64,000 nt of DNA from an uncultured Erythrobacter sp. (lineage in GTDB: Bacteria; Pseudomonadota; Alphaproteobacteria; Sphingomonadales; Sphingomonadaceae). Below the pieces are notes generated by a model. That model ran no database searches. It saw nothing but the letters and a program-made list of their open reading frames with translations, and was not told the origin of the DNA. Both the position numbers and the translations under genes were made by a program. Each line of letters opens with the position of its first letter. Position 1 is the first letter of the stretch. The stretch lies in NCBI GenBank assembly GCA_947501005.1, contig CANMTU010000001.1:582501-646500 (forward strand). Reading direction: 5' to 3'. Below are positions 1 through 64,000 of this stretch, one piece after another.

Positions 1-249
1 CGGCGCGCAGCCCGCGGCACGCGCCCAACAGAACGCCGCCGCAGCATGTGGGTGCGACGGCGTTCGTGGTTCACTGGCTGTTCGGTCCCGTCGAGGCAGA
101 ATTATGCATCGCGGCGCACCGGATTGCCCATCTCGAGATTCGATCGCGGTTCAGACTTTCAAACCCCATCCTCGCCCAAGCCCGGCGCCGAGCGGCCTCC
201 CGCCAAATCCAGCAGATCTTGGGTCCGCCTCACCGGCTTCTCTCGGCGG
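1..249. other. no supported gene
   Basis: I translated this stretch in all frames and found no recognisable protein. It lies downstream of the leftmost minus-strand gene, and its short open frames are arginine-rich with no family resemblance. It may be the far end of an intergenic region continuing outside the window. Confidence 0.4.
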
Positions 250-1320
250 TCAATAGCCGCCGAGGGTCGCATAACGATCCTTGAGGAACGACGTGCTGCC
301 GAAGCTCGCCTCGAGCACGCGGGCGCGCTTGAGGTAGAAGCCGACATCGTATTCGTCGGTCATGCCGATGCCGCCATGCAGCTGGATGCCCTCGTTGCTG
401 ATTAGCTTCAGAACCCGGTTGGCTTCGGCCTTGGCCATGGTGGCGGCCTGGGCGGGGCGGAACCCGGCGTCGAGCGCTTGCAGCCCACCTTCGACCGCGC
501 TGCGCATCAGCGCGAGATCCGCGAACAGGTCGGCCATGCGGTGCTGCAAGGCCTGGAACGTCGCCAGCACCTGATTGAACTGCACGCGCTGCTTGAGGTA
601 ATCGAGCGTCGTGTCGAACACATGCTGCGCCATGCCGAGCATTTCGCAGGCAGTCAGAACGCGCGCACGGTCCAGCACCTTGTCCAGCAGATCGTCGCCG
701 CCCTCACCCAAGCGGTCGGCTGCTGCCCCGTCGAACGCGATATCGGCATGACTGCGCTGATCGGTCAGCTTGCGGTCGGTGAGCGTGACGCCGTCGCCCT
801 TTTCGACCAGATAGAGGCCGTCCTTCGCGGCAACCACGAACAGGTTCGCGCCGTGCGCCTCGTGAACGAAGCGCTTGGTGCCGGTCAGCTTGCCGTCCGC
901 CACGCTTGCCCCGATCTGCGCCGGATCATGGCGCGCAGCCTCGTCAACCGCGAGCGTGCCCACGATCTCGCCACTGGCGAGCCGGGGCAGCCATTTCGCC
1001 TTCTGCTCCTCGCTGCCGCCGAGGATGATCGCGGAGGCCGCGATGGTGCTGGCGACCAGCGGGCTCGCGGTCAGCGTCTTGCCCAGTTCCTCGATCACCA
1101 GCCCGGCGGAAAGCCAGCCGAAGTCCGAGCCGCCATGGTCTTCGGGAATGATGATCCCGGTCCAGCCCATTTCGGCCATCGTGGCATAGACGCCTTCGTC
1201 ATACGCCTTGGGATCGCCCGAGGCGCGCACCTTGCGCCATTCGGTGACCGGGTTTTCATTGGTCGTCCACTCGCGCGCCATGTCGCGCAGCATGTCCTGC
1301 TCTTCGTTGAGAACCGCCAT
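250..1320 (-). CDS. acyl-CoA dehydrogenase family protein
   Basis: This 356-residue protein belongs to the FAD-dependent acyl-CoA dehydrogenase family, which oxidises acyl-CoA at the alpha-beta position. It has the helical N-terminal domain, a middle beta domain (residues 120-200) and a C-terminal helical domain ending in the typical HGGIGMTDEYDVGFYLKRA stretch. It is somewhat shorter than the usual 380 residues and divergent in the middle domain, like the second subunit of paired ACAD systems for sterol or branched acyl chains. It lies 18 bp downstream of another ACAD gene on the same strand, so the two probably form an operon and may form a heteromer. The substrate cannot be told from sequence. 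Confidence 0.88.
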   Translation of the reverse strand: MAVLNEEQDMLRDMAREWTTNENPVTEWRKVRASGDPKAYDEGVYATMAEMGWTGIIIPEDHGGSDFGWLSAGLVIEELGKTLTASPLVASTIAASAIILGGSEEQKAKWLPRLASGEIVGTLAVDEAARHDPAQIGASVADGKLTGTKRFVHEAHGANLFVVAAKDGLYLVEKGDGVTLTDRKLTDQRSHADIAFDGAAADRLGEGGDDLLDKVLDRARVLTACEMLGMAQHVFDTTLDYLKQRVQFNQVLATFQALQHRMADLFADLALMRSAVEGGLQALDAGFRPAQAATMAKAEANRVLKLISNEGIQLHGGIGMTDEYDVGFYLKRARVLEASFGSTSFLKDRYATLGGY

Positions 1321-1338
1321 TGTCTGAGCCCCTCCGGC

Positions 1339-2550
1339 TTACTGGTGATCGAGCATGCCAAGCACGCGCTTGGCGATGATGTTGTTCTGGACCTCGGTCG
1401 ATCCGCCATAGATCGTGGTGGCCTTGCCGAAGAGCCATGCGCGCACGCCGGCAAGCTCGCTCTCGCTGAAGCCTTCGCCTTCCCAGCCAAGCCCCTGCAG
1501 GCCCATGATCTCGATCGTGAGTTCGGCGCGTTCCTGGCCGAGCTTCGTGCCGACCTTCTTCAGCACCGAACTGATTTCGGAAACGCCGCCCTGCGCCTTG
1601 CTTTCCTCGCCGGCGCGGCGGGCGGTCAACAGGAAGGCGTTCCAGCGGATCTCGAAATCGGCGATCCGGTCGCGCAGCACCGGGTCGGCCAGCCGTCCGT
1701 CGGCATCGGTCTCACCGTATTTGCGGGCGATATCGGCCAGGCTCGAACCCATCATCCGGGCCATGCTGCCGCCGCCCGAAAGATTGGTGCGCTCGTGCTG
1801 AAGCAGGCGCTTGCCGATGGTCCAGCCCTGGCCTTCCTCGCCGACGAGGTTTTCCTTGGGCACCTTCACATCGTCGAAGAAGGTTTCGCAGAACGGGCTC
1901 ATCCCGCTGATCATCTGGATCGGGCGGACCTCGACGCCGGGGGCGTCCATGTCGATCAGCATGAAGCTGATGCCCTTGTGCTTGTCGCTCTTGTCGGTGC
2001 GCACGATGGCGAAGCACTTGTCGGCCCACTGGCCGCCGCTGGTCCAGGTCTTCTGCCCGTTGACGACGTAGTGATCGCCCCGGTCCTCGGCGAAGGTCTG
2101 GAGGTTGGCGAGGTCGGACCCCGCGCCCGGCTCGCTATAGCCCTGGCACCAGCGGATTTCGCCCCGGCAGATCGGCGGGATGTGTTCCTTCTTCTGTTTC
2201 TCGCTGCCATATTCGAGCAGGGTCGGGCCGAACATCATCACGCCCATTCCGCCGATCGGGTTGTAGGCCCCGGCCTTGGCCATCTCCTCGTTGAGGATCG
2301 CGGCTTCCTTGCGGGTCAGCCCGCCGCCGCCATATTCCTTGGGCCAGGTCGGCGTACCCCAGCCTTTGTCGCCCATCGCCTCGCGCCAGCGGCGCTGCGG
2401 CTCCGTCTCGTCGCCCGGCCCCTCGACCGAGGCCATCGCATTGCCCTTGCCCTTCAGTTCCTCGGGGAAATGCTGATCGAGAAACTGCCGCACCTCCTCG
2501 CGAAACGCGTCCTCTTCGCTGTGCATGTCAACTTCGGGCTGCGTGGCCAT
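1339..2550 (-). CDS. acyl-CoA dehydrogenase family protein
   Basis: This is a 403-residue acyl-CoA dehydrogenase. The family signature GYSEPGAGSDLANLQT begins near residue 137, an FAD/substrate loop reads GQKTWTSG, and the C-terminus has the flavin-binding TTIYGGSTEVQNNIIAKRVLG motif region. It is the first gene of a two-ACAD operon with the shorter paralogue just downstream. It is longer than short-chain ACADs and resembles the large-subunit type used for long, branched or sterol side-chain CoA esters. That specificity is inferred. The start ATG follows a purine-rich stretch (GGAGAGAA) in the leader. Confidence 0.9.
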   Translation of the reverse strand: MATQPEVDMHSEEDAFREEVRQFLDQHFPEELKGKGNAMASVEGPGDETEPQRRWREAMGDKGWGTPTWPKEYGGGGLTRKEAAILNEEMAKAGAYNPIGGMGVMMFGPTLLEYGSEKQKKEHIPPICRGEIRWCQGYSEPGAGSDLANLQTFAEDRGDHYVVNGQKTWTSGGQWADKCFAIVRTDKSDKHKGISFMLIDMDAPGVEVRPIQMISGMSPFCETFFDDVKVPKENLVGEEGQGWTIGKRLLQHERTNLSGGGSMARMMGSSLADIARKYGETDADGRLADPVLRDRIADFEIRWNAFLLTARRAGEESKAQGGVSEISSVLKKVGTKLGQERAELTIEIMGLQGLGWEGEGFSESELAGVRAWLFGKATTIYGGSTEVQNNIIAKRVLGMLDHQ

Positions 2551-2671
2551 CCGGTTCTCTCCTTCGGGGGCGGCGGTTCGATCCGCCTAGTCCATACCTC
2601 ATATTCAGACGAAGGGCGGGGCAAGTCAAGCGAGTCTGCATCGCGGACACCACTGCCGGCTCGCCTGCATG

Positions 2672-3403
2672 TCAATTCAAAGCGGCAATTTCGGACAGGA
2701 TGCGATCGGTCCATTCGGGGCGGCAGATCAGGAGATCCGGCATGTAGACGTCCGCCTGATTGTAGCGGAGCGGGCTGCCGTCGATCCGGCTCGCATGCAG
2801 GCCATGGGCAAGGGCGACGGTCACCGGGGCCGCACTGTCCCATTCGTATTGGCCGCCGGTGTGGAGGTAGATTTCCGCCTCGCCCCGCACCACGGCCATC
2901 GCCTTCGCCCCGGCCGAACCCATCGCGATCAAATCCGCCCCGATCCTCTCGGCAACGCTGAGCGCCTCGGGCGCCGGGCGGGTCCGGCTGACCACCATGC
3001 GCGGCGGGTCCGCCGTATCGCGCAGGGGCCGGGGATCGTCGCTCCGCAGGATTTCGCCCAGACCGGGCAGGGCCACCGCGCCGGTTTCCGGCCGGCCGTT
3101 CATGCACAGGGCAACGTGGACGGCCCAGTCGGTGCGCCCCTCGCCATATTCGCGCGTGCCGTCGACCGGATCGACGATCCACACCCGCTCCTTGTCCAGC
3201 CGTTCGCGTGTGTCCTTGCTTTCCTCGCTCAGCAGGCCGTCCCCGGGCCGGCGGGCGCGCAGGGCGTGGACGAGGAACTGGTTGGCCGTTTCGTCGCCTG
3301 CCTTGCCCAGCGCCTTGCCTTCGAACAGTCCGCTGTCCCGGATTTCGAGGAGGATGCGCCCGGCTGTCTGCGCGAGGTGGGCGGCCAGTTCGGCGTCGGT
3401 CAT
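2672..3403 (-). CDS. cysQ: CysQ-like 3'(2'),5'-bisphosphate nucleotidase / inositol monophosphatase family
   Basis: The protein has 243 residues and belongs to the Li+-sensitive, Mg2+-dependent phosphatase family. The metal-binding motif reads WIVDPVDGTREY (usual form DPLDGT), preceded by the acidic LLSEES loop. The C-terminal motif is GGQYEWDSAAP (usual form WD.AA). CysQ members hydrolyse PAP made during sulfate assimilation; inositol monophosphatases share the fold, so the substrate is likely but not proven. The open frame continues upstream for many codons without a stop. I chose the ATG at 3403 because homology begins there and the upstream part would overlap the divergent flavin reductase gene. 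Confidence 0.8.
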   Translation of the reverse strand: MTDAELAAHLAQTAGRILLEIRDSGLFEGKALGKAGDETANQFLVHALRARRPGDGLLSEESKDTRERLDKERVWIVDPVDGTREYGEGRTDWAVHVALCMNGRPETGAVALPGLGEILRSDDPRPLRDTADPPRMVVSRTRPAPEALSVAERIGADLIAMGSAGAKAMAVVRGEAEIYLHTGGQYEWDSAAPVTVALAHGLHASRIDGSPLRYNQADVYMPDLLICRPEWTDRILSEIAALN

Positions 3404-3565
3404 CAAAATCCTGTTCGCTTTTGCTTTGCCGCGCACGCATGACAGAGCGCTCCCGTCTTGCGAAGCCCGTATATTGGCCATGACATCGTGCGGTATGCCT
3501 GCCACGAACAAACCGCGTTTTCGGTCGGTTGCCCTTCTCTTCGGCACAGGGTAGCGAAGCGCGCG

Positions 3566-4156
3566 ATGTTCGACGCCAAAGCCTTCCGCAGCGCCCTGGG
3601 CTCCTTTGTCACCGGGGTCACGATCGTAACCGTGCGCGGGCGGGACGGCCGGCCCGCCGGGTTGACGGCGAACAGCTTCAATTCGGTCAGCCTCGATCCA
3701 CCGATGGTGCTGTTCAGCCTGGCGCTTAAATCCGCCTCGCTGCCGGTGTTCCGCAAGGCGGAAAGCTGGGCGGTGCATGTGCTTGGAGCGGATCAGCAGG
3801 CAATGTCGGACCGGTTCGCCGCCTCGGATGTGGACCGGTTCGCCGGGCTGGAGCCGGTGGACGGGCCGGAAGGCGCCCCGCTCATCGAAGGCTGCGCCGC
3901 GCGTTTCGGCTGCCGGGCGAAATTCGAATATGAGGGCGGGGATCACGCGATCTTCCTCGGCGAAGTGGTCGATTTCCACCGCCGCGAGGTCGAACCGCTG
4001 ATCTACCACGGCGGGCGTTACGGCCGCGTCATGCGCGCCGTCGAAAGCAGCGATCTGGAGCGGCAGGGGCTGGCGGAGCGGGGTAGCAATGGCCTGACCC
4101 TGACCGCGCGCGGCGCCGACCTGCTCGAGGCGCTCCAGGCCGTCGCACCGATATAA
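3566..4156 (+). CDS. flavin reductase-like, FMN-binding protein
   Basis: This 196-residue protein has the flavin reductase-like split beta-barrel fold. The N-terminal FRSALGSFVTGVTIVT and the following GLTANSFNSVSLDPPMVLFS are diagnostic for the family of two-component monooxygenase reductases (HpaC, ActVB type), which supply reduced FMN or FAD. A C-terminal extension of about 35 residues (VESSDLERQGLAERG and onward) goes beyond the core domain. The start at 3566 is where homology begins; 36 upstream codons are open but unlike the family. Nitronate monooxygenase follows after 18 bp, so the two are probably co-transcribed, but a functional link is not shown. Confidence 0.85.
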   Translation: MFDAKAFRSALGSFVTGVTIVTVRGRDGRPAGLTANSFNSVSLDPPMVLFSLALKSASLPVFRKAESWAVHVLGADQQAMSDRFAASDVDRFAGLEPVDGPEGAPLIEGCAARFGCRAKFEYEGGDHAIFLGEVVDFHRREVEPLIYHGGRYGRVMRAVESSDLERQGLAERGSNGLTLTARGADLLEALQAVAPI

Positions 4157-4174
4157 CCAGAGAGGCACATCGTC

Positions 4175-5161
4175 ATGAAAACGCGTATCACCGAACTGTT
4201 CGGCATCGAACATCCGATCATCCAGGGCGGCATGCATTATGTTGGGTTCGCGGAAATGGCGGCGGCAGTTTCCAATGCGGGAGGGCTGGGCATCATCACC
4301 GGCCTCACGCAGGGCACGCCGGAAAAGCTCGCCAACGAGATCGCCCGCTGCAAGGACATGACGGACAAGCCCTTCGGCGTGAACCTGACCTTCCTGCCGT
4401 CGCTCAACGCGCCGGACTATCCCGGCCTCGTGCGGGTCATCATTGAGGGCGGGGTGAAGATCGTGGAAACGGCGGGCAACAATCCCGCGCAGGTGATGCC
4501 GCATTTCAAGGATGCCGGGGTCAAGGTGATCCACAAATGCACCAGCGTGCGCCACAGCCTGAAAGCGCAGGCGATCGGCTGCGACGCGGTGAGCGTCGAC
4601 GGCTTCGAATGTGGTGGGCATCCGGGCGAGGACGATATTCCCAACATGATCCTGCTGCCCCGCGCGGCGGACGAGCTGGACATTCCCTTCGTCGCCAGCG
4701 GCGGCATGGCCGATGCGCGCAGCCTCGTCGCCGCTCTGGCCATGGGGGCGGACGGCATGAACATGGGCACCCGCTTCATCGCCACCAGGGAAGCGCCGGT
4801 GCACGATAACGTGAAGAAGGCGATCGTGGCGGCCAGCGAGCTCGACACGCGGCTGGTGATGCGGCCCTTGCGCAACACCGAACGCGTGTTGACCAACGAT
4901 GCGGTCGAACGCCTGCTGGAGAAGGAGCGGGAACTTGGCGACGCCCTCACATTCGAGGACATCGCCGAGGAAGTCGCGGGGGTTTATCCGCGCATCATGA
5001 GCGAGGGCGACATGGATGCCGGTGCGTGGTCGTGCGGCATGGTCGCCGGGCTGATCAACGACATACCGACCTGCAAGGAATTGATCGACGGGATCATGCA
5101 GGAAGCCGAAGCGCTTATCCGCCAGCGCCTCGGCGGCTTCCTCGACGTCAGGGCGGCGTGA
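4175..5161 (+). CDS. nitronate monooxygenase (2-nitropropane dioxygenase family)
   Basis: This 328-residue FMN-dependent TIM-barrel enzyme belongs to the nitronate monooxygenase family, which oxidises alkyl nitronates to carbonyl compounds and nitrite. It opens with ITELFGIEHPIIQGGM. The presumed catalytic histidine is H149 in GFECGGHPG. The phosphate-binding region is ASGGMADARSLVAALAMGADG, followed by GTRF. A Shine-Dalgarno-like AGAGAGG precedes the ATG. The family includes enzymes of unknown substrate, so nitronate specificity is a family-level inference. It sits between a flavin reductase gene and an aldo/keto reductase gene on the same strand. Confidence 0.88.
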   Translation: MKTRITELFGIEHPIIQGGMHYVGFAEMAAAVSNAGGLGIITGLTQGTPEKLANEIARCKDMTDKPFGVNLTFLPSLNAPDYPGLVRVIIEGGVKIVETAGNNPAQVMPHFKDAGVKVIHKCTSVRHSLKAQAIGCDAVSVDGFECGGHPGEDDIPNMILLPRAADELDIPFVASGGMADARSLVAALAMGADGMNMGTRFIATREAPVHDNVKKAIVAASELDTRLVMRPLRNTERVLTNDAVERLLEKERELGDALTFEDIAEEVAGVYPRIMSEGDMDAGAWSCGMVAGLINDIPTCKELIDGIMQEAEALIRQRLGGFLDVRAA

Positions 5162-5180
5162 CGCCACAGGAGAAGTAGCC

Positions 5181-6200
5181 ATCGAATACGTCAATCTCGG
5201 CCCCAGCGGCCTCAAGGTTTCGCGGCTGTGCCTCGGCTGCATGAGCTATGGCGACACGTCGCGCGGCTGGCATGGCGACTGGGTGCTGGACGAGGACCAG
5301 AGCCGCCCCTTCATCCGCGAGGCGGTGGAGGCGGGGATCAACTTCTTCGATACCGCCAACATGTATTCGCGGGGGGCGTCGGAAGAAGTGGTGGGCAAGC
5401 TGCTGCCCGAATTCGCCCATCGTGATGAGATCGTGCTGGCGACCAAGGCGTTCCTGCCATGGCGGAACGCGCCCAATGCCGGCGGCCTCTCGCGCAAGAG
5501 CCTGATGCAGGCGATCGACGACAGTCTGGGCCGGCTCAAGATGGACTATGTCGATCTCTACCAGATCCACCGCTGGGACGAGACGACGCCGATCGCGGAA
5601 ACGATGGAGGCGCTGCACGACATCGTGAAGGCGGGCAAGGCGCGCTATCTCGGCGCGTCGAGCATGGCGGCATGGCAATTCGCCAAGGCGCAGGAAGTCG
5701 CGCGGGCGAACGGGTGGACGCCGTTCATTTCGATGCAGAATCAGGTCAATCTGCTCTACCGCGAGGAAGAGCGCGAGATGATCCCGCTGTGCCGCGATGC
5801 CGGCGTCGGCATCATTCCGTGGAGCCCGCTGGCGCGCGGAAAACTGGCGCGCGCGTGGGACGAAAGCACGGTCCGCAGCGAGACCGACGGGTTCGGCAAG
5901 ACGCTCTACACCCAGAACGTCGACGCGGATCGCGAGATCGTGAAGGTGGTCGGCGAGATCGCCGAGGCGCGTGGGGTCCAGCGGGCGACGGTGGCGCTGG
6001 CATGGCATTTCGCGACGCCCGGCATCACCGCGCCGATCATCGGCGCGACCAAGGACGGGCATGTCGCGGCGGCGGTCGCGGCGATGAACCTCGCCTTGAC
6101 GAAGGAGGAGGTCGACCGGCTGGAGGCGCCCTATCGGCCCAAGCACCCGGTCGGCGTGCAATCCACCGCGCCGACCGGGCAATCCCTCACGCTCAAGTGA
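5181..6200 (+). CDS. aldo/keto reductase, apparent non-canonical ATC start
   Basis: This NADPH-dependent aldo/keto reductase reads as about 339 residues. The catalytic tetrad is visible: D and Y in FFDTANMYSRGASEE, K in VLATKAF, and H in YQIHRWD. The C-terminal cofactor site is also present (TAPIIGATKDGH). Homology (xEYVNLGPSGLKVSRLCLG) begins 20 codons before the first usable ATG at 5241, and a start at 5241 would delete the first barrel strand. The codon at that position is ATC, with AGGAGA seven bases upstream. Either initiation is at ATC, or the ATG has been lost, or the base is wrong. The gene follows nitronate monooxygenase by about 20 bp. Confidence 0.8.
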   Translation: MEYVNLGPSGLKVSRLCLGCMSYGDTSRGWHGDWVLDEDQSRPFIREAVEAGINFFDTANMYSRGASEEVVGKLLPEFAHRDEIVLATKAFLPWRNAPNAGGLSRKSLMQAIDDSLGRLKMDYVDLYQIHRWDETTPIAETMEALHDIVKAGKARYLGASSMAAWQFAKAQEVARANGWTPFISMQNQVNLLYREEEREMIPLCRDAGVGIIPWSPLARGKLARAWDESTVRSETDGFGKTLYTQNVDADREIVKVVGEIAEARGVQRATVALAWHFATPGITAPIIGATKDGHVAAAVAAMNLALTKEEVDRLEAPYRPKHPVGVQSTAPTGQSLTLK

Positions 6201-6215
6201 GCGGCGGCGTCTCGC

Positions 6216-8966
6216 CTAGAAGGTGAGCGAGGCGCTGACGCTGAATTCGCGGCCGACATCGTAGGTGTTGATCTCGATCCGCTTGGTCCCATTGGTCTGG
6301 AATTCCTCGTTCCCCCGGCCGGTGAGGTTGCGCGCCTCCAGCTTGAGTTCGAGGGTTTTCCCCAGCACCTCGAACCCCTGCCGCGCCACGATGTCGAGCG
6401 TGAGGCCGGGGTCCTGGATAATGTCGGGCAGGGGGCCGGCCCCGCGGGCCGTGACCCGCTCGCTCGCATAATTGACGAGGACGGTGAGCTGGCTCAGCCG
6501 GTCGAGATCCTCGATGCCGAGCTGGACGTTGGCGAGATGATCGCTCTGCCCGGTCAGCGGGGCGCCGTCGAAGAACAGGTCCGATGCCGGCTGCGTCGGT
6601 GCGCCGACGATCGGGGCGAAATCGCCTTCGCCGACCTTAACGCTCGACTGGGTGTAGGTGTAGTTGGCGATCGCCACTAGGCGCTTGCTCTCGAACCAGT
6701 CGCCCAGATCGACGAGGTCGTGGTTGTACTGGAACTCGACCTCGCCGCCATACAGTTCGGCCTTGGGCGCGTTGGCGAAGCTGCTGATCTGCTCGTTGTC
6801 CGAGAAGCTGGAGAAGACCTCGATCGGCCGGTCGATCTCCTTGTAGAAGCCCGCCACGCTCGCCCGGCTGTCGCTGCCGAAATAATATTCGAGCCGGGCT
6901 TCGGCGTTGAGCAGTTCGCTGTCGACCAGGAAGGGATTGCCGTTGAACTGGCGGTTGGTTTCCGGATCGAAATAGGTCTGGAAGATCAATTCCCGGAATT
7001 GCGGGCGGGCAATCGTCTTCGATGCCGCCAGCCGGGCCTGCAGGTTCGAACTGAACTCGTAGGTCAGCGTGGCGGCGGGCAGGAAATAGTCGTTGTCCAG
7101 AAAGGTCGCATTGGTCGACCGGATCGGATCGGCAAACACCTCGACCGGGGTGACCGACTGATCGGCCGTCTCGTACCGCACGCCGAGGTCCAGCGTCAGT
7201 TCGGGTACCGGCACCACGATCGCCTTGGCATATCCGCCATGCACGCGCAGATCGGCCTGGAAGGCGGGATCGGACTGGGTCGTCTCGAAGATGGTGTAGG
7301 AGAACGGGCCGATCCCCGCCGCCGCCTGCGCGTCGCGATCGAAGCCCAATGCGATCAGACTGTCGCCCAGCAGGGCGTCGGGCCGGAACGCGCCGAACAC
7401 GTCGGGAAAGCCGGTCGACGCGCGGATGTCGAACTCGCGCCGCGTGGAAAAGCGGCTGGTGTCGGTATAGGCATAGCCGATCGTGCCGGTCAGCCAGTCG
7501 GTCAACGGATAGCTGACGTCGATACCGCCGTAATAGAGATCTTCCTTGAGGTTCGAGAACGCCACCGTCGCCCCGCCGCGCTGCGGATCGAGGGTGTTGA
7601 GGTAAAGATCTCCCAGCGGATCGTTGCCGTTGTTCGTACGGGTATAGGTGAAGTTCCATTCGAACGGCGCGTCGCGCCTGGTCTGCGCGTAACCGGCGCG
7701 CAGGTCCACCGCCAGATCGCCGAAGCGAAGCTCGCCCACGCCCTGCGTGTTGAACAGCTGCCGTTCGAACCACGAGGTGTTCTGGATAAGGTTGCTGTCG
7801 TTATCCTGGAAATCCTCGCCCTCAGAGAGGGCGGCGCGTTTCAGCGTATCGTGGATATAGACATTGGTGAAGCGCAGCGTGTGCTCGCCAACCTCCAGGC
7901 CGAAGCCGAGCAGGCCGTTCACCAGCACCCGGTTATCAGTCACGAAATCGCGGTAGTCGGTGTCGAGATCGAGATCGCCGTTCACCGCGGTCTGCGCGAC
8001 GATGGAGCGGTTGCGCCACTTGTTGCTGATCGATCCGGTGGCGATCACGCCGAACTGCCCGTCATCGAACACGTCGACCGCGGTACCCGCCGTCACCCCG
8101 GCCGAGAAATTGTAGGGCAGGTCGCCGATGCGCTGCACGAGGACGAGGTTGGGATCGCCCAGTTCAGTGAGGATGCCCTGCGTATCGACATCGGGATCCC
8201 CGATCCGCGCACCGCTGTCGAAGAAGTTCTGCAGGGCGGGGCGCGAGCTCACGTCGCGGCGGGCGTCGGCATAGCCGGTCCAGTCGTAGTCGCCGCCGTA
8301 ATAGCTGTAGCCCTGGCCCAGCGTCGTCTCGGTATCGCCGCTGATCGAACCGCTGAGGGTGACGAAGCTCTCGGTCGGAATGGCGCGGGTGGTCAGGTTG
8401 ATGACGCCGCCGCCGAACTCGCCGGGGAAGTTCGCGCTATAGGTCTTCTGGACGAGGCTGGAGGCGACCACGCTGGTCGGGAAGATGTCGAGCGGGACAA
8501 CCCGGCTGAGCGGCTGGGGCGAGGGCAGGGGGAGGCCGTTGAGCAAGGCGAGCGAATACCGGTCGCCCAGGCCGCGCACATAGACGAGTCCGTTGCCGCC
8601 GGTCGAAAGGCCGGTAACCCGGGTCAGCGCGCCGGCGATGTCACCTTCGCCGGTGCGTGCGATGCTCTCGGTGTCGAGCACGGTCAGCACTTGGCTGGAC
8701 GAGCGCACGGGATCGCGCTGGCGCCGCCCTGTCACGATGATCGCGCCGCCCGGGATCGAGATATCGGTTTCCTCGACGGCTTCGTCCGGGGGGACGATAT
8801 TGCCGGGCACGGCATCGTTGAGGTCCTGCGCCTCGGCCTCGTCCGGCACCTCCTCCTCGGTCGGAGGCGGGCCTTCCGCGCCGGTGGATTGCGCGGCGAG
8901 GATGGACGGGTAGGTCAGCGCGGTGGAAAACAGAAGCAGCGCGGACAATCGCTGGCCGGTGGACAT
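6216..8966 (-). CDS. TonB-dependent outer-membrane receptor
   Basis: This is a 916-residue TonB-dependent receptor. It has a signal peptide (residues 1-25, cut near LAAQS), an acidic spacer, a TonB-box-like GAIIVTGRRQR, the plug domain (VLTVLDTESIARTGEGDIAG; GGNGLVYVRGLGDRY) and a long beta-barrel ending in the aromatic VSASLTF terminus. I chose the ATG at 8966 because the signal peptide begins there and a GGGGG ribosome-binding stretch precedes it; 54 further codons are open upstream. It is the second gene after a Pho-box-associated lipoprotein. A role in taking up a phosphorus-containing compound is inferred from that context only. Confidence 0.9.
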   Translation of the reverse strand: MSTGQRLSALLLFSTALTYPSILAAQSTGAEGPPPTEEEVPDEAEAQDLNDAVPGNIVPPDEAVEETDISIPGGAIIVTGRRQRDPVRSSSQVLTVLDTESIARTGEGDIAGALTRVTGLSTGGNGLVYVRGLGDRYSLALLNGLPLPSPQPLSRVVPLDIFPTSVVASSLVQKTYSANFPGEFGGGVINLTTRAIPTESFVTLSGSISGDTETTLGQGYSYYGGDYDWTGYADARRDVSSRPALQNFFDSGARIGDPDVDTQGILTELGDPNLVLVQRIGDLPYNFSAGVTAGTAVDVFDDGQFGVIATGSISNKWRNRSIVAQTAVNGDLDLDTDYRDFVTDNRVLVNGLLGFGLEVGEHTLRFTNVYIHDTLKRAALSEGEDFQDNDSNLIQNTSWFERQLFNTQGVGELRFGDLAVDLRAGYAQTRRDAPFEWNFTYTRTNNGNDPLGDLYLNTLDPQRGGATVAFSNLKEDLYYGGIDVSYPLTDWLTGTIGYAYTDTSRFSTRREFDIRASTGFPDVFGAFRPDALLGDSLIALGFDRDAQAAAGIGPFSYTIFETTQSDPAFQADLRVHGGYAKAIVVPVPELTLDLGVRYETADQSVTPVEVFADPIRSTNATFLDNDYFLPAATLTYEFSSNLQARLAASKTIARPQFRELIFQTYFDPETNRQFNGNPFLVDSELLNAEARLEYYFGSDSRASVAGFYKEIDRPIEVFSSFSDNEQISSFANAPKAELYGGEVEFQYNHDLVDLGDWFESKRLVAIANYTYTQSSVKVGEGDFAPIVGAPTQPASDLFFDGAPLTGQSDHLANVQLGIEDLDRLSQLTVLVNYASERVTARGAGPLPDIIQDPGLTLDIVARQGFEVLGKTLELKLEARNLTGRGNEEFQTNGTKRIEINTYDVGREFSVSASLTF

Positions 8967-9030
8967 TGTGTGACCCCCCTGGGTGGTCGTTATCTGATGA
9001 CGAGCGGCGAACGCTCGATGGAATGGCAAG

Positions 9031-9062
9031 ACGGGCCGCGCCCCTTTGCGGACGCGGCCCGT
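9031..9062 (-). other. perfect 10-bp intercistronic hairpin
   Basis: ACGGGCCGCG at 9031-9040 pairs exactly with CGCGGCCCGT at 9053-9062, with a 12-base loop. It lies in the 112-bp gap between the lipoprotein gene and the downstream receptor gene. No T-run follows on the minus strand, so it is more likely an attenuator or mRNA-stability stem than a full terminator. Confidence 0.55.
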
Positions 9063-9078
9063 ATCGGTCAGGCAGGCG

Positions 9079-10653
9079 TCAGCTGTCGTAGATCGGCAGG
9101 CTGGTGCAGTTCGCGCTGGTATCGCCAAACGTCACCGTGCTGGAATTGCAGGTCCAGCCCGTGATCCATTGCGTGTTGCCGTTCCACGCGGCGCCGATAT
9201 GCGCCGGCCGTTCGAAGAACGAGCCCCACTGGGTCACGTCGTAGACCGGCACCGCATCCTCGTTCGATCCGTTGACGAACAGCATCTGGAGCGTCTGCGT
9301 GAAGTTCGAATTGTTGTTCGAACCGGCATCGAACACCGCCCGGATATCGGCCGCGGTCGCGCCCGAGCTGTCGCGGAACGGCGCGGTGCAGGCGAGCACA
9401 ACGCTGTCGAAGCGCACGGGGCCGGCTTCGTCGGGCCCGGTCGTGCGGGTCAGCTCTTCCTGCCCGTCGACGCGCAGGCAGGGCGTGTCGTTGCGCGAGA
9501 CGATGACCGAGTTGGCGATCGAATAGTCGGCAAAGCCGCGAATGCGCACGACCTGGTCGCCGGCGCCGCTGCTGGCGACGAAGGTGGCGTTGGACAGCAG
9601 CGTGTTCTGGCGCGGCGTCGCATCGTTGAAGGCGTTGTCGGAATCCGCCTCGATCATCGTATCGCCGGTGTTCGGCCGCTGGACCGCGACGACGTACTGG
9701 AAGTTCGCCTTCACACCGGTATCGGTGTCGAGCCCGTCATCCTCCGCGCCCACGATCACGAGATATTTCGCGTTCACGTTGCCGCCGAAGAACTCCATGC
9801 CATCGTCCGAGCTGTTGTAGCTCATGATGTGGTTGAGCGTGGTGCCCGATCCGACGCCGCCGGTGGTCAGCGACTGAAGCTCGCTGTCGCCCGACAGGAC
9901 GAAGCCGGAATAGCGGATCTGGACGTAGCTCATGCTGCCCGAACTGTCGGTCGGGGTCGCGCCGCCGAACAGGGCCGGGTCCGCCACGCCTTCGACTTGG
10001 CGCTGGCAGTTCACCGTCCCGCCGACGGCGTTGGCGGCGATGCAATCCGTTACCGGCGCCCGGCCGGACAGGACGACGCCGCCCCACTGGCCCGAGGACG
10101 AGCCATCGTTGATGCCCTGCACGTTGTCGGTGCTGGTGAAGATGATCGGACGCTGCGCCGTGCCGTTGGCACGGATGGTGTTGCCGCGATTGACGTTGAG
10201 GAAGCTCGCCTGGCGAGCGAACACGATGACGCCGGGCTGGATCGTCAGCTGGACATTGGTGTCCGCCGCGCCGTCCGACGTATCGGCGGCCGGGCCGCCA
10301 TCGGTGCCGACATCGACGCGCCCGTTCATGCGATACAGGACGCCCTTGATATAGGGCAGGGTGGAGCTGGCAGTGAACCGCGCCGGCATGGTGCACACGC
10401 GATACTCGCCGGTCGGGCCGGAAATCGTGCCGCTATCGGTCAGACCCTGCGGGTCCGAGATGGTCGGGCACCCTGCTGCCGCGGTGACCGTGCTGGTCGG
10501 GGTGGGCGTCGGTGTAGGCGTCGGCGCGGGGGCGGGCGGGTTGTTGATGGTGATGTTGCCGCCCGTTCCGGGCGAAACGATCTCGTCGGCGCCGCAGCTG
10601 GCGAGCGCCAGGGCGCTGCAGCCCAGTACCAGTGAACGATGAATAGTGGTCAC
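9079..10653 (-). CDS. secreted lipoprotein, probable beta-helix fold, putative Pho regulon member
   Basis: This 524-residue protein has a lipoprotein signal peptide (GCSALALASC; acylated Cys near residue 20) and a Pro/Thr tether (APTPTPTPTPT). The rest is rich in Gly, Asn and Ser with short beta repeats (VFARQASFLNVNRGNTIRAN, GQWGGVVLSGRAP, DDGMEFFGGNVNAKY), which suggests a parallel beta-helix. I do not recognise an enzyme active site. The start is GTG, preceded by AGGGG. It is the first gene of an operon with a TonB-dependent receptor, behind two Pho-box-like elements. This suggests a surface component of phosphate-starvation scavenging. Catalytic or binding role is unknown. Confidence 0.75.
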   Translation of the reverse strand: MTTIHRSLVLGCSALALASCGADEIVSPGTGGNITINNPPAPAPTPTPTPTPTSTVTAAAGCPTISDPQGLTDSGTISGPTGEYRVCTMPARFTASSTLPYIKGVLYRMNGRVDVGTDGGPAADTSDGAADTNVQLTIQPGVIVFARQASFLNVNRGNTIRANGTAQRPIIFTSTDNVQGINDGSSSGQWGGVVLSGRAPVTDCIAANAVGGTVNCQRQVEGVADPALFGGATPTDSSGSMSYVQIRYSGFVLSGDSELQSLTTGGVGSGTTLNHIMSYNSSDDGMEFFGGNVNAKYLVIVGAEDDGLDTDTGVKANFQYVVAVQRPNTGDTMIEADSDNAFNDATPRQNTLLSNATFVASSGAGDQVVRIRGFADYSIANSVIVSRNDTPCLRVDGQEELTRTTGPDEAGPVRFDSVVLACTAPFRDSSGATAADIRAVFDAGSNNNSNFTQTLQMLFVNGSNEDAVPVYDVTQWGSFFERPAHIGAAWNGNTQWITGWTCNSSTVTFGDTSANCTSLPIYDS

Positions 10654-10716
10654 GCTGTCGGTCCCCTCAAAAAAACCGGTGATTCGCTGCGAAACGGGTG
10701 TCGCAACTCGCGAGCT

Positions 10717-10734
10717 AGGACCGCTGTGTGACAG
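10717..10734 (-). promoter_or_regulatory. Pho-box-like element, proximal
   Basis: On the minus strand this reads CTGTCACACAGCGGTCCT: 7-mer CTGTCAC, four bases, 7-mer CGGTCCT. This is the 7-4-7 direct-repeat layout of a PhoB site (consensus CTGTCAT twice). It lies about 64 bp before the lipoprotein start codon. The second half-site is weak. Confidence 0.5.
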
Positions 10735-10747
10735 TTCTGCTGAGTTC

Positions 10748-10765
10748 GTGACGGCTGTGTGTCAG
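10748..10765 (-). promoter_or_regulatory. Pho-box-like element, distal
   Basis: On the minus strand this reads CTGACACACAGCCGTCAC: 7-mers CTGACAC and CCGTCAC separated by four bases, again the PhoB site geometry. It is offset 31 bp, about three helical turns, from the proximal element, so two PhoB dimers could bind the same face. Confidence 0.55.
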
Positions 10766-10926
10766 TATCCACAGGCCGATGCCGTAACCGGCTGGGGGAG
10801 CACATGATTTTTCAATCGATGCGCCCCACATGACAGGAATATTACAATATGACGGTTTTATTGCATTTCGCGCCATAATCCGCTATCGCCTGTCGCTTGG
10901 AAGCGGCGAGGGTAGAGGAGAGTGGC

Positions 10927-11304
10927 ATGAAAATAAGAACATATGCCGGTATTGTCGCAGCGTTCGTCCTGGCCGGGCCGGCCCTGGCGCATGGCGATGG
11001 CGATTGCGTCGGGTACGAGGAACTGGCCGCGGGCAACGATGTGGCGGCGCTCGCCGCGATCGAGACGTCTTCGTTCGACGCGCAGGATCCCGCCAAGCTG
11101 ATCAACGAAGCAGTCGCGCTCGCGCGGACCGGGCAATACGAAGCGGCGGAGGCCAGGTTCGAAACGGCTGCGCGCAGCAGCGAGCGCGTGCGACTGGAAA
11201 CCGCGACCGGCGAATGGGTGGATTCGCGCTGGCTGGCCCTGCGCGGCCTGGCCATGCTCGACAGCGGGGCGTTCCAGCAGCACGTGGCGCTGCGAACGCG
11301 TTGA
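10927..11304 (+). CDS. periplasmic hypothetical protein, TPR-like
   Basis: This 125-residue protein has a signal peptide (residues 1-21, cut after GPALA). The mature part is short and helical; the segment INEAVALARTGQYEAAEARFETA resembles one TPR-type helix pair. AGGAG lies 5-10 bases before the ATG at 10927. It is followed by a strong terminator-like hairpin, so it is probably monocistronic. It lies upstream of the type IV secretion cluster on the same strand, but nothing in it ties it to that system. Function unknown. Confidence 0.7.
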   Translation: MKIRTYAGIVAAFVLAGPALAHGDGDCVGYEELAAGNDVAALAAIETSSFDAQDPAKLINEAVALARTGQYEAAEARFETAARSSERVRLETATGEWVDSRWLALRGLAMLDSGAFQQHVALRTR

Positions 11305-11313
11305 AATCGCGGA

Positions 11314-11337
11314 CCGGCGTCTCGGCGCCGGCCTTTT
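11314..11337 (+). terminator. rho-independent terminator
   Basis: CCGGCG at 11314-11319 pairs with CGCCGG at 11326-11331 around a 6-base loop and is followed by CCTTTTG. It lies 10 bp after the preceding stop and separates that gene from the type IV secretion cluster. Confidence 0.65.
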
Positions 11338-11449
11338 GCGAGCATACGTGCCGTAACTGCGGTCGCCCGCAGGATCGAATGTTCGGTTAACCTTCCTGTC
11401 ACCAGCCCGTCATGTAGAATGCCCATCGGGATCGAATGGAGGGCTATTC

Positions 11450-12097
11450 ATGATTCGCGTTCGCGGCACGGCCTGGGCGGTCGCCAGTTTCATATGCCTG
11501 TCTCACGCGCCGGCGCAGGCCGACGTGATGGAGATCGGGGACGACGGTGCGCACTGGATCGCCGGCGGCGAAGCCTTGATAACGGAGGATGCGACCGACG
11601 TCGCTCCTGCCGCACTCGAACCCGTCTCGCTCGAAGAAGTCCCGGCGGACGTCTGGGTTCCCGATCATGCCGTCGCCGATCCGCGCAGCCATGCCCTGAC
11701 CGTGCCGCAACTGTACCGTGCGAAGGTCGCCGAATTGGCGGCGCGGTTCGATCTCAGTCCCACGCTGATCGAGGCGATGGTCTGGCAGGAAAGCCGGTGG
11801 CGCGCCGATGCCGTTTCGCCGGTCGGCGCGCGCGGCCTTGCCCAGTTGATGCCCGCCACCGCGCGCGAACTGGGCGTCGATCCGCGCGATCCCTTCGCCA
11901 ATCTGGAAGGCGGCGCGCGGTATCTGCGCGCCCAGCTCGACCGGTTCGATGGCGACCTGGAAAAAGCGCTGGCGGCATACAATGCCGGGCCGGGCCGGGT
12001 CTTGCGCGCCGGCGGCGTTCCCCGCATTCGCGAAACGCGGCTCTACGTCGCCTCGATCCTGGGTCGGCTGTCCGACCATTCGCGAACCCCCGATTGA
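11450..12097 (+). CDS. virB1: lytic transglycosylase, VirB1-like
   Basis: This 215-residue exported protein has a signal peptide (residues 1-24) and a C-terminal soluble lytic transglycosylase (SLT) domain. The catalytic glutamate is E114 in MVWQESRW. Family motifs follow: SPVGARGLAQLMPATARELG, then NLEGGARYLRAQL and AAYNAGPGRV. Such enzymes cleave peptidoglycan glycans; in type IV secretion loci VirB1 opens the wall for assembly. It is the first gene of the vir-like cluster, with virB2 beginning 19 bp later. The overall domain is like housekeeping SLT enzymes too, so the VirB1 assignment rests on context. Confidence 0.85.
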   Translation: MIRVRGTAWAVASFICLSHAPAQADVMEIGDDGAHWIAGGEALITEDATDVAPAALEPVSLEEVPADVWVPDHAVADPRSHALTVPQLYRAKVAELAARFDLSPTLIEAMVWQESRWRADAVSPVGARGLAQLMPATARELGVDPRDPFANLEGGARYLRAQLDRFDGDLEKALAAYNAGPGRVLRAGGVPRIRETRLYVASILGRLSDHSRTPD

Positions 12098-12116
12098 TTG
12101 AAACGGAGTGCCATTT

Positions 12117-12419
12117 GTGAAGTCGAAGTTCTCGTCGCTGGCCGCCCTGGCTGTTCTTTTCGCGCCGGGTACCGCATTTGCGCAGGCGCAGCAGGATCCG
12201 GCCGGATCCGGGCCGATCGTGGCCGCGCTCGGCTGGTTGCAGGGCACGTTGCTCGGCAATGTGGCGACGGCGGTTGCCGTGATGGCGGTGGCGGCGGTCG
12301 GCTTCATGATGCTGACGGGGCGCCTGAACTGGCGCTTCGGGGCGACCGTAATCATCGGCGTGTTCATCCTGTTCGGCGCGGCGTCGATCGTGGCGGGCAT
12401 CCAGGGCGTGGCCGCCTGA
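12117..12419 (+). CDS. virB2: VirB2/TrbC-type pilin
   Basis: This is a 100-residue pilin-like protein. It has a signal peptide (residues 1-22, cut near TAFAQA), a glycine-rich segment, and two membrane helices (TAVAVMAVAAVGFMML and ATVIIGVFILFGAASIV) flanking the short basic loop TGRLNWRFG typical of VirB2. I prefer the GTG at 12117 because ACGGAG lies 8 bases upstream; a GTG at 12108 is also in frame. VirB3 starts one base after its stop. In T4SS the protein forms the extracellular pilus or stays as an inner-membrane pool. Confidence 0.85.
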   Translation: MKSKFSSLAALAVLFAPGTAFAQAQQDPAGSGPIVAALGWLQGTLLGNVATAVAVMAVAAVGFMMLTGRLNWRFGATVIIGVFILFGAASIVAGIQGVAA

Positions 12420-12420
12420 G

Positions 12421-12705
12421 ATGAGCGCGCTCGTCCGTCATCCCGTACACCGCGCGCTGACCCGCCCGCAGATGTTCGCGGGCGTGACGTTCAACTATTT
12501 CATCATCAACGGCGTCGTCACGACCGAGGCGTTCCTCATCACCGGCAGCTGGCTCGCCTTGCTGGCCGCCGTGGTGATGCACGGCGTCGGTTACTTCGCC
12601 TGTCTGCGCGAACCGCGCATCTTCGACCTGTGGATGACCAAGGTTTCGAAATGCCCGCGCGTGAAGAACTACAAGCGGTGGGGCTGCAACAGCTACGCCG
12701 CCTGA
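12421..12705 (+). CDS. virB3: VirB3 inner-membrane T4SS protein
   Basis: This 94-residue protein matches VirB3: an N-terminal VRHPVHRALTRPQMFAGV, followed by a hydrophobic hairpin (VTTEAFLITGSWLALLAAVVMHG), then the conserved LREPRIFDLW motif. It is not fused to VirB4, which begins 26 bp downstream. Its position between virB2 and virB4 is standard. VirB3 associates with VirB4 in the inner-membrane complex. Confidence 0.87.
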   Translation: MSALVRHPVHRALTRPQMFAGVTFNYFIINGVVTTEAFLITGSWLALLAAVVMHGVGYFACLREPRIFDLWMTKVSKCPRVKNYKRWGCNSYAA

Positions 12706-12730
12706 GCCGACCACCTGGAGGGTCGAACAT

Positions 12731-15172
12731 ATGAGCAAATGGATCGGAGCGGCGTCGTGGAGCGCCAAGGAAGCGCGGGTCGGGGACCGGCTGCCCTATG
12801 CGCGGCTGGTCGACGAACACACCGTGCTGCTGCGCGACGGCGCGGTGATGACCGCGATCCAGGTTCCCGGCCTGCTGTTCGAGACCGAGGACAGCGAAGC
12901 GCTCAATGCTCATGCGGCCACCCGCGAGGTCATGCTGCGCTCGACCCTGGATGCGCGCTTCGTGCTGTACCATCACGTGATCCGCCGCCGGGTCTCGGTC
13001 GAGCTCGACGCGCAGTTTCCCGAACCGATCAGCCGTCATATCGACGCGCGCTGGAAGGAACGGCTGGGTTCGGGTCAGCTGTTCATCAACGACCAGTTTA
13101 TCACCCTGATCCGCCGTCCGGCGCGCGGCAAGGCGGGTCTGGTCGAGCGGGTCGGCAAGACGGTCAAGCGCCGCAAGAAGGGCGAACGGCTGGAGGCGGA
13201 TCCCAAGGATCTGCGCAGCCTGCGCGCCGCCGCCACCGGGCTAGTCGCCTCGTTGCAGGCATACGGCGCCTCGCTGCTGGGCGAATATGTCGGGCCGCAG
13301 GGCAACACCAATTCCGAGATGCTGGAACTGCTGTCGGCGCTCTACAACGGCGAGATGCGCCCGGTGCGCAAGCCGACCGAGGATGTCGATCTCGGCCAGA
13401 TGCTCCCCTATCGCCGCGTCTCCTTCGGGCTCGATGCGCTGGAGCAGCGCGGGTCCGGCTCGCCCGACTTCGCGACGATCCTCGGCCTCAAGGACTATCC
13501 CGAGGCGACGACGCCCGGTCTGCTCGACGGGCTGCTGCGACTGCCTTACGAAATGGTCGTCTCCGAAAGCTACGCGCCGACCGAGCGGCAGACCGCGCGC
13601 GAGCGGATGGACCTCGCGATCCGCCGCCTCAAATCCGCCGACGAGGAAGCTGCGGCAGAACGCGCAGATATGCTGTCGGCGCGTGATGCGCTGGGCAATG
13701 GCGCGGTCGGCTTCGGCGATCATCACCTGACCGTGATGGTGAAAGAACGCGATCTCGCCCGGCTCGACGATGCGACCGCCGCCTGCGCCGCCGCCATCGC
13801 CGATACCGGCGCGATCGCGGTGCGCGAGGATACCAATCTCGAACCGGCCTTCTGGGGCCAGTTCCCCGGGAATGAGAGCTATCTCGTGCGGCGCGCCCTG
13901 ATCTCCAGTGCGAACATGGCGAGCTTCGGCAGCCTGCACGGCTTTGCGCTGGGGCAGGCGCAGGGCAATCACTGGGGCGAGGCGGTGACGCTGCTGGAAA
14001 CGACCAGCGCGACGCCGTTCTTTTTTAATTTCCACCACGGCGATCTCGGCAATTTCTCGGTCATCGGGCCGTCGGGTTCGGGCAAGACCGTGGTGATGAA
14101 CTTCCTTGCCGCGCAGGCGCAGAAGTTCAGCCCCCGCACCATCCTGTTCGACAAGGATCGCGGGGCGGAGCTGTTCGTGCGCGGGATCGGCGGGCGCTAT
14201 GACAGCATCCGCGCGGGCGAGCCGACCGGGTTCAACCCGCTCTCGCTGCCCGAGACGCCGGGCAACAAGGCCTTCCTGCGCGACTGGCTGTCGGTCCTGT
14301 TGAAGGCCGAAGGGCCGGAAGAGGACCAGACGATCGCAGCGGCGGTCGATGCGGCCTATGCCAACGATGCGTCCTTGCGCCGGTTGCGCCATTTCCGGGA
14401 ACTGCTTTCGGGCACCCGCCGGCCGCAACCGGGCGATCTGGCGGATCGCCTGTCCGCCTGGATCGCGGAGGGCGAGAATGCCTGGCTGTTCGACAATGCG
14501 AAGGACGAGCTCGACCTGTCGGCCCGCGTTCTCGGCTTCGACATGACCGCGCTGCTCGAAAACCCCAAGCTGCGCACGCCGACCATGATGTATCTCTTCC
14601 ATCGGATCGAGGAACGGCTGGACGGCAAGCCGACCATGATCCTGATTGACGAGGGCTGGAAAGCGCTCGACGACGAAGTGTTCGCCGCCCGCATCCGCGA
14701 CTGGCTGAAAACGCTGCGTAAACGCAACGCGCTGGTCGGCTTCGCCACACAGAGCGCGCGCGACGCACTGGAAAGCCGCATTTCCACCGCGCTGGTCGAA
14801 CAGACCGCCACCATGGTGTTCATGCCCAACAGCCGCGCCCGGCCGGAAGATTACTGCGACGGCTTCGGCCTGACCGAACACGAACTCGCGCTGATCCGCA
14901 CGCTGCCGGCACACAGCCGGTGCTTCCTGGTGCGCCAGCCCGATGCGAGCGTGGTCGTCCGCCTCGACCTGTCGGGCGCGCCCGAGGTGCTGACCTTGCT
15001 GTCGGGCCGCGAGAGCACGGTCCGCCGGCTCGACGTGCTGCGCGAGGCGTTGGGCGATGCGCCGGGCGACTGGTTCCCCACGCTGACCGGCCATGCCTGG
15101 CCCGGCGGCGCGAACGATCCGTCGAGCGATGGCGCGAACGATACCTACGAACTCGGGATGGCCGCGGAATGA
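12731..15172 (+). CDS. virB4: VirB4 type IV secretion ATPase
   Basis: This 813-residue ATPase has the VirB4/CagE N-terminal domain and a C-terminal P-loop domain. Walker A is GPSGSGKT near residue 446, Walker B is MILIDEGWKAL near residue 635, and a FATQSARDAL motif follows. VirB4 powers pilus assembly and substrate transfer at the inner membrane. It has full length for the family. Its stop overlaps the start of virB6 by ATGA, implying translational coupling. Confidence 0.93.
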   Translation: MSKWIGAASWSAKEARVGDRLPYARLVDEHTVLLRDGAVMTAIQVPGLLFETEDSEALNAHAATREVMLRSTLDARFVLYHHVIRRRVSVELDAQFPEPISRHIDARWKERLGSGQLFINDQFITLIRRPARGKAGLVERVGKTVKRRKKGERLEADPKDLRSLRAAATGLVASLQAYGASLLGEYVGPQGNTNSEMLELLSALYNGEMRPVRKPTEDVDLGQMLPYRRVSFGLDALEQRGSGSPDFATILGLKDYPEATTPGLLDGLLRLPYEMVVSESYAPTERQTARERMDLAIRRLKSADEEAAAERADMLSARDALGNGAVGFGDHHLTVMVKERDLARLDDATAACAAAIADTGAIAVREDTNLEPAFWGQFPGNESYLVRRALISSANMASFGSLHGFALGQAQGNHWGEAVTLLETTSATPFFFNFHHGDLGNFSVIGPSGSGKTVVMNFLAAQAQKFSPRTILFDKDRGAELFVRGIGGRYDSIRAGEPTGFNPLSLPETPGNKAFLRDWLSVLLKAEGPEEDQTIAAAVDAAYANDASLRRLRHFRELLSGTRRPQPGDLADRLSAWIAEGENAWLFDNAKDELDLSARVLGFDMTALLENPKLRTPTMMYLFHRIEERLDGKPTMILIDEGWKALDDEVFAARIRDWLKTLRKRNALVGFATQSARDALESRISTALVEQTATMVFMPNSRARPEDYCDGFGLTEHELALIRTLPAHSRCFLVRQPDASVVVRLDLSGAPEVLTLLSGRESTVRRLDVLREALGDAPGDWFPTLTGHAWPGGANDPSSDGANDTYELGMAAE

Positions 15173-16368
15173 CCAGCGCAACCTGTCAGCAGGCCGCCGA
15201 ACAGGTCGGCAACGGCGTCGCCGCCGCCCTGCGCGGGGTGGACTGCATCTCGGGCGAAGCGTCCGCCGCCGCCTTCGGTCGCCTGTTCGCGCCGGGCGGT
15301 TCGCTCGGCACGGTGCTGACGCTCGTCCTTACGCTGTATATCGCGATCTTCGGCTTCCTGCTGCTGACGGGGCGCACCAATATCGGTGTGCGCGCGCTGG
15401 TTCCGCGGATGATGACGCTGGGCCTCGTGCTGACCTTCGCCACCAGCTGGGTCGCCTATCAGAGCGTGGTGTGGAACCTGGCGGTCGGCACGCCCGACTA
15501 TCTTGCCGGCATCCTTACCGGTACGCGCGGTTCCGCGACCGACGTGTTCGCGCAGAAGATCGATGTCGTCTTCATGGCGATCCAGGATGCGAGCGGGGGC
15601 GGCACCGAGGATTTCTCCGCCTTCTCGCCGCAGGGCATGATGTGGCTCGGCGCGATGCTGTTCATGCTCGGCACGATCGGCCTGCTGGTGACGACCAAGA
15701 TCGCGCTCGGCGTGCTGATCGCGCTGGGGCCGATCTTCGTGGTGCTGGCGCTGTTCAACGGCACGCGCGGCCTGTTCGGCGGATGGGTCAAGGGCATGGT
15801 GATGTGCGCGCTCGCGCCGCTCTTCGCGGTGCTGGGGGGCAGCATCATGCTCGAACTCGCCGTGCCGATCCTATCTGCGCTGACCGCGCAGGCTGGCGTG
15901 GTGCCGGCGCAGGCGGGCATGGCGTTCTTCATGATCGGCGCGGTCCATGTCGCGCTGATGGTCCTGGTGCTGAAGGTCGCCGGTTCGATGGTGGCGGGCT
16001 GGACCGTGTTCGGCATGGCCCCGTCGAAGGAGGAGAAGGCTGCCGCCGTGATCGCCGCTGCCGCCAGCCAGGCGCCGGCCCCTGCGCCCAGCCCCCGACT
16101 GGTGCAGGCCCAGGCCGCCACCCAGGCCAGCGCCAGCGCCCGCCGGATCGACGTATCCGCCATGCCGGTCGCCATGGCCGCGAACGATGGCGGGGCAGGG
16201 GGATCGGGCGGCTCCGGTTCGCGCACGACCAAGGTGTTCGCCACCGCTTCAGGCGGGGGACAGGTGTCGCCGCTAAACGCCGCACCCAGCCGGACGCAGG
16301 GCATCGGCAGCCGTTTCAAGGCCGCGCCGCCGCGTTCGCTCAACAGATCGACGGAGAAACCGGCATGA
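15169..16368 (+). CDS. virB6: VirB6/TrbL polytopic membrane protein
   Basis: This 399-residue protein has an N-terminal periplasmic stretch and five or more membrane helices (including VLTLVLTLYIAIFGFLLL, MTLGLVLTFATSW and the LGVLIALGPIFVVLALF block). It ends in a cytoplasmic Ala/Pro/Ser/Gly-rich tail from about residue 285. The GPIFVVLALFNGTRGLFGGWV segment is characteristic of the VirB6/TrbL family. ATGA overlaps join it to virB4 before and virB9 after, so the three are translationally linked. VirB6 forms part of the inner-membrane channel. The low-complexity tail has no counterpart in short VirB6 proteins. Confidence 0.88.
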   Translation: MTSATCQQAAEQVGNGVAAALRGVDCISGEASAAAFGRLFAPGGSLGTVLTLVLTLYIAIFGFLLLTGRTNIGVRALVPRMMTLGLVLTFATSWVAYQSVVWNLAVGTPDYLAGILTGTRGSATDVFAQKIDVVFMAIQDASGGGTEDFSAFSPQGMMWLGAMLFMLGTIGLLVTTKIALGVLIALGPIFVVLALFNGTRGLFGGWVKGMVMCALAPLFAVLGGSIMLELAVPILSALTAQAGVVPAQAGMAFFMIGAVHVALMVLVLKVAGSMVAGWTVFGMAPSKEEKAAAVIAAAASQAPAPAPSPRLVQAQAATQASASARRIDVSAMPVAMAANDGGAGGSGGSGSRTTKVFATASGGGQVSPLNAAPSRTQGIGSRFKAAPPRSLNRSTEKPA

Positions 16369-17171
16369 CCCGTGCCCCAGCTATTCTTGGCGCATTCGCG
16401 CTCGCCTGCTGCGTGGCGACGCCCGCGCTGGCCGACAATCGCCTGTCGCAGGTGATGTATGACGAAGCGAAGGTCTTCCGCCTCGAAGGCAAGATCAACG
16501 TCCAGGCCAGCATTGTTTTCGGCGAGGACGAGGTGATCGAGAACGTCGCCATCGGCAATTCGCAGACCTGGCAGGTGACGCCGAACAAGCGCGCGAACAT
16601 CCTGTTCGTGAAGCCCCTCGAAGCGCGCGCCTCGACCAATCTGACGGTCGTCACCAGCAAGCGCACCTATCTGTTCGATCTCGTGGCCAGCCCGTCTGCC
16701 AAGCCGCTTTACGTCATGCGGTTCGAATATCCGCCCGAGCCGGCCGCTCCGCCGGCTGCGCAACTGGCCGGCGCGCCCGGCGCAGGGGCGGCGGCAACAG
16801 GTGACACGCAGATCCAGTCCATCGATCCGAACGACCGCGTCGATCCCAGCGATCTCAATTTCGCCTGGTCGGGCGCGGGCGACAGGGCCCTGCTTCCGCA
16901 GCAGACCTTCGACGATGGCAATGCGACCTTCCTGACCTGGCCCGAAGGCAGCGCGGTACCCGCGATCCTCGTCACCAATGAAGAGGGCGTCGAAGGCCCG
17001 GTCAACTTCACCGTGCGCGACGATGTGATCGTGATCGACGGCGTGCCGCAGGCGATCGTCCTGCGTTCGGGCGAGAATACCGCCACGCTGACCAATACCG
17101 GACCCGCCCCCGTTTCCCGCTCCACGCAAAGCGGCGGCACCGCCGCCCTCGCTTCGAGAAAGGCCGACTGA
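16365..17171 (+). CDS. virB9: VirB9 outer-membrane core complex protein
   Basis: This 268-residue protein has a signal peptide (residues 1-23, cut after PALA). Its N-terminal domain contains VFRLEGKINVQASIVFGEDEVI and the SQTWQVTPNKRANILFVKP motif. A proline/alanine linker follows (residues 125-145), then the C-terminal beta domain (LLPQQTFDDGNATFLTWPEG) that binds VirB7 and VirB10. No small lipoprotein VirB7 gene lies next to it. The gene overlaps virB6 by ATGA, and its last base is the first base of virB10. Confidence 0.9.
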   Translation: MTRAPAILGAFALACCVATPALADNRLSQVMYDEAKVFRLEGKINVQASIVFGEDEVIENVAIGNSQTWQVTPNKRANILFVKPLEARASTNLTVVTSKRTYLFDLVASPSAKPLYVMRFEYPPEPAAPPAAQLAGAPGAGAAATGDTQIQSIDPNDRVDPSDLNFAWSGAGDRALLPQQTFDDGNATFLTWPEGSAVPAILVTNEEGVEGPVNFTVRDDVIVIDGVPQAIVLRSGENTATLTNTGPAPVSRSTQSGGTAALASRKAD

Positions 17172-18316
17172 TGCGCCTCGCCAACAAGTTTCCCGAGAAG
17201 CCCACGCTCAACGGCCCGGCCAACGATGTCGACCCGCGCGAGCAGGCGGATGCCGAAGTCATCGATCTGGCTCAGCGCAACGCCTTTCCGGCGGTGGCGC
17301 GGCCGGGCGGCGGCAAGTCCGATGCGATGGGCCTCGTCGCCGGCATCGCGGTGGTGGCGGGCCTCGGCGCGATCACGTTGTGGAGCATGAACTCCGCCCG
17401 GCTCGATCCCCAGCCGCAAGGCGTCGGCGGGCAGCAGGTGCAGCAGCAGCCGCAGGAGATGGCCGCGCCCGCACCCATGCCGCTGGAAAGCGAGCCGGAC
17501 TTCGCCGCGATCGATGCGCAGGATTACAACACCTACGCCGACCCCGCGCCGGCCCCGGTCCTGTCCAATCCGCCGATGACGCAGGCCGAACCTGCCGCCA
17601 ACCGCTACAGCAGCCCGACCGTGGTGTTCGATGCCGGCGCGCCGAGCTTTGCCGCAACCCCTGCGCAAGCGCGCGAGGATGCACAGGGCGAACCCGCCGC
17701 CTCTGGCAGCGCGGGCGATTTCGCCAGCCGGGTCGGCGGGGTGGGCGGCGCCCCGGCGCGGGCCAAGGCGATGAGCAACCCTGCAACCACGGTCACGCAG
17801 GGCACTCTGGTTCCCGCCATCCTCGAAACCGCGATCGACACCAACGTGCCCGGTTTCGTGCGTGCGGTCGTCAGCCAGGACGTGCGCAGTTTCGACGGCA
17901 GCCGCGTGCTGGTCCCCCGGTCGAGCCGCCTGATCGGGCAATACCAGTCAGGCATGCAGAACGGGCAGAAGCGCGCCTATGTCATCTGGACGCGGCTGAT
18001 CCGGCCCGACGGCGCCTCGGTGAACCTTGGGTCCCCCGCGATCGGGTTTGACGGCACGACCGGCTTGCAGGGCAAGGTTTCCGGCGGCGGCTTCTTCAAG
18101 CGCTTCGGTTCGGCCATGCTGCTGTCGGTCGTCGGCGGGCTGGGACAGGTCGCAACGGGCGGTGCGGGCGGCCTGATCCTTGGCGGCGCAGGCGGATCGG
18201 CGGCCACTGCCGCAGCCGAGCAGGACGGCAAGCGCGGGCCGACCGTGCGGGTCCGCCAGGGCGAACCGATCCGCATCTTCATCGCACGCGATCTCGATTT
18301 CTCGACGGTGAGCTGA
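17171..18316 (+). CDS. virB10: VirB10/TrbI energy-sensing T4SS protein
   Basis: This 381-residue protein has a short cytoplasmic N-terminus and one membrane helix (GLVAGIAVVAGLGAITLW, near residue 57). A periplasmic Gln/Pro-rich region and a C-terminal TrbI domain (from about residue 200) follow. The domain shows TQGTLVPAILETAIDTNVPG and GSRVLVPRSSRLIGQYQSG, both standard for the family, plus a hydrophobic alpha-barrel/antenna region near residues 315-345. VirB10 spans both membranes and couples inner-membrane ATPases to the outer-membrane pore. It is not preceded by virB8, unlike the usual virB8-9-10 order. Confidence 0.92.
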   Translation: MRLANKFPEKPTLNGPANDVDPREQADAEVIDLAQRNAFPAVARPGGGKSDAMGLVAGIAVVAGLGAITLWSMNSARLDPQPQGVGGQQVQQQPQEMAAPAPMPLESEPDFAAIDAQDYNTYADPAPAPVLSNPPMTQAEPAANRYSSPTVVFDAGAPSFAATPAQAREDAQGEPAASGSAGDFASRVGGVGGAPARAKAMSNPATTVTQGTLVPAILETAIDTNVPGFVRAVVSQDVRSFDGSRVLVPRSSRLIGQYQSGMQNGQKRAYVIWTRLIRPDGASVNLGSPAIGFDGTTGLQGKVSGGGFFKRFGSAMLLSVVGGLGQVATGGAGGLILGGAGGSAATAAAEQDGKRGPTVRVRQGEPIRIFIARDLDFSTVS

Positions 18317-18332
18317 TCAAGCTGCCGCCGCG

Positions 18333-19361
18333 ATGAGCGCCGATATCGCATCCCTCGTCACCGGGACGGAAGACGACGCGCCGCGCGTCGACCTGCCCGG
18401 CGAACGCAGCGTCTATCTCGATGCCTATCTCGAACCGTTCCGCGAATGGCTGGAGCGGGACACGGTCACCGAAATTCTCGTCAACGGCCCCGGCGAAATC
18501 TGGGTCGAGGATGCGGCGGCCGGGGGCGGGATGCAGCGCATCGTCCGCCCCGACATCGACGACCGCCTGATCCAGCGGCTGGCGGAGCAGGTCGCGCGAG
18601 TCAGCCATCAGGGCATCAATCGCGAACACCCGCTGCTGGGCGCGACCTTGCCGGATGGCGCCCGCATCCAGTTCTGCGGCCCGCCGGCCGCGCGCCGGCA
18701 CTGGGCCATGGCGATCCGCCGCCATCGCCGGCTGGACCTCCCGCTCGATGCGTACGATACCGGCCCGCTCGCCCCCGCGGCGCAGGCCAGCCTGCCAGAT
18801 CCGCGCGAAAACCCGGTCGCGTTCCTGCGCGAGGCGATCCGGCAGCGGCGCACAATCCTGGTGTCCGGCGGCACCAGCACCGGCAAGACGACCTTCCTCA
18901 ATGCCATGCTGGGCGAGATCCCCCGGCACGAGCGGGTCGTGCTGGTCGAGGATACGCCGGAACTCAAACTGCCGGGTGCGAACGGCGTCGGGCTGGTCGC
19001 GGTCAAGGGCGAGCTGGGCGAGGCGAAGGTCACCGCCAATGAATTGCTGCAGGCGGCCCTGCGGCTGCGGCCCGACCGGATCGTGCTTGGCGAATTGCGC
19101 GGCGCGGAAAGCGTCAGCTTCCTGCGGGCCATCAACACCGGCCATCCGGGCAGTTTCTCGACCATCCATGCCAACAGCCTGCGCGGCGCGCTGGAGCAGC
19201 TGTCGCTCATGGTTATGCAGACCGGCATTGGTCTCACCCGTTCGGATACGATTGCCTATGCCGCCAGCGTGATCGACGTGTTCGTGCAATTGCACCGCGA
19301 CGCGGATGGCAAGCGGGGCATCGCCCATATCGCGGAAAGCAAGGCGCTGCTCGACCTCTGA
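18333..19361 (+). CDS. virB11: VirB11 traffic ATPase
   Basis: This 342-residue hexameric ATPase belongs to the GspE/PilT/VirB11 superfamily. The N-terminal domain ends near TVTEILVNGPGEIWVE. Walker A is SGGTSTGKTT near residue 178, the Asp box is VLVEDTPELKL, Walker B is RIVLGELRG near residue 250, and the His box is TGHPGSFSTIHANS. It is the last gene of the cluster, 16 bp after virB10. No virD4 coupling-protein gene follows, so how substrates reach the channel is not visible here. Confidence 0.93.
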   Translation: MSADIASLVTGTEDDAPRVDLPGERSVYLDAYLEPFREWLERDTVTEILVNGPGEIWVEDAAAGGGMQRIVRPDIDDRLIQRLAEQVARVSHQGINREHPLLGATLPDGARIQFCGPPAARRHWAMAIRRHRRLDLPLDAYDTGPLAPAAQASLPDPRENPVAFLREAIRQRRTILVSGGTSTGKTTFLNAMLGEIPRHERVVLVEDTPELKLPGANGVGLVAVKGELGEAKVTANELLQAALRLRPDRIVLGELRGAESVSFLRAINTGHPGSFSTIHANSLRGALEQLSLMVMQTGIGLTRSDTIAYAASVIDVFVQLHRDADGKRGIAHIAESKALLDL

Positions 19362-19528
19362 TGGCTGAACGCCTGTAGCGGCGAGGCAACAGATATGACG
19401 CGCCTTGTTCCGAAGCGGCGCGAAATCATATTGCGAGCCGCCACGCGCTTGCCACGGTTTTATTTCCTGATAGCGTCCAATCCGATCGGAGCGCCCATAA
19501 GAGGCACCCGAAACACAAGGAGAGGCAG

Positions 19529-22489
19529 ATGAAGTTCAGGGCAATCCTGATGGTGGGCGCGTGCGCCGGGGCGATGGCCACACCTGTTTTCGCGCAAGAC
19601 GTTACCGGAGATAACAGCGAATCCGGCATTGCCGAGGAAACGACGACCCAGAATTCCATGCCGGTCATTATCGTCACCGCGCAGCGTCAGTCGCAAAGCC
19701 TGCAGGAAGTCCCCATCGCGGTCAGCGCCTTCGATACCGAGGCGCTGGAGGCGCAGCAGATCGAAAATTCGAGCGACCTGCAACTGACCTTGCCGAACGT
19801 ATCCTTCACCAAGTCCAACTTCACCAGTTCCAGCTTCACCATTCGCGGCATCGGCGACCTGTGCGTCGGCGTGACCTGCGACGCGGCGACCGGCATCCAC
19901 GTCAATGGATCGCCATTGTTCGGCACCCGCCTGTTCGAAACCGAGTTCTTCGATCTCGAACGCATCGAAGTCCTGCGCGGGCCGCAGGGCACGCTGTTCG
20001 GGCGCAATGCGACGGCGGGCGTGGTCAACGTAGTGACCGCCAAGCCCGACCTTTCCGGCTTCGGCGCGTCGGCCGACTTCGAATACGGCAATTACGACAG
20101 CATCCGCGCCAAGGGCATGGTCAACGTGCCCATCGGCGAGCGGATCGGCGCGCGGTTGGCCGGTTTCTACCTCAAGCGCGACGGGTACACGACCAATCTG
20201 TTCGACGATTCCGACATCGACGGACGCGATATGTACGCGATCCGCGGATCGCTCCGCTTCGAGCCGACCGATACGACCGTGATCGACGTCATGGGCTATT
20301 ACTTCCGCGAGGACGACGACCGTTTGCGCATTCAGAAGCAGCTCTGTCAGCGCGATCCCACCGGCGTGCTCGGCTGCCTCAACAACCGGCTCGATTTCGC
20401 CAGTACGAACGGCAATTCGACGCTGGCGGCGGTGCTGCCTTCGGCCGAACTGTTCCGCATCCAGGGCATTCCCGAAAGTCTCGCGCTCGGCAGCGTCTAT
20501 GGCCCGGATGGCTATGCCAATTTCGAAGAGCCGAACGACGTTCGCACGGTGAACACCGCCTTCACTCCGGAATATTTCGCGGACGAGCTGCAGGTGCAGG
20601 CGCATCTCGATCAGGAATTCGGCGCGATGAACCTGTCGGTCACCGGCATCTATCAGGAGAGCGGGGTCGATTCCCGGCAGGACTACAATCTCGGCGTCCT
20701 CGACCGGACCGGTTTCGCGCAAGGGCTTAACACGCTCGCATTCCTTGCGGCGAACGGGATTCCGGTCACCAATCCGGCCACCGGACAGATCGTGGGTTTC
20801 GTGCCGGGCTCCAGCGCCTACTTCGCGCCGGTCGCGGAGGCGCTTATCCCCGAAGGACCGAACGGCGTTCTCTGCACGTCCGACAATGACGACGGCAATC
20901 GCGGGGCGTTCGAGGGCAATTCCATCTGTTCCGACGTGCCGCTCGCCTTCGATCGGTCGAACCAGGAACAGAACGCATGGTCGGCCGAAGCCATCCTCTC
21001 GAGCGATTTCGACGGGCCGTTCAACTTCCTCGTCGGCGGAATCTATGCCGAGACGGAGATCATCGACAACAGCTACTACGTCAACTCGTTCGGGCTGGAT
21101 TACGCCGCCGGCGTTCTGGGCACTTTCTCCGCCCTCGCGAACGGCCTGCCGCCGTCCTATCTCGCGACTTCGATGTATCGAAACAACTCGTTGAACTACC
21201 AGCTGGAAAGCTACGGCATTTTCGGCGAGATCTATTTCGACATCACTGAGGATCTGCAATTCACCGGCGGCCTGCGGTACAACAACGACAGCAAGACAGT
21301 CACCGCACGCACCACCTTTGCGGACTTCCTCAATCCGTTCTCGAACGATGGTGCACCGTTCGATTCCCCGTTCGTGGGTTCCTTCGATGGAGATGCGGGG
21401 ATCGACGGCAACCAGCTCGTCCAGACGCGCGATGTTTCGTTCGACGAGATCACGGGGCGGGCCGTGCTCGATTACAGCATCACGCCGGACAACACCGTCT
21501 ACGCATCCTATTCGCGGGGCTACAAGTCGGGCGGCATCAACCCGCCGCTCGCCCCGGTCTTCGCCGTTCCCGAAAGCTTCGGATCGGAAACCGTGGACGC
21601 GTTCGAGATCGGGTCGAAGAACACCTTCCTGAACGGCGCGGCGCAGATCAATCTCACCGGCTTCTACTACAAGTACAAGGATTTGCAGCTCAGCCGGATC
21701 ATCGCGCGTACGTCGGTGAACGATACGATTGATGCCAATATTTGGGGCCTGGAGCTGGAAACGATCCTCGCGCCCAGCCGCAACGTGCTGATCAACATGA
21801 ATGTCAGCTACCTCAACGCCGAAGTGGCGGGCGACCAGTTCTTCTCCAACCCGCGCGATCCGGGCGGCGGTGATCCCAACGCCGTGATCATCAAGGATAT
21901 TTCCAACGGCTCGCTATGCGCGGTGACCGGGGCGGGTGCCAACACCTTCGTCGCGCTCGTCAATGGCGGCCTGGGCCTGCGGGCGCCCACCGCCTTCCCG
22001 CAGGACGGCAATATCGCCTCGACCGGCGCGTTCAGCATCTGCGACGTGCTCGACGCGCAAACCGCCAATCCGGCTTTCGCCGCGCTCGGCCCGATCGACG
22101 TCCTCAGCCCCGGGGTCGAGGTCAATCTGCGCGGCAACAAGCTGCCCCAGGCGCCGAACATGAAAGCATCGGCCGGGGTTCAGTACACGGCCGATTTCGC
22201 CAACGGGATGACGCTGGTTCCGCGCTTCGACATTGCCTTCACCGGCGAGCAGTACGGCAACGTGTTCAACGGCCGGGTCAACCGGATCGAACCCTTCGTG
22301 CAGGCGAATGCGCAGATCCAGCTGAATAGCGCGACCGAGGCGTGGTATGTCCGCGGGTTCGTCCAGAACATCTTCGATGCGAACTCGATCACCGGGCTTT
22401 ACCTGACCGATGCGACCTCGGGCAACTTCACCAACATCTTCACGCTCGAACCGCGCCGCTACGGCGTGGCCGTGGGGGTGACGTTCTGA
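19529..22489 (+). CDS. TonB-dependent outer-membrane receptor
   Basis: This 986-residue receptor has a signal peptide (residues 1-22, FAQD), a TonB box (PVIIVTAQRQSQSLQEVPIA), a plug domain (IRGIG; RIEVLRGPQGTLFGRNATAGVVN) and a full barrel ending in EPRRYGVAVGVTF. It is of the type abundant in sphingomonads, often used for plant- or aromatic-derived compounds or siderophores; the ligand cannot be told from sequence. AGGAGAGG precedes the ATG. It is separated from virB11 by 167 bp and followed by a clear terminator, so it is probably a single-gene unit. Confidence 0.92.
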   Translation: MKFRAILMVGACAGAMATPVFAQDVTGDNSESGIAEETTTQNSMPVIIVTAQRQSQSLQEVPIAVSAFDTEALEAQQIENSSDLQLTLPNVSFTKSNFTSSSFTIRGIGDLCVGVTCDAATGIHVNGSPLFGTRLFETEFFDLERIEVLRGPQGTLFGRNATAGVVNVVTAKPDLSGFGASADFEYGNYDSIRAKGMVNVPIGERIGARLAGFYLKRDGYTTNLFDDSDIDGRDMYAIRGSLRFEPTDTTVIDVMGYYFREDDDRLRIQKQLCQRDPTGVLGCLNNRLDFASTNGNSTLAAVLPSAELFRIQGIPESLALGSVYGPDGYANFEEPNDVRTVNTAFTPEYFADELQVQAHLDQEFGAMNLSVTGIYQESGVDSRQDYNLGVLDRTGFAQGLNTLAFLAANGIPVTNPATGQIVGFVPGSSAYFAPVAEALIPEGPNGVLCTSDNDDGNRGAFEGNSICSDVPLAFDRSNQEQNAWSAEAILSSDFDGPFNFLVGGIYAETEIIDNSYYVNSFGLDYAAGVLGTFSALANGLPPSYLATSMYRNNSLNYQLESYGIFGEIYFDITEDLQFTGGLRYNNDSKTVTARTTFADFLNPFSNDGAPFDSPFVGSFDGDAGIDGNQLVQTRDVSFDEITGRAVLDYSITPDNTVYASYSRGYKSGGINPPLAPVFAVPESFGSETVDAFEIGSKNTFLNGAAQINLTGFYYKYKDLQLSRIIARTSVNDTIDANIWGLELETILAPSRNVLINMNVSYLNAEVAGDQFFSNPRDPGGGDPNAVIIKDISNGSLCAVTGAGANTFVALVNGGLGLRAPTAFPQDGNIASTGAFSICDVLDAQTANPAFAALGPIDVLSPGVEVNLRGNKLPQAPNMKASAGVQYTADFANGMTLVPRFDIAFTGEQYGNVFNGRVNRIEPFVQANAQIQLNSATEAWYVRGFVQNIFDANSITGLYLTDATSGNFTNIFTLEPRRYGVAVGVTF

Positions 22490-22532
22490 TCCCGCACCTT
22501 CGGGATCGACAGAACGAAATCGACAGATAGGG

Positions 22533-22557
22533 GGGCGGCCTTCGGGTCGCCCTTTTT
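22533..22557 (+). terminator. rho-independent terminator with UUCG loop
   Basis: GGGCGGCC at 22533-22540 pairs with GGTCGCCC at 22545-22552 (one G-U pair) around a TTCG tetraloop, then TTTTT. It lies 44 bp after the receptor stop and 5 bp before the end of the convergent gene. Confidence 0.85.
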
Positions 22558-22561
22558 CTGG

Positions 22562-23284
22562 TCAGGACCGGGTCGCGGCGAAGGGCGAGAAATTGGTGTC
22601 GGTATCGAACACGTCGACACCCTCTGCCCGTTTGAGCCTGCCGACCGCCAAATAGGTGAGGGGTGTCAGCAGCGCCTCCCACGCCGCCTTCATCGCCCAT
22701 TGCGAGAGGACGACCTGCCAGATCAGTTCGACCGGCCAGCCCGCCAGTCCCCAGAACGCCAGTGGGTAGAAGATCAGGCTGTCGAACCCCTGGCCGACGA
22801 TGGTCGATCCGATCGTCCGGCTCCACAGATGGCGGCCCTGCGTCCAGATCTTCATCTTTGCCATCACGAAACTGTTGGCGAATTCGCCGACCCAGAAGGC
22901 GACGATCGAGGCCAGCACGATCCGCCACGAATTGCCGAACACGAATTCGTAGGCCTCCTGCCCCGGCCAGCCCGCCGCCGGGGGCAGCGCCACCACGACC
23001 CACGCCATGAACGCCATGAACAGGAGGGCGGCGAACCCGGTCCAGATCACCCGCCGCGCCCTGGCATAGCCATACACCTCGGTCAGCACATCGCCGATGA
23101 TGTAGCTGACGGGGAAGAACAGGACGCCGGCACCGAACGACCAGTCGCCCACCACAGGCAATGTAACGGCGGCAGGCTTGGCCGCGCCGATCAGGTTCGA
23201 CAGCAGGAGGATGGCGACGAAGGCTGCCATCACCAGATCGTAATAACGGAACGCCGGGCGCGGCTCGGGGACGGCATTTTGCAT
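22562..23284 (-). CDS. yhhQ: queuosine precursor transporter (VUT/YhhQ family)
   Basis: This 240-residue integral membrane protein has about six helices. Family signatures visible are the N-terminal LLLSNLIGAAK, FFPVSYIIGDVLTEVYGYARARRVIW, and SIVAFWVGEFANSFVMAKMK. E. coli YhhQ imports queuosine precursors (preQ0/preQ1); other members of the family are uncharacterised. It is likely a standalone gene. A tRNA-Arg gene lies upstream on the opposite strand. Confidence 0.88.
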   Translation of the reverse strand: MQNAVPEPRPAFRYYDLVMAAFVAILLLSNLIGAAKPAAVTLPVVGDWSFGAGVLFFPVSYIIGDVLTEVYGYARARRVIWTGFAALLFMAFMAWVVVALPPAAGWPGQEAYEFVFGNSWRIVLASIVAFWVGEFANSFVMAKMKIWTQGRHLWSRTIGSTIVGQGFDSLIFYPLAFWGLAGWPVELIWQVVLSQWAMKAAWEALLTPLTYLAVGRLKRAEGVDVFDTDTNFSPFAATRS

Positions 23285-23343
23285 GGCCTTTGCCTATCCG
23301 CGATTGGCGCGGCGGAAAAGCGGCGTTATGGCGGGCCCGGCGC

Positions 23344-23420
23344 GCGCCCGTAGCTCATCTGGATAGAGCGCGAGACTTCTAATCTTGAGGCAGCAGGTTC
23401 GAGTCCTGCCGGGCGCGCCA
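23344..23420 (+). tRNA. tRNA-Arg (anticodon TCT)
   Basis: This is a complete 77-base cloverleaf with encoded CCA. The acceptor stem GCGCCCG pairs with CGGGCGC. The D arm is GCTC/GAGC, the anticodon stem CGAGA/TCTTG encloses loop CTTCTAA, and the T arm is GCAGG-TTCGAGT-CCTGC. The anticodon TCT reads AGA codons. Confidence 0.96.
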
Positions 23421-23463
23421 CTTTTCGGGCGTGCTCACATGCTACAGAACGGCGCTCGGGCCG

Positions 23464-24237
23464 TTACCCGCGAAGCGCGCTGTCGAACCGTTCCTCGATC
23501 ACCGGATAGCCGAGATCCTCGGGGATGCGCAGGACCCGCCCTTGCTCCGTCGTCTCGATGCTGGGGGTGATGATGCGTTGCGGGGTCGCCACGGCATGGG
23601 CCTTCGCTTCGGCGAAGGTGCCGAACTGGGCGAGCCGTTCGAGATTGCGGCGGGTCGGGAAGATCAGCGAGATTTCGCCCCGTTCCGCCTGGGCGAGGGC
23701 TTGTTCGGCGGTCACCCAGAACAGGCTCGTATTCTCGGTCTCGTCCACCGCGATGTCGACTGCGCCGGTGCCGAGATCGGCAAGGTAGAAGCGGGTGTCG
23801 AAAATTCTGTCATGTGCGAGGCCGAGGGGAAGCCAGCGGGCGAACGGCACCAGCGCTTCGATATCCAGCGTCAGTCCGCAAGCCTCCATCGCCGGCGCCA
23901 GCGCTCCGCTTGCCAGCGCGATGTCCCGCGCGCGCCGGGCACATTGCGCATCGCAATTCTGCGCGAAGCCGACGGCGAGGCCGGTTTCCTCCAGCGTTTC
24001 GCGAATGGCTGCGATGCGGTGCGCCACATCCTCGACATCGCCGCCTTGCGCCAGGGTTTCCGCCAGTTCGCGGTCCGCCGGATCGAGCCTGCCGCCCGGA
24101 AACACAGCCATGCCGCCCGCAAATACGAGCTCGCGCGAGCGGGTGACCATGAGGATCTCGGGCGGGCCGCCTTGTCGGCCGGTGCGAAAGACGACCAGCG
24201 TCGCGGCGGGGATGGGCGTGGGCGTCTCGGCGGTCAT
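23464..24237 (-). CDS. NUDIX hydrolase
   Basis: This 257-residue protein contains a Nudix fold. The box is split by an insertion: GGRLDPADRE, then about 20 residues, then AAIRETLEETGLAVG, which supplies the REx2EExG core. This layout with an insert matches the NUDT19-like branch of the family rather than MutT. Substrates of that branch include CoA-type diphosphates, but this is not shown here. The gene is read toward the tRNA-Arg gene and seems to stand alone. Confidence 0.85.
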   Translation of the reverse strand: MTAETPTPIPAATLVVFRTGRQGGPPEILMVTRSRELVFAGGMAVFPGGRLDPADRELAETLAQGGDVEDVAHRIAAIRETLEETGLAVGFAQNCDAQCARRARDIALASGALAPAMEACGLTLDIEALVPFARWLPLGLAHDRIFDTRFYLADLGTGAVDIAVDETENTSLFWVTAEQALAQAERGEISLIFPTRRNLERLAQFGTFAEAKAHAVATPQRIITPSIETTEQGRVLRIPEDLGYPVIEERFDSALRG

Positions 24238-24445
24238 CGTGCGAGAATGGCGATGCCCGGCCTACCTTGGCAAGCAATACCTGCCGCGCCTCTGTCGGAA
24301 AGCTTTACAGTCGGCATTTTGGGCTGCCGCACATTAACCATCGCATGGCGCAGGGCACCGGGCTTGCCTGCGTTTTGGCACGCCATCTGCATAATGGTTT
24401 GCGTCCCTGAAGTCTTCTTCGGCTGCGTCCGTCCCTTCGCAGCCG

Positions 24446-24486
24446 AGAAAAAAAGGCCCGCCCGGTTGTCTCCCGGGCGGGCCTTT
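24446..24486 (-). terminator. strong terminator after grxD, bidirectional form
   Basis: GGCCCGCCCGG at 24455-24465 pairs perfectly with CCGGGCGGGCC at 24473-24483. On the minus strand, coming from grxD, the stem is followed by TTTTTTTT. On the plus strand only TTT follows. It lies about 28 bp after the grxD stop. Confidence 0.85.
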
Positions 24487-24510
24487 CCCGTTGTCATGAA
24501 CAGGCTGGCT

Positions 24511-24843
24511 TCAGCTTTCTGCTTTGGCGACCTGCTTCTCGTCCATGAGTTCCTTCAACTCGCCCGCCTCGAACATCTCCATCATGATGTCGCTGCCGCC
24601 GACGAATTCGCCTTTGACGTAAAGCTGCGGAATGGTCGGCCAGTCGGAATAGCTCTTGATGCCCTGACGGATTTCCATGTCCTGCAGCACGTCGACGCTG
24701 TCATAGGCGACGCCGCAATGGTCGAGGATCGCGATCGCGCGGCTGGAAAACCCGCATTGGGGGAAGAGCGGGGTGCCCTTCATGAATAGGACGACATCGC
24801 TTTTGCCCACGATATCGGAGATGCGCTGATTAACTTCGGCCAT
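24511..24843 (-). CDS. grxD: monothiol glutaredoxin, Grx4 family
   Basis: This 110-residue single-domain protein has the monothiol CGFS active site (C30 in LFPQCGFSSRA), the WPTIPQLYVKGEFVGGSDI region and a C-terminal helix. Grx4 proteins bind a bridging [2Fe-2S] cluster with glutathione, often as heterodimers with BolA proteins, in Fe-S delivery and iron sensing. A bolA-type gene lies 37 bp upstream on the same strand, supporting a shared role. Confidence 0.94.
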   Translation of the reverse strand: MAEVNQRISDIVGKSDVVLFMKGTPLFPQCGFSSRAIAILDHCGVAYDSVDVLQDMEIRQGIKSYSDWPTIPQLYVKGEFVGGSDIMMEMFEAGELKELMDEKQVAKAES

Positions 24844-24880
24844 TGTCAGCCTGCCTTCCTGAGAACTGAATTACGCCGAA

Positions 24881-25114
24881 TCAGGTGGGTGCTTGCGTCG
24901 TCAGTTGCAAGGCGTGGAGCGCGCCCCCCATCCGGCCGCCGAGCGCATCGTACACCATCTTGTGCTGCGCGACGCGGGTCTTTCCGGCGAATTGCGGGGC
25001 GATGACCTTCGCCGCGTAATGATCGCCGTCCCCCGCCAGATCGCGGATTTCGATCGTCGCGCCGGGCAGCCCCTCGGCGATCAACCGTTCGATTTCCTGT
25101 GCCTGCATCGCCAT
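24881..25114 (-). CDS. bolA: BolA family protein
   Basis: This 77-residue protein has the BolA fold: IERLIAEGLPGATIEIRDLAGDGDHYAAKVIAPQF, then the helix region RVAQHKMVYDALGGRMGGALHAL. The conserved HKMVYDAL with its histidine can ligate a shared Fe-S cluster with a CGFS glutaredoxin. It is closer to the short IbaG/BolA2 type than to E. coli BolA. It is co-directional with grxD downstream and the DUF1476 gene 4 bp upstream. Confidence 0.9.
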   Translation of the reverse strand: MAMQAQEIERLIAEGLPGATIEIRDLAGDGDHYAAKVIAPQFAGKTRVAQHKMVYDALGGRMGGALHALQLTTQAPT

Positions 25115-25118
25115 CGGA

Positions 25119-25439
25119 TCAGGCCCGGTCGGACATGAACTGGCGCGCCTCGACCGCGCATTCCTCGAGACTGGCGCGGATGTCGGCCTCGCTTACGTCG
25201 CAGCCGGCGGCGGTGAGATCGCCGAGCAGCTTGCGGATCACGTCCTCGTCGCCCGCTTCCTCGAAATCGGCCTGCACCACGGCTTTCCGGTAGGCATCGG
25301 TTTCCTCGTCGGTGAGGTTCATCAGATCGGCGGCCCATTCGCCCAGCAGGCGATTGCGGCGGGCCGCGATCTTGAAGTCGTTTTCCCCATCGAAAACGAA
25401 CTTGGCTTCCTCGCCCCGTTCGCGATCCTTGAAGTCCAT
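25119..25439 (-). CDS. DUF1476 protein, ATP synthase zeta-type inhibitor
   Basis: This 106-residue protein matches the alphaproteobacterial DUF1476 family: MDFKDRERGEEAKFVFD, FKIAARRNRLLGEWAADLM, and a helical C-terminus. Paracoccus zeta subunit, a member of this family, inhibits F1-ATPase hydrolysis; not all family members need do so. The start ATG at 25439 is where homology begins. It is the first of three co-directional genes with bolA and grxD. Confidence 0.88.
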   Translation of the reverse strand: MDFKDRERGEEAKFVFDGENDFKIAARRNRLLGEWAADLMNLTDEETDAYRKAVVQADFEEAGDEDVIRKLLGDLTAAGCDVSEADIRASLEECAVEARQFMSDRA

Positions 25440-25507
25440 CGTGCTGTCCTCGCTGATATGGTTCTTGGCATCCAGCGATAGGGGCGCGCCGCAACGCCCG
25501 CAAGCCG

Positions 25508-26503
25508 CTACATCGTGACGACCAGCTTGCCGACAGCCTCGCGGTTTTCCAGCTTGGCGATGGCCTCGTGCGCCCGCTCGATCGGGTAGGTCTCGCTGAT
25601 CAGCGGGTTGATCTTGCCCGCCTTCCACAGGTCGAACAGTTCCGCGATGTTGGCGGCGTTGCGCTGCGGTTCGCGGGCGACGAACGCGCCCCAGAACACG
25701 CCGCGAATGTCGCAGCTTTTCAGCAAAGTGAGGTTGAGCGGCATCTTGGGAATGCCGGCAGGGAATCCGATCACGAGGAAGCGGCCTTCCCAGCCGATCG
25801 AGCGCAGGGCCGGCTCGGAATACTGGCCGCCGACGATGTCGTAGACGATATCCGCCCCGTTCGGGCCGACCGCGTCCTTGAATTTCTGCGCGAGATCCTT
25901 GGAGGCGTTCTTGTCCATCTCCTCGCGGGGGTAGATCACCACGTCGTCGGCCCCGGCATCGCGCGCGACCTGTGCCTTCTCCTCGCTCGATACGGCGGCG
26001 ACCACGCGCGCGCCATAGGCCTTGGCCAGCTCGACGCAGGAGAGGCCGACCCCGCCGGCGGCGCCGAGGATCAGCACGGTATCGCCATCCTTGATGTCGC
26101 CGCGATCCTTCAGGCCGTGAATGGTGGTGCCGTAGGTCATCAGCAGGGCGCTCGCCTGGACGAGGTCGATGCCTTCGGGAACTTTGAACATCCGGTTTGC
26201 CGCGACCGCGACCTTTTCGCGCAGTCCGCCATTGCCTGCGCTGGCAAGGATGCGATCACCGACCTGCCAACCCTCGACCCTTTCGCCGATCGCGCTGATC
26301 GTGCCGGAAAATTCACCCCCGGGCGAGTAGGGGCGCTCGGGCTTGAACTGGTAGAGGTCGCGGATCATCAGCGTGTCGGGATAGTTGATCGCGCAGGCCG
26401 CGACATCGACGACGACTTCGCCCTTGCCCGGGGTGGGTTCGGCGACATCCTCGACGACCAGGGTTTCCGGTCCGCCAACGTCCTTGGTCAGCACAGCTTT
26501 CAC
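25508..26503 (-). CDS. NADPH:quinone oxidoreductase, zinc-free MDR family
   Basis: This 331-residue medium-chain dehydrogenase/reductase has the GroES-like N-terminal domain (GEVVVDVAACAINYPDTLMIRDLYQ) and a Rossmann domain with VLILGAAGGVGLSCVELAKAYG near residue 145. No zinc-binding cysteine set is seen, which fits the quinone oxidoreductase branch. Substrates in this branch are varied. It lies 68 bp upstream of the DUF1476 gene and just downstream of leuD. Confidence 0.9.
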   Translation of the reverse strand: MKAVLTKDVGGPETLVVEDVAEPTPGKGEVVVDVAACAINYPDTLMIRDLYQFKPERPYSPGGEFSGTISAIGERVEGWQVGDRILASAGNGGLREKVAVAANRMFKVPEGIDLVQASALLMTYGTTIHGLKDRGDIKDGDTVLILGAAGGVGLSCVELAKAYGARVVAAVSSEEKAQVARDAGADDVVIYPREEMDKNASKDLAQKFKDAVGPNGADIVYDIVGGQYSEPALRSIGWEGRFLVIGFPAGIPKMPLNLTLLKSCDIRGVFWGAFVAREPQRNAANIAELFDLWKAGKINPLISETYPIERAHEAIAKLENREAVGKLVVTM

Positions 26504-26525
26504 ACGCTCTCTCCTTGTTTCGCGA

Positions 26526-27116
26526 TCAGGTTCGCGGAACCAGCCAGGGCTTCTGCCCCGCCACCCGCGTCTCGAAATCCGAAATCGCGGTATCGCGCGC
26601 CAATGTCAAACCAACTTCGTCGAGACCCTCGATAAGACAGCGCTTGCGGAACGCGTCGATCTCGAAGGTAAAGCGATCCTGGAACGGCGTCGTCACCGTC
26701 TGCGCCTCGAGATCGATGGCGATCGGATCGGTTTGCGCGACGGCGAGCAGCCGGTCCACCTGGTCCTGCGGCAATGCGACGGCGAGGATGCCGTTCTTGA
26801 ACGCATTGCCCGAAAAGATGTCGGAGAAACTGGGCGCGATCACCGCGCGCAGCCCCATGTCGAGCATCGCCCAGGCGGCGTGTTCGCGGCTCGACCCGCA
26901 GCCGAAATTGTCCCCGGCGATCAGGATCGGCGCAGCGGCGAAATCCTCGACGTCGAACGGGTTGCCCGGCACGGCGCGGATCGTCTCGAACGCGCCCTTG
27001 CCGAGGCCCTCACGCGTGATCGTCTTCAGCCAGTGCGCCGGGATGATGACGTCGGTATCGATGTTCTTGAGGCCGAGCGGAATGGCGCGGCCCTCGATCG
27101 TCGATACCTTGTCCAT
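26526..27116 (-). CDS. leuD: 3-isopropylmalate dehydratase, small subunit
   Basis: This 196-residue subunit partners LeuC in isomerising 2- to 3-isopropylmalate in leucine synthesis. It shows [19 protein letters not shown] and the substrate-recognition motif [19 protein letters not shown]. Its start codon overlaps the stop of a 58-residue gene by one base (TGATG), and leuC lies beyond that gene, giving the order leuC, small gene, leuD. Confidence 0.95.
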
Positions 27117-27292
27117 CAGTCGGTCTCCGGCTTTTCAGTCGTATCGTAATGCGGGGCCGTCGAGGTGTGCGGCGGGCGGGCGTCGGCGGCGTTCCGGTTG
27201 CGGCGTTTGTTGGCATAGAGCAACGCGGCCGCGACCGCCGCCGAACCGACCGCGCCGGCGATCGTGGCGGCGGACCTGTTCCTGTCTTTCAT
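27116..27292 (-). CDS. small single-pass membrane protein between leuC and leuD
   Basis: This 58-residue protein has a basic N-terminus (MKDRNRS), one membrane helix ([20 protein letters not shown]), the basic stop-transfer KRRNRN, and a polar tail. A stop/start overlap with leuD (TGATG) and a 43-bp gap after leuC place it inside the leu operon. I do not recognise a family with a known function. Intervening small genes of this kind may be named after isomerase by position only. Confidence 0.7.
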
Positions 27293-27335
27293 CGTGTCAT
27301 CCTTCCCAAAATGGCATGTGACGAATCAAGCCCTG

Positions 27336-28769
27336 TCACCCGGCGATGTTCCGAACATCGGTCAGGTGACCGGCCACCGCCGCGGCCGCGGCCATTGCCG
27401 GGCTGACGAGATGGGTGCGCGCGCCGGGCCCCTGCCGGCCCACGAAATTGCGGTTGCTGGTGGAGGCGCAGCGTTCGCCCGGCGGCACCTTGTCGGGGTT
27501 CATGGCGAGGCAGGCGGAACAGCCCGGCTCGCGCCATTCGAAGCCGGCCTGAGTGAAGATCCGGTCCAGCCCCTCGGCCTCGGCCTGCCGCTTGACGAGG
27601 CCGGAACCCGGCACGACGATCGCCCAGCGCACGCCGTCGGCCTTGCGGCGGCCTTTCAGCACGGCTGCGGCGGCGCGCAGATCCTCGATCCGGCTGTTGG
27701 TGCAGCTGCCGATGAAGACGTTTTCGATGGCGATACCGTCCAGCGGGCTGCCCGGTTCGAGACCCATATAAGCGAGGCTCTTGCGCACCGCATCGCGCTT
27801 GGACGGATCGGCGAAACTGTCGGGCGAGGGGACATGGCCGGAGATGGGTGCGACATCCTCGGGACTGGTGCCCCAGCTGACGGTGGGCGCGATCGCGGCG
27901 CCGTCGATCGTCACCGATCTGTCGAACGCGGCGCCCTCGTCGGTGCGAAGCCCGCGCCAGTATGCGACCGCGGCGTCCCACTCGGCGCCCTGCGGGCTCA
28001 TCGGGCGGCCTTCGAGATAGTCGAACACGATATCGTCGGGCGCGATCAGGCCGGCCCGTGCGCCGCCCTCTATGCTCATGTTGCACACGGTCAGCCGGCC
28101 CTCGACGCTCATGCGCTCGAACACCGCGCCGCGATATTCGATCACGTGACCGGTGCCGCCGCCCGTGCCGATCACGCCGATGATGTGGAGGATCAGGTCC
28201 TTCGGGGTGACGCCGGAGCCGAGTTCGCCCTCGACCCGAATTTCCATCGTTTTTGCCGGCCGCAATTGCAGCGTCTGCGTCGCCAGCACATGCTCGACCT
28301 CGCTGGTGCCGATCCCGAAGGCGAGGGCGCCGATCCCGCCATGCGCCGCGGTATGGCTGTCGCCGCACACTATGGTGGTGCCGGGTAGGGAGAAGCCCTG
28401 TTCCGGGCCGACTACGTGGACGATGCCCTGCTCGGGCGCGACCGCGTCGATATAGCGGATACCGGCGGCAGGCGCGTTCGCTTCCAGCGCGTCGAGCTGC
28501 GCGGCGCTCTGTTCGTCCGCGATCGGCAGGCGGCTACCATCGGGGGCGATGCGGGCGGTGGTCGGCAGGTTGTGATCGGGAACCGCCAGCGTGAGATCCG
28601 GCCGGCGGACGCCCCGCCCGGCGATCCGCAGCGCCTCGAACGCCTGCGGGCTGGTCACTTCGTGGACGAGGTGCCGGTCGATATAAAGCAGGCAGGTGCC
28701 ATCCTCCCGCCGCTCCACCACATGGGCATCCCAGATCTTTTCGTAGAGTGTGCGCGGTTTGCTGGCCAT
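27336..28769 (-). CDS. leuC: 3-isopropylmalate dehydratase, large subunit
   Basis: This 477-residue aconitase-family protein carries the [4Fe-4S] cluster for isopropylmalate isomerisation. It shows [51 protein letters not shown], and the cluster cysteines in [13 protein letters not shown] and [12 protein letters not shown] chose the ATG at 28769, where the family sequence ([12 protein letters not shown]) begins; a TTG six codons upstream is also open. It diverges from a thioesterase gene across an 88-bp spacer. Confidence 0.95.
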
Positions 28770-28857
28770 CGCCCGGATGTGCGACAACGGGGGATGGGAT
28801 GCAAAAAGGCAAAAGCAGAGTCTTGGAAACTTAACCTATCGGGTCTAACTTACACAT

Positions 28858-29253
28858 ATGTCAGCAAAACCCTTTGCCTTTCCGATCAAAGTCGTGCCTG
28901 GCGATATCGATTTCATGGGCCACGTAAACAATGCCCGCTATCTGAACTGGGTTCAGGACGCGGTGCTGGCCCACTGGAACAAGATCGCCCCGGCGGAAGA
29001 GGTGGCGAGCAAGGCATGGGTCGCGCTCAAGCACGAGATCACCTATCGCAAGCCCGCCTTCCTGCATGACGATGTTATTGCGCGCACCGTTCTGGAAAAG
29101 GTGCAGGGCGCGCGGGCGTTCTATTCCACCATCATCCAGCGCGGCGAGGATGTGCTGGCCGAGGTGACGAGCGCGTGGTGCTGCATCGATTCCGAGACCC
29201 TGCGCCCGGCCCGCCTGCGCGAGGAAGTGACGCGGTTCTTCTTCCCCGAGTAG
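28858..29253 (+). CDS. acyl-CoA thioesterase, hotdog fold
   Basis: This 131-residue protein is a 4-hydroxybenzoyl-CoA/YbgC-type hotdog thioesterase. The catalytic-site motif is DIDFMGHVNNARYLNW, with Asp near residue 18, and the later sequence is ITYRKPAFLHDDV. Such enzymes hydrolyse acyl-CoA thioesters. It is followed after 34 bp by crtW and crtZ on the same strand, but a functional link with carotenoids is not evident. Confidence 0.88.
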   Translation: MSAKPFAFPIKVVPGDIDFMGHVNNARYLNWVQDAVLAHWNKIAPAEEVASKAWVALKHEITYRKPAFLHDDVIARTVLEKVQGARAFYSTIIQRGEDVLAEVTSAWCCIDSETLRPARLREEVTRFFFPE

Positions 29254-29287
29254 CGCCGCTGCGGCGGGGGACTGTTCGCGGGGCGCG

Positions 29288-30079
29288 ATGCGCGGTATGA
29301 TCCCGGCCATGCCCCTGTCCACCACTCCGACCGGCCGCGCCGATGGTTCGCTGCGGCAATCCGTGATCGGCCTCGCGCTGGGGGGTGCGGTGTTCGCCGG
29401 CTGGATCGCGCTTCACCTCTATGCGATGTTCGGGTTCGATCTCGAATGGCGGTCCGTGCCGCTCGCCCTGGCGATGGCGGCGGTGCAATGCTGGCTGTCG
29501 GTCGGGGTGTTCATCGTCAGCCACGATGCGATGCACGGATCGCTGGCCCCGCGGGCGGGCCGGTTGAACGGGGCCATCGGCGGCGCGCTGCTGTTCCTTT
29601 ACGCAGGGTTCGGCTGGCGGCGGATGCGACAGGCGCATTTCGCGCATCACAAGGCCCCCGGGACGCACGAGGATCCAGACTTCAGCACCGATCATCCCAG
29701 CCGCTTCTGGCCGTGGTACGCGACCTTCCTCAAACGCTATTTCGGTTGGCGGTCCGGCCTGTTCGTCTGCACCGTGGTGGCGGCGTACTGGCTGGTGTTG
29801 CAGGTGCCGCCCGAGAATATCATGCTCCTCTATGGCCTGCCGGCCATCGCCTCCTCGTTGCAGCTGTTCTATTTCGGCACCTATCGCCCGCACCGGCACG
29901 ACCAAGATGCCTTCGCCGACCGTCACAATGCGCGCAGCGAGGATTTCGGCAGCCTTGTATCCCTCGCCACCTGTTTCCATTTCGGTTATCACCACGAACA
30001 TCACCGCGCGCCGCATGTCCCGTGGTGGAACCTGCCGGCCACACGGCGCGAGATGTCACGCACGAGCATTGATCGATGA
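29288..30079 (+). CDS. crtW: beta-carotene ketolase
   Basis: This 263-residue membrane diiron oxygenase resembles CrtW, which adds 4-keto groups to beta-ionone rings. The histidine motifs are HDAMHG, HFAHHKAPGTHEDPDF, and YHHEHHRAPHVPWWNLP, with FYFGTYRPHRHD between. Four or so hydrophobic segments are present. In-frame ATGs at 29288, 29297 and 29309 make the start uncertain. The last four bases overlap crtZ (ATGA). With CrtZ it would convert beta-carotene to astaxanthin or related ketocarotenoids. Confidence 0.92.
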   Translation: MRGMIPAMPLSTTPTGRADGSLRQSVIGLALGGAVFAGWIALHLYAMFGFDLEWRSVPLALAMAAVQCWLSVGVFIVSHDAMHGSLAPRAGRLNGAIGGALLFLYAGFGWRRMRQAHFAHHKAPGTHEDPDFSTDHPSRFWPWYATFLKRYFGWRSGLFVCTVVAAYWLVLQVPPENIMLLYGLPAIASSLQLFYFGTYRPHRHDQDAFADRHNARSEDFGSLVSLATCFHFGYHHEHHRAPHVPWWNLPATRREMSRTSIDR

Positions 30080-30576
30080 GCCTGCCCGCAATCCTCCTGA
30101 CCGTAGTCCTGTCGATCCTCGGCATGGAACTGTTCGCATGGTGGGCGCACAAATACGTTATGCATGGCTGGGGGTGGGGCTGGCACCGCGACCATCACGA
30201 ACCGCACGACCATGCGCTCGAGAAGAACGATCTCTACGCGGTGACTTTCGGGACAATCGTGTTCGCGATGTTCACGATCAGCTATTACTGGTCGGACGTG
30301 CTTTGGTGGACCGCTTTCGGCATCACCTGCTACGGGCTGATCTACACCTTTATCCATGATGGGCTGGTGCATCAGCGGTTCTTCCGCTGGGTGCCGAAGA
30401 AGGGCTATGCCAAGCGGCTGGTGCAGGCGCACAAGCTGCATCACGCCACCGTGGGCAAGGAAGGCGGGGTCAGCTTCGGCTTCGTGTTCGCACGCAGCCC
30501 GGCGGCGCTGAAAGCCGAATTGAAGCGGCAGCGCGAGGCGGGCGAGGCGGTGGTGCGGGAAAGCGCCGGGGCTTGA
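30076..30576 (+). CDS. crtZ: beta-carotene 3-hydroxylase
   Basis: This 166-residue membrane diiron hydroxylase is of the CrtZ type. The histidine boxes are HKYVMHG, HRDHHEPHDH, HDGLVHQRF and HKLHHAT. It hydroxylates C3 of beta-ionone rings. It is translationally coupled to crtW by an ATGA overlap, so the two activities are produced together. No crtB, crtI, crtY or crtE lies in the window. Confidence 0.94.
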   Translation: MSLPAILLTVVLSILGMELFAWWAHKYVMHGWGWGWHRDHHEPHDHALEKNDLYAVTFGTIVFAMFTISYYWSDVLWWTAFGITCYGLIYTFIHDGLVHQRFFRWVPKKGYAKRLVQAHKLHHATVGKEGGVSFGFVFARSPAALKAELKRQREAGEAVVRESAGA

Positions 30577-30628
30577 TCGGCTCGTTGCCCGGTCTGAGCG
30601 GGCGCTGAGACGGCAGTTTCTTCTATCC

Positions 30629-30994
30629 ATCCGGCATGATCACCACGACCCCTTTCTCACCGAACTGATGGATGGCGGCGGCAGCCTTACCGGAACGATC
30701 ATCGAACCCAATTCCCCTACCGCAAGGGGCCTACCGCACGGGCGAGACGCTGACGGCGGTGCTGGTGGGGAGACGCGCCGGACGCTCAGTCGCTTTTACG
30801 AAGTCGTACCGTGGGGAACGCTTCGGTCACGAGAACCCGGTCGACTTTGTCGGCCTCGTTTCGCAGGACGGTTTGCGGATCGCGGCGTGTTGACCCTGCT
30901 CGATCTCGACGGCACGTTCGAAACGCACTGCGATGCGGCCAGGGTGGACGAGGCGCGGTGGTCCCGCGAGGAAGACGTCCCCCAACCCTCCTAA
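30629..30994 (+). pseudogene. frameshifted gene for a small hypothetical protein
   Basis: Protein-like sequence runs across frames. One frame gives PFLTELMDGGGSLTGTIIEPN. It then passes to another frame near 30715-30740 (GETLTAVLVGRRAGRSVAFT, then KSYRGERFGHENPVDFVGLV). It returns to the first frame near 30885-30892 (GVLTLLDLDGTFETHC). Joined, these resemble a small sphingomonad-type protein of about 115 residues with alternating beta strands. The second shift looks like one missing base near ATCGCGGCG. It could be a dead gene or a sequence error. No function known. Confidence 0.55.
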
Positions 30995-31558
30995 CTAGGT
31001 GCGGGCCCGGCGGCTGGGTGACGGGCGGGCCGATAGGAGTGCGCTTGCCGCGATGATCGCGATGGCCGTGTACTGGACCACCGTTCCGAAGCCGAAGCCG
31101 GTCGATCCCCGCCGCAAGATCTGGTCGACATGATGCATGGAAGCGGCACGCAACACGTCGAACCCGGCCAGCAGGACGAAACCGACCAGGGCCAGCAGCA
31201 CCCACCGCCGGCTCGCCCTCAGCAGCCAGGCAACGACCAGCAGGCCGAGCCCGACCGCGCTTCCCAGACCGAAGACGAACCACAGCTGCACGGTCCTGCG
31301 CTCGCGATACCAGCCACCGTCGCGCGCGATGCGCCGCCCGGCCTCGGTCAACAGCGTCTGCAGATCGAGCAGCTCGTTCAAGGCGAAGAAAAGCAGCAGG
31401 CCGGTCGCCGCGATCCAGAACCACCGCTCGCGCGCGAAGCCGGTGCCGCCCGCCGCCGATGCGGCCCGCCGGCATGCGAAGGCGGCAAGGGCGAATGCGA
31501 ACACGCCCGCCCAATCGGCGATCTTCGCGGACGCAAGCTGTGCGAGAATGTAGTCCAC
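30995..31558 (-). CDS. hypothetical membrane protein
   Basis: This 187-residue protein has about five hydrophobic helices (WAGVFAFALAAFAC, FWIAATGLLLFFALNELL, LWFVFGLGSAVGLGLLVVAWLL, WVLLALVGFVLLAGFDVL, VVQYTAIAIIAASALL) and a basic C-terminus. I do not recognise the family. It is separated by 10 bp from the DUF454 gene upstream and runs in the same direction, so it is likely the last gene of a sufE-DUF454 unit. Confidence 0.7.
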   Translation of the reverse strand: MDYILAQLASAKIADWAGVFAFALAAFACRRAASAAGGTGFARERWFWIAATGLLLFFALNELLDLQTLLTEAGRRIARDGGWYRERRTVQLWFVFGLGSAVGLGLLVVAWLLRASRRWVLLALVGFVLLAGFDVLRAASMHHVDQILRRGSTGFGFGTVVQYTAIAIIAASALLSARPSPSRRART

Positions 31559-31568
31559 AGAGCCCCGC

Positions 31569-31919
31569 CTACTCGTTGCGCGTGGCGATCCAGCCGCCCG
31601 CGACGACGAGGATGGCGAGTGAGATGTAGTAGTAAGGCGCGCCCAGCGTGTACCATGTGAACACCGCGCCGGCGGCCATGGCGAGGATCGCCAGCGTCTT
31701 CGACTTGCGGCTGATCGCGCGCCGCTCGCGCCAGTCGCGCACCTGCGGCCCCCACGTCGGATGATCGAGGATGCGCTGCTCCCATTCGGGGTTGCTGCGG
31801 GCGAAGAAATACACCGCCAGCAGCAGGAACGGCACCGTCGGCATGATCGGCAGGACCGCGCCGATGAGGGCCAATGCCACGCTGAGCAGGCCGAGGACGC
31901 GGTGGAGCGCCCGGGTCAT
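31569..31919 (-). CDS. DUF454 (YbaN family) inner-membrane protein
   Basis: This 116-residue protein matches YbaN/DUF454: LGLLSVALALIGAVLPIMPTVPFLLLAVYFFARSNPEWEQRIL, followed by HPTWGPQVRDWRERRAISRKSK and two C-terminal helices. Function is unknown. It lies one base after the sufE stop on the same strand. Confidence 0.87.
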   Translation of the reverse strand: MTRALHRVLGLLSVALALIGAVLPIMPTVPFLLLAVYFFARSNPEWEQRILDHPTWGPQVRDWRERRAISRKSKTLAILAMAAGAVFTWYTLGAPYYYISLAILVVAGGWIATRNE

Positions 31920-31920
31920 G

Positions 31921-32328
31921 TCATGCGCCGGCGATCCGCGCCGCGTGTTGCTGCACCAGCGCGATCATGTTGGGCACGCCCTGTGTCCGGTTGCTGGAGA
32001 GCTGGTTTTCGAGATCGAACGGGGCGAGCCTTTCCTTCACGTCCATCGCGGCGACCATGCCGGCGGGCTGGTCCTGCACCGCCGCGATCACCAGCGCGAC
32101 GATGCCCTTGGTGATCGCGGCATTGCTGTCGGCCACGAAATGCAGCTTGTCGGCCTCGCCCGTCGGATAGACCCACACCTGGGCCGAGCAGCCACGCACC
32201 AACGTCGCATCCGTTTTGAGCGCGGCGGGCATTGGGTCGAGCTCGCGGCCCAGTTCGATCAGCAGGCGATAGCGTTCGTCGCCTTCGAGGAAAGTGTATT
32301 CCTCGGCTATGTCGTCGAGAGATCTCAA
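31921..32328 (-). CDS. sufE: SufE-type cysteine desulfurase activator
   Basis: This 135-residue protein belongs to the SufE family, which accepts sulfur from a cysteine desulfurase for Fe-S cluster assembly. The active-site cysteine is C47 in LVRGCSAQVW. Other family blocks are LIELGRELDPMP and ALVIAAVQDQP. No other suf genes are in the window. Confidence 0.92.
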   Translation of the reverse strand: MRSLDDIAEEYTFLEGDERYRLLIELGRELDPMPAALKTDATLVRGCSAQVWVYPTGEADKLHFVADSNAAITKGIVALVIAAVQDQPAGMVAAMDVKERLAPFDLENQLSSNRTQGVPNMIALVQQHAARIAGA

Positions 32329-32405
32329 GAAATTCTCCGTTCACCCGTGGCGTGTCGCAGGGCTGTCCTTCATTCTTGCGGTATGCGCTAGAAGGAATGG
32401 GGCTG

Positions 32406-32430
32406 CTTCGACAAGCTCAGGACGAACGGG
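32406..32430. repeat. dispersed short repeat (RPEPVEG type), intergenic copy
   Basis: CTTCGACAAGCTCAGGACGAACGGG is the reverse complement, with changes, of the truB insert at 45021-45048. This resembles the family of short repeats common in sphingomonad intergenic DNA. It lies between sufE and the last psp-linked gene. Confidence 0.55.
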
Positions 32431-32442
32431 GCGGGGAATGGT

Positions 32443-32676
32443 TCACAATTCCACCCCGCTGGCGATCGCTTCCAGCTTGCGAATGCGTTCCTTCAGGTCG
32501 GCGAGTTCGATGCGGGCGGCGCCCAGCGGGCTGCCTTCGCGCTCTGCCAGCGAGCCGGTTTCGATCCGCCCGCGCTGCAATTCAAGCCAGCCGTGCCAGA
32601 CCTGCAACAGCGTGGCGGCGACGATCGCGAGGCCGACCAGCGCGGCGGCGGCGATGACGAGTGTCGGTTCGAACAT
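32443..32676 (-). CDS. PspB-like small membrane/coiled-coil protein (fifth extra copy)
   Basis: This 77-residue protein has an N-terminal membrane helix (TLVIAAAALVGLAIVAATLLQVW) and a C-terminal coil, ARIELADLKERIRKLEAIASG, aligned with the shared signature LxxRxxxLExI of its neighbours. It lacks the terminal 'dL...EIExLR' part. AAGGAG and GAGG lie before the ATG at 32676. It is the most distal and most divergent member of the psp-linked set. Confidence 0.7.
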   Translation of the reverse strand: MFEPTLVIAAAALVGLAIVAATLLQVWHGWLELQRGRIETGSLAEREGSPLGAARIELADLKERIRKLEAIASGVEL

Positions 32677-32707
32677 ATCCTCATGTGCTCCTTGAACCAG
32701 GGGGTTC

Positions 32708-32980
32708 TCAATGGGCGCGCGGTTCGCGCAGGTCTTCGATTTCGGCGGCAAGATCGGCGCCGCGGGCGGTGGCGATGCGTTCCAGCACGCGCACCCGGTC
32801 TTCCAGCTGCTCCGCCTTCGAGGCGTAGTGGCTGGCCTGCTCGGCGGCCTTGTCGGATATCAGCTTCATCTGCCGTTCGCGGTGATGCAGTATCTGCCGG
32901 AGCATTTCGTTGCCGACGCCCAGCACGATGCCGACCATCACGACGATGAAGATGAACAGTGGCAAGTGTCCCCAATACAT
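32708..32980 (-). CDS. PspB-like small membrane/coiled-coil protein (fourth extra copy)
   Basis: This 90-residue protein has a membrane helix (LPLFIFIVVMVGIVLGVG), the basic HHRERQMKLIS, and a C-terminal coil carrying LEDRVRVLERIATARGADLAAEIEDLR. The same coil occurs in the adjacent genes. Its first base is the last base of the gene upstream, so it is translationally coupled. The architecture matches PspB: short periplasmic end, one helix, cytoplasmic coil. Confidence 0.75.
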   Translation of the reverse strand: MYWGHLPLFIFIVVMVGIVLGVGNEMLRQILHHRERQMKLISDKAAEQASHYASKAEQLEDRVRVLERIATARGADLAAEIEDLREPRAH

Positions 32981-33279
32981 CAGCGTTGCTCCTCGTTCCG
33001 GTCTTCGGCTTCATCGCGCAGCGCCTCGATCTCGGCGGCAATGCGCTGGGTCTCGCGGGCGCCTGGCCCGTTGCCGTCAGTCGCGATGCGTTCGAGCACC
33101 CGAATGCGTTCGCGCAGTTCCTCAATCTCGCGCTGGGCTTCGGCGTCGTGCAGGTCACGTGCCGTTCCCTCGTCCTGCCATTCGCGGGGGTCCTGCCGGC
33201 CCCCGGCGCGGTTGCGGCTCATCTGGACGATGCCCCACACCACGATGGCGACGATCGCGACCAAGGCCCAACCGGTCAT
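32980..33279 (-). CDS. PspB-like small membrane/coiled-coil protein (third extra copy)
   Basis: This 99-residue protein starts directly with a membrane helix (GWALVAIVAIVVWGIVQM), then a charged linker and the coil IEELRERIRVLERIATDGNGP, ending in RIAAEIEALRDEAEDRNEEQ. The start overlaps the previous gene by four bases (ATGA). No recognised domain other than similarity to PspB and to its neighbours. Confidence 0.75.
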   Translation of the reverse strand: MTGWALVAIVAIVVWGIVQMSRNRAGGRQDPREWQDEGTARDLHDAEAQREIEELRERIRVLERIATDGNGPGARETQRIAAEIEALRDEAEDRNEEQR

Positions 33280-33665
33280 GCTTCTTCCTTCTCGGTGTCG
33301 CGCAGCCGCTCGAACTCGCTCGTCAGATGGTAGCCGCTATCGGTCACGATCCGCTCGACCGTGATGAGGCGGTCCTTCATTCGCGACATGTCGGCGCGAA
33401 GCTGGGCATTCTCATCGGCAAGGCGTTGGAGTTGCTGGCTATTTTCCTTGGGGAGGGGATGCGCCGCGTTGCCCCAGGCATCGCTTAACGGGTAGCCGTT
33501 CTTGATCCGTAACCAGGTGGTTGCGATCCAACCGATGGTGAGGACCAGAACTACGGCGACGACAAGCGGCGCAAGCTGGTCAAGATACATGAACCAGTCG
33601 GGGCCACTGTCCATGATGGTCACCATCTCATGGCCCATCGGCTCGTCGAAATCGGGCGGCATCAT
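33276..33665 (-). CDS. PspB-like small membrane/coiled-coil protein (second extra copy)
   Basis: At 129 residues this is the longest of the set. It has an N-terminal polar stretch (residues 1-30), a helix (APLVVAVVLVLTIGWIATTW), and a cytoplasmic coil with RMKDRLITVERIVTDSGYHL and TSEFERLRDTEKEEA. Methionines at 1, 2, 10 and 14 leave the start open; the four-base overlap with the preceding gene supports the first. It belongs to the same coupled chain. Confidence 0.72.
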   Translation of the reverse strand: MMPPDFDEPMGHEMVTIMDSGPDWFMYLDQLAPLVVAVVLVLTIGWIATTWLRIKNGYPLSDAWGNAAHPLPKENSQQLQRLADENAQLRADMSRMKDRLITVERIVTDSGYHLTSEFERLRDTEKEEA

Positions 33666-33967
33666 CGGGCGGTTTCCTTCCGCGGGAATTGGAGGGGCAT
33701 GGCTGCGTCCGTATCCTCGTCCACCCGCCGTTGATCGCGCAACGCCTCGATCTGGGTGGCGACGTCGTAGCCCTTGTCGGTCACGATCCGCTCCAGCACG
33801 CGGAGCCGATCCTCGAGTTCGGTAATGCGGGTTGCGTATTGCGCCGCCTTTTCCGCGCTGTGATCGGCGGTGATCCTCAGTCGCTTTTCTTCAAGCTTCC
33901 GATTGCTCACCACCCAGATGATGAAACAGACCATGATGAAAGGCGCGAGGCCGATGATCCAATCCAT
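33662..33967 (-). CDS. PspB-like small membrane/coiled-coil protein (first extra copy)
   Basis: This 101-residue protein has an N-terminal helix (IIGLAPFIMVCFIIWVVS), the basic NRKLEEKRLR, and a coil with ITELEDRLRVLERIVTDKGYDVATQIEALRDQ. Among the extra copies it is the clearest match to PspB layout. It starts 21 bp after pspC, with AGGGGAG before the ATG. Confidence 0.77.
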   Translation of the reverse strand: MDWIIGLAPFIMVCFIIWVVSNRKLEEKRLRITADHSAEKAAQYATRITELEDRLRVLERIVTDKGYDVATQIEALRDQRRVDEDTDAAMPLQFPRKETAR

Positions 33968-33988
33968 GACGACTCTCCCCTGTGTTGC

Positions 33989-34366
33989 TCAGCGCAGCCG
34001 TTCGATCTCGGCGGTGAGGCGCGGATTGCTGCTGACGTAGAAGGTCTCGACTTCGGCCAGGCGGCGGTCGATGTCCTTCATCTTGCTGCGGATCTCGCGC
34101 GCGGTGCGTTTCGGGTTCTGGCGCACGCCCTGCCAGTATTTCTGCTCGGCCGGCTCGCTGTAGAGATGCGCCGGCTTCTTGTTGAGGAGCAGGCCGGTGA
34201 GGAAGTAGAACGGGATGATCGCGCCGCCGGTCATGAAAATGGTCATCACGAAAGCGAGCCTGATCCACAGGGCGTCAACCCCCGTATAGTCCGCGATGCC
34301 CGAGCATACGCCCATCAGCTTCGCATTGGTCTTGTCGCGATAAAGAGTGGTGCGGGGGCTGTTCAT
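33989..34366 (-). CDS. pspC: phage shock protein C with extra coiled-coil tail
   Basis: This 125-residue protein has the PspC domain: LYRDKTNAKLMGVCSGIADYTGVDALWIRLAFV, then the helix FMTGGAIIPFYFLTGLLL. The C-terminus continues as a coil, IDRRLAEVETFYVSSNPRLTAEIERLR, matching the tail signature of the five small proteins that follow. PspC with PspB senses envelope stress and recruits PspA. The start overlaps pspB by four bases. Confidence 0.9.
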   Translation of the reverse strand: MNSPRTTLYRDKTNAKLMGVCSGIADYTGVDALWIRLAFVMTIFMTGGAIIPFYFLTGLLLNKKPAHLYSEPAEQKYWQGVRQNPKRTAREIRSKMKDIDRRLAEVETFYVSSNPRLTAEIERLR

Positions 34367-34659
34367 CGGGCGGTTCCTTTCTTTTCCGCGAGAAGCTGTT
34401 CCAGCTCGCGAAGCTGCTGATTGTCCTTCTCGCTGTCATGCACGAGGCGGGCGGGGCGAAAGTCGGGATTGTCGGAGGCGACCAGCCGTTCGACCGTGTC
34501 CATCCGTTCGTCGAGGCGCTTGGCAAGGTTGTAGAGTTCTTCCAGCAGGACTTCGTCGTCCTGCGTGATGGTGGCCGAGGTCTTCCACTTCGTGATGTAG
34601 TGGAAGATGATCCAGGGAAGCCCGATGAAGATGGCGGCTACGGCAAAAATCTCTTCCAT
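34363..34659 (-). CDS. pspB: phage shock protein B
   Basis: This 98-residue protein has the PspB form: a helix (IFAVAAIFIGLPWIIFHYITKW), then a cytoplasmic coil with LYNLAKRLDERMDTVERLVASDNPDF. It is 20-25 residues longer than E. coli PspB, with an extra C-terminal charged coil (QQLRELEQLLAEKKG). The gene is 3 bp after pspA and overlaps pspC. PspB and PspC together relay membrane stress to PspA and PspF. Confidence 0.88.
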   Translation of the reverse strand: MEEIFAVAAIFIGLPWIIFHYITKWKTSATITQDDEVLLEELYNLAKRLDERMDTVERLVASDNPDFRPARLVHDSEKDNQQLRELEQLLAEKKGTAR

Positions 34660-34662
34660 CGA

Positions 34663-35349
34663 TCAATCCTCCGTCTTGGCGCCGCTCTGGCCGAGCGCGC
34701 GTTTCATTTCCGCCAGTTCGTCGTCGATCGCGTCGGCGCCTTCCAGCGCGGCGATCTCGTCCGACAGGCTGGGCTTGTTGCCGTCCGAGATGCTGAGCGC
34801 ATCGGCACGGCCCTCGGCATAATCGACCCGGCGTTCGAGCTGGTCGAACCGGGTAAGGGCGTCGTCCACCCGTTCCTCGGTCATCAGGCTGCGCAGCTTG
34901 ACCCGGTTCTCCGCGCTTTCGAGCCGCGCGGCGATGGCGGTCTGCCGGCTGCGGGCTTCGCGCAGGCGGTTCTGCAGCTTGTTGATGTCCTGCTCGTAGG
35001 CGCGCAGCGCATCGTCGAGGACGGCGATCTCTTCCTTCAGCTGCTCGCACATGTCGGCCGCCTTCTTCTTCTCGACCAGCGCGGCGCGGGCGAGGTCTTC
35101 GCGATCCTTCGACAGGGCGAGCTGCGCCTTGTCGGCCCAATCGGCCTGAAGTTTGTCGAGCTTCACCGAATGGCGGTGCATCTCCTTCTGATCGGCGATG
35201 GTGCGCGCGGCGCTGGCGCGGACCTCGACCAGGGTTTCCTCCATTTCGAGGATGATCATGCGGATCATCTTCTGCGGATCGTCCGCCTTGTCGAGCATGT
35301 CGTTGAAATTGGCGGCGATGATATCGCGGGTGCGGCTGAAAATGCCCAT
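34663..35349 (-). CDS. pspA: phage shock protein A (PspA/IM30)
   Basis: This 228-residue ESCRT-III-like protein binds damaged inner membrane and, when free, inhibits PspF. The N-terminal amphipathic helix is GIFSRTRDIIAANFNDMLDKADDPQKMIRMI, followed by long coiled-coil helices. I chose the ATG at 35349 because family homology begins there and GGAGGA lies 6 bases upstream. The reading frame is, however, open for 64 more codons to an ATG at 35541 that overlaps the stop of the upstream small gene (ATGA), so a longer form is possible. It is transcribed from the sigma-54 promoter at 35724-35739. Confidence 0.92.
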   Translation of the reverse strand: MGIFSRTRDIIAANFNDMLDKADDPQKMIRMIILEMEETLVEVRASAARTIADQKEMHRHSVKLDKLQADWADKAQLALSKDREDLARAALVEKKKAADMCEQLKEEIAVLDDALRAYEQDINKLQNRLREARSRQTAIAARLESAENRVKLRSLMTEERVDDALTRFDQLERRVDYAEGRADALSISDGNKPSLSDEIAALEGADAIDDELAEMKRALGQSGAKTED

Positions 35350-35537
35350 GAAGGGTCCTCCGATTGAAAGAAATTCGTTGACCTTGGCGCTGACCTTTTC
35401 GCCGTCGAGCCAGTCGGCCGCGCTCTTCTCGTCGCGGCGGCGCGGCGATAGGGTGGGCGTGGGCGAGCGACGCAGCCGCTCCACCTCGTCGTCGATACGG
35501 GTCAGTCGTACGCCCGGTTTGGGTCTGTCCTGCCTGG

Positions 35538-35690
35538 TCATGCGATTTCCGCGACCTGCAGCGAGGCCAGGCTGGCCGACGGCGCGGTGACGGTGATGTG
35601 CGAACTCAGGGCGGCGAAGACCGACATGGCAAAGACGCTTGCCAGCGCGGCGCGGCCGAGTCTGGTTCTGAAAAAGCGTAGGTCGTACAT
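35538..35690 (-). CDS. 50-residue membrane protein, first gene of the psp operon
   Basis: Translation gives 50 residues: basic MYDLRFFRTRLGR, one hydrophobic helix (AALASVFAMSVFAALSSHI), and a short tail ending in SLASLQVAEIA. GGAG lies 6 bases before the ATG. The ATG is only about 34 bp downstream of the sigma-54 -12 element, so this is the first frame on the psp transcript. Its stop overlaps an ATG at 35541 (ATGA) in frame with pspA. I know no named family for it. It could be a stress-sensing peptide or a leader controlling pspA translation. Confidence 0.65.
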   Translation of the reverse strand: MYDLRFFRTRLGRAALASVFAMSVFAALSSHITVTAPSASLASLQVAEIA

Positions 35691-35723
35691 GGCAGGCTCC
35701 GTTGGTTCATATGCCGGTATCTC

Positions 35724-35739
35724 TGCAATGGGCGTGCCA
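35724..35739 (-). promoter_or_regulatory. sigma-54 promoter of the psp operon
   Basis: The minus strand reads TGGCACGCCCATTGCA, an exact match to the -24/-12 consensus TGGCACR-N4-TTGCW. It faces the pspA operon and lies between it and pspF, whose product is the matching enhancer-binding activator. Confidence 0.9.
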
Positions 35740-35756
35740 AACCGAATAAGTGGCGC

Positions 35757-35824
35757 AATTCCGCGGTCGGACGGTCAGGTCGCTGTCGAGATGATAGTGC
35801 CAGTTGCCAAGGTGTGGCGGAATT
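35757..35824. promoter_or_regulatory. candidate PspF upstream activating sites
   Basis: AATTCCGC at 35757-35764 and its exact inverse GCGGAATT at 35817-35824 are separated by 52 bp. They sit 20-100 bp upstream of the sigma-54 element, where PspF enhancer sites are found in enterobacteria. The second copy is 15 bp before the pspF start, fitting autoregulation. The motif itself is not a known PspF consensus. Confidence 0.3.
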
Positions 35825-35839
35825 TCCTATAGATTGGCC

Positions 35840-36874
35840 ATGGAGCGGGAGAGCCAGTTCATCGGACAGTCGGGGGCGTTCCTCGATGCCGTGGAACGCG
35901 CCAGCCGCGCCGCCCCGATGCGCCGCCCGGTCCTCGTGATCGGCGAACGGGGAACGGGCAAGGAACTGATTGCCGAGCGCCTGCACCGCCTCTCGCCGCG
36001 CTGGGGCGAACCGCTCGTGACCATGAATTGCGCGGCGCTGCCCGAAACGCTGATCGAGGCGGAATTGTTCGGCCACGAGGCGGGCGCCTTCACCGGCGCC
36101 ACCAAGGCCCGCGTCGGCCGGTTCGAGGAGGCGGACAAGGGCACACTGTTCCTCGACGAACTCGGGACGCTGTCGATGGGGGCGCAGGAACGCCTGCTCC
36201 GTGCGGTGGAATATGGCGAGGTCACCCGGATCGGGTCGAGCCGGCCACTGAGGGTCGATGTCCGCATCGTGGCTGCGACCAATGAGGATCTGCCGCACAA
36301 GGCGAAACACGGCACCTTCCGTGCCGACCTGCTCGACCGGCTGAGTTTCGAGGTCATCACCCTGCCGCCCCTGCGCGTGCGCGAGGGGGACATCGCCGTG
36401 CTGGCCGATCATTTCGGGCGGCGCATGGGGGCGGAGCTCGGCTGGGAGAGCTGGCCCGGTTTTGCCGATCACGTTCACCAGCAACTGGAGGACTATCCCT
36501 GGCCCGGCAATGTGCGCGAACTGCGCAATGCGGTGGAGCGGGCGGTCTATCGCTGGGACGACTGGAGTGCGCCGATCGGGCATATCGTGTTCGATCCGTT
36601 CGACAGCCCGTGGAAACCCGCCCCGTCGCCGACGCCCATACAGGCGAAAGGGCAAGGCCAGGACGAACCGCGCTCCGAACCGCAACCCGGCACCGCAGCG
36701 TTCGACGATATCGACGATCTGCGCGCGGCGGTGGATGCGCACGAACGCGCGATCGTCGAACATGCGCTGGGCAGAAACCGCTGGAACCAGCGCCAGACGG
36801 CCAAGGCGCTGGGCATGAGCTACGATCAGCTGCGGCACTGCATCAAGAAGCACGGGCTGATCGACGACGCGTGA
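35840..36874 (+). CDS. pspF: PspF, sigma-54 enhancer-binding activator of psp
   Basis: This 344-residue protein has a AAA+ sigma-54 interaction domain without a receiver domain, as in PspF. Walker A is GERGTGKE, the GAFTGA loop is at residues 82-87, Walker B is TLFLDELGT, and the C-terminal helix-turn-helix is NRWNQRQTAKALGMSYDQLRHCIKKHGL. A Pro/Gln-rich linker (residues 255-285) joins the two domains. It diverges from the psp operon across about 150 bp that hold the sigma-54 promoter. I chose the ATG at 35840 by homology (ESQFIGQSGAFLDAVERAS). Confidence 0.93.
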   Translation: MERESQFIGQSGAFLDAVERASRAAPMRRPVLVIGERGTGKELIAERLHRLSPRWGEPLVTMNCAALPETLIEAELFGHEAGAFTGATKARVGRFEEADKGTLFLDELGTLSMGAQERLLRAVEYGEVTRIGSSRPLRVDVRIVAATNEDLPHKAKHGTFRADLLDRLSFEVITLPPLRVREGDIAVLADHFGRRMGAELGWESWPGFADHVHQQLEDYPWPGNVRELRNAVERAVYRWDDWSAPIGHIVFDPFDSPWKPAPSPTPIQAKGQGQDEPRSEPQPGTAAFDDIDDLRAAVDAHERAIVEHALGRNRWNQRQTAKALGMSYDQLRHCIKKHGLIDDA

Positions 36875-36885
36875 GCGCCCCTCGC

Positions 36886-36904
36886 GCAAGGCGCTTGCTT
36901 TTTT
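36886..36904 (+). terminator. rho-independent terminator after pspF
   Basis: GCAAG and CTTGC pair around GCG, followed by T6. The stem is short, but its position 12 bp after the pspF stop supports termination before the rimP cluster. Confidence 0.5.
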
Positions 36905-37031
36905 CGAAACCTTCGCTTATCTCGCCACCAATCCCGACATTGTTGCGACATTGAAGGGGCTGGCGCCGCAAGGGGCCGGCCATGAAACCTTTGCGCAACC
37001 GCGATACCGCATTGTGCGAACCGGAGACAGA

Positions 37032-37598
37032 ATGACCGACCTGACGCGCCTGACCGAAGTGATCGAACCCGAAGCGCAAGCGCTCGGCTTTGAACTCGTG
37101 CGGGTGAAGATGATGTCGTCCGAGGCTGGCGATGGCGGGCAGGCGCTGCAGATCATGGCGGAAGACCCGGCGACCGGGCAGCTCGTGATCGACCAGTGCG
37201 CCGCGCTCAGCCGCCGCGTGTCCGACCGGATCGACGCGCTGGAGGAAGCGGGCGAGGTGCTGGTCGACGGCGCCTATCACCTCGAGGTTTCCAGCCCCGG
37301 GATCGACCGTCCGCTCACCCGCGCGAAGGATTTTTCCGCTTGGGCGGGGCACGAGGCGAAGATCAGCATGGACAAGGGCTGGGACGGCCAACGCACGCTG
37401 CGCGGCGACCTCAAGGGTATCGAGGACGGCATGGTCACCATCGTCGACCGCAAGGCGGGCGAGACTTCCGTCCCCCGTGAACAGATTCATTCGGCGCAGC
37501 TCGTCTTGACCGACGCGCTGATCGCCGCCACCCAGCCCCTCGACACCAGCGGTGCCGACGAAATCGTCGAAACCGAAGAAGAAAAGGCAGACGACTGA
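37032..37598 (+). CDS. rimP: ribosome maturation factor RimP
   Basis: This 188-residue protein assists 30S subunit maturation. It shows LTEVIEPEAQALGFELVRVKMM, ALSRRVSDRIDALE, and the family signature YHLEVSSPGIDRPLTR. The C-terminus is acidic and longer than in E. coli. I chose the ATG at 37032 because homology begins there. The last base overlaps nusA (TGATG). This is the first gene of the translation/transcription cluster. Confidence 0.95.
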   Translation: MTDLTRLTEVIEPEAQALGFELVRVKMMSSEAGDGGQALQIMAEDPATGQLVIDQCAALSRRVSDRIDALEEAGEVLVDGAYHLEVSSPGIDRPLTRAKDFSAWAGHEAKISMDKGWDGQRTLRGDLKGIEDGMVTIVDRKAGETSVPREQIHSAQLVLTDALIAATQPLDTSGADEIVETEEEKADD

Positions 37599-39316
37599 TG
37601 GCCAGTGCCATTTCCGCCAACAAGGCCGAACTCCTCGCGATCGCCAATTCGGTCGCATCGGAAAAGATGATCGACAAGTCCATCGTGATCGAAGCGATGG
37701 AAGAAGCGATCCAGAAGGCCGCGCGCGCCCGCTACGGCGCCGAGAACGACATCCGCGCCAAGCTCGATCCGCAAAGCGGCGACCTGCGGCTGTGGCGCGT
37801 GGTCGAGGTGGTCGAGGAGGTGGAAGACTACTTCAAGCAGATCGATCTCAAGGCGGCGGAAAAGCTGCAGGACGGGGCGAGCGTCGGCGATTTCATCGTT
37901 GATCCGCTGCCCCCGGTCGATCTTGGCCGGATCGACGCGCAGAGCGCCAAGCAGGTGATCTTCCAGAAGGTCCGCGATGCCGAGCGCGAGCGTCAGTACG
38001 AAGAATTCAAGGACCGGGCCGGAGAAGTCATTACCGGGGTCATCAAGTCGGTCGAATTCGGCCACGTAATCGTCAATCTCGGCCGGGCCGAGGGCGTCAT
38101 CCGTCGTGACCAGCAGATCCCGCGCGAAGCCGCCCGCGTGGGCGAGCGCGTGCGCGCGCTCATCACCAAGGTGGAACGCAACAATCGCGGTCCGCAGATC
38201 TTCCTCAGCCGCGCCGCGCCCGATTTCATGCGCAAGCTGTTCGCGCAGGAAGTGCCCGAGATCTACGACGGCATCATCGAGATCAGGGCCGCCGCCCGCG
38301 ATCCGGGCAGCCGCGCCAAGATCGGCGTGATCAGTCACGATAGCAGCATCGACCCGGTCGGCGCCTGCGTCGGCATGAAGGGCAGCCGCGTGCAGGCCGT
38401 CGTGCAGGAATTGCAGGGCGAGAAGATCGACATCATTCCCTGGAGCGACGATGGCGCGACCTTCATCGTCAACGCGCTCCAGCCCGCCACCGTCAGCCGC
38501 GTCGTCCTCGACGAGGATGCGGAGCGGATCGAAGTCGTCGTGCCGGACGATCAGCTCAGCCTCGCCATCGGCCGCCGTGGCCAGAACGTGCGGCTCGCCA
38601 GCCAGCTGACCGGCAACCAGATCGACATCATGACCGAGGAAGAGGCGAGCGAGAAGCGCAGCAAGGAATTCGCCGAACGCTCCAAGATGTTCGAAGAAGA
38701 ACTCGACGTGGACGAAACGCTCAGCCAGCTGCTGGTCGCCGAAGGGTTCGCCGAACTGGAAGAGGTCGCCTATGTCGAGCTCGATGAATTGGCTGCGATC
38801 GAGGGCTTCGACGAGGATCTCGCCGAAGAACTGCAGAGCCGGGCGCAGGAGGCGATCGAACGCCAGGAAGCGACCCATCGCGAGACGCGCCGCGAACTCG
38901 GCGTGGAAGACGATCTCGCCGAATTGCCGCATCTTAGTGAAGCCATGCTGGTGACGCTGGGCAAGGCCGGCATCAAGACGCTCGACGATCTCGCCGATCT
39001 GGCGACCGACGAACTCATCGCCAAGAAGCGCGAGGCGCCGCGTCGCCGCAACACCAGCCCCGACGGCCCGCCGATGCGCAGCGATCGCCCGCAGCGCGAG
39101 GCGGACAAGGGCGGCGTGCTGGGTGAATACGGCCTCTCGGAAGAGCAGGGCAACGAGATCATCATGGCCGCCCGCGCGCACTGGTTCGAGGACGAGGAGC
39201 CGCAGGAAGCCGCCGGTAATGGCGACGCGGTAGAAACCGCCGCCACCGCCACCGAGGCCGAAGACGGCACGCAAGGCCAACCGCAGGAGGCCGCCGATGC
39301 GGACTCCACCCAATGA
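37598..39316 (+). CDS. nusA: transcription termination/antitermination protein NusA
   Basis: This 572-residue protein has the N-terminal RNA-polymerase-binding domain (residues 1-130), an S1 domain (VITGVIKSVEFGHVIVNLG), two KH domains (DPVGACVGMKGSRVQAVVQEL; LSLAIGRRGQNVRLASQLTG) and two C-terminal helical repeats (LLVAEGFAELEEVAYVELDE; LVTLGKAGIKTLDDLADLAT). An acidic Ala/Glu tail follows. The gene overlaps the ylxR gene by 20 bp. Confidence 0.96.
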   Translation: MASAISANKAELLAIANSVASEKMIDKSIVIEAMEEAIQKAARARYGAENDIRAKLDPQSGDLRLWRVVEVVEEVEDYFKQIDLKAAEKLQDGASVGDFIVDPLPPVDLGRIDAQSAKQVIFQKVRDAERERQYEEFKDRAGEVITGVIKSVEFGHVIVNLGRAEGVIRRDQQIPREAARVGERVRALITKVERNNRGPQIFLSRAAPDFMRKLFAQEVPEIYDGIIEIRAAARDPGSRAKIGVISHDSSIDPVGACVGMKGSRVQAVVQELQGEKIDIIPWSDDGATFIVNALQPATVSRVVLDEDAERIEVVVPDDQLSLAIGRRGQNVRLASQLTGNQIDIMTEEEASEKRSKEFAERSKMFEEELDVDETLSQLLVAEGFAELEEVAYVELDELAAIEGFDEDLAEELQSRAQEAIERQEATHRETRRELGVEDDLAELPHLSEAMLVTLGKAGIKTLDDLADLATDELIAKKREAPRRRNTSPDGPPMRSDRPQREADKGGVLGEYGLSEEQGNEIIMAARAHWFEDEEPQEAAGNGDAVETAATATEAEDGTQGQPQEAADADSTQ

Positions 39317-40046
39317 GCGCCTGACGTCCGACATCGCTGAACACCGCAAGGCCCGGAACGCTTCCGGGCCTGAGCGGCGCTGTATCCTGACCGGGGAAAT
39401 CCAGCCGCGTTCCGCGCTGCTGCGGCTCGTCGTCTCGCCCTCCGGACTCGTCCTGCCCGATGTGCAGGAAAAGGCCCCGGGGCGGGGGGCATGGGTCGCC
39501 GCTTCGCGTGCCGCATTCGCAGCGGCGATGGAAAGCGGGAAGTTGAAGGCGTGGCTCGCGCGGGCATTCAAGACCGGCGACCTGGAGATACCCGAGAACC
39601 TGCCCGAACGGATCGAGGATGCCCTGACCCGCGTCTTTCTCGACCGGCTGGGACTCGAAATGCGCGTCGGCCATCTTATCTTGGGTACCCAGCGCATCGC
39701 CGAGACGGCGCGCGCCGGGGCGGCGGCGCTGTTGCTTCACGCCAGCGATGCAAGCGAGGACGGGCGCAAGAAGCTCGACCAGGCATGGCGCGTCGGGCGC
39801 GATGCGGAAGGATCGGGCGAACGGGGCATCACGCTGCCACTGGACCGACACGTGCTGTCTGTGGCATTGGGCCGCGACAATGTCGTCCATCTGGCGCTGG
39901 CGGATGCCGCCGCGGCCGGGCGGGTGCAGAAGCCGCTGGTGCGCCTCATGCATTATACCGGGCACGATCTGCCCACCGAATATGCCGAAACGCCCCGCGC
40001 GGTGTTTCAGGACGACGAACGATTGAGTGAAAGAGAAACGAGCTAG
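39297..40046 (+). CDS. ylxR: YlxR family (DUF448) RNA-binding protein with C-terminal L7Ae-like domain
   Basis: This 249-residue protein has an N-terminal YlxR domain (ERRCILTGEIQPRSALLRLVVSPSGLVLPDVQEKAPGRGAWV), where the usual motif is GRGAW. A second domain after residue 115 looks like the ribosomal L7Ae/L30e-type fold (LGLEMRVGHLILGTQRIAETARAGAAALLLHASDASEDGRKKL). This fused form is common in alphaproteobacteria between nusA and infB. The 20-bp overlap with nusA and the junction with infB suggest co-expression. Confidence 0.88.
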   Translation: MRTPPNERLTSDIAEHRKARNASGPERRCILTGEIQPRSALLRLVVSPSGLVLPDVQEKAPGRGAWVAASRAAFAAAMESGKLKAWLARAFKTGDLEIPENLPERIEDALTRVFLDRLGLEMRVGHLILGTQRIAETARAGAAALLLHASDASEDGRKKLDQAWRVGRDAEGSGERGITLPLDRHVLSVALGRDNVVHLALADAAAAGRVQKPLVRLMHYTGHDLPTEYAETPRAVFQDDERLSERETS

Positions 40047-42658
<2,612 letters not shown>

Positions 42659-42662
<4 letters not shown>

Positions 42663-42796
42663 TTATTGCCGGATCAGCAATTTCAGCCATATTCGCTGCG
42701 ATTGTCCTCGCAGGGATCTATCGGGAAAAGCAACGCCAGACGAGAGCGCTTGAACGTATAGCAAAGCACTTCGACGGGCAGGATCCGATCAACTAG
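42659..42796 (+). CDS. 45-residue membrane protein coupled to infB
   Basis: The 45-residue product has an N-terminal helix ([20 protein letters not shown]) followed by a short basic/polar coil ([20 protein letters not shown]). The ATG overlaps the infB stop (ATGA), so ribosomes leaving infB could start it. Its helix-plus-LERI coil outline is reminiscent of the PspB-like proteins in this window, but too short to claim homology. Function unknown. Confidence 0.55.
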
Positions 42797-42840
42797 CGTG
42801 CAAAAGGCTTCAGTCGTTTCAGGTTTTATTGGGTAAACCG

Positions 42841-43236
42841 ATGGCTAAACACGCTTCCACTTCGGAACAGCAATCCGTCCGCGTCCTCAAGGTGGGCGAG
42901 CGGGTTCGGCACATATTGTCCGAACTGCTCGCCCGCGGCGAGGCGCATGACGAGACCTTGCGCGCCACCCATATATCGGTGACCGAGGTGCGGATGTCGC
43001 CCGATCTGCGCAACGCGAAAGCCTATGTGAAACCGCTGCTCGGACGGGACGAGGCGGAGGTGCTGAAGGCACTGCGGACCAATACGGCGTTCTTCCAGAA
43101 GGAGGTCGCCAAGCGGCTCGGCCTGAAATTCGCGCCGCGCCTGTCGTTCCAGCCAGACGAAAGCTTCGACGAGGCCGAGCGGATCGAGAGCCTGCTCAAC
43201 GATCCCAAGGTGATCCGCGACCTCGACGACGCCTGA
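42841..43236 (+). CDS. rbfA: ribosome-binding factor A
   Basis: This 131-residue protein helps 30S maturation. It shows [23 protein letters not shown] and the KH-like block [22 protein letters not shown] in near form ([19 protein letters not shown]), ending in [12 protein letters not shown] chose the ATG at 42841; a TTG at 42829 is also open. Its last base overlaps tdk (TGATG). Confidence 0.94.
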
Positions 43237-43817
43237 TGGCCAAGCTCTATTTCTATTATGCCAGCATGAATGCCGGCAAGAGCTCCAACCTGTTGCAGGC
43301 CGCTTTCAATTACGGCGAGCGCGGCATGGCGGTTTCCCTGTGGACCGCCGCGATCGACGAGCGGCTCGGCTTCGGCGCGATCTCCAGCCGCATCGGCCTC
43401 TCGAGCGATGCGCACCGGTTCGATCACGATACCGACATTGCCGCCCGGGTGCTTGCCGACCATGCCGCCAGCCCGCTGGCCTGCGTGATGATCGACGAGG
43501 CGCAGTTCCTTACCCGCGCGCAGGTCTGGCAGCTCGCCCGCCTGGCCGACGAGAGCGGCATTCCCGTCCTGTGCTACGGCCTGCGCACCGATTTCCGTGG
43601 GGACCTGTTCGAAGGATCGGCCGCGCTTCTCGGCATGGCGGACGAGTTGATCGAACTGAAGGCGGTCTGCGATTGCGGGCGCAAGGCGACGATGAACATG
43701 CGCATCGACGAGAGCGGGAAGGCGGTGCGCGAAGGCGCGCAGACCGAGATTGGCGGCAACGATCGCTACGTCGCGATGTGTCGCCGCCATTTCGTTGCGG
43801 CAATGGGCGGCGCATGA
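43236..43817 (+). CDS. tdk: thymidine kinase, type II
   Basis: This 193-residue TK1-type kinase phosphorylates thymidine with ATP. Walker A lies in YYASMNAGKSSNLLQ, Walker B in CVMIDEAQFL, with the lasso-type CYGLRTDFRGDLF, and zinc cysteines in CDCGRKATMN and CRRH. It is complete. It starts on the last base of rbfA, which puts a nucleotide salvage gene inside the ribosome-biogenesis operon. Confidence 0.95.
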   Translation: MAKLYFYYASMNAGKSSNLLQAAFNYGERGMAVSLWTAAIDERLGFGAISSRIGLSSDAHRFDHDTDIAARVLADHAASPLACVMIDEAQFLTRAQVWQLARLADESGIPVLCYGLRTDFRGDLFEGSAALLGMADELIELKAVCDCGRKATMNMRIDESGKAVREGAQTEIGGNDRYVAMCRRHFVAAMGGA

Positions 43818-43851
43818 TGCATTGCGCGGCCGCAATGCCTATTTTGCCTGC

Positions 43852-44544
43852 ATGACAGAAACCCTCCTCCTCGCGGCAATCCTGATCCCGTGTCTCGTCG
43901 TCGCCATCGTGCTGCACGAGGTAGCGCATGGCTGGATGGCGCTCGCGCTGGGCGATACGACCGCGCGCGATCTGGGGCGGCTGACGCTCAATCCGGTCAA
44001 GCATGTCGATCCGGTCGGCACCTTGCTGGTGCCAGGCGCGCTGGCGCTGTTCGGCGGGCCGATCTTCGGCTGGGCCAAGCCCGTGCCGGTCCGCGCCGAC
44101 CGGCTCGACAATCCGCGCTATGGCATGATGGCGGTCGCCGCGGCGGGGCCGGGGACGAATATCCTGCTGGCGCTGGTCGGCGCGATCTTTCTGGGGCTGG
44201 CGTTCGGGCTTGCAGCGCAGATGGGCGCGATGCTGCCCGAATGGGTGATGACGGCGGGCGGCGCGTTCATCCTCATCAACGTCTTCCTCGCTTTGTTCAA
44301 TCTCCTGCCCATCCCGCCTTTCGACGGGTCGCATATCGTCGGCGGATTGCTGCCCCGGCGCTTCGCCCGCCATTGGCAGAAGCTGCAGGCGATGGGCATG
44401 ATCCTGTTCGTCATCCTGATCGCGGCGACATGGGCATTTCCCAATGCGGGCTTCATCGAGAATACCGTCCTGCCCCCGGTCCTGTGGATGCAAGAGCAAT
44501 TCTTCGCCGTCGCCACGCATATCGGCGATCTGGTGGCCGGATGA
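43852..44544 (+). CDS. site-2 protease family metallopeptidase (M50)
   Basis: This 230-residue polytopic membrane protease has zinc motif HEVAHG (residues 22-27) in the first helix and the third-ligand region NLLPIPPFDGSHI near residue 160; the NPVKHVDPVGT block between is typical of the small rhomboid-like S2P branch. I chose the ATG at 43852, since 34 upstream codons would overlap tdk. It ends with an ATGA overlap on truB. Substrates unknown. Confidence 0.9.
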   Translation: MTETLLLAAILIPCLVVAIVLHEVAHGWMALALGDTTARDLGRLTLNPVKHVDPVGTLLVPGALALFGGPIFGWAKPVPVRADRLDNPRYGMMAVAAAGPGTNILLALVGAIFLGLAFGLAAQMGAMLPEWVMTAGGAFILINVFLALFNLLPIPPFDGSHIVGGLLPRRFARHWQKLQAMGMILFVILIAATWAFPNAGFIENTVLPPVLWMQEQFFAVATHIGDLVAG

Positions 44545-45485
44545 GCGGGGCGAAGCGGCAACCGCATGGCTGGCTGATCCTCGACAAGCCGCGCGGGCTC
44601 GGCTCGACCCAGGCGGTCGGCATGGTCAAGCGCGTGCTGCGCCAGGGCGGCTATCCGAAGACGAAGGTCGGCCATGGCGGCACGCTCGACCCGTTGGCGC
44701 AAGGCGTGCTCCCGATCGCGCTGGGCGAGGCGACCAAGCTGGCCGGCCGCATGCTCGATGCGAGCAAGGTGTACGACTTCACCGTCCGCTTCGGCGAGGA
44801 GACAAGCACGCTCGACACCGAGGGCGAGGTCATCGCGACGAGCGACGTGCGGCCGGGCGAAATGGATGTCGCCCGCAGTCTCGAACTGTTCATGGGGCCG
44901 ATCGAGCAGATCCCGCCGGCCTATTCCGCCATCAAGATCGACGGCAAGCGCGCCTACGACCGCGCGCGGGCAGGCGAACAGGTCGAGATGAAGACGCGGG
45001 CGGTCGAGGTGTTCTCATTGTCCGTTCGCCCCGAGCCCGTCGAAGGGGCAGCGCAGGATCAGCGTCTCGAATCCGTTACCTTGCGCGCCCACGTCTCCAA
45101 GGGCACCTATATCCGCTCCCTTGCACGGGACATCGCACATGCGCTTGGAACCGTGGGGCATGCGACCTATCTCGAACGCGTCAAGGCCGGCCCGTTCCGC
45201 GGGGAACAGGCGATTTCGCTGGACAAACTGGACGAGATCGCTAAGGGCGCGCCACTTGAACACCTCATCCTGCCGCTAGAGGCGGGGCTGGACGACATCC
45301 CGGCTCTTACCCTCGATCCCGACAGCGCGCAGGCGGTCCGCCAGGGCCGGGTATTGTCGGACTTGCCCCAGGCAGACGGGCTTCATCTCGCCACTCTGCA
45401 CGATGTGCCGGTGGCCCTGGTGGACCTTTCGGACGGGACGGCCACGGTCGTCCGGGGCTTCAATTTGCCGGATGTCGCGGAGTAA
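44541..45485 (+). CDS. truB: tRNA pseudouridine(55) synthase, with repeat-derived insert
   Basis: This 314-residue enzyme makes pseudouridine 55 in the T loop of tRNA. The catalytic aspartate is D50 in [15 protein letters not shown]; other blocks are [18 protein letters not shown] and [17 protein letters not shown], then [14 protein letters not shown]. An insert (VRPEPVEG, residues 162-169, plus flanks) between VFSLS and the [13 protein letters not shown] block is translated from a dispersed repeat. The catalytic core is unaffected. ATGA overlap with the M50 gene; rpsO starts 5 bp after. Confidence 0.94.
45021..45048. repeat. dispersed repeat (RPEPVEG type) inside truB
   Basis: TCCGTTCGCCCCGAGCCCGT followed by CGAAGGGG reads in frame as SVRPEPVEG. 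The related intergenic copy is at 32406-32430 in inverted orientation. The length of 28 bp and in-frame reading kept truB open. Confidence 0.65.
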
Positions 45486-45489
45486 CAGC

Positions 45490-45759
45490 ATGACGGTCAC
45501 CGCCGTAAAGAAACAGGAAGTCATCAAGGACAACGCGCAGGGCGAGGGCGACACCGGCTCCCCCGAGGTACAGGTCGCCATCCTGACCGAGCGTATCCGC
45601 AACCTGACCGATCACTTCAAGAAGCACCACAAGGACAATCACTCGCGCCGCGGGCTTCTGATGATGGTCAACAAGCGCCGCAACCTGCTCGCCTATCTCA
45701 AGAAGATCGATGTCGAGCGGTACAACGCGCTGATCCAGAAGCTGGGTCTTCGCAAGTAA
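45490..45759 (+). CDS. rpsO: 30S ribosomal protein S15
   Basis: This 89-residue protein is S15, with [38 protein letters not shown] and the C-terminal [26 protein letters not shown]. Its standard partner pnp follows. It may be autoregulated through its leader as in E. coli, but the site is not evident. Confidence 0.97.
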
Positions 45760-45770
45760 GAGTTTCCCGG

Positions 45771-45795
45771 AGGGGCGGCTGCAAGGGCCGCCCCT
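45771..45795 (+). other. rpsO-pnp intercistronic hairpin
   Basis: AGGGGCGGC at 45771-45779 pairs with GCCGCCCCT at 45787-45795 around a 7-base loop. There is no T-run after it. A stem in the rpsO-pnp gap is where E. coli has an RNase III processing site; by position it could be an attenuator or processing site. Confidence 0.5.
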
Positions 45796-45940
45796 TCGAC
45801 TATCCGGCCCGCGTGCAATTCGGCGCGACGGGTCCGACGAATGGGGCGCGAACCAGGCCCCGAACCGGACCGGGACGGTATCCCCGGCACAGTAGGCCCC
45901 GCGCCGCAATAAGGCGCCGCGGGTACGTTAAGGAAAAACC

Positions 45941-48262
45941 ATGTTCGACACGAAAACCGTATCGCTGGAGTGGGGCGGAAAGACCCTCACTCTGGAAACC
46001 GGCCGCATTGCCCGTCAGGCCGACGGGGCGGTCCTCGCCACCTATGGCGAAACCGTGGTGCTGTGCGCCGTCACCGCCGCGCGCAGCGTGAAGGAAGGGC
46101 AGGACTTCTTCCCGCTCACCGTCCACTACCAGGAAAAATTCTCCGCCGCGGGCCGTATTCCCGGTGGCTTCTTCAAGCGCGAAGGCCGCGCGACGGAGAA
46201 GGAAACGCTGACCTCCCGCTTGATCGACCGCCCGGTGCGGCCGCTCTTCCCGGAAGGCTTCTACAACGAGATCAACGTGATCGCGCAGGTCCTCTCCTAC
46301 GATGGCGAGACCGAGCCCGATATCGTCGCGATGGTCGCCGCCTCGGCTGCGCTGACCATTAGCGGCCTGCCCTTCATGGGGCCGATCGGCGCCGCGCGCG
46401 TCGGCTTCCGCAACGGCGAATACGAACTCAATCCCAGCCTCGACAAGGCGCTCGACGACGAAGGTCGTCTCGACCTCGTCGTCGCCGCGACGCAGGATGC
46501 GGTGATGATGGTCGAATCCGAAGCGAAGGAACTGACCGAAGAGGAAATGCTCGGCGCCGTCATGTTCGCGCACGAGGAAAGCCGCAAGGTCATCGGCGCG
46601 ATCATCGATCTCGCTGAACAGGCCGCCAAGGATCCGTGGGAACTCCAGCCGGTCGAAGACAAGTCGGCCACGCTCGACGAACTGCGCGGCATCATCGGCG
46701 ACGATCTCGCCGCGGCCTACAAGATCACCGACAAGGGCGATCGGCAGGATGCGGTCAACGCCGCCCGGGCCAAGGCGCGCGCCCATTACGAGAGCCTCGA
46801 TCACGATGATCCGGCGGAATATCTCGGCAAGCTCAAGCTGGTGAAGAAGCTGGAAAGCGACATCGTGCGCAAGGCCATCCTCAAGGACGGCCAGCGGATC
46901 GACGGCCGCAAGACGACCGAAGTTCGCCCGATCGAGGCGATGGTCGGCCTGCTGCCGCGCACCCACGGTTCGGCGCTGTTCACCCGCGGCGAAACGCAGG
47001 CGATCTGCACCACCACGCTCGGCACCAAGGATGCCGAACAGATGATCGACGGGCTGGAAGGCCTGTCGTACAATCACTTCATGCTGCACTACAACTTCCC
47101 GCCCTATTCGGTCGGCGAAGTAGGCCGCTTCGGCTTCACCAGCCGGCGCGAGACGGGTCACGGAAAGCTCGCCTGGCGCGCGCTGCACCCGGTCCTGCCC
47201 AAGCACGAGGATTTCCCCTACACCATCCGCATCCTGTCGGACATCACCGAGTCCAACGGCTCGAGCTCGATGGCGACGGTGTGCGGCGGCTGTCTCTCGA
47301 TGATGGACGCCGGCGTTCCCCTCGAACGCCCGGTTTCCGGCATCGCGATGGGTCTGATCCTCGAAGGCGACGATTTCACCGTCCTGTCTGACATCCTCGG
47401 TGACGAGGATCACCTCGGCGACATGGACTTCAAGGTCGCCGGAACGGAAAAGGGCATCACCTCGCTCCAGATGGACATCAAGGTCGCCGGCATCACGCAG
47501 GAGATCATGAAGACTGCGCTGGCGCAGGCGAGTGAAGGTCGGACCCATATCCTTGGCGAGATGCAGAAGGCACTCGGCTCGGCACGTGGTGAAGTCTCCA
47601 AGCACGCCCCCCGGATCGAGACGATGCAGATCGACAAGTCGAAGATCCGCGACGTCATCGGTACGGGCGGCAAGGTGATCCGCGAGATCGTCGCCGAAAC
47701 CGGCGCCAAGGTCGACATCGACGACGAGGGCATGATCAAGATCAGCAGCTCGAACGCCGACGAGATCGAAGCGGCCCGCAAGTGGATCGCCGGCATCGTC
47801 GAGGAAGCGGAAGTTGGCAAGGTCTACGACGGCAAGGTCGTCAACATCGTCGATTTCGGTGCCTTCGTGAACTTCATGGGCGGCAAGGACGGTCTCGTCC
47901 ACGTGTCCGAGATGAAGAACGAGCGGGTCGAGAAGCCGACCGACGTCGTGTCCGAAGGGCAGGAGGTGAAGGTCAAGGTGCTCGAGATCGATCAGCGCGG
48001 CAAGGTCCGCCTGTCGATGCGGGTCGTCGATCAGGAAACCGGCGAAGAACTGGAAGACACGCGCCCGCCGCGCGAACCGCGTGAACCGCGCGGTGATCGA
48101 GGCGATCGCGGCCCGCGTGGTGGCGGCGGCGGTGACCGTCGCGGTGGCCGCGGCGGCCGGGGCGGTCCGCGCCGGGACGGCGGCAACCGCGATGGCGGCG
48201 GCCGGGACGGCGGCAATGGCGGCTCGGGCGAGGCGCACGTGCCGGACTTCCTCAAGGACTGA
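45941..48262 (+). CDS. pnp: polyribonucleotide nucleotidyltransferase
   Basis: This 773-residue PNPase degrades RNA from the 3' end with phosphate. It has two RNase PH domains (residues 10-220 and 310-545), separated by a helical domain, then a KH domain ([21 protein letters not shown]) and an S1 domain ([21 protein letters not shown]). The last 75 residues are an Arg/Gly/Asp-rich RGG-like tail, longer than in E. coli, which may bind RNA. It is the last gene of the cluster and precedes a terminator. Confidence 0.97.
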
Positions 48263-48285
48263 TCCTCCTTCACCAGAAAAACCGG

Positions 48286-48320
48286 AAGGCCGCGGGAGCA
48301 ATCTCGCGGCCTTTCGCATT
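48286..48320 (+). terminator. terminator after pnp
   Basis: AAGGCCGCG at 48286-48294 pairs with CGCGGCCTT at 48305-48313, then TCGCATTTG. The T-run is imperfect, but the stem is strong and lies 23 bp after the pnp stop. Confidence 0.65.
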
Positions 48321-48330
48321 TGTAAGTTTC

Positions 48331-49404
48331 ATGGATACGCAAATCTCCGCCAGCCTCGCCGGCGCCGAACCGCCTGGCCAGCGCATTCCGTTGCTGTCGC
48401 GTCTGCCGCTCGCGCGGACGCGGCGCTGGCTCGCCTATGGGGTGGCGGTGGCACTCTCGCTGCTCGGGCTCGGCGTGCGGCTGGCCGTGGGCGATGCCTT
48501 GCCGACCGGCTTTCCCTACATCACCTTCTTTCCCGCGGTCATCGTCACCGCCTTCCTGTTCGGCATGGGGCCGGGCATCCTCGCAGGTGTCCTGTCGGGT
48601 ATGCTCTCGTGGTGGTTTTTCATCCCGCCTTTCGACAGCTTTGCCCTGCCGTTCACCGCGTTCGTCGCGCTGGCTTTCTATGTTCTGATCGTGACGGTCG
48701 ACATCACGCTCATCCACTGGATGCAGACCGCCAATCACGACCTCGCGCGGGAACGTCGGCGAAGCGAGCAACTGGCCGATACCCGCGAGATCCTGTTCAA
48801 GGAATTGCAGCACCGCGTCGGCAACAACCTCCAGATGGTCGGCTCGCTGATCGCGTTGCAGAAGCGGCGGATGGACGATCCGGCGGCGAAAGCCGCGCTT
48901 GACGAGGCATCGCGCAGGCTCGGCCTGGTCGGCCGGATCCAGCGCCAGCTGTACGATCCGGCGGGCGCGCAGCTTTCGCTGGCGGCCTATATCGACCAGA
49001 TCTGCCAGGACGTGATCGACGCCTCGAGCCGCGACGGGATCGAATACGAGTTTTCCGCCGAGGTTGACACCGTCCTGCCGCCGGAGAAAGCGATCCCGAC
49101 CGCGCTGGTCGTGGCCGAGGCCATCACCAATGCGATCGAGCATGGCTTCGCGGATGCGGACCATGGCAAGGTCAAGGTGACGGTCGCGCGGGTCGATCAG
49201 CATGTCGCGGTCACCATTGCCGACAATGGCAAGGGCGTGCCGCTGGGTTTCGACGCGAACGTCTCGGAAAGCCTTGGCCTGAAGATTGCCCGTACGCTGG
49301 CTCAGTCGCTCGGCGGTACGTTCTCCATGACGTCGTCGCCGCTCGGCGAGGGCGCGGTGGCCCGGCTGGAGATCGCGGTCGAACTGCCGGACCCCGTGCT
49401 CTAG
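48331..49404 (+). CDS. sensor histidine kinase, DUF4118 plus HisKA_2
   Basis: This 357-residue protein has an N-terminal four-helix membrane module of the DUF4118/KdpD type (residues 30-135, with FPYITFFPAVIVTAFLFGMGPG). The HisKA_2 phospho-acceptor follows, with H161 in LQHRVGNNLQMVGSLI. The HATPase domain shows NAIEHGF, DNGKGVPLG and SLGLKIARTLAQSLGG. It is an HWE/HisKA_2 kinase of the kind seen in general stress response signalling (PhyR/EcfG) or light signalling. No response regulator lies next to it. Its ligand is unknown. Confidence 0.9.
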   Translation: MDTQISASLAGAEPPGQRIPLLSRLPLARTRRWLAYGVAVALSLLGLGVRLAVGDALPTGFPYITFFPAVIVTAFLFGMGPGILAGVLSGMLSWWFFIPPFDSFALPFTAFVALAFYVLIVTVDITLIHWMQTANHDLARERRRSEQLADTREILFKELQHRVGNNLQMVGSLIALQKRRMDDPAAKAALDEASRRLGLVGRIQRQLYDPAGAQLSLAAYIDQICQDVIDASSRDGIEYEFSAEVDTVLPPEKAIPTALVVAEAITNAIEHGFADADHGKVKVTVARVDQHVAVTIADNGKGVPLGFDANVSESLGLKIARTLAQSLGGTFSMTSSPLGEGAVARLEIAVELPDPVL

Positions 49405-49755
49405 CGCGGACTTGCCACGGGGCCGGGTAATGGACATGAGAGCGCCATGCTATCCAGGGTAAGCCTTCGAAATGCAGCCATCGCGCGGTTTGCGACCGGT
49501 GCCGGTTTCGGGAGAAAGCCTCGGTGGCTTGCGCTCTCACTCCCGTTCGGCTCCGGGGAACAACATGTCAGGGCTGCGGCTCCGCAAGACGCATCGGGGA
49601 CCGCACTCCACGCCAGGCCTTTCCGCTCAATCGAAGTAGCAACCAAGCAAGGCGGACACGAACCCGGCCTAACCCGCTTCACATCGCGACCTCTTGCCTG
49701 CGTTCCCTCGCCAAGCGAAGCGGCTCATCGAAAACCCGGAAAGGTCTGACCGGCC
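49405..49755 (+). other. intergenic stretch, no supported gene
   Basis: A 351-bp gap. A 100-residue frame (49447-49749) is open, but its composition is basic and mixed and matches no family I know; I judge it to be chance. Nothing else is visible. Confidence 0.4.
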
Positions 49756-50436
49756 ATGCTGCCCCGTGAAACCCTTGCCACCGCCGACATTCCCGGAGGG
49801 GGAACGCTGACGCTGATCCGCCACGGGCGCGACCATATCATCATGCTCGGCCGGGACGAGTTGATGGGTACGCGCATGCAATTCAGCGAGGAACAGCTGG
49901 CCGAACTGACTGTCGCCCGCCTGACCGCGCCGCGTCCGCGAGTGCTGATCGGCGGCTATGGCATGGGCTTCACCTACCGCGCGACGCTGTCCGCGCTGCC
50001 GCCCGAGGGGCGCGCGGTGGTGGCTGAAGTGGTGCCCGAGATTCTCGAATGGGCGGGGGGGCCGCTCGCCCATCTGACGGGGGACAGTCTGGCCGATCCG
50101 CGCGGCGAAGTCGTGCTGTGCGACGTGGCGGCGCTGATCGACGACGCGATCGACGGAACCTGGCCGCGCTTCGATGCGATTCTGATGGACGTCGACAACG
50201 GGCCGGACGGGATCGTGCGCGACGGGAACGAGCGGCTCTATACCCGCACCGGTCTTGCGAAAGCGCGCGATGCGCTCAATCCAGGCGGTGTGCTGGCGAT
50301 CTGGTCCGCCGCGCCGGACCATGTCTTCACAAGGCGGCTGAAGGACACCGGCTTCGAAGTAGAGGAACGGACCGTACGGGCGCGGCCGAACAACAAGGGC
50401 CCGCGTCACACGATCTGGTTCGCGCAGAAACGCTAG
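49756..50436 (+). CDS. spermidine synthase-like methyltransferase-fold protein
   Basis: This 226-residue protein resembles the spermidine synthase (SpeE-like) family: LTLIRHGRDHIIMLGRDELM, then the SAM-type loop VLIGGYGMGFTYRATL, an acidic ILMDVDNGPDG and NPGGVLAIWSA. The catalytic DxxYG/E pattern of true polyamine aminopropyltransferases is incomplete, so the product may not be spermidine. It converges with the DUF1993 gene, 12 bp away. Confidence 0.8.
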   Translation: MLPRETLATADIPGGGTLTLIRHGRDHIIMLGRDELMGTRMQFSEEQLAELTVARLTAPRPRVLIGGYGMGFTYRATLSALPPEGRAVVAEVVPEILEWAGGPLAHLTGDSLADPRGEVVLCDVAALIDDAIDGTWPRFDAILMDVDNGPDGIVRDGNERLYTRTGLAKARDALNPGGVLAIWSAAPDHVFTRRLKDTGFEVEERTVRARPNNKGPRHTIWFAQKR

Positions 50437-50448
50437 GGTAGCGCGGCC

Positions 50449-50976
50449 TCAGCGCGGCTCGCTACGCATCCTGCCGAGGAAATCGCGCTTCTGGAGTGCG
50501 ACGCCTTGCATCCGCAATATGTCGTACGCCGTGGCCGCGTGGAAGAACACGTTGGGCGTCGAGAAGCTCAGCAGGAAATTCTGGACCGTAAAATCGAGGC
50601 GGTATTTCTCGCCGATCGAGAACACCACCGTCCGGTCGGCCATCGCATCGAGCGTCTGCGGTTCAACCGCTTCGAGCGCGCTGAGGGTCTTGTCGAGCAA
50701 TTCCCTCACGCCGTCGAAAGTCGTCGGCGCCGGATCGACATGCGGGGAAAACCGCCCTTCGCCGCATTGCGCGATCGCATGGGCGGAGTGGGTCCAGCAG
50801 CTTTTGAACTGATAGGCCAGGGGCAGCATATCGGGCGCGAGCCGGACGGCCAGCAGATCCTCCTGCGCCATGCCTTCCTGCTCGGCCCATGCTTGGGCCT
50901 TGTCCAGAATGCCTTGCACCGACTGGACGACCTGGACGAAATTCGGAACGACAGCGTCGTACAGACCGAGAGCCAT
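50449..50976 (-). CDS. DUF1993 family protein
   Basis: This 175-residue protein belongs to the DUF1993 group, related to the DinB four-helix fold. It starts LGLYDAVVPNFVQVVQSVQGILDKAQAW and has LDFTVQNFLLSFSTPNVFFHAATAYDILR, a typical C-terminal core. Function is unknown. It lies 23 bp downstream of gcrA. Confidence 0.83.
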   Translation of the reverse strand: MALGLYDAVVPNFVQVVQSVQGILDKAQAWAEQEGMAQEDLLAVRLAPDMLPLAYQFKSCWTHSAHAIAQCGEGRFSPHVDPAPTTFDGVRELLDKTLSALEAVEPQTLDAMADRTVVFSIGEKYRLDFTVQNFLLSFSTPNVFFHAATAYDILRMQGVALQKRDFLGRMRSEPR

Positions 50977-50999
50977 GCCAGATTATCCTCTCGTCGCGC

Positions 51000-51716
51000 T
51001 CAACGAACGCGCGGGCCGCCGAAGGGCAGCGGGGGCGGGGGGCGGCGCACGCCACGCGGCAGTTGCGCCTGATAGGCACGCCCGCAATGTTCGACGCAAT
51101 AGGGGAAGCCGGGATTCACCGTCTCGCCGCAGAAATGGAAGTCCGGCTCGCCCGGATGACCCATGGGCCAGCGGCAGACCTTGTCCGACAGATCGAGCAG
51201 GCTGGTCTTGTCGGCAATCGCGGGATCGGGCTTGGCCGGAACCAGGCGCCGCGCCGGTGCGGGCGGGATCGGCGGCTGTTGATCGCCCGGTCCCTGCCGC
51301 AGGAATCCGCCCGGGCCGACCGAGACGATCTTGGGCAGGTCGCCCTGCTTGTTGGGCATCGGCTGGCTCTGCCCCGTATCCGCCTTTGCATCAGGCGTCG
51401 CGGCGGGCGAGGGGGCGGGGGTTGCATCGGCCGCGGGCGCCGGAGGCGTAGAAGCGACAGGTGCGGCTTGCGGCGCGGCCGGTTTCGTCGGCGCGGGGCG
51501 AGGAGCAGGCGCGGGCCGGGCTGCCGGCGCCTTGGGCGCGGCCTTCTTCTCACCCGCCTTCACGGGCGAGGGCCGCGACTTCAGGCCGAGGCGATGCGCC
51601 TTGCCGATCACGGCATTACGGCTCACTCCGCCCAGCTCGTCGGCGATCTGGCTTGCGGTCGACCCGCTTTCCCACATCTTCTTCAGGGTGGCGATCCGTT
51701 CGTCGGTCCAGCTCAT
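51000..51716 (-). CDS. gcrA: GcrA cell-cycle regulator
   Basis: This 238-residue protein has the GcrA N-terminal helix-turn-helix (SWTDERIATLKKMWESGSTASQIADELGGVSRNAVIGKAHRLGL). The conserved C-terminal domain binds sigma-70 (CRWPMGHPGEPDFHFCGETVNPGFPYCVEHCGRAYQ, four cysteines). The Pro/Ala linker (residues 50-125) is longer than in Caulobacter GcrA (173 residues). GcrA acts with the CcrM methylation state of GANTC sites to time cell-cycle genes. It supports an alphaproteobacterial host. Confidence 0.95.
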   Translation of the reverse strand: MSWTDERIATLKKMWESGSTASQIADELGGVSRNAVIGKAHRLGLKSRPSPVKAGEKKAAPKAPAARPAPAPRPAPTKPAAPQAAPVASTPPAPAADATPAPSPAATPDAKADTGQSQPMPNKQGDLPKIVSVGPGGFLRQGPGDQQPPIPPAPARRLVPAKPDPAIADKTSLLDLSDKVCRWPMGHPGEPDFHFCGETVNPGFPYCVEHCGRAYQAQLPRGVRRPPPPLPFGGPRVR

Positions 51717-51790
51717 ACTCAGTCCTGCAATCCTGTAATGTCCCTCGCCGCGCTTGCCAGCAAGGGGTGCTTGGCCCTAGGCGCACGCCC

Positions 51791-52693
51791 ATGGCCGATC
51801 AAGTCCAACCCGCCGCGCCCACCGCCCAGTCGAGCGAGAGCGCCTTCACCCCGGCAGACCAGGGCCGGAAGCCCCGGTTCCCGCCACGCGGCGAGCCGGT
51901 CATCACCGGCATCAATCGCGTCGGGTTGTGGAGCCTTTATGTAAAGGAGGTCCGGCGGTTTTTAAAGGTCCAGACGCAGACCATCTGGGCGCCGGCGGTT
52001 ACGACATTGCTGTTCCTCGTCATCTTCACCGTGGCGCTCGGCCGGACGGATCGCGAGATTCTCGGCGTGAACTTCGCCACCTTCGTCGCCCCCGGCCTGA
52101 TCGTGATGGGCATGATGCAGAACGCGTTCGCCAATTCCAGCTTCTCGCTGCTGGCGGGCAAGATCCAGGGGACGATCATCGACCTCTTGATGCCGCCTTT
52201 ATCGGACGGAGAGCTGATGGCTGGAATTACGGCCGCCGCGGTGACCCGCGCAGTGTTGGTGGGTTTCGCCGTCGCCATCGCCATGGCGTTCTATCCCGGC
52301 GTGGACCTGTCGATCGCGCACCCATGGGCGGTTGTATGGTTCGGGTTGATGGGCGCAGTCATGCTGTCGCTGATGGGTCTGCTCGCCTCGATCTGGGCGG
52401 AGAAGTTCGACCATAACGCCGCGGTCACGAATTTCGTCATCGCGCCGCTCAGCCTGCTTTCGGGCACGTTCTACGTGATCGACAACCTCGCGCCGCTGTT
52501 CCAGGCGATCAGCCGGGTGAACCCGTTCTTCTACGTCATCTCGGGCTTCCGCTTCGGCTTTCTCGGCGAGAGCGATATCGGCAACACCAACCAGGCGGTG
52601 ATCCACAGCGCGATCGGCCTCGGCATCGCCAACGCGGTGCTGGCCTATGTCGTCTACCGGGTGCTGAAATCGGGCTGGAAAATCCGCAGTTGA
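51791..52693 (+). CDS. ABC-2 type transporter permease
   Basis: This 300-residue protein has a polar N-terminus (residues 1-50) and six membrane segments of the ABC2_membrane type. The family signature is FATFVAPGLIVMGMMQNAFANSSFSLLAGKIQGTI and PLSLLSGTFYVIDNLAPLFQAISRVNPFFYVISGFRFGFLGES. It resembles YadH-like ABC export permeases. No ATPase gene lies next to it in this window. I chose the ATG at 51791 since translation upstream overlaps gcrA. Confidence 0.88.
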   Translation: MADQVQPAAPTAQSSESAFTPADQGRKPRFPPRGEPVITGINRVGLWSLYVKEVRRFLKVQTQTIWAPAVTTLLFLVIFTVALGRTDREILGVNFATFVAPGLIVMGMMQNAFANSSFSLLAGKIQGTIIDLLMPPLSDGELMAGITAAAVTRAVLVGFAVAIAMAFYPGVDLSIAHPWAVVWFGLMGAVMLSLMGLLASIWAEKFDHNAAVTNFVIAPLSLLSGTFYVIDNLAPLFQAISRVNPFFYVISGFRFGFLGESDIGNTNQAVIHSAIGLGIANAVLAYVVYRVLKSGWKIRS

Positions 52694-52697
52694 GCGA

Positions 52698-53078
52698 TCA
52701 GTGCGTCAGCTTGCGGCGCATCCGGTAGCGACCGTTTTCGAACACCTCGAAATAGTCGTGCACATCGGGGTGGGAGATCGGGCCGGCGCGCGAATCCTCG
52801 ATCAGGTTCTGCTGGCTGACATAGGCGACGTAATCGCTCTCGTCGCTTTCAGCGAGCAGGTGATAGAACGGCTGGTCGCGATCCGGCCGTATTTCCTCGG
52901 GAATCGAGGAATACCATTCCTCGCTATTGGCGAAGACCGGGTCGACATCGAAGATGACGCCGCGAAAATCGAACGCGCGGTGGCGCACGATATCGCCGAT
53001 CGCGAAGCGGGTTTTCACGTGGCGGGGCACTTCGATCGTGCGGCCGGCCTGTACGGAGAAGTAGGAAGTCTTGTCCAT
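52698..53078 (-). CDS. hspQ: heat shock protein HspQ
   Basis: This 126-residue protein has the YccV/hemimethylated-DNA-binding-like fold: HVKTRFAIGDIVRHRAFDFRGVIFDVDPVFANSEEWYSSI, then RDQPFYHLLAESDESDYVAYVSQQNL. HspQ adjusts Lon protease activity in enterobacteria. The gene is 4 bp from the stop of the convergent ABC permease. Confidence 0.9.
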   Translation of the reverse strand: MDKTSYFSVQAGRTIEVPRHVKTRFAIGDIVRHRAFDFRGVIFDVDPVFANSEEWYSSIPEEIRPDRDQPFYHLLAESDESDYVAYVSQQNLIEDSRAGPISHPDVHDYFEVFENGRYRMRRKLTH

Positions 53079-53239
53079 GTCTGCACAGGATATGGGTAAG
53101 AACGCGCATTACACAAGCGCGGTTTGCGCCCTGTCCCCCGCCGGTCATGGAAAAGCGCTTGGCAAGCCGGCGCGGGTCGGCTAACCGGCCCCCTCGCTTC
53201 GACCGGGGCCACACGGCCCGTTAAGCGCACCCGACATGC

Positions 53240-53329
53240 GGAGAGGTGGCAGAGAGGTCGAATGCGCCGCACTCGAAATGCGGTATAGGGGCAACTCTAT
53301 CGTGGGTTCGAATCCCACCCTCTCCGCCA
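53240..53329 (+). tRNA. tRNA-Ser (anticodon CGA)
   Basis: A 90-base cloverleaf with a long variable arm and encoded CCA. The acceptor is GGAGAGG/CCTCTCC, the anticodon stem GCCGC(A)/TGCGG encloses loop CTCGAAA (anticodon CGA), and the T arm is GTGGG-TTCGAAT-CCCAC. Its 3' end is the attachment site of the downstream island. Confidence 0.95.
53313..53329 (+). repeat. attL, 17-bp direct repeat
   Basis: TCCCACCCTCTCCGCCA, the 3' end of tRNA-Ser(CGA), identical to 63169-63185. It rebuilds the tRNA 3' end next to the integrase gene. Confidence 0.85.
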
Positions 53330-53487
53330 CGGGCCTTTTGTGGGCTTTCCAAACCCTTCCAGATTTCGGCTCAAAGTTTTACAAATCCTATGGTTGCAGC
53401 TCCTATGCGGTCCAGCTCATTTTACCCCAAGCTAGATGCATGTCGGGGTATTCTGGGGGTAACGAACCAATCAACCTAGGGGTAAGG

Positions 53488-54802
53488 ATGTTGACGGATA
53501 AGGCCGTGCGCGCGGCTGCTTCGAGAAACAAAACATATAAACTTGCCGACAGCCGCGGATTGCATCTTCATGTGTCTGCCAGCGGCCACCAAAGCTGGCG
53601 GTACAATTACCGGTTCGAAAGCAAGGATCGTTTGCTGACCTTGGGTGCATATCCCGAGGTATCGCTGGCCGATGCTCGCGAGAAGCGCGACGAGGCGAAG
53701 AAGATCCTGCGAGATGGTCGCGACCCCCGGCAAAGCGCAAAGCGCAGTCGGCTGATAGGCAGGGCTGGTTCGGCAAAGTCGTTCGAGGAAGTGGCCCGCG
53801 ATCGGCATGCCACGCAGGTCGCGCGCTGGAAGCCAGTGCACGCCAACGATGTCATCACCAGCCTCGAGCGCGACGTCTTCCCGCATCTGGGCGCAATGCC
53901 GCTGGCCGAGATCGACAAGCCGCTTTTGCTCTCGATCCTGCGCAAGGTCGAGAAGCGCGGCGCGATTGAGACAGCGCGGCGGATTAAGCAGCGCGTTGCG
54001 GCGATCTGCCGCTACGTCAATGCCGAAGGCGCGGGCCTCGAGAACCCTGCCACTGATAGCAACGATGGATTGAAACCGCTGCCGCCGGCCAAGCGCTACC
54101 CCGCCCTCATCTACGTTGATGCGATCCGCACGATGATAGGCGACATCGATCGTGCCGGTGCCTCGCCAGTCAACCGCTTCGCTGCACGCCTGCTGGCGCT
54201 CACCGCACAGCGTCCGGGCATGGTCCGGTTTATGGAATGGGACGACATCGCCGGCATCGACTGGGGCGATACGAACGCAGATACGAGCGAGGCGTTGTGG
54301 AAGGTGCCGGAATCGCAAATCAAGCAAGAACTGCACCTGCGCACTGACGAGGCGTTCGATCATCCGGTACCGCTGTCCGCGCAGGCGGTCGATACTCTTC
54401 GCGCCGTGCGCTGGCTGACCGGTCGCTCACCGTTCGTATTTCCGGGCGCACGGTCTGGTCTCAAGCCGATCAGCGAGAAACGCGATCGGCTATTTCTACA
54501 ACCGCGAGGGCCACAAGGGCCGCCATGTTCCGCATGGATGGCGATCGAGCTTCTCGACCATCATGAACGAGCAAGCCGAGCGGGAGCTTGGCGCTGACGT
54601 GCGGCTCCTTGCCGATCGGATGATCATCGATCTGATGCTTGCGCATACGCCGAAGGGAATGAGCGCGAGCGAGCTGCGCTACAGTCGTGCCGCTTACATG
54701 CCGCGTCGCCGCGAGCTCGCGCAGCGGTGGGCGGATCTGATCATGAAAGGTGCGATTCCGGCCGATGACATCATCGACAGTCTAAGCCGCAAGCTGCGCT
54801 AG
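53488..54802 (+). pseudogene. tyrosine integrase (IntA/P4 type), frameshifted
   Basis: The N-terminal DUF4102-type domain is complete (LTDKAVRAAASRNKTYKLADSRGLHLHVSASG), the core-binding domain follows, and the catalytic domain has the first Arg in TAQRPGMVRF. Near 54478-54480 one extra A (AAA for AA) shifts the frame. Removing it restores GYFYNREGHKGRHVPHGWRS (HxxR), MLAHTP and SRAAYMPRRRELAQRWADLI with the Tyr nucleophile. As read, the first product stops at 54597 without the catalytic tyrosine. The full reading is about 437 residues. It starts at the ATG 53488, after the tRNA. Confidence 0.85.
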
Positions 54803-55161
54803 CGCCCACCGCGCTTTGCCGCTTGCTCCTCGATCCAGACAAGCACCTCGTCCTTACGCCAGCGCGAACTCGAACCGAGCTTGATCCGCTCCGGGAACGC
54901 ACCTTTCTTCTCGTCTCCATAGATCGTAGATACACTCCGCCCAATCAGCTTGCGGACCTCTTCTACGGTCAACAGCAGCGGGCCGACGCCGGGCGGATCG
55001 GACGAGACCGCCCTACGTAACTCGCCGTCCCCGACCTTTATTGTAGGGGGCGAGTTCAGCCTTCGTGCTGCGACTGCGCGAACGGCACAAAGCTGCGGAT
55101 CTGCGATCTCTTCTACCTGCCGAGTGGTCAGCGGGCCAGTGGCTTGAGCGCGGCCAGCCAA
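54799..55161 (-). CDS. AlpA-like helix-turn-helix regulator
   Basis: The C-terminal 60 residues form the AlpA-type excisionase-like domain: LTVEEVRKLIGRSVSTIYGDEKKGAFPERIKLGSSSRWRKDEVLVWIEEQAAKRGG. AlpA proteins regulate integrase or act as excision factors in P4-like islands. The start is unsure: the longest frame begins at a TTG (55161), which gives 120 residues, much longer than the usual 70. The stop overlaps the integrase end by four bases on the opposite strand. Confidence 0.75.
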   Translation of the reverse strand: MAGRAQATGPLTTRQVEEIADPQLCAVRAVAARRLNSPPTIKVGDGELRRAVSSDPPGVGPLLLTVEEVRKLIGRSVSTIYGDEKKGAFPERIKLGSSSRWRKDEVLVWIEEQAAKRGGR

Positions 55162-55358
55162 TCGTCGAACTGCACATCATCAACGAAGATGCGATGAGTT
55201 AGCGGCGCTTCGGGATCGGCCCAAAGTTCAAAATTGAACGCGCCCGTCGCGAAGCGGTGAAGTGGCTCGTCCAGCTCCCAGAGACCTGCGTCGATACCCA
55301 CGACCTTGCCCCCGCCAAGAGGACGCGCGAATGTGTCAAGCCGACCGTTGGCAAACAT
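55128..55358 (-). CDS. hypothetical protein, perhaps N-terminally truncated
   Basis: The frame gives 76 residues from the ATG at 55358 (MFANGRLDTFARPLGGGKVV). The same frame stays open and protein-like for 35 further codons (FPAIFAASQDDGENDVPRDL) with no start codon, back to a TAA. The typical continuation GAFNFELW plus HRIFVDDVQFDDWLAAL resembles C-terminal parts of island or phage hypothetical proteins. I read it as a remnant of a longer gene. Function unknown. Confidence 0.45.
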   Translation of the reverse strand: MFANGRLDTFARPLGGGKVVGIDAGLWELDEPLHRFATGAFNFELWADPEAPLTHRIFVDDVQFDDWLAALKPLAR

Positions 55359-55879
55359 GCGCCCGAGTTCCTCGGCATCGAGCCGTACCAGATCGCGCGG
55401 AACGTCATTCTCGCCATCATCTTGCGACGCAGCGAAGATTGCGGGAAATTCGTATGACGGAAATTAAGCGCGTGACTAGACCACATCCGCGAAAGTCGCG
55501 GTCAGCGGCCTGCGACCATTGGATATTAGCGAAGGACGACCTTCGTAGGGTGACCAGGGCAGAATGGTGGTGCTCAAGACCATAGGCTAGCATCACCGCA
55601 AGGTTCGGCAAAGATACGGCAGCTTTGCGCCCTAATTTCGGCCATTCAAGTGGTCGCAATTTTCGCCTGAAAGCTGCCGTTGGAACAGGCTGGCGCCGAC
55701 GGCGGCTACGCGCCCACTTCCTGCTGGTCAAAGTGGTTCCCGCAAACCCTTAAGCTGCCAGAGTACTAGCTTCCGGATCTGATGGTAAACGCTTGTCTGA
55801 GTCCGCGAAGCTAGTTTACTATTTTTTTCTTTATTTTACAATATGTTCGGTCACAAGCTGAAGTTGACTGCACCGCGGG
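55359..55879. other. intergenic/remnant stretch upstream of the Slam gene
   Basis: Apart from the open remnant frame up to 55463, I see no gene. A minus-strand frame (55417-55731) is basic and unlike any family. The A/T-rich part at 55811-55845 may hold the promoter of the Slam operon. Confidence 0.4.
55815..55842 (+). promoter_or_regulatory. candidate promoter of the Slam operon
   Basis: TTTACT at 55815-55820, a 16-base spacer of T-rich DNA, and TACAAT at 55837-55842. Matches to sigma-70 consensus are four of six and five of six. It lies 38 bp before the proposed TTG start. Confidence 0.35.
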
Positions 55880-57289
55880 TTGCAGATAGGCGGCGGCTCT
55901 TTTACAGGTCGATTGAGGTTTGGGGTCGCGCTTTTAATGTATTTGGCATCGCTTAGCCTCGCTTTCGTTCCCGCGATAGGCGCGCAACTGCCCGAGTCGG
56001 AGCCTTCCCCAGCGGTAATGGCAGCAACAGAAGTTCTTTCTGCCAAATCCTTGTCGCTAACGCCAACAGAACTGTTCATTCTGGCCGATGATGCGATTCG
56101 ACGCGGCGACATCGAGCTGGCGCAGTCCGCATACGAGGCGCTGGTCGCGAATCCCGATCTAGAAATTCGAACCGAAGCGCGGTTTCGGCTTGCGATGATG
56201 CTGGCCGATCTACGACAAAACTATCGCGCAGCAGCCATTTTATTTCGTACAATATTAGATGAAAAACCTGATGCGGCGCGAGTTCGTATTGAGCTAGCTC
56301 GAATGCAATTATTGCTGGGTGACATGCGAAGCGCGGAACGGGAGTTTCGTGCAGCTCAGACCCAGACGCTCCCGCCGGAAGTCGAACAATTGGTTCGATT
56401 TTACGCTCAATCTTTGTCCGCCGCCAAACCGTCCGGCCTCAATGTCGAGCTAGCAATCGCGCCCGACAGCAATATCAACCGCGCGACGACTTCCGATACG
56501 CTGGGCACGATTATCGGCAATTTTAATCTAAGCGAAGATGCTCAGGCTAGTTCCGGCATCGGATTGAACCTGCGAGGCCAGGCCTTTTTCAAAACGCGAA
56601 TGGACGAGCGAACCGATTTGATGGTGCGTGCTTCGGCCAACGGCGATTTCTATCGTACCGGCACGTTCGATGATTATTCGATCGTCTTGCAGGCGGGTCC
56701 GACATACAGATCGGGCCGCGATCGGATCAGTTTTTCTGCCTTGGCGGGCTGGCGCTGGTTCGGGCGATCGCCGTTTTCCTTCAGCTATGGCGGCAATGCC
56801 GAATGGGCCCACCCCATTGGTAAGCGCGCCAACTTACGAGTGGATGGCGCCATAACCCATCGCACGGATCGCTTCAGTGCCCAACGGTCGGCAGACAATT
56901 TCGCGATTTCGTTGGGTCTGGATCGATCGGTTTCCGCGCGTTTTGGTATCGGTGGGCGATTACAGGCTCAGCGGGATGTCGCGAACGACCCAGGCTATTC
57001 GACTGTGATTGGCGGCGTCAGCGCTTTGGTTTTTCGCGAATTCGGAAAGACTACCGCCGTACTCAATCTGGGCTACTCCCATCTGGAGGCGGATCGTCGG
57101 CTCGATCTCTTCCCCAACCGGCGGGTAGACGACCGATACTCGGCATCGGTTGCAGGCACTTTTCGCACCCTGCGCATTGGTAGGTTTGCGCCTGTAATCC
57201 GAGTAAGTTATGAACGCAATCGCTCAAGCGTCGAAATTAACGATTTCAATCGTATTGCTGGCGAGATTGGGATCGCCGCTGCGCTGTGA
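55880..57289 (+). CDS. Slam-type (DUF560) outer-membrane surface-lipoprotein translocon
   Basis: The 469-residue product has a signal peptide (residues 1-35), a TPR-like helical domain (residues 50-175; RIELARMQLLLGDMRSAEREFRAAQ) and a C-terminal beta-barrel (residues 185-469) beginning NVELAIAPDSNINRATTSDTLG, a sequence typical of DUF560. Slam proteins move lipoproteins such as TbpB to the cell surface in Neisseria and Moraxella. The start may be TTG at 55880 (keeps the basic signal region) or ATG at 55937. The next gene, 37 bp on, encodes a TbpB-like lipoprotein, the expected client. I infer the function from architecture and pairing. Confidence 0.8.
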   Translation: MQIGGGSFTGRLRFGVALLMYLASLSLAFVPAIGAQLPESEPSPAVMAATEVLSAKSLSLTPTELFILADDAIRRGDIELAQSAYEALVANPDLEIRTEARFRLAMMLADLRQNYRAAAILFRTILDEKPDAARVRIELARMQLLLGDMRSAEREFRAAQTQTLPPEVEQLVRFYAQSLSAAKPSGLNVELAIAPDSNINRATTSDTLGTIIGNFNLSEDAQASSGIGLNLRGQAFFKTRMDERTDLMVRASANGDFYRTGTFDDYSIVLQAGPTYRSGRDRISFSALAGWRWFGRSPFSFSYGGNAEWAHPIGKRANLRVDGAITHRTDRFSAQRSADNFAISLGLDRSVSARFGIGGRLQAQRDVANDPGYSTVIGGVSALVFREFGKTTAVLNLGYSHLEADRRLDLFPNRRVDDRYSASVAGTFRTLRIGRFAPVIRVSYERNRSSVEINDFNRIAGEIGIAAAL

Positions 57290-57326
57290 AATGAGCGACG
57301 GGCAGTATCTGAGATGGGGGAATTCG

Positions 57327-59096
57327 ATGAATAATCGTGCGATTTTCATTCGGGCATCAGCAGCAGCGATGAGTCTGGGCTTGGCAGCATGCGGTTCAGG
57401 CGGCGATAGTGCGCCAGTTGTCAGCGTACCGTCGCCTCCTCCCGCACCTACGCCAACGCCAACGCCGACGCCGACGCCGGTCATCTCCGATCTAAAGGAG
57501 GATCAATCGTTCGATGTCGTAACTGGCAATCAAGTCGCACAGTTCGATCTCAAGTCGGGTAATACGCTGGCCTCGCGCAGTACGACCAGCGGGGTTCAGA
57601 TCGCATACGATGCATCGGCAGATCGCTACACACTGACGTCCGACGACGGCCGAACAGCATCCTTTTCACCTGCAGATTCTATCGCGACGGACGATCCCGA
57701 TCTTGTGCGGTTCCAGACAAAAAGCGGGAGCAACAGCGATTTTCTGACACTTGCTTATTCCGGTTATGGCTCGGCCCTGAAAACGGATTCAGTTGCACTG
57801 GGTTTCTGGCAATCGAACCGCTCGAGTTCAGGATTGCAGGACACCGACTTCGACGTATTCGTCTATGGATTCCCAAGTGCAACTTCCGCTATTCCTACGA
57901 CCGGATCGGCAGATTTCAGGACCGATGTGTTCGGTTTCTCATCGCAGGTCGGGAGCGAACCGGTCAGCTTCCAGGGCACTGGTGTCACAACATTCGATTT
58001 CGCACGCAGTACGTTCGAAATGGACACGAATTTATCCGAAACATTCTTGGTTTCAGGAGGTGGGCGCTTTGGCGCACTGTATTTGCGCGCTTCAGGACGA
58101 ATTTCGTCAATGTCGAATGCGTTCGACGGAACGTTTAGATACGAAGGGTCTAATAACCCAGTCTCGGGTCTGCTGAGTGGCTCGTTTTACGGGAGGAATG
58201 CACAGGAAGCAGGAGGGACATTTTCAGGTGATGATGGTGCGGGTAATTCGGTCGTAGGTGGTTTCACAGCCTTGTCCAACGGGCAATCCCACCAGAATCT
58301 ATCAATTTACAATCTCCGAACCGACGAACTGTTTTACACGGCCCGCGCGGGTTTTGAACGCCGCCAGAACAAAGACGGTTCACCAGGCTTTAGCCTCGGT
58401 CGCATATCTGGCAATGGCCAAGTCATTTACACCGAGTCTGAAAAAAGCTATCGAGTATCTGGTTTCGTCGATTCCGAAGGATTGTTTAAGCCCTCTGATA
58501 TTGTCAGCCCGGCACAATCACAATTTACAGTTTATCGTATCAATGCTGGGACTGAAGACATTGAATTGGCGCTTTATCAACCGGCGAACGGTGGACAGGT
58601 AGCGCTGACTTATTCGGGATTCGGCGTATATCGTCGAACATTCGAAAACTCGACTCTGATCAATGTGAAGCATGACTGGTTTCAATACGGGCTCGACACA
58701 CTCGAAGGTGTGTTGAACGCGCGCACCGGAACTGGAACGTACAACGGCGTCGTGCGGGGCACCGCCGGAAGCAATGGCGGTCTCAGGCAATTGGACGTGA
58801 CTGGGACGTCGCAATTCGTCATCGATTTCGCATCACAGGGTTATACAGGCCTACTGCGTCTTCAGGGCAGAGATACAGCGAGCAGTTCCAATATCGATTT
58901 CGGCCAATTCGACCTGACGCCCGGCAACGGCCTTTATCGAAACGCCTTTGCTACTGCGTTGCAGCAAGGTGGCAACGACGTTGGGGAAATACAGCTGCGC
59001 TTCTATGGTCCGACTGGTGAGGAGTTGGCGGGCGTATTCGGAATCACAACCGACGATTTCGCGATCGCAGGAGCGACTGCGGCACAGCGCAGATAA
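57327..59096 (+). CDS. TbpB-like bilobed surface lipoprotein (probable Slam client)
   Basis: This 589-residue lipoprotein has lipobox LGLAAC (Cys near residue 22) and a Pro/Thr tether. It then shows two repeated beta-barrel lobes, each ending in the transferrin-binding-protein-type motif: GSFYGRNAQEAGGTFSG near residue 286 and LRFYGPTGEELAGVFGI near residue 556. True TbpB binds transferrin; environmental relatives have unknown ligands. The ATG at 57327 follows GGGGGAA and lies 37 bp after the Slam stop. The pair would form a surface-exposed binding module. A cognate TonB receptor (TbpA type) is not next to it. Confidence 0.8.
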   Translation: MNNRAIFIRASAAAMSLGLAACGSGGDSAPVVSVPSPPPAPTPTPTPTPTPVISDLKEDQSFDVVTGNQVAQFDLKSGNTLASRSTTSGVQIAYDASADRYTLTSDDGRTASFSPADSIATDDPDLVRFQTKSGSNSDFLTLAYSGYGSALKTDSVALGFWQSNRSSSGLQDTDFDVFVYGFPSATSAIPTTGSADFRTDVFGFSSQVGSEPVSFQGTGVTTFDFARSTFEMDTNLSETFLVSGGGRFGALYLRASGRISSMSNAFDGTFRYEGSNNPVSGLLSGSFYGRNAQEAGGTFSGDDGAGNSVVGGFTALSNGQSHQNLSIYNLRTDELFYTARAGFERRQNKDGSPGFSLGRISGNGQVIYTESEKSYRVSGFVDSEGLFKPSDIVSPAQSQFTVYRINAGTEDIELALYQPANGGQVALTYSGFGVYRRTFENSTLINVKHDWFQYGLDTLEGVLNARTGTGTYNGVVRGTAGSNGGLRQLDVTGTSQFVIDFASQGYTGLLRLQGRDTASSSNIDFGQFDLTPGNGLYRNAFATALQQGGNDVGEIQLRFYGPTGEELAGVFGITTDDFAIAGATAAQRR

Positions 59097-59542
59097 GATG
59101 ATTAAACCGTAGGTTTTCCGTTGGACGAGCGTACACTCTTGCCGCGGCTGTCGCTTCTCAACTCAACTCAGCAAACTTAAGAACTTTGGCTGCAATTGGC
59201 TCATACCAAAGTGGGTTGGTAGCGCAGAGTTAGCTTCTCGAATGTTAGGGTTGGTTTTGCCGGTCAGCGTTTGGCTCAGTATTGGACGCTTGAGTTGCTG
59301 GTTCGGTAGCCGCCGGAAGGCCCGCTCCCGCTAACCTCTTTGCCAAAAGGGGACAGTCCGCAACCGGCCCAGGAGTAGCCATTCGCCGGATCCCGATCGA
59401 ACAACTGATATCCATCGATTGCAGAAGCTTGAGGCTTGATGCAGACCGCTTGATAATCGATGCATTTGGTACGACAGGCTCATGCTGATCTTTACCGCCA
59501 CTAATCGGTTAGATGGCATTACCAGCTTCAAATCCCCAAAAT
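59097..59542. other. convergent intergenic stretch
   Basis: 446 bp between the lipoprotein gene and the convergent DUF4139 gene. No protein frame of note, no clear terminator other than a weak AAACC/GGTTT hairpin near 59104. I see nothing else. Confidence 0.4.
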
Positions 59543-61111
59543 TTACTCAGTTTGCTCTTGCTCGGCGGAAGCCGTGCTTTCACCGCTTCCATTATATAGC
59601 CTGTAGCGAAATTCAGCCGCGGCATTGGCGGGTAGGAGCACGCGCCAGACGCGCTTGCCGTCACGCTCGAAGGTGCGCTGGGCGAAACGGTGCCGTGCCG
59701 CGCCAGCTTCGTCTTCCGCGAATTCAGCTTCCACAGTTACGGCGGCCGGGTTGGCGTTACGCAGGATAATGACGATCTCCTGCCAATCTTCGCCGGATGT
59801 GCCGCTATAATCCGTCTCGGCAGTCACATTGTCCGCTCCGCCCAATGCAAACTCGATCACCTCGCCGACTGCCTTGTCGCGCGTCGCGCCCTCGCCGACC
59901 AGCTGGCGGTAGCCGAGCGCGCGCTGGAAGAAGGCAACCTGCCCTGACGGCAGGGGTTCGCCCACGCCATTTTCGGGCGTGTTCTCAACGCGGAAGATGC
60001 GCTTGATCTCCGTGACGGAGGCCCTTTGTATCTCAACCCGGTAGATCAGTTCACCCTTAACCTCCTGCTTGTCGAGGAAGGCGACCTGCTTCTGCGAATT
60101 TGCGGCGACCGTCGTGGGAAAGGGAATGCGGTAAAGCTTGAGGTCGCCCAAATCTTCGCGCCTGGCGATACGCGTGCCTGTCACCACAATGGCATCGACT
60201 GACATCGCAGGGGGAGGAGGAGGCGGAGAGAAAAGGCGAGGCGGTTCAGGCGCATTGTAGCCGCGGAAGGCACCGGTAGTTCCGATTGGCCAGCAATTGT
60301 AGGATACACTTTGCCTGCGCCTTGCCCTTGCCAGCCGCTCATTCTCCCCTCCGGTGCTACGAAATACTTGTCCCGCTATAGCGTTCGTGTCAGCAGCAAC
60401 AAAACTCGTCGTATCGGCCGAGACCAGCGTCATCCATCCACGAAGCGCCATGGCGCTCGCGTCTGCGTTTAGCTCTGCCACGTAATTTGCCTGCCAGTCG
60501 AACCGGTCGGCGAGATAGGTGAGCGTCACATTGTATTGCCCGCCTGGCTGATCCGCGACCTTTACTGATAGGGTGGGCTTGGGTGACAAGCTTTGGGGCA
60601 CCCGGTCAAAAACCAGCGTTTGCGCCAGACCGGTGCAACGCAGCGCCTCGAACCCCGCCACTGTCTCCAGCACTACGCTGCTCGCGCCCGAGCGGATCAG
60701 GGCAGGCTCTTCGATGTACTTGCCGCTTGCCTGATTGAAGCGCCGCACCGTCACGCTCTGGCCGGTAAAATGGTCGAGCAAGCCACGCTCGCTCAGGAGG
60801 TTCGCGTCCTGGTTCTTCTCCTCAACGCCCACCCCGCGCACCAGCGCGCTTGCCGGATCAATCCCGCTCGCCACGCCCTCGAAGCGGATGGTGGTCGGAC
60901 CGGGCGGCAGGGTAACTAAGCGCGTTTCGCTCACAAGGGCGAAGCCTTCGGGCCAGTTGCGATCGATAGCGTCATCCGGTGCGCGACCGCTGTCGCGGTA
61001 GAGCGACACCTCGACCGCGTCCGGCCCAGCCGATGTCACCGCGTCCTGCGCCTGCAGCGGCGCGGACCAGAGCGCAGCGACCAGACCGATCCTATACAGA
61101 AGGCGGAGCAT
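59543..61111 (-). CDS. DUF4139 domain-containing exported protein
   Basis: This 522-residue protein has a signal peptide (residues 1-21, LQAQ). The DUF4139-type sequence runs from about residue 170 to the end, with LTYLADRFDWQANYVAELNADASAMALRGWMTLVS, LYRIPFPTTVAANSQKQVAFL and a beta-rich C-terminus. A poly-proline stretch (PPPPPPAM) and the segment DAIVVTGTRIARRED, which resembles a TonB-box extension, lie in the middle. It lies 12 bp downstream of a second, related gene. Role unknown. Confidence 0.75.
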   Translation of the reverse strand: MLRLLYRIGLVAALWSAPLQAQDAVTSAGPDAVEVSLYRDSGRAPDDAIDRNWPEGFALVSETRLVTLPPGPTTIRFEGVASGIDPASALVRGVGVEEKNQDANLLSERGLLDHFTGQSVTVRRFNQASGKYIEEPALIRSGASSVVLETVAGFEALRCTGLAQTLVFDRVPQSLSPKPTLSVKVADQPGGQYNVTLTYLADRFDWQANYVAELNADASAMALRGWMTLVSADTTSFVAADTNAIAGQVFRSTGGENERLARARRRQSVSYNCWPIGTTGAFRGYNAPEPPRLFSPPPPPPAMSVDAIVVTGTRIARREDLGDLKLYRIPFPTTVAANSQKQVAFLDKQEVKGELIYRVEIQRASVTEIKRIFRVENTPENGVGEPLPSGQVAFFQRALGYRQLVGEGATRDKAVGEVIEFALGGADNVTAETDYSGTSGEDWQEIVIILRNANPAAVTVEAEFAEDEAGAARHRFAQRTFERDGKRVWRVLLPANAAAEFRYRLYNGSGESTASAEQEQTE

Positions 61112-61123
61112 GGCGCTTTCTGC

Positions 61124-62601
61124 TCAGTAGCGAGTGGCGAAGGTGGCAGACAGGACAATCTCGCCATTCGCAGGTACCGGCACTTCCCACACGCGGGTGT
61201 CGGCATTGCGCTGCTTGCCCGCGATGCTTTCCTCCAGCAGCCGGGTGTCTCGGTAATACCCGTCGAGACCGTTCTGCGCCACGGTGACAACCACCGGACG
61301 GCTGCTCGCATTTGTCAGCGTGTAGCGCATCTCCGTGTGCCAAAAAGTCGGGTTTTTTTCGATCACTATCGTCTCGGCCGTGCCATCGCCGCGGGTGATA
61401 CGATAACGGACTGCTCGCTCCCATTCGTCCGAAGTCATCGGGCTGCGAGCTACGACGTTTGGCTGAACCTTCACATCGAACGCCTCCCCGTGACGAGCGC
61501 CAGCTGCGACCCTGCGGGCGTGTGACCGACCTCGCTTTCGCCAATGAACTGCGCATTGCCGCGCGCATCGCGTTGGTAAACCCGCACCGTTCCGGCGGGC
61601 AGCGCATCGCCTAGGCCGCCCTGCTGGCTGGTCGAGAACTTGATCACTGTGGCAACCGCCTGCGCTTCGTCATCGCTGCGAAGCCAGTCATTCGTAAACT
61701 CATATCCCCGTGCCGCTGCTGCGCCGCTCACATCCAGAAAGCTGACCTGCTTTTGCTGCGCGTTGGCGATGGTGGTGCGCCCCTCAAGCGGGTAGAGGTA
61801 GAAATCGCCCAGCCGCTCGCGATCCGCGCTTTCGGTGCCGGGATCCATCCGTTGCGTGGCGCGGCCGCCGCGTCTTTGCGGATAGGGGTTGGATTGCACT
61901 TCCCCCACACTGCCAGCAACCAGCAGGGTGCGCGCGTTCTGGAAAGTGGTGCCGGTGTTGTTGGTAAGCGTAATCCATCCCTGAACATCGAGCTTACCCT
62001 CCGGCTCGTCGAACAGCGCGACATAATCCGCGCGCCATTCCAGCCCACCCGATAGATAGCTCAAGGCAAGCTGGCGCGTGGCGGGACGCTCCGCCTCCAA
62101 AGTGACCGACAAGGTCGGTTTGGCGCGCAAGTTCGACGGGATCTCGTCGAAAACGACCCGCACGGGCAAGCCATCATCGCGAAGCACTTCGATCCGTTCG
62201 CCAATCTGCATGACGACGCCGTTGTTGACCGCCAAGATCGTTGCCCGCTCGCGCGTTTCAACTCCGGTCGCGGGGTTTGTGCGGATGAGCGTTACCTGGC
62301 GCCCCACTGCCTTTGCCATCAGTGCCCCGGGGGAGAGCAGGTCATAATCGAAGTTCTGCTCTCGAATAATAAATCCCTCACCCTCGAGTGTCACCGTCTC
62401 GGGGCGGATCTGCGCGGACACATCCGGGAACGGGATGGAGGTGATACCGTCAGGAACTGTCACGCTGCGCGCGTCTCGGATCAGCGCCTGGTCGTCGTTG
62501 TAGATGGTAACAGACAGGTCACCTTGTGAGTTGCCTCTGTCTTGCGCGGCAAGCGGCGACAGCGGCAAGGCGGCCGCGGCTAACAGAAAGATTGAACGCA
62601 T
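61124..62601 (-). pseudogene. DUF4139 domain-containing exported protein, frameshifted
   Basis: The N-terminal part (62601 to 61471, 376 residues) has a signal peptide (LSPLAAQ), the beta-sandwich region and the DUF4139 core (LALSYLSGGLEWRADYVALFDEPEG; LYPLEGRTTIANAQQKQVSFL). It breaks off after QLALVTG. The remaining 115 residues (VQPNVVARSPMTSDEWERAV) continue in another frame from 61474. One base appears missing in ACGGGGAGG near 61483-61490; restoring it gives LVTGEAFDVKVQPN. The restored protein has about 490 residues. Decay or a sequence error are both possible. It is the upstream member of a tandem pair. Confidence 0.75.
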
Positions 62602-62792
62602 CGATTCCCCCTGGCGAACTGTGAAGCTCCGCTCTTTGCCGCCTTATATGAAATGCTGGAGGCATTGCCAACGAGGCTAGCATTCAGGTGCAACTAAGAA
62701 AGTAAGGAAAGATTTTGGGAACATACCGCCCATCCGGGGAACACCCTGCCCCCCTTTTAAACCTGCTCACAATTCGGCTATCGGAGTTTTAG

Positions 62793-63023
62793 GATAGGAG
62801 GGAAAATAAAAGCCATCGCCGGCAAAAGTCGCTCCTGATAGCAGGAGCGCTGCTGTTTCTGTTAGGTTTGTTGCAAGAAGCCGTGGTTCACGGCTTTGTT
62901 AATCCATGTCTGGCGTTGTCAGCGCCCCTCACCGCTGTCCAGAACGGTATGGCATTGATGATCGCCGGAATTGTCTGGCGTAGGTTGCACTGGGTTCGGG
63001 CTTGGCGAACATTGCGCGTTTGA
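62793..63023 (+). pseudogene. remnant of a small membrane protein (hydroxylaminobenzene mutase-like), no start codon
   Basis: A frame open from a TAG at 62790 reads KSLLIAGALLFLLGLLQEAV, then HGFVNPCLALSAPLTAVQNG and MALMIAGIVW, a clear two-helix membrane pattern resembling the N-terminal half of HAB (hydroxylaminobenzene mutase)-like proteins. AGGAGG lies just before, but no ATG, GTG or TTG follows at the right place. The family normally has four helices; this frame ends after two at 63023. It is probably a dead fragment at the island end. Confidence 0.55.
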
Positions 63024-63168
63024 CCGTTATAGTCGGGATGTACTCTTGATGGATGGGCCTCACTTGTCTGCTGCCACAGGAACAAGCGAGGCTCTCCCGA
63101 CGGCAGGTGCGGGCGTCCTAAGTTTCCGAAATGCGCCTGATTAAAGCGATTTCGAGCTCGAGCGTGGC

Positions 63169-63185
63169 TCCCACCCTCTCCGCCA
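63169..63185 (+). repeat. attR, 17-bp direct repeat
   Basis: TCCCACCCTCTCCGCCA, an exact copy of the tRNA-Ser 3' end at 53313-53329, with no tRNA body upstream of it. It marks the far end of the island. Confidence 0.85.
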
Positions 63186-63566
63186 TTTGTTCATGAGATC
63201 TGCTTTTCCGCCGGCGAGGGTTGCGGGGTTGTAGCGGTCTTTGGCCCAACCAAGCTTAAAATTAGTAGTGGCTCGACCGAGCTGCACTCACCGCGCGCTT
63301 CTACCGCCTCGGTCTCTCGTAGTCTGCGGCATGGGCCCTTTCCGTTTCAGGTGGGTTCCGAGTGAGTTTGTCCAGGCAATCTATCTATCACTAACCCGTG
63401 CCCCACGGCATCATACTACATGGACCCGCCCGGATATCAGCGAACCAATCCTCGCTCGGCACCCAAAACCATCTCCGCATTGACGCCCGACCGGTCGGTC
63501 GATAAGGCTGTCGATCGAGGATGGATGTCCTGTCCCCACGCGGGCCGGGCCGATGGAGAGGCTGCA
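63186..63566. other. intergenic stretch after the island
   Basis: 381 bp between attR and the MFS gene. I see no gene and no clear promoter; the short frames here match no family. Confidence 0.4.
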
Positions 63567-64000
63567 TTGGATAAGCAGAACCGCGCTGCACGGTCGACGA
63601 TGGTCGCCCTGTTCCTGGTTTCGATGTTCAACTACATCGACCGGACGATCATCTCGATCCTGCAAGAGCCGATCAAGGCCGAACTGGGGCTGAGCGATTC
63701 GCAGCTCGGCGCGCTGACCGGGCTTGCCTTCGCGCTGTTCTATGCGACCCTTTCGCTGCCGATCGCCCGGCTGGCCGACAGCTTCAACCGCAAATATCTC
63801 GTCGCGGCGGCCTTGTTCGTCTGGTCGGCGATGACGGCGCTGTCGGGCCTTGCGCAATCCTTCCTGATGCTCCTGCTCCTGCGGATCGGGGTCGCCATTG
63901 GCGAGGCGGGCAGCGTTCCGGCATCGCATTCGATGATCGCGGACCTCTATCCGGCAAAGCGGCGTGCAACCGCGCTGGCGGTATGGGGCCTCGCGCTGCC
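63567..64000 (+). CDS. MFS transporter, N-terminal part (runs off the window)
   Basis: The visible 145 residues start at a TTG with GGAGAG six bases upstream (63555-63560). They show the MFS N-terminal form: VALFLVSMFNYIDRTIISIL, GLSDSQLGALTGLAFALFYATLSLPIARLADSFNRK, and GEAGSVPASHSMIADLYPAKRRATAL. This matches the anion:cation symporter / hexuronate-like branch often seen in sphingomonads. The C-terminus is beyond 64000. Confidence 0.85.
   Translation, partial: MDKQNRAARSTMVALFLVSMFNYIDRTIISILQEPIKAELGLSDSQLGALTGLAFALFYATLSLPIARLADSFNRKYLVAAALFVWSAMTALSGLAQSFLMLLLLRIGVAIGEAGSVPASHSMIADLYPAKRRATALAVWGLAL

What the first reader, a model, noticed from the sequence alone, without database searches (positions are those of the whole stretch)
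55880..59096. Slam-like translocon and a bilobed TbpB-like lipoprotein as cargo of a tRNA island in an alphaproteobacterium
The gene pair has the full Slam logic: TPR plus DUF560 barrel, followed after 37 bp by a lipoprotein with a tether and two barrel lobes each ending in the FYG..E..G.F motif. Slam is best known from Neisseria and related host-associated bacteria. Here there is no TbpA-type receptor beside the pair, and it lies in a small island with few other genes. A free-living sphingomonad has no transferrin to bind, so the ligand must be something else.
Basis: partly seen in the sequence, partly recalled or inferred. Interest (0 to 1): 0.75.

Follow-up and report, generated by a model that had tools for sequence, protein, structure and literature searches.

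The report
Slam translocon with swapped surface lipoprotein
A bacterium of the sphingomonad group carries, on a small foreign-looking DNA island, a two-gene kit that most likely pushes a two-lobed lipoprotein onto the cell surface; the kit is of a kind already described, but its surface protein seems to come from a different lineage than its export protein.

Summary
55880-57289 encodes a Slam/T11SS outer-membrane protein (PF04575, 42.7 bits, cut-off 22; AlphaFold: helices, then 14 long strands). 57327-59096 encodes a lipobox lipoprotein with a Pro-Thr tether and two homologous TbpB-like lobes (PF01298, 46.1 bits, cut-off 26; best PDB folds TbpB and LbpB). The pair lies between tRNA-Ser(CGA) and an exact 17-bp copy of its 3' end at 63169-63185, is 10-12 points lower in G+C than the rest of the window, and stands beside a broken integrase. 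It is not unexpected: PF04575 occurs in 111 of 397 sampled family genomes, sphingomonad Slams are in print as T11SS subcluster 1C, and this cargo type as 'Sphingomonas surface proteins'. Lack of a neighbouring TonB receptor is the rule: 15 of 60 fully flanked sphingomonad loci have one within 5 kb, five of them in one Slam clade. What I did not find in print is cargo exchange. The Slam is sister to that of Erythrobacter crassostrea (67%), whose cargo is 31% identical; the cargo is sister to that of Sphingosinicella microcystinivorans (47%). AU tests reject shared histories here and in other sphingomonads. Ligand unknown; surface binding by a swappable displayed protein is my best reading.

The parts
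53240..53329 (+). tRNA-Ser (CGA), integration target
   Evidence: ARAGORN
53313..53329 (+). attL-like: last 17 bp of the tRNA gene
   Evidence: exact direct repeat with 63169-63185, only two copies in 64 kb
53488..54597 (+). tyrosine integrase piece with arm-binding and central domains; the frame breaks, and what looks like the rest lies in another frame up to about 54802
   Evidence: Pfam PF13356 and PF22022 but no catalytic-domain hit; second frame read by eye
54799..55161 (-). AlpA-like HTH protein
   Evidence: PF12728 29.0 (cut-off 27), PF05930 25.6 (cut-off 21)
55880..57289 (+). Slam / T11SS outer-membrane translocon: signal peptide, TPR-like helices, 14-strand barrel (alternative starts 55913, 55937)
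   Evidence: PF04575 42.7 bits; AlphaFold; 46-53% identity to 10 other Slams of the family
57327..59096 (+). surface lipoprotein: lipobox Cys22, Pro-Thr tether, two TbpB-like lobes
   Evidence: PF01298 46.1 bits, NF041636 56.6 bits (below cut-off 80), AlphaFold and Foldseek
57777..58277 (+). N-lobe barrel (residues 151-317)
   Evidence: lobe HMM
58599..59093 (+). C-lobe barrel (residues 425-589), the presumed Slam-recognised part
   Evidence: lobe HMM; role inferred from passages of PMC9090332 and PMC12282271
59543..61111 (-). DUF4139/DUF4140-like protein, island passenger
   Evidence: Pfam below cut-off; no relative in any of 80 Slam loci
61124..62601 (-). second DUF4140-like gene, apparently broken into 61471-62601 and 61124-61474
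   Evidence: ORFs; PF13600 below cut-off; no Pfam hit for the second piece
63169..63185 (+). attR-like 17-bp repeat, proposed right end

Best explanation
A type 11 (Slam) secretion pair. The lipoprotein is exported by Sec and lipidated at Cys22. It is kept unfolded in the periplasm, recognised through its C-terminal barrel lobe by the Slam protein, passed through the outer membrane, and folds outside, anchored by its lipid on a Pro-Thr tether. The N-lobe then binds a ligand that is probably not transferrin. Of the ligand classes I favour a surface-binding (adhesin or capture) role without a dedicated TonB receptor, about 0.45, over a nutrient co-receptor, about 0.35. The pair is foreign: it sits on a low-G+C tRNA-Ser island. 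Translocon and cargo have separate histories, so the cassette was put together by exchanging the cargo beside a related Slam. Shown: gene families, predicted folds, two lobes, the terminal repeat, composition, discordant trees. Inferred from Neisseria work: the transport steps. Guess: the ligand.
For: Families and folds. Of 80 sphingomonad Slam loci, 63 have a relative of this cargo within 3 kb on the same strand, each with at least one lobe by HMM. Composition: the window Slam is 9.9 and the cargo 12.0 points below the window's first 53 kb; in 61 relatives the largest drops against their own flanks (up to 10 kb each side) are 5.3 and 10.5. Direct repeat. Discordance: identities; Slam tree and cargo tree, both sister pairs 100/100; AU tests, 4 of 4 on Slam (p 3e-4 to 3e-73) and 2 of 2 on cargo (p 0.004 and 0.003).
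Against: I found no experiment on a sphingomonad T11SS. TPR Pfam models and NF041636 stay under their cut-offs. Integrase and a neighbouring gene are broken, so the island may be decaying. An integrase remnant is shared with a Slam-less genome. The AU groups were named after seeing the other tree, on quick trees, and the cargo tree has long rows and 20 open forks.
Confidence: 0.85

Rival explanations
1. Nutrient co-receptor in trans: the lipoprotein is displayed by Slam, captures haem, a metal chelate or a vitamin and hands it to one of the TonB-dependent receptors encoded elsewhere in the genome. (Compatible with the display step above; it differs in the ligand.)
For: The fold is that of TbpB, LbpB, haemophilin and HphA, iron or haem capture proteins by recall and by passages. 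The own genome has 26 PF00593 matches, 24 over the cut-off. One sphingomonad Slam clade has a TonB receptor within 5 kb in 5 of 5 fully flanked loci, and the cargo of a locus of that type, L092, has a weak HphA_C hit (17.1 bits, cut-off 31).
Against: Among the loci that include the window's own group, 7 of 39 fully flanked ones have a TonB receptor within 5 kb (a chance rate was not measured). Of all eight such loci, flanked or not, four carry the B12-type receptor of an uptake operon. The nearest TonB receptor to the window pair is about 29 kb away.
Confidence: 0.35
2. The pair is a relic on a decaying island and is not expressed.
For: Integrase and the second DUF4140-like gene are broken; the genome nearest by hspQ keeps only an integrase remnant there.
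Against: Both genes of the pair are full length with lipobox, 14 strands and both lobes; frame breaks can also be assembly errors.
Confidence: 0.1
3. Translocon and cargo co-diverged; the apparent exchange is an artefact of unequal rates and sparse sampling.
For: Cargo lobes evolve fast, many cargo branches are long and 20 forks are open; one genome per species; only the best 80 of 92 loci kept.
Against: Both sister pairs are 100/100 and AU rejects the shared history in both directions. L117 and L136 cargos, both three-lobed, stay 42% alike over 804 columns while the window cargo is 31 and 29% to them. In the nine-row cargo group the cargo follows its Slam in the window and two others and precedes it in six.
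Confidence: 0.15

Closest known systems
T11SS/Slam subcluster 1C (Sphingomonadaceae), Grossman et al. 2021, PMC8406197
   Same: DUF560 outer-membrane protein of a sphingomonad next to a TbpB_B_D-type cargo
   Different: The published network was not rerun here, so placement in 1C is by taxonomy only; this copy lies on a tRNA island
'Sphingomonas surface proteins', Grossman et al. 2025, PMC12282271
   Same: Pro-Thr N-terminal tether, lipoprotein, several TbpB-type handle-barrel units, Slam neighbour
   Different: Cargo and Slam of this locus have different nearest relatives; the authors' member lists could not be read
Slam1-TbpB of Neisseria meningitidis
   Same: Outer-membrane translocon plus bilobed surface lipoprotein; TbpB is the best fold match
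   Different: No TonB receptor within about 29 kb, no TbpB handle families, ligand cannot be assumed to be transferrin
NHBA/GNA2132 C-terminal domain
   Same: Best sequence match of the C-lobe in the PDB (E 0.0097); TMt 0.76 by fold
   Different: The weak sequence match covers only the C-lobe; one barrel domain against two lobes here

Membership tests
Slam / T11SS outer-membrane protein (PF04575) | DUF560/SlipAM barrel above curated cut-off | tested here: met
   42.7 bits against 22
Slam / T11SS outer-membrane protein (PF04575) | N-terminal TPR domain | tested here: inconclusive
   TPR_16 and TPR_Slam under cut-off; helices predicted with block pLDDT 90 or more for residues 61-140
Slam / T11SS outer-membrane protein (PF04575) | 14-strand barrel | tested here: met
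   14 long strands from 185 to 468 in the predicted model
Slam / T11SS outer-membrane protein (PF04575) | moves a cargo across the outer membrane | not testable with these tools
   needs an experiment
Slam-dependent surface lipoprotein | lipobox signal | tested here: met
   LAAC, Cys22, read from the sequence; no signal-peptide program was run
Slam-dependent surface lipoprotein | TbpB_B_D barrel above cut-off | tested here: met
   46.1 bits against 26, two stretches
NCBIfam NF041636 slam_lipo equivalog | score over 80 bits | tested here: not met
   56.6 bits; so not filed under this equivalog. Relatives L117 and L121 also stay under it (70.5, 65.1)
TbpB proper | TbpB_A / TbpB_C handle families | tested here: not met
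   absent among hits up to E 10
TbpB proper | TbpA-type receptor beside it | tested here: not met
   nearest PF00593 match about 29 kb away
Sphingomonas surface protein architecture (PMC12282271) | Pro-Thr tether plus two or more TbpB-type barrels | tested here: met
   direct match to the authors' members not testable
T11SS subcluster 1C (PMC8406197) | position in the authors' similarity network | not tested
   network not available; inferred from taxonomy
tRNA-borne integrative island | tRNA 3' end repeated at the far end, integrase next to the tRNA, foreign composition | tested here: met
   the integrase is broken
tRNA-borne integrative island | empty site in a relative | tested here: inconclusive
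   tRNA beside hspQ in 30 of 30 loci examined, own locus included, but the right flank found no syntenic partner

The most novel reading that the evidence does not exclude
In sphingomonads the Slam translocon and its lipoprotein form an exchangeable display cassette. Cargo genes with one to four lobes are swapped beside different Slam lineages, sometimes on islands, so one translocon can present very different surface binders over evolutionary time. It follows that Slam recognition must rest on features shared by all C-terminal barrels.
Probability: 0.6. Interest if true: 0.5.

Novelty: new member of a known kind. Interest (0 to 1): 0.35.

Why it matters
Verified T11SS cargo comes from animal-associated bacteria (PMC12282271, abstract). 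Sphingomonad pairs are numerous, mostly without a TonB receptor beside them, and I found no characterised member. The cargo exchange seen here would give natural combinations with which to ask what a Slam recognises in its cargo, using harmless bacteria and E. coli K-12.

Tried and rejected
Chance resemblance: rejected by families, folds and 80 related loci. TbpB itself: rejected. Link with vitamin B12 uptake: a receptor like that of L118 (best NCBIfam hit the B12 receptor, 260.5 bits, under its cut-off of 599.7) lies 3-9 kb upstream of the Slam in 10 of 80 loci, a BtuC-like permease is in 12, and a uvrA-like gene (named by recall) in 27. The window pair lacks them, so I read this as shared chromosomal position; a functional link is not excluded. 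Faster change of the Slam-facing lobe after exchange: not supported. The N-lobe is more alike than the C-lobe in 10 of 18 pairs with the same Slam lineage and 17 of 18 with different ones, but also in 97 of 120 other cargo pairs. Empty-site proof of the right island end: not obtained. Plasmids: 19 records have a Slam relative, six of them Novosphingobium, best 47%; no close copy of this Slam. P0002 as a genus-wide query (40 of 60 genomes) mostly hit its lipobox and Pro-Thr tether in the listed rows, so I did not use those counts. DUF4139/DUF4140-like genes beside other Slams: none in 80 loci by tblastn at 1e-10. The receptor profile has at least one false hit, an M13 peptidase in L132; that locus also has a true receptor, so locus counts stand.

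Full report
Observation. The first scores 42.7 bits for SlipAM/DUF560 (cut-off 22) and is the only such gene found in its 3.12-Mb genome. Its AlphaFold model shows seven helices between residues 62 and 181 and then 14 long strands. Foldseek ranks OmpG first and the cellulose channel BcsC second; no Slam structure is among the 50 rows shown (that OmpG has 14 strands is recalled). The second scores 46.1 bits for TbpB_B_D (cut-off 26), and PF01298 hits no other protein of the genome. It has a lipobox, a Pro-Thr tether and two homologous lobes. Its model matches whole bilobed TbpB chains first, over 500 and more alignment columns. TM-scores over the full chain are low (0.2-0.3, rmsd about 20 A), so the lobes are TbpB-like but their arrangement is not established.

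Island. tRNA-Ser(CGA) at 53240-53329 is followed by an integrase with arm and central domains whose frame breaks, an AlpA-like gene, the pair, and two DUF4139/DUF4140-like genes, the second broken. An exact copy of the last 17 bp of the tRNA lies at 63169-63185 and nowhere else in the window. G+C is 0.579 for the island and 0.642 for the window. The pair is 9.9 and 12.0 points under the window's first 53 kb, more than any of 61 relatives against their own flanks. hspQ was found in 58 of 60 genomes of the genus; the tRNA lies beside it in 30 of 30 loci taken, own locus included. In five genomes read further, none of the window's right-flank or DUF4139-like genes was found to follow the tRNA. 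One of the five, nearest by hspQ (95%), keeps an 87% identical integrase remnant there and has no Slam. The right end therefore rests on the repeat alone.

Distribution. PF04575 is in 6 of 60 genomes of the genus, one of them a 78-residue fragment, and in 111 of 397 sampled genomes of the family, 57 of 91 genera. A scan with an alignment of 11 Slams gave 80 named loci, the best of 92; four bear only a class or phylum name, the others names from the sphingomonad order (the order by recall). ARAGORN on 60 of the 80 found a tRNA or tmRNA in four, and an integrase like the window's lies in one of 80 (L155), so tRNA islands are the exception. A uvrA-like gene is in 27 of the 80, which suggests an old chromosomal position for many pairs.

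TonB receptors. A profile iterated from four Pfam-confirmed receptors found one within 10 kb in 26 of 80 loci (many contigs are short) and within 3.5 kb in 10. With both flanks at least 5 kb long, the counts within 5 kb are 5 of 5 in a seven-row Slam clade, 3 of 16 in a twenty-row clade, and 7 of 39 in the rest, which are the window's group plus four loci not placed in the tree. The seven-row clade was partly picked out after seeing such loci in the genus, and no chance rate was measured. Of the eight loci in the rest with a receptor within 5 kb, four carry the B12-type one. Hooda et al. 2017 report TonB receptors in 120 of 185 Slam clusters (PMC5449769, passages); neighbourhood sizes may differ, so the comparison is rough.

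Cargo. Of 80 loci, 63 have a cargo relative within 3 kb on the same strand. Counted with the window, 64 cargos have one (11), two (41), three (11) or four (1) lobes by HMMs built from the 25 cargos of alignment A2. The window Slam is sister to that of Erythrobacter crassostrea (100/100, 67% identity), but its cargo is 31% identical to that one's three-lobed cargo and 47% to the two-lobed one of Sphingosinicella microcystinivorans. The Slam tree holds the window and 76 of 80 loci; four shorter reading frames were left out. In the tree of the last 275 residues of the cargo (61 rows; L126, L152 and L191 dropped as split or truncated) the window cargo is sister to the Sphingosinicella one (100/100), inside a nine-row group (99/97). 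Six of those nine belong to another Slam clade and place the cargo before the Slam. Holding cargo groups together on the Slam tree was rejected in 4 of 4 tests, and holding the window cargo with cargos of its Slam's relatives in 2 of 2. The groups were chosen after seeing the trees, and quick trees were used.

Comparison with print. Grossman et al. 2021 (PMC8406197; one section and passages) describe subcluster 1C as largely environmental Sphingomonadaceae without characterised representatives. Grossman et al. 2025 (PMC12282271; abstract, outline, one section and passages) describe Sphingomonas surface proteins with Pro-Thr repeats and several barrel units, and note that cluster 1 co-occurs with mobile-element signs. 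The transport model comes from PMC9090332 (abstract and passages). Searches and the word searches showed no report of cargo exchange between Slam lineages; these are listings and passages, and most subscription papers are not in that library.

Verdict. A real, well-formed Slam pair, new member of a known kind, on a foreign-looking island. The added interest is the separate ancestry of translocon and cargo.

Noticed in passing
window 59543-62601: Two DUF4139/DUF4140-like genes in tandem on the minus strand inside the island, the second one broken; both score below the Pfam cut-offs and neither has a relative in the 80 Slam loci.
   Followed up: partly
window 63186 onward and L111: Right of the island lies an MFS transporter (PF07690) whose full-length genus relatives are about 40-43% identical; by eye the ORFs further right look like oxidoreductase, ligase and acyl-CoA dehydrogenase genes, perhaps a second accessory layer at the same tRNA.
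   Followed up: partly
L112 11316-12056, minus strand: The genome nearest by hspQ keeps a truncated integrase remnant, 87% identical over 244 residues, at the same tRNA-Ser, without Slam.
   Followed up: yes
L155 4199-4798 and Slam at 10001: Novosphingobium ovatum has a tRNA-Leu with an integrase-like stretch (36%) just after it, about 5 kb before its Slam: a possible second tRNA-island case.
   Followed up: no
L118, L119, L122, L126, L129, L132, L134, L142, L152, L157: In these loci a B12-type receptor and a BtuC-like gene lie upstream of the Slam and a uvrA-like gene downstream; position only, or function, is open.
   Followed up: partly
L092, L096, L161, L165, L184, L195: A second kind of sphingomonad Slam locus goes with a TonB receptor and, where looked at, a smaller cargo and (by eye) a CadC-like regulator; the L092 cargo has a weak HphA_C hit, perhaps haem capture.
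   Followed up: partly
L134, L175, L177: Some loci have two or three cargo reading frames around one Slam.
   Followed up: no
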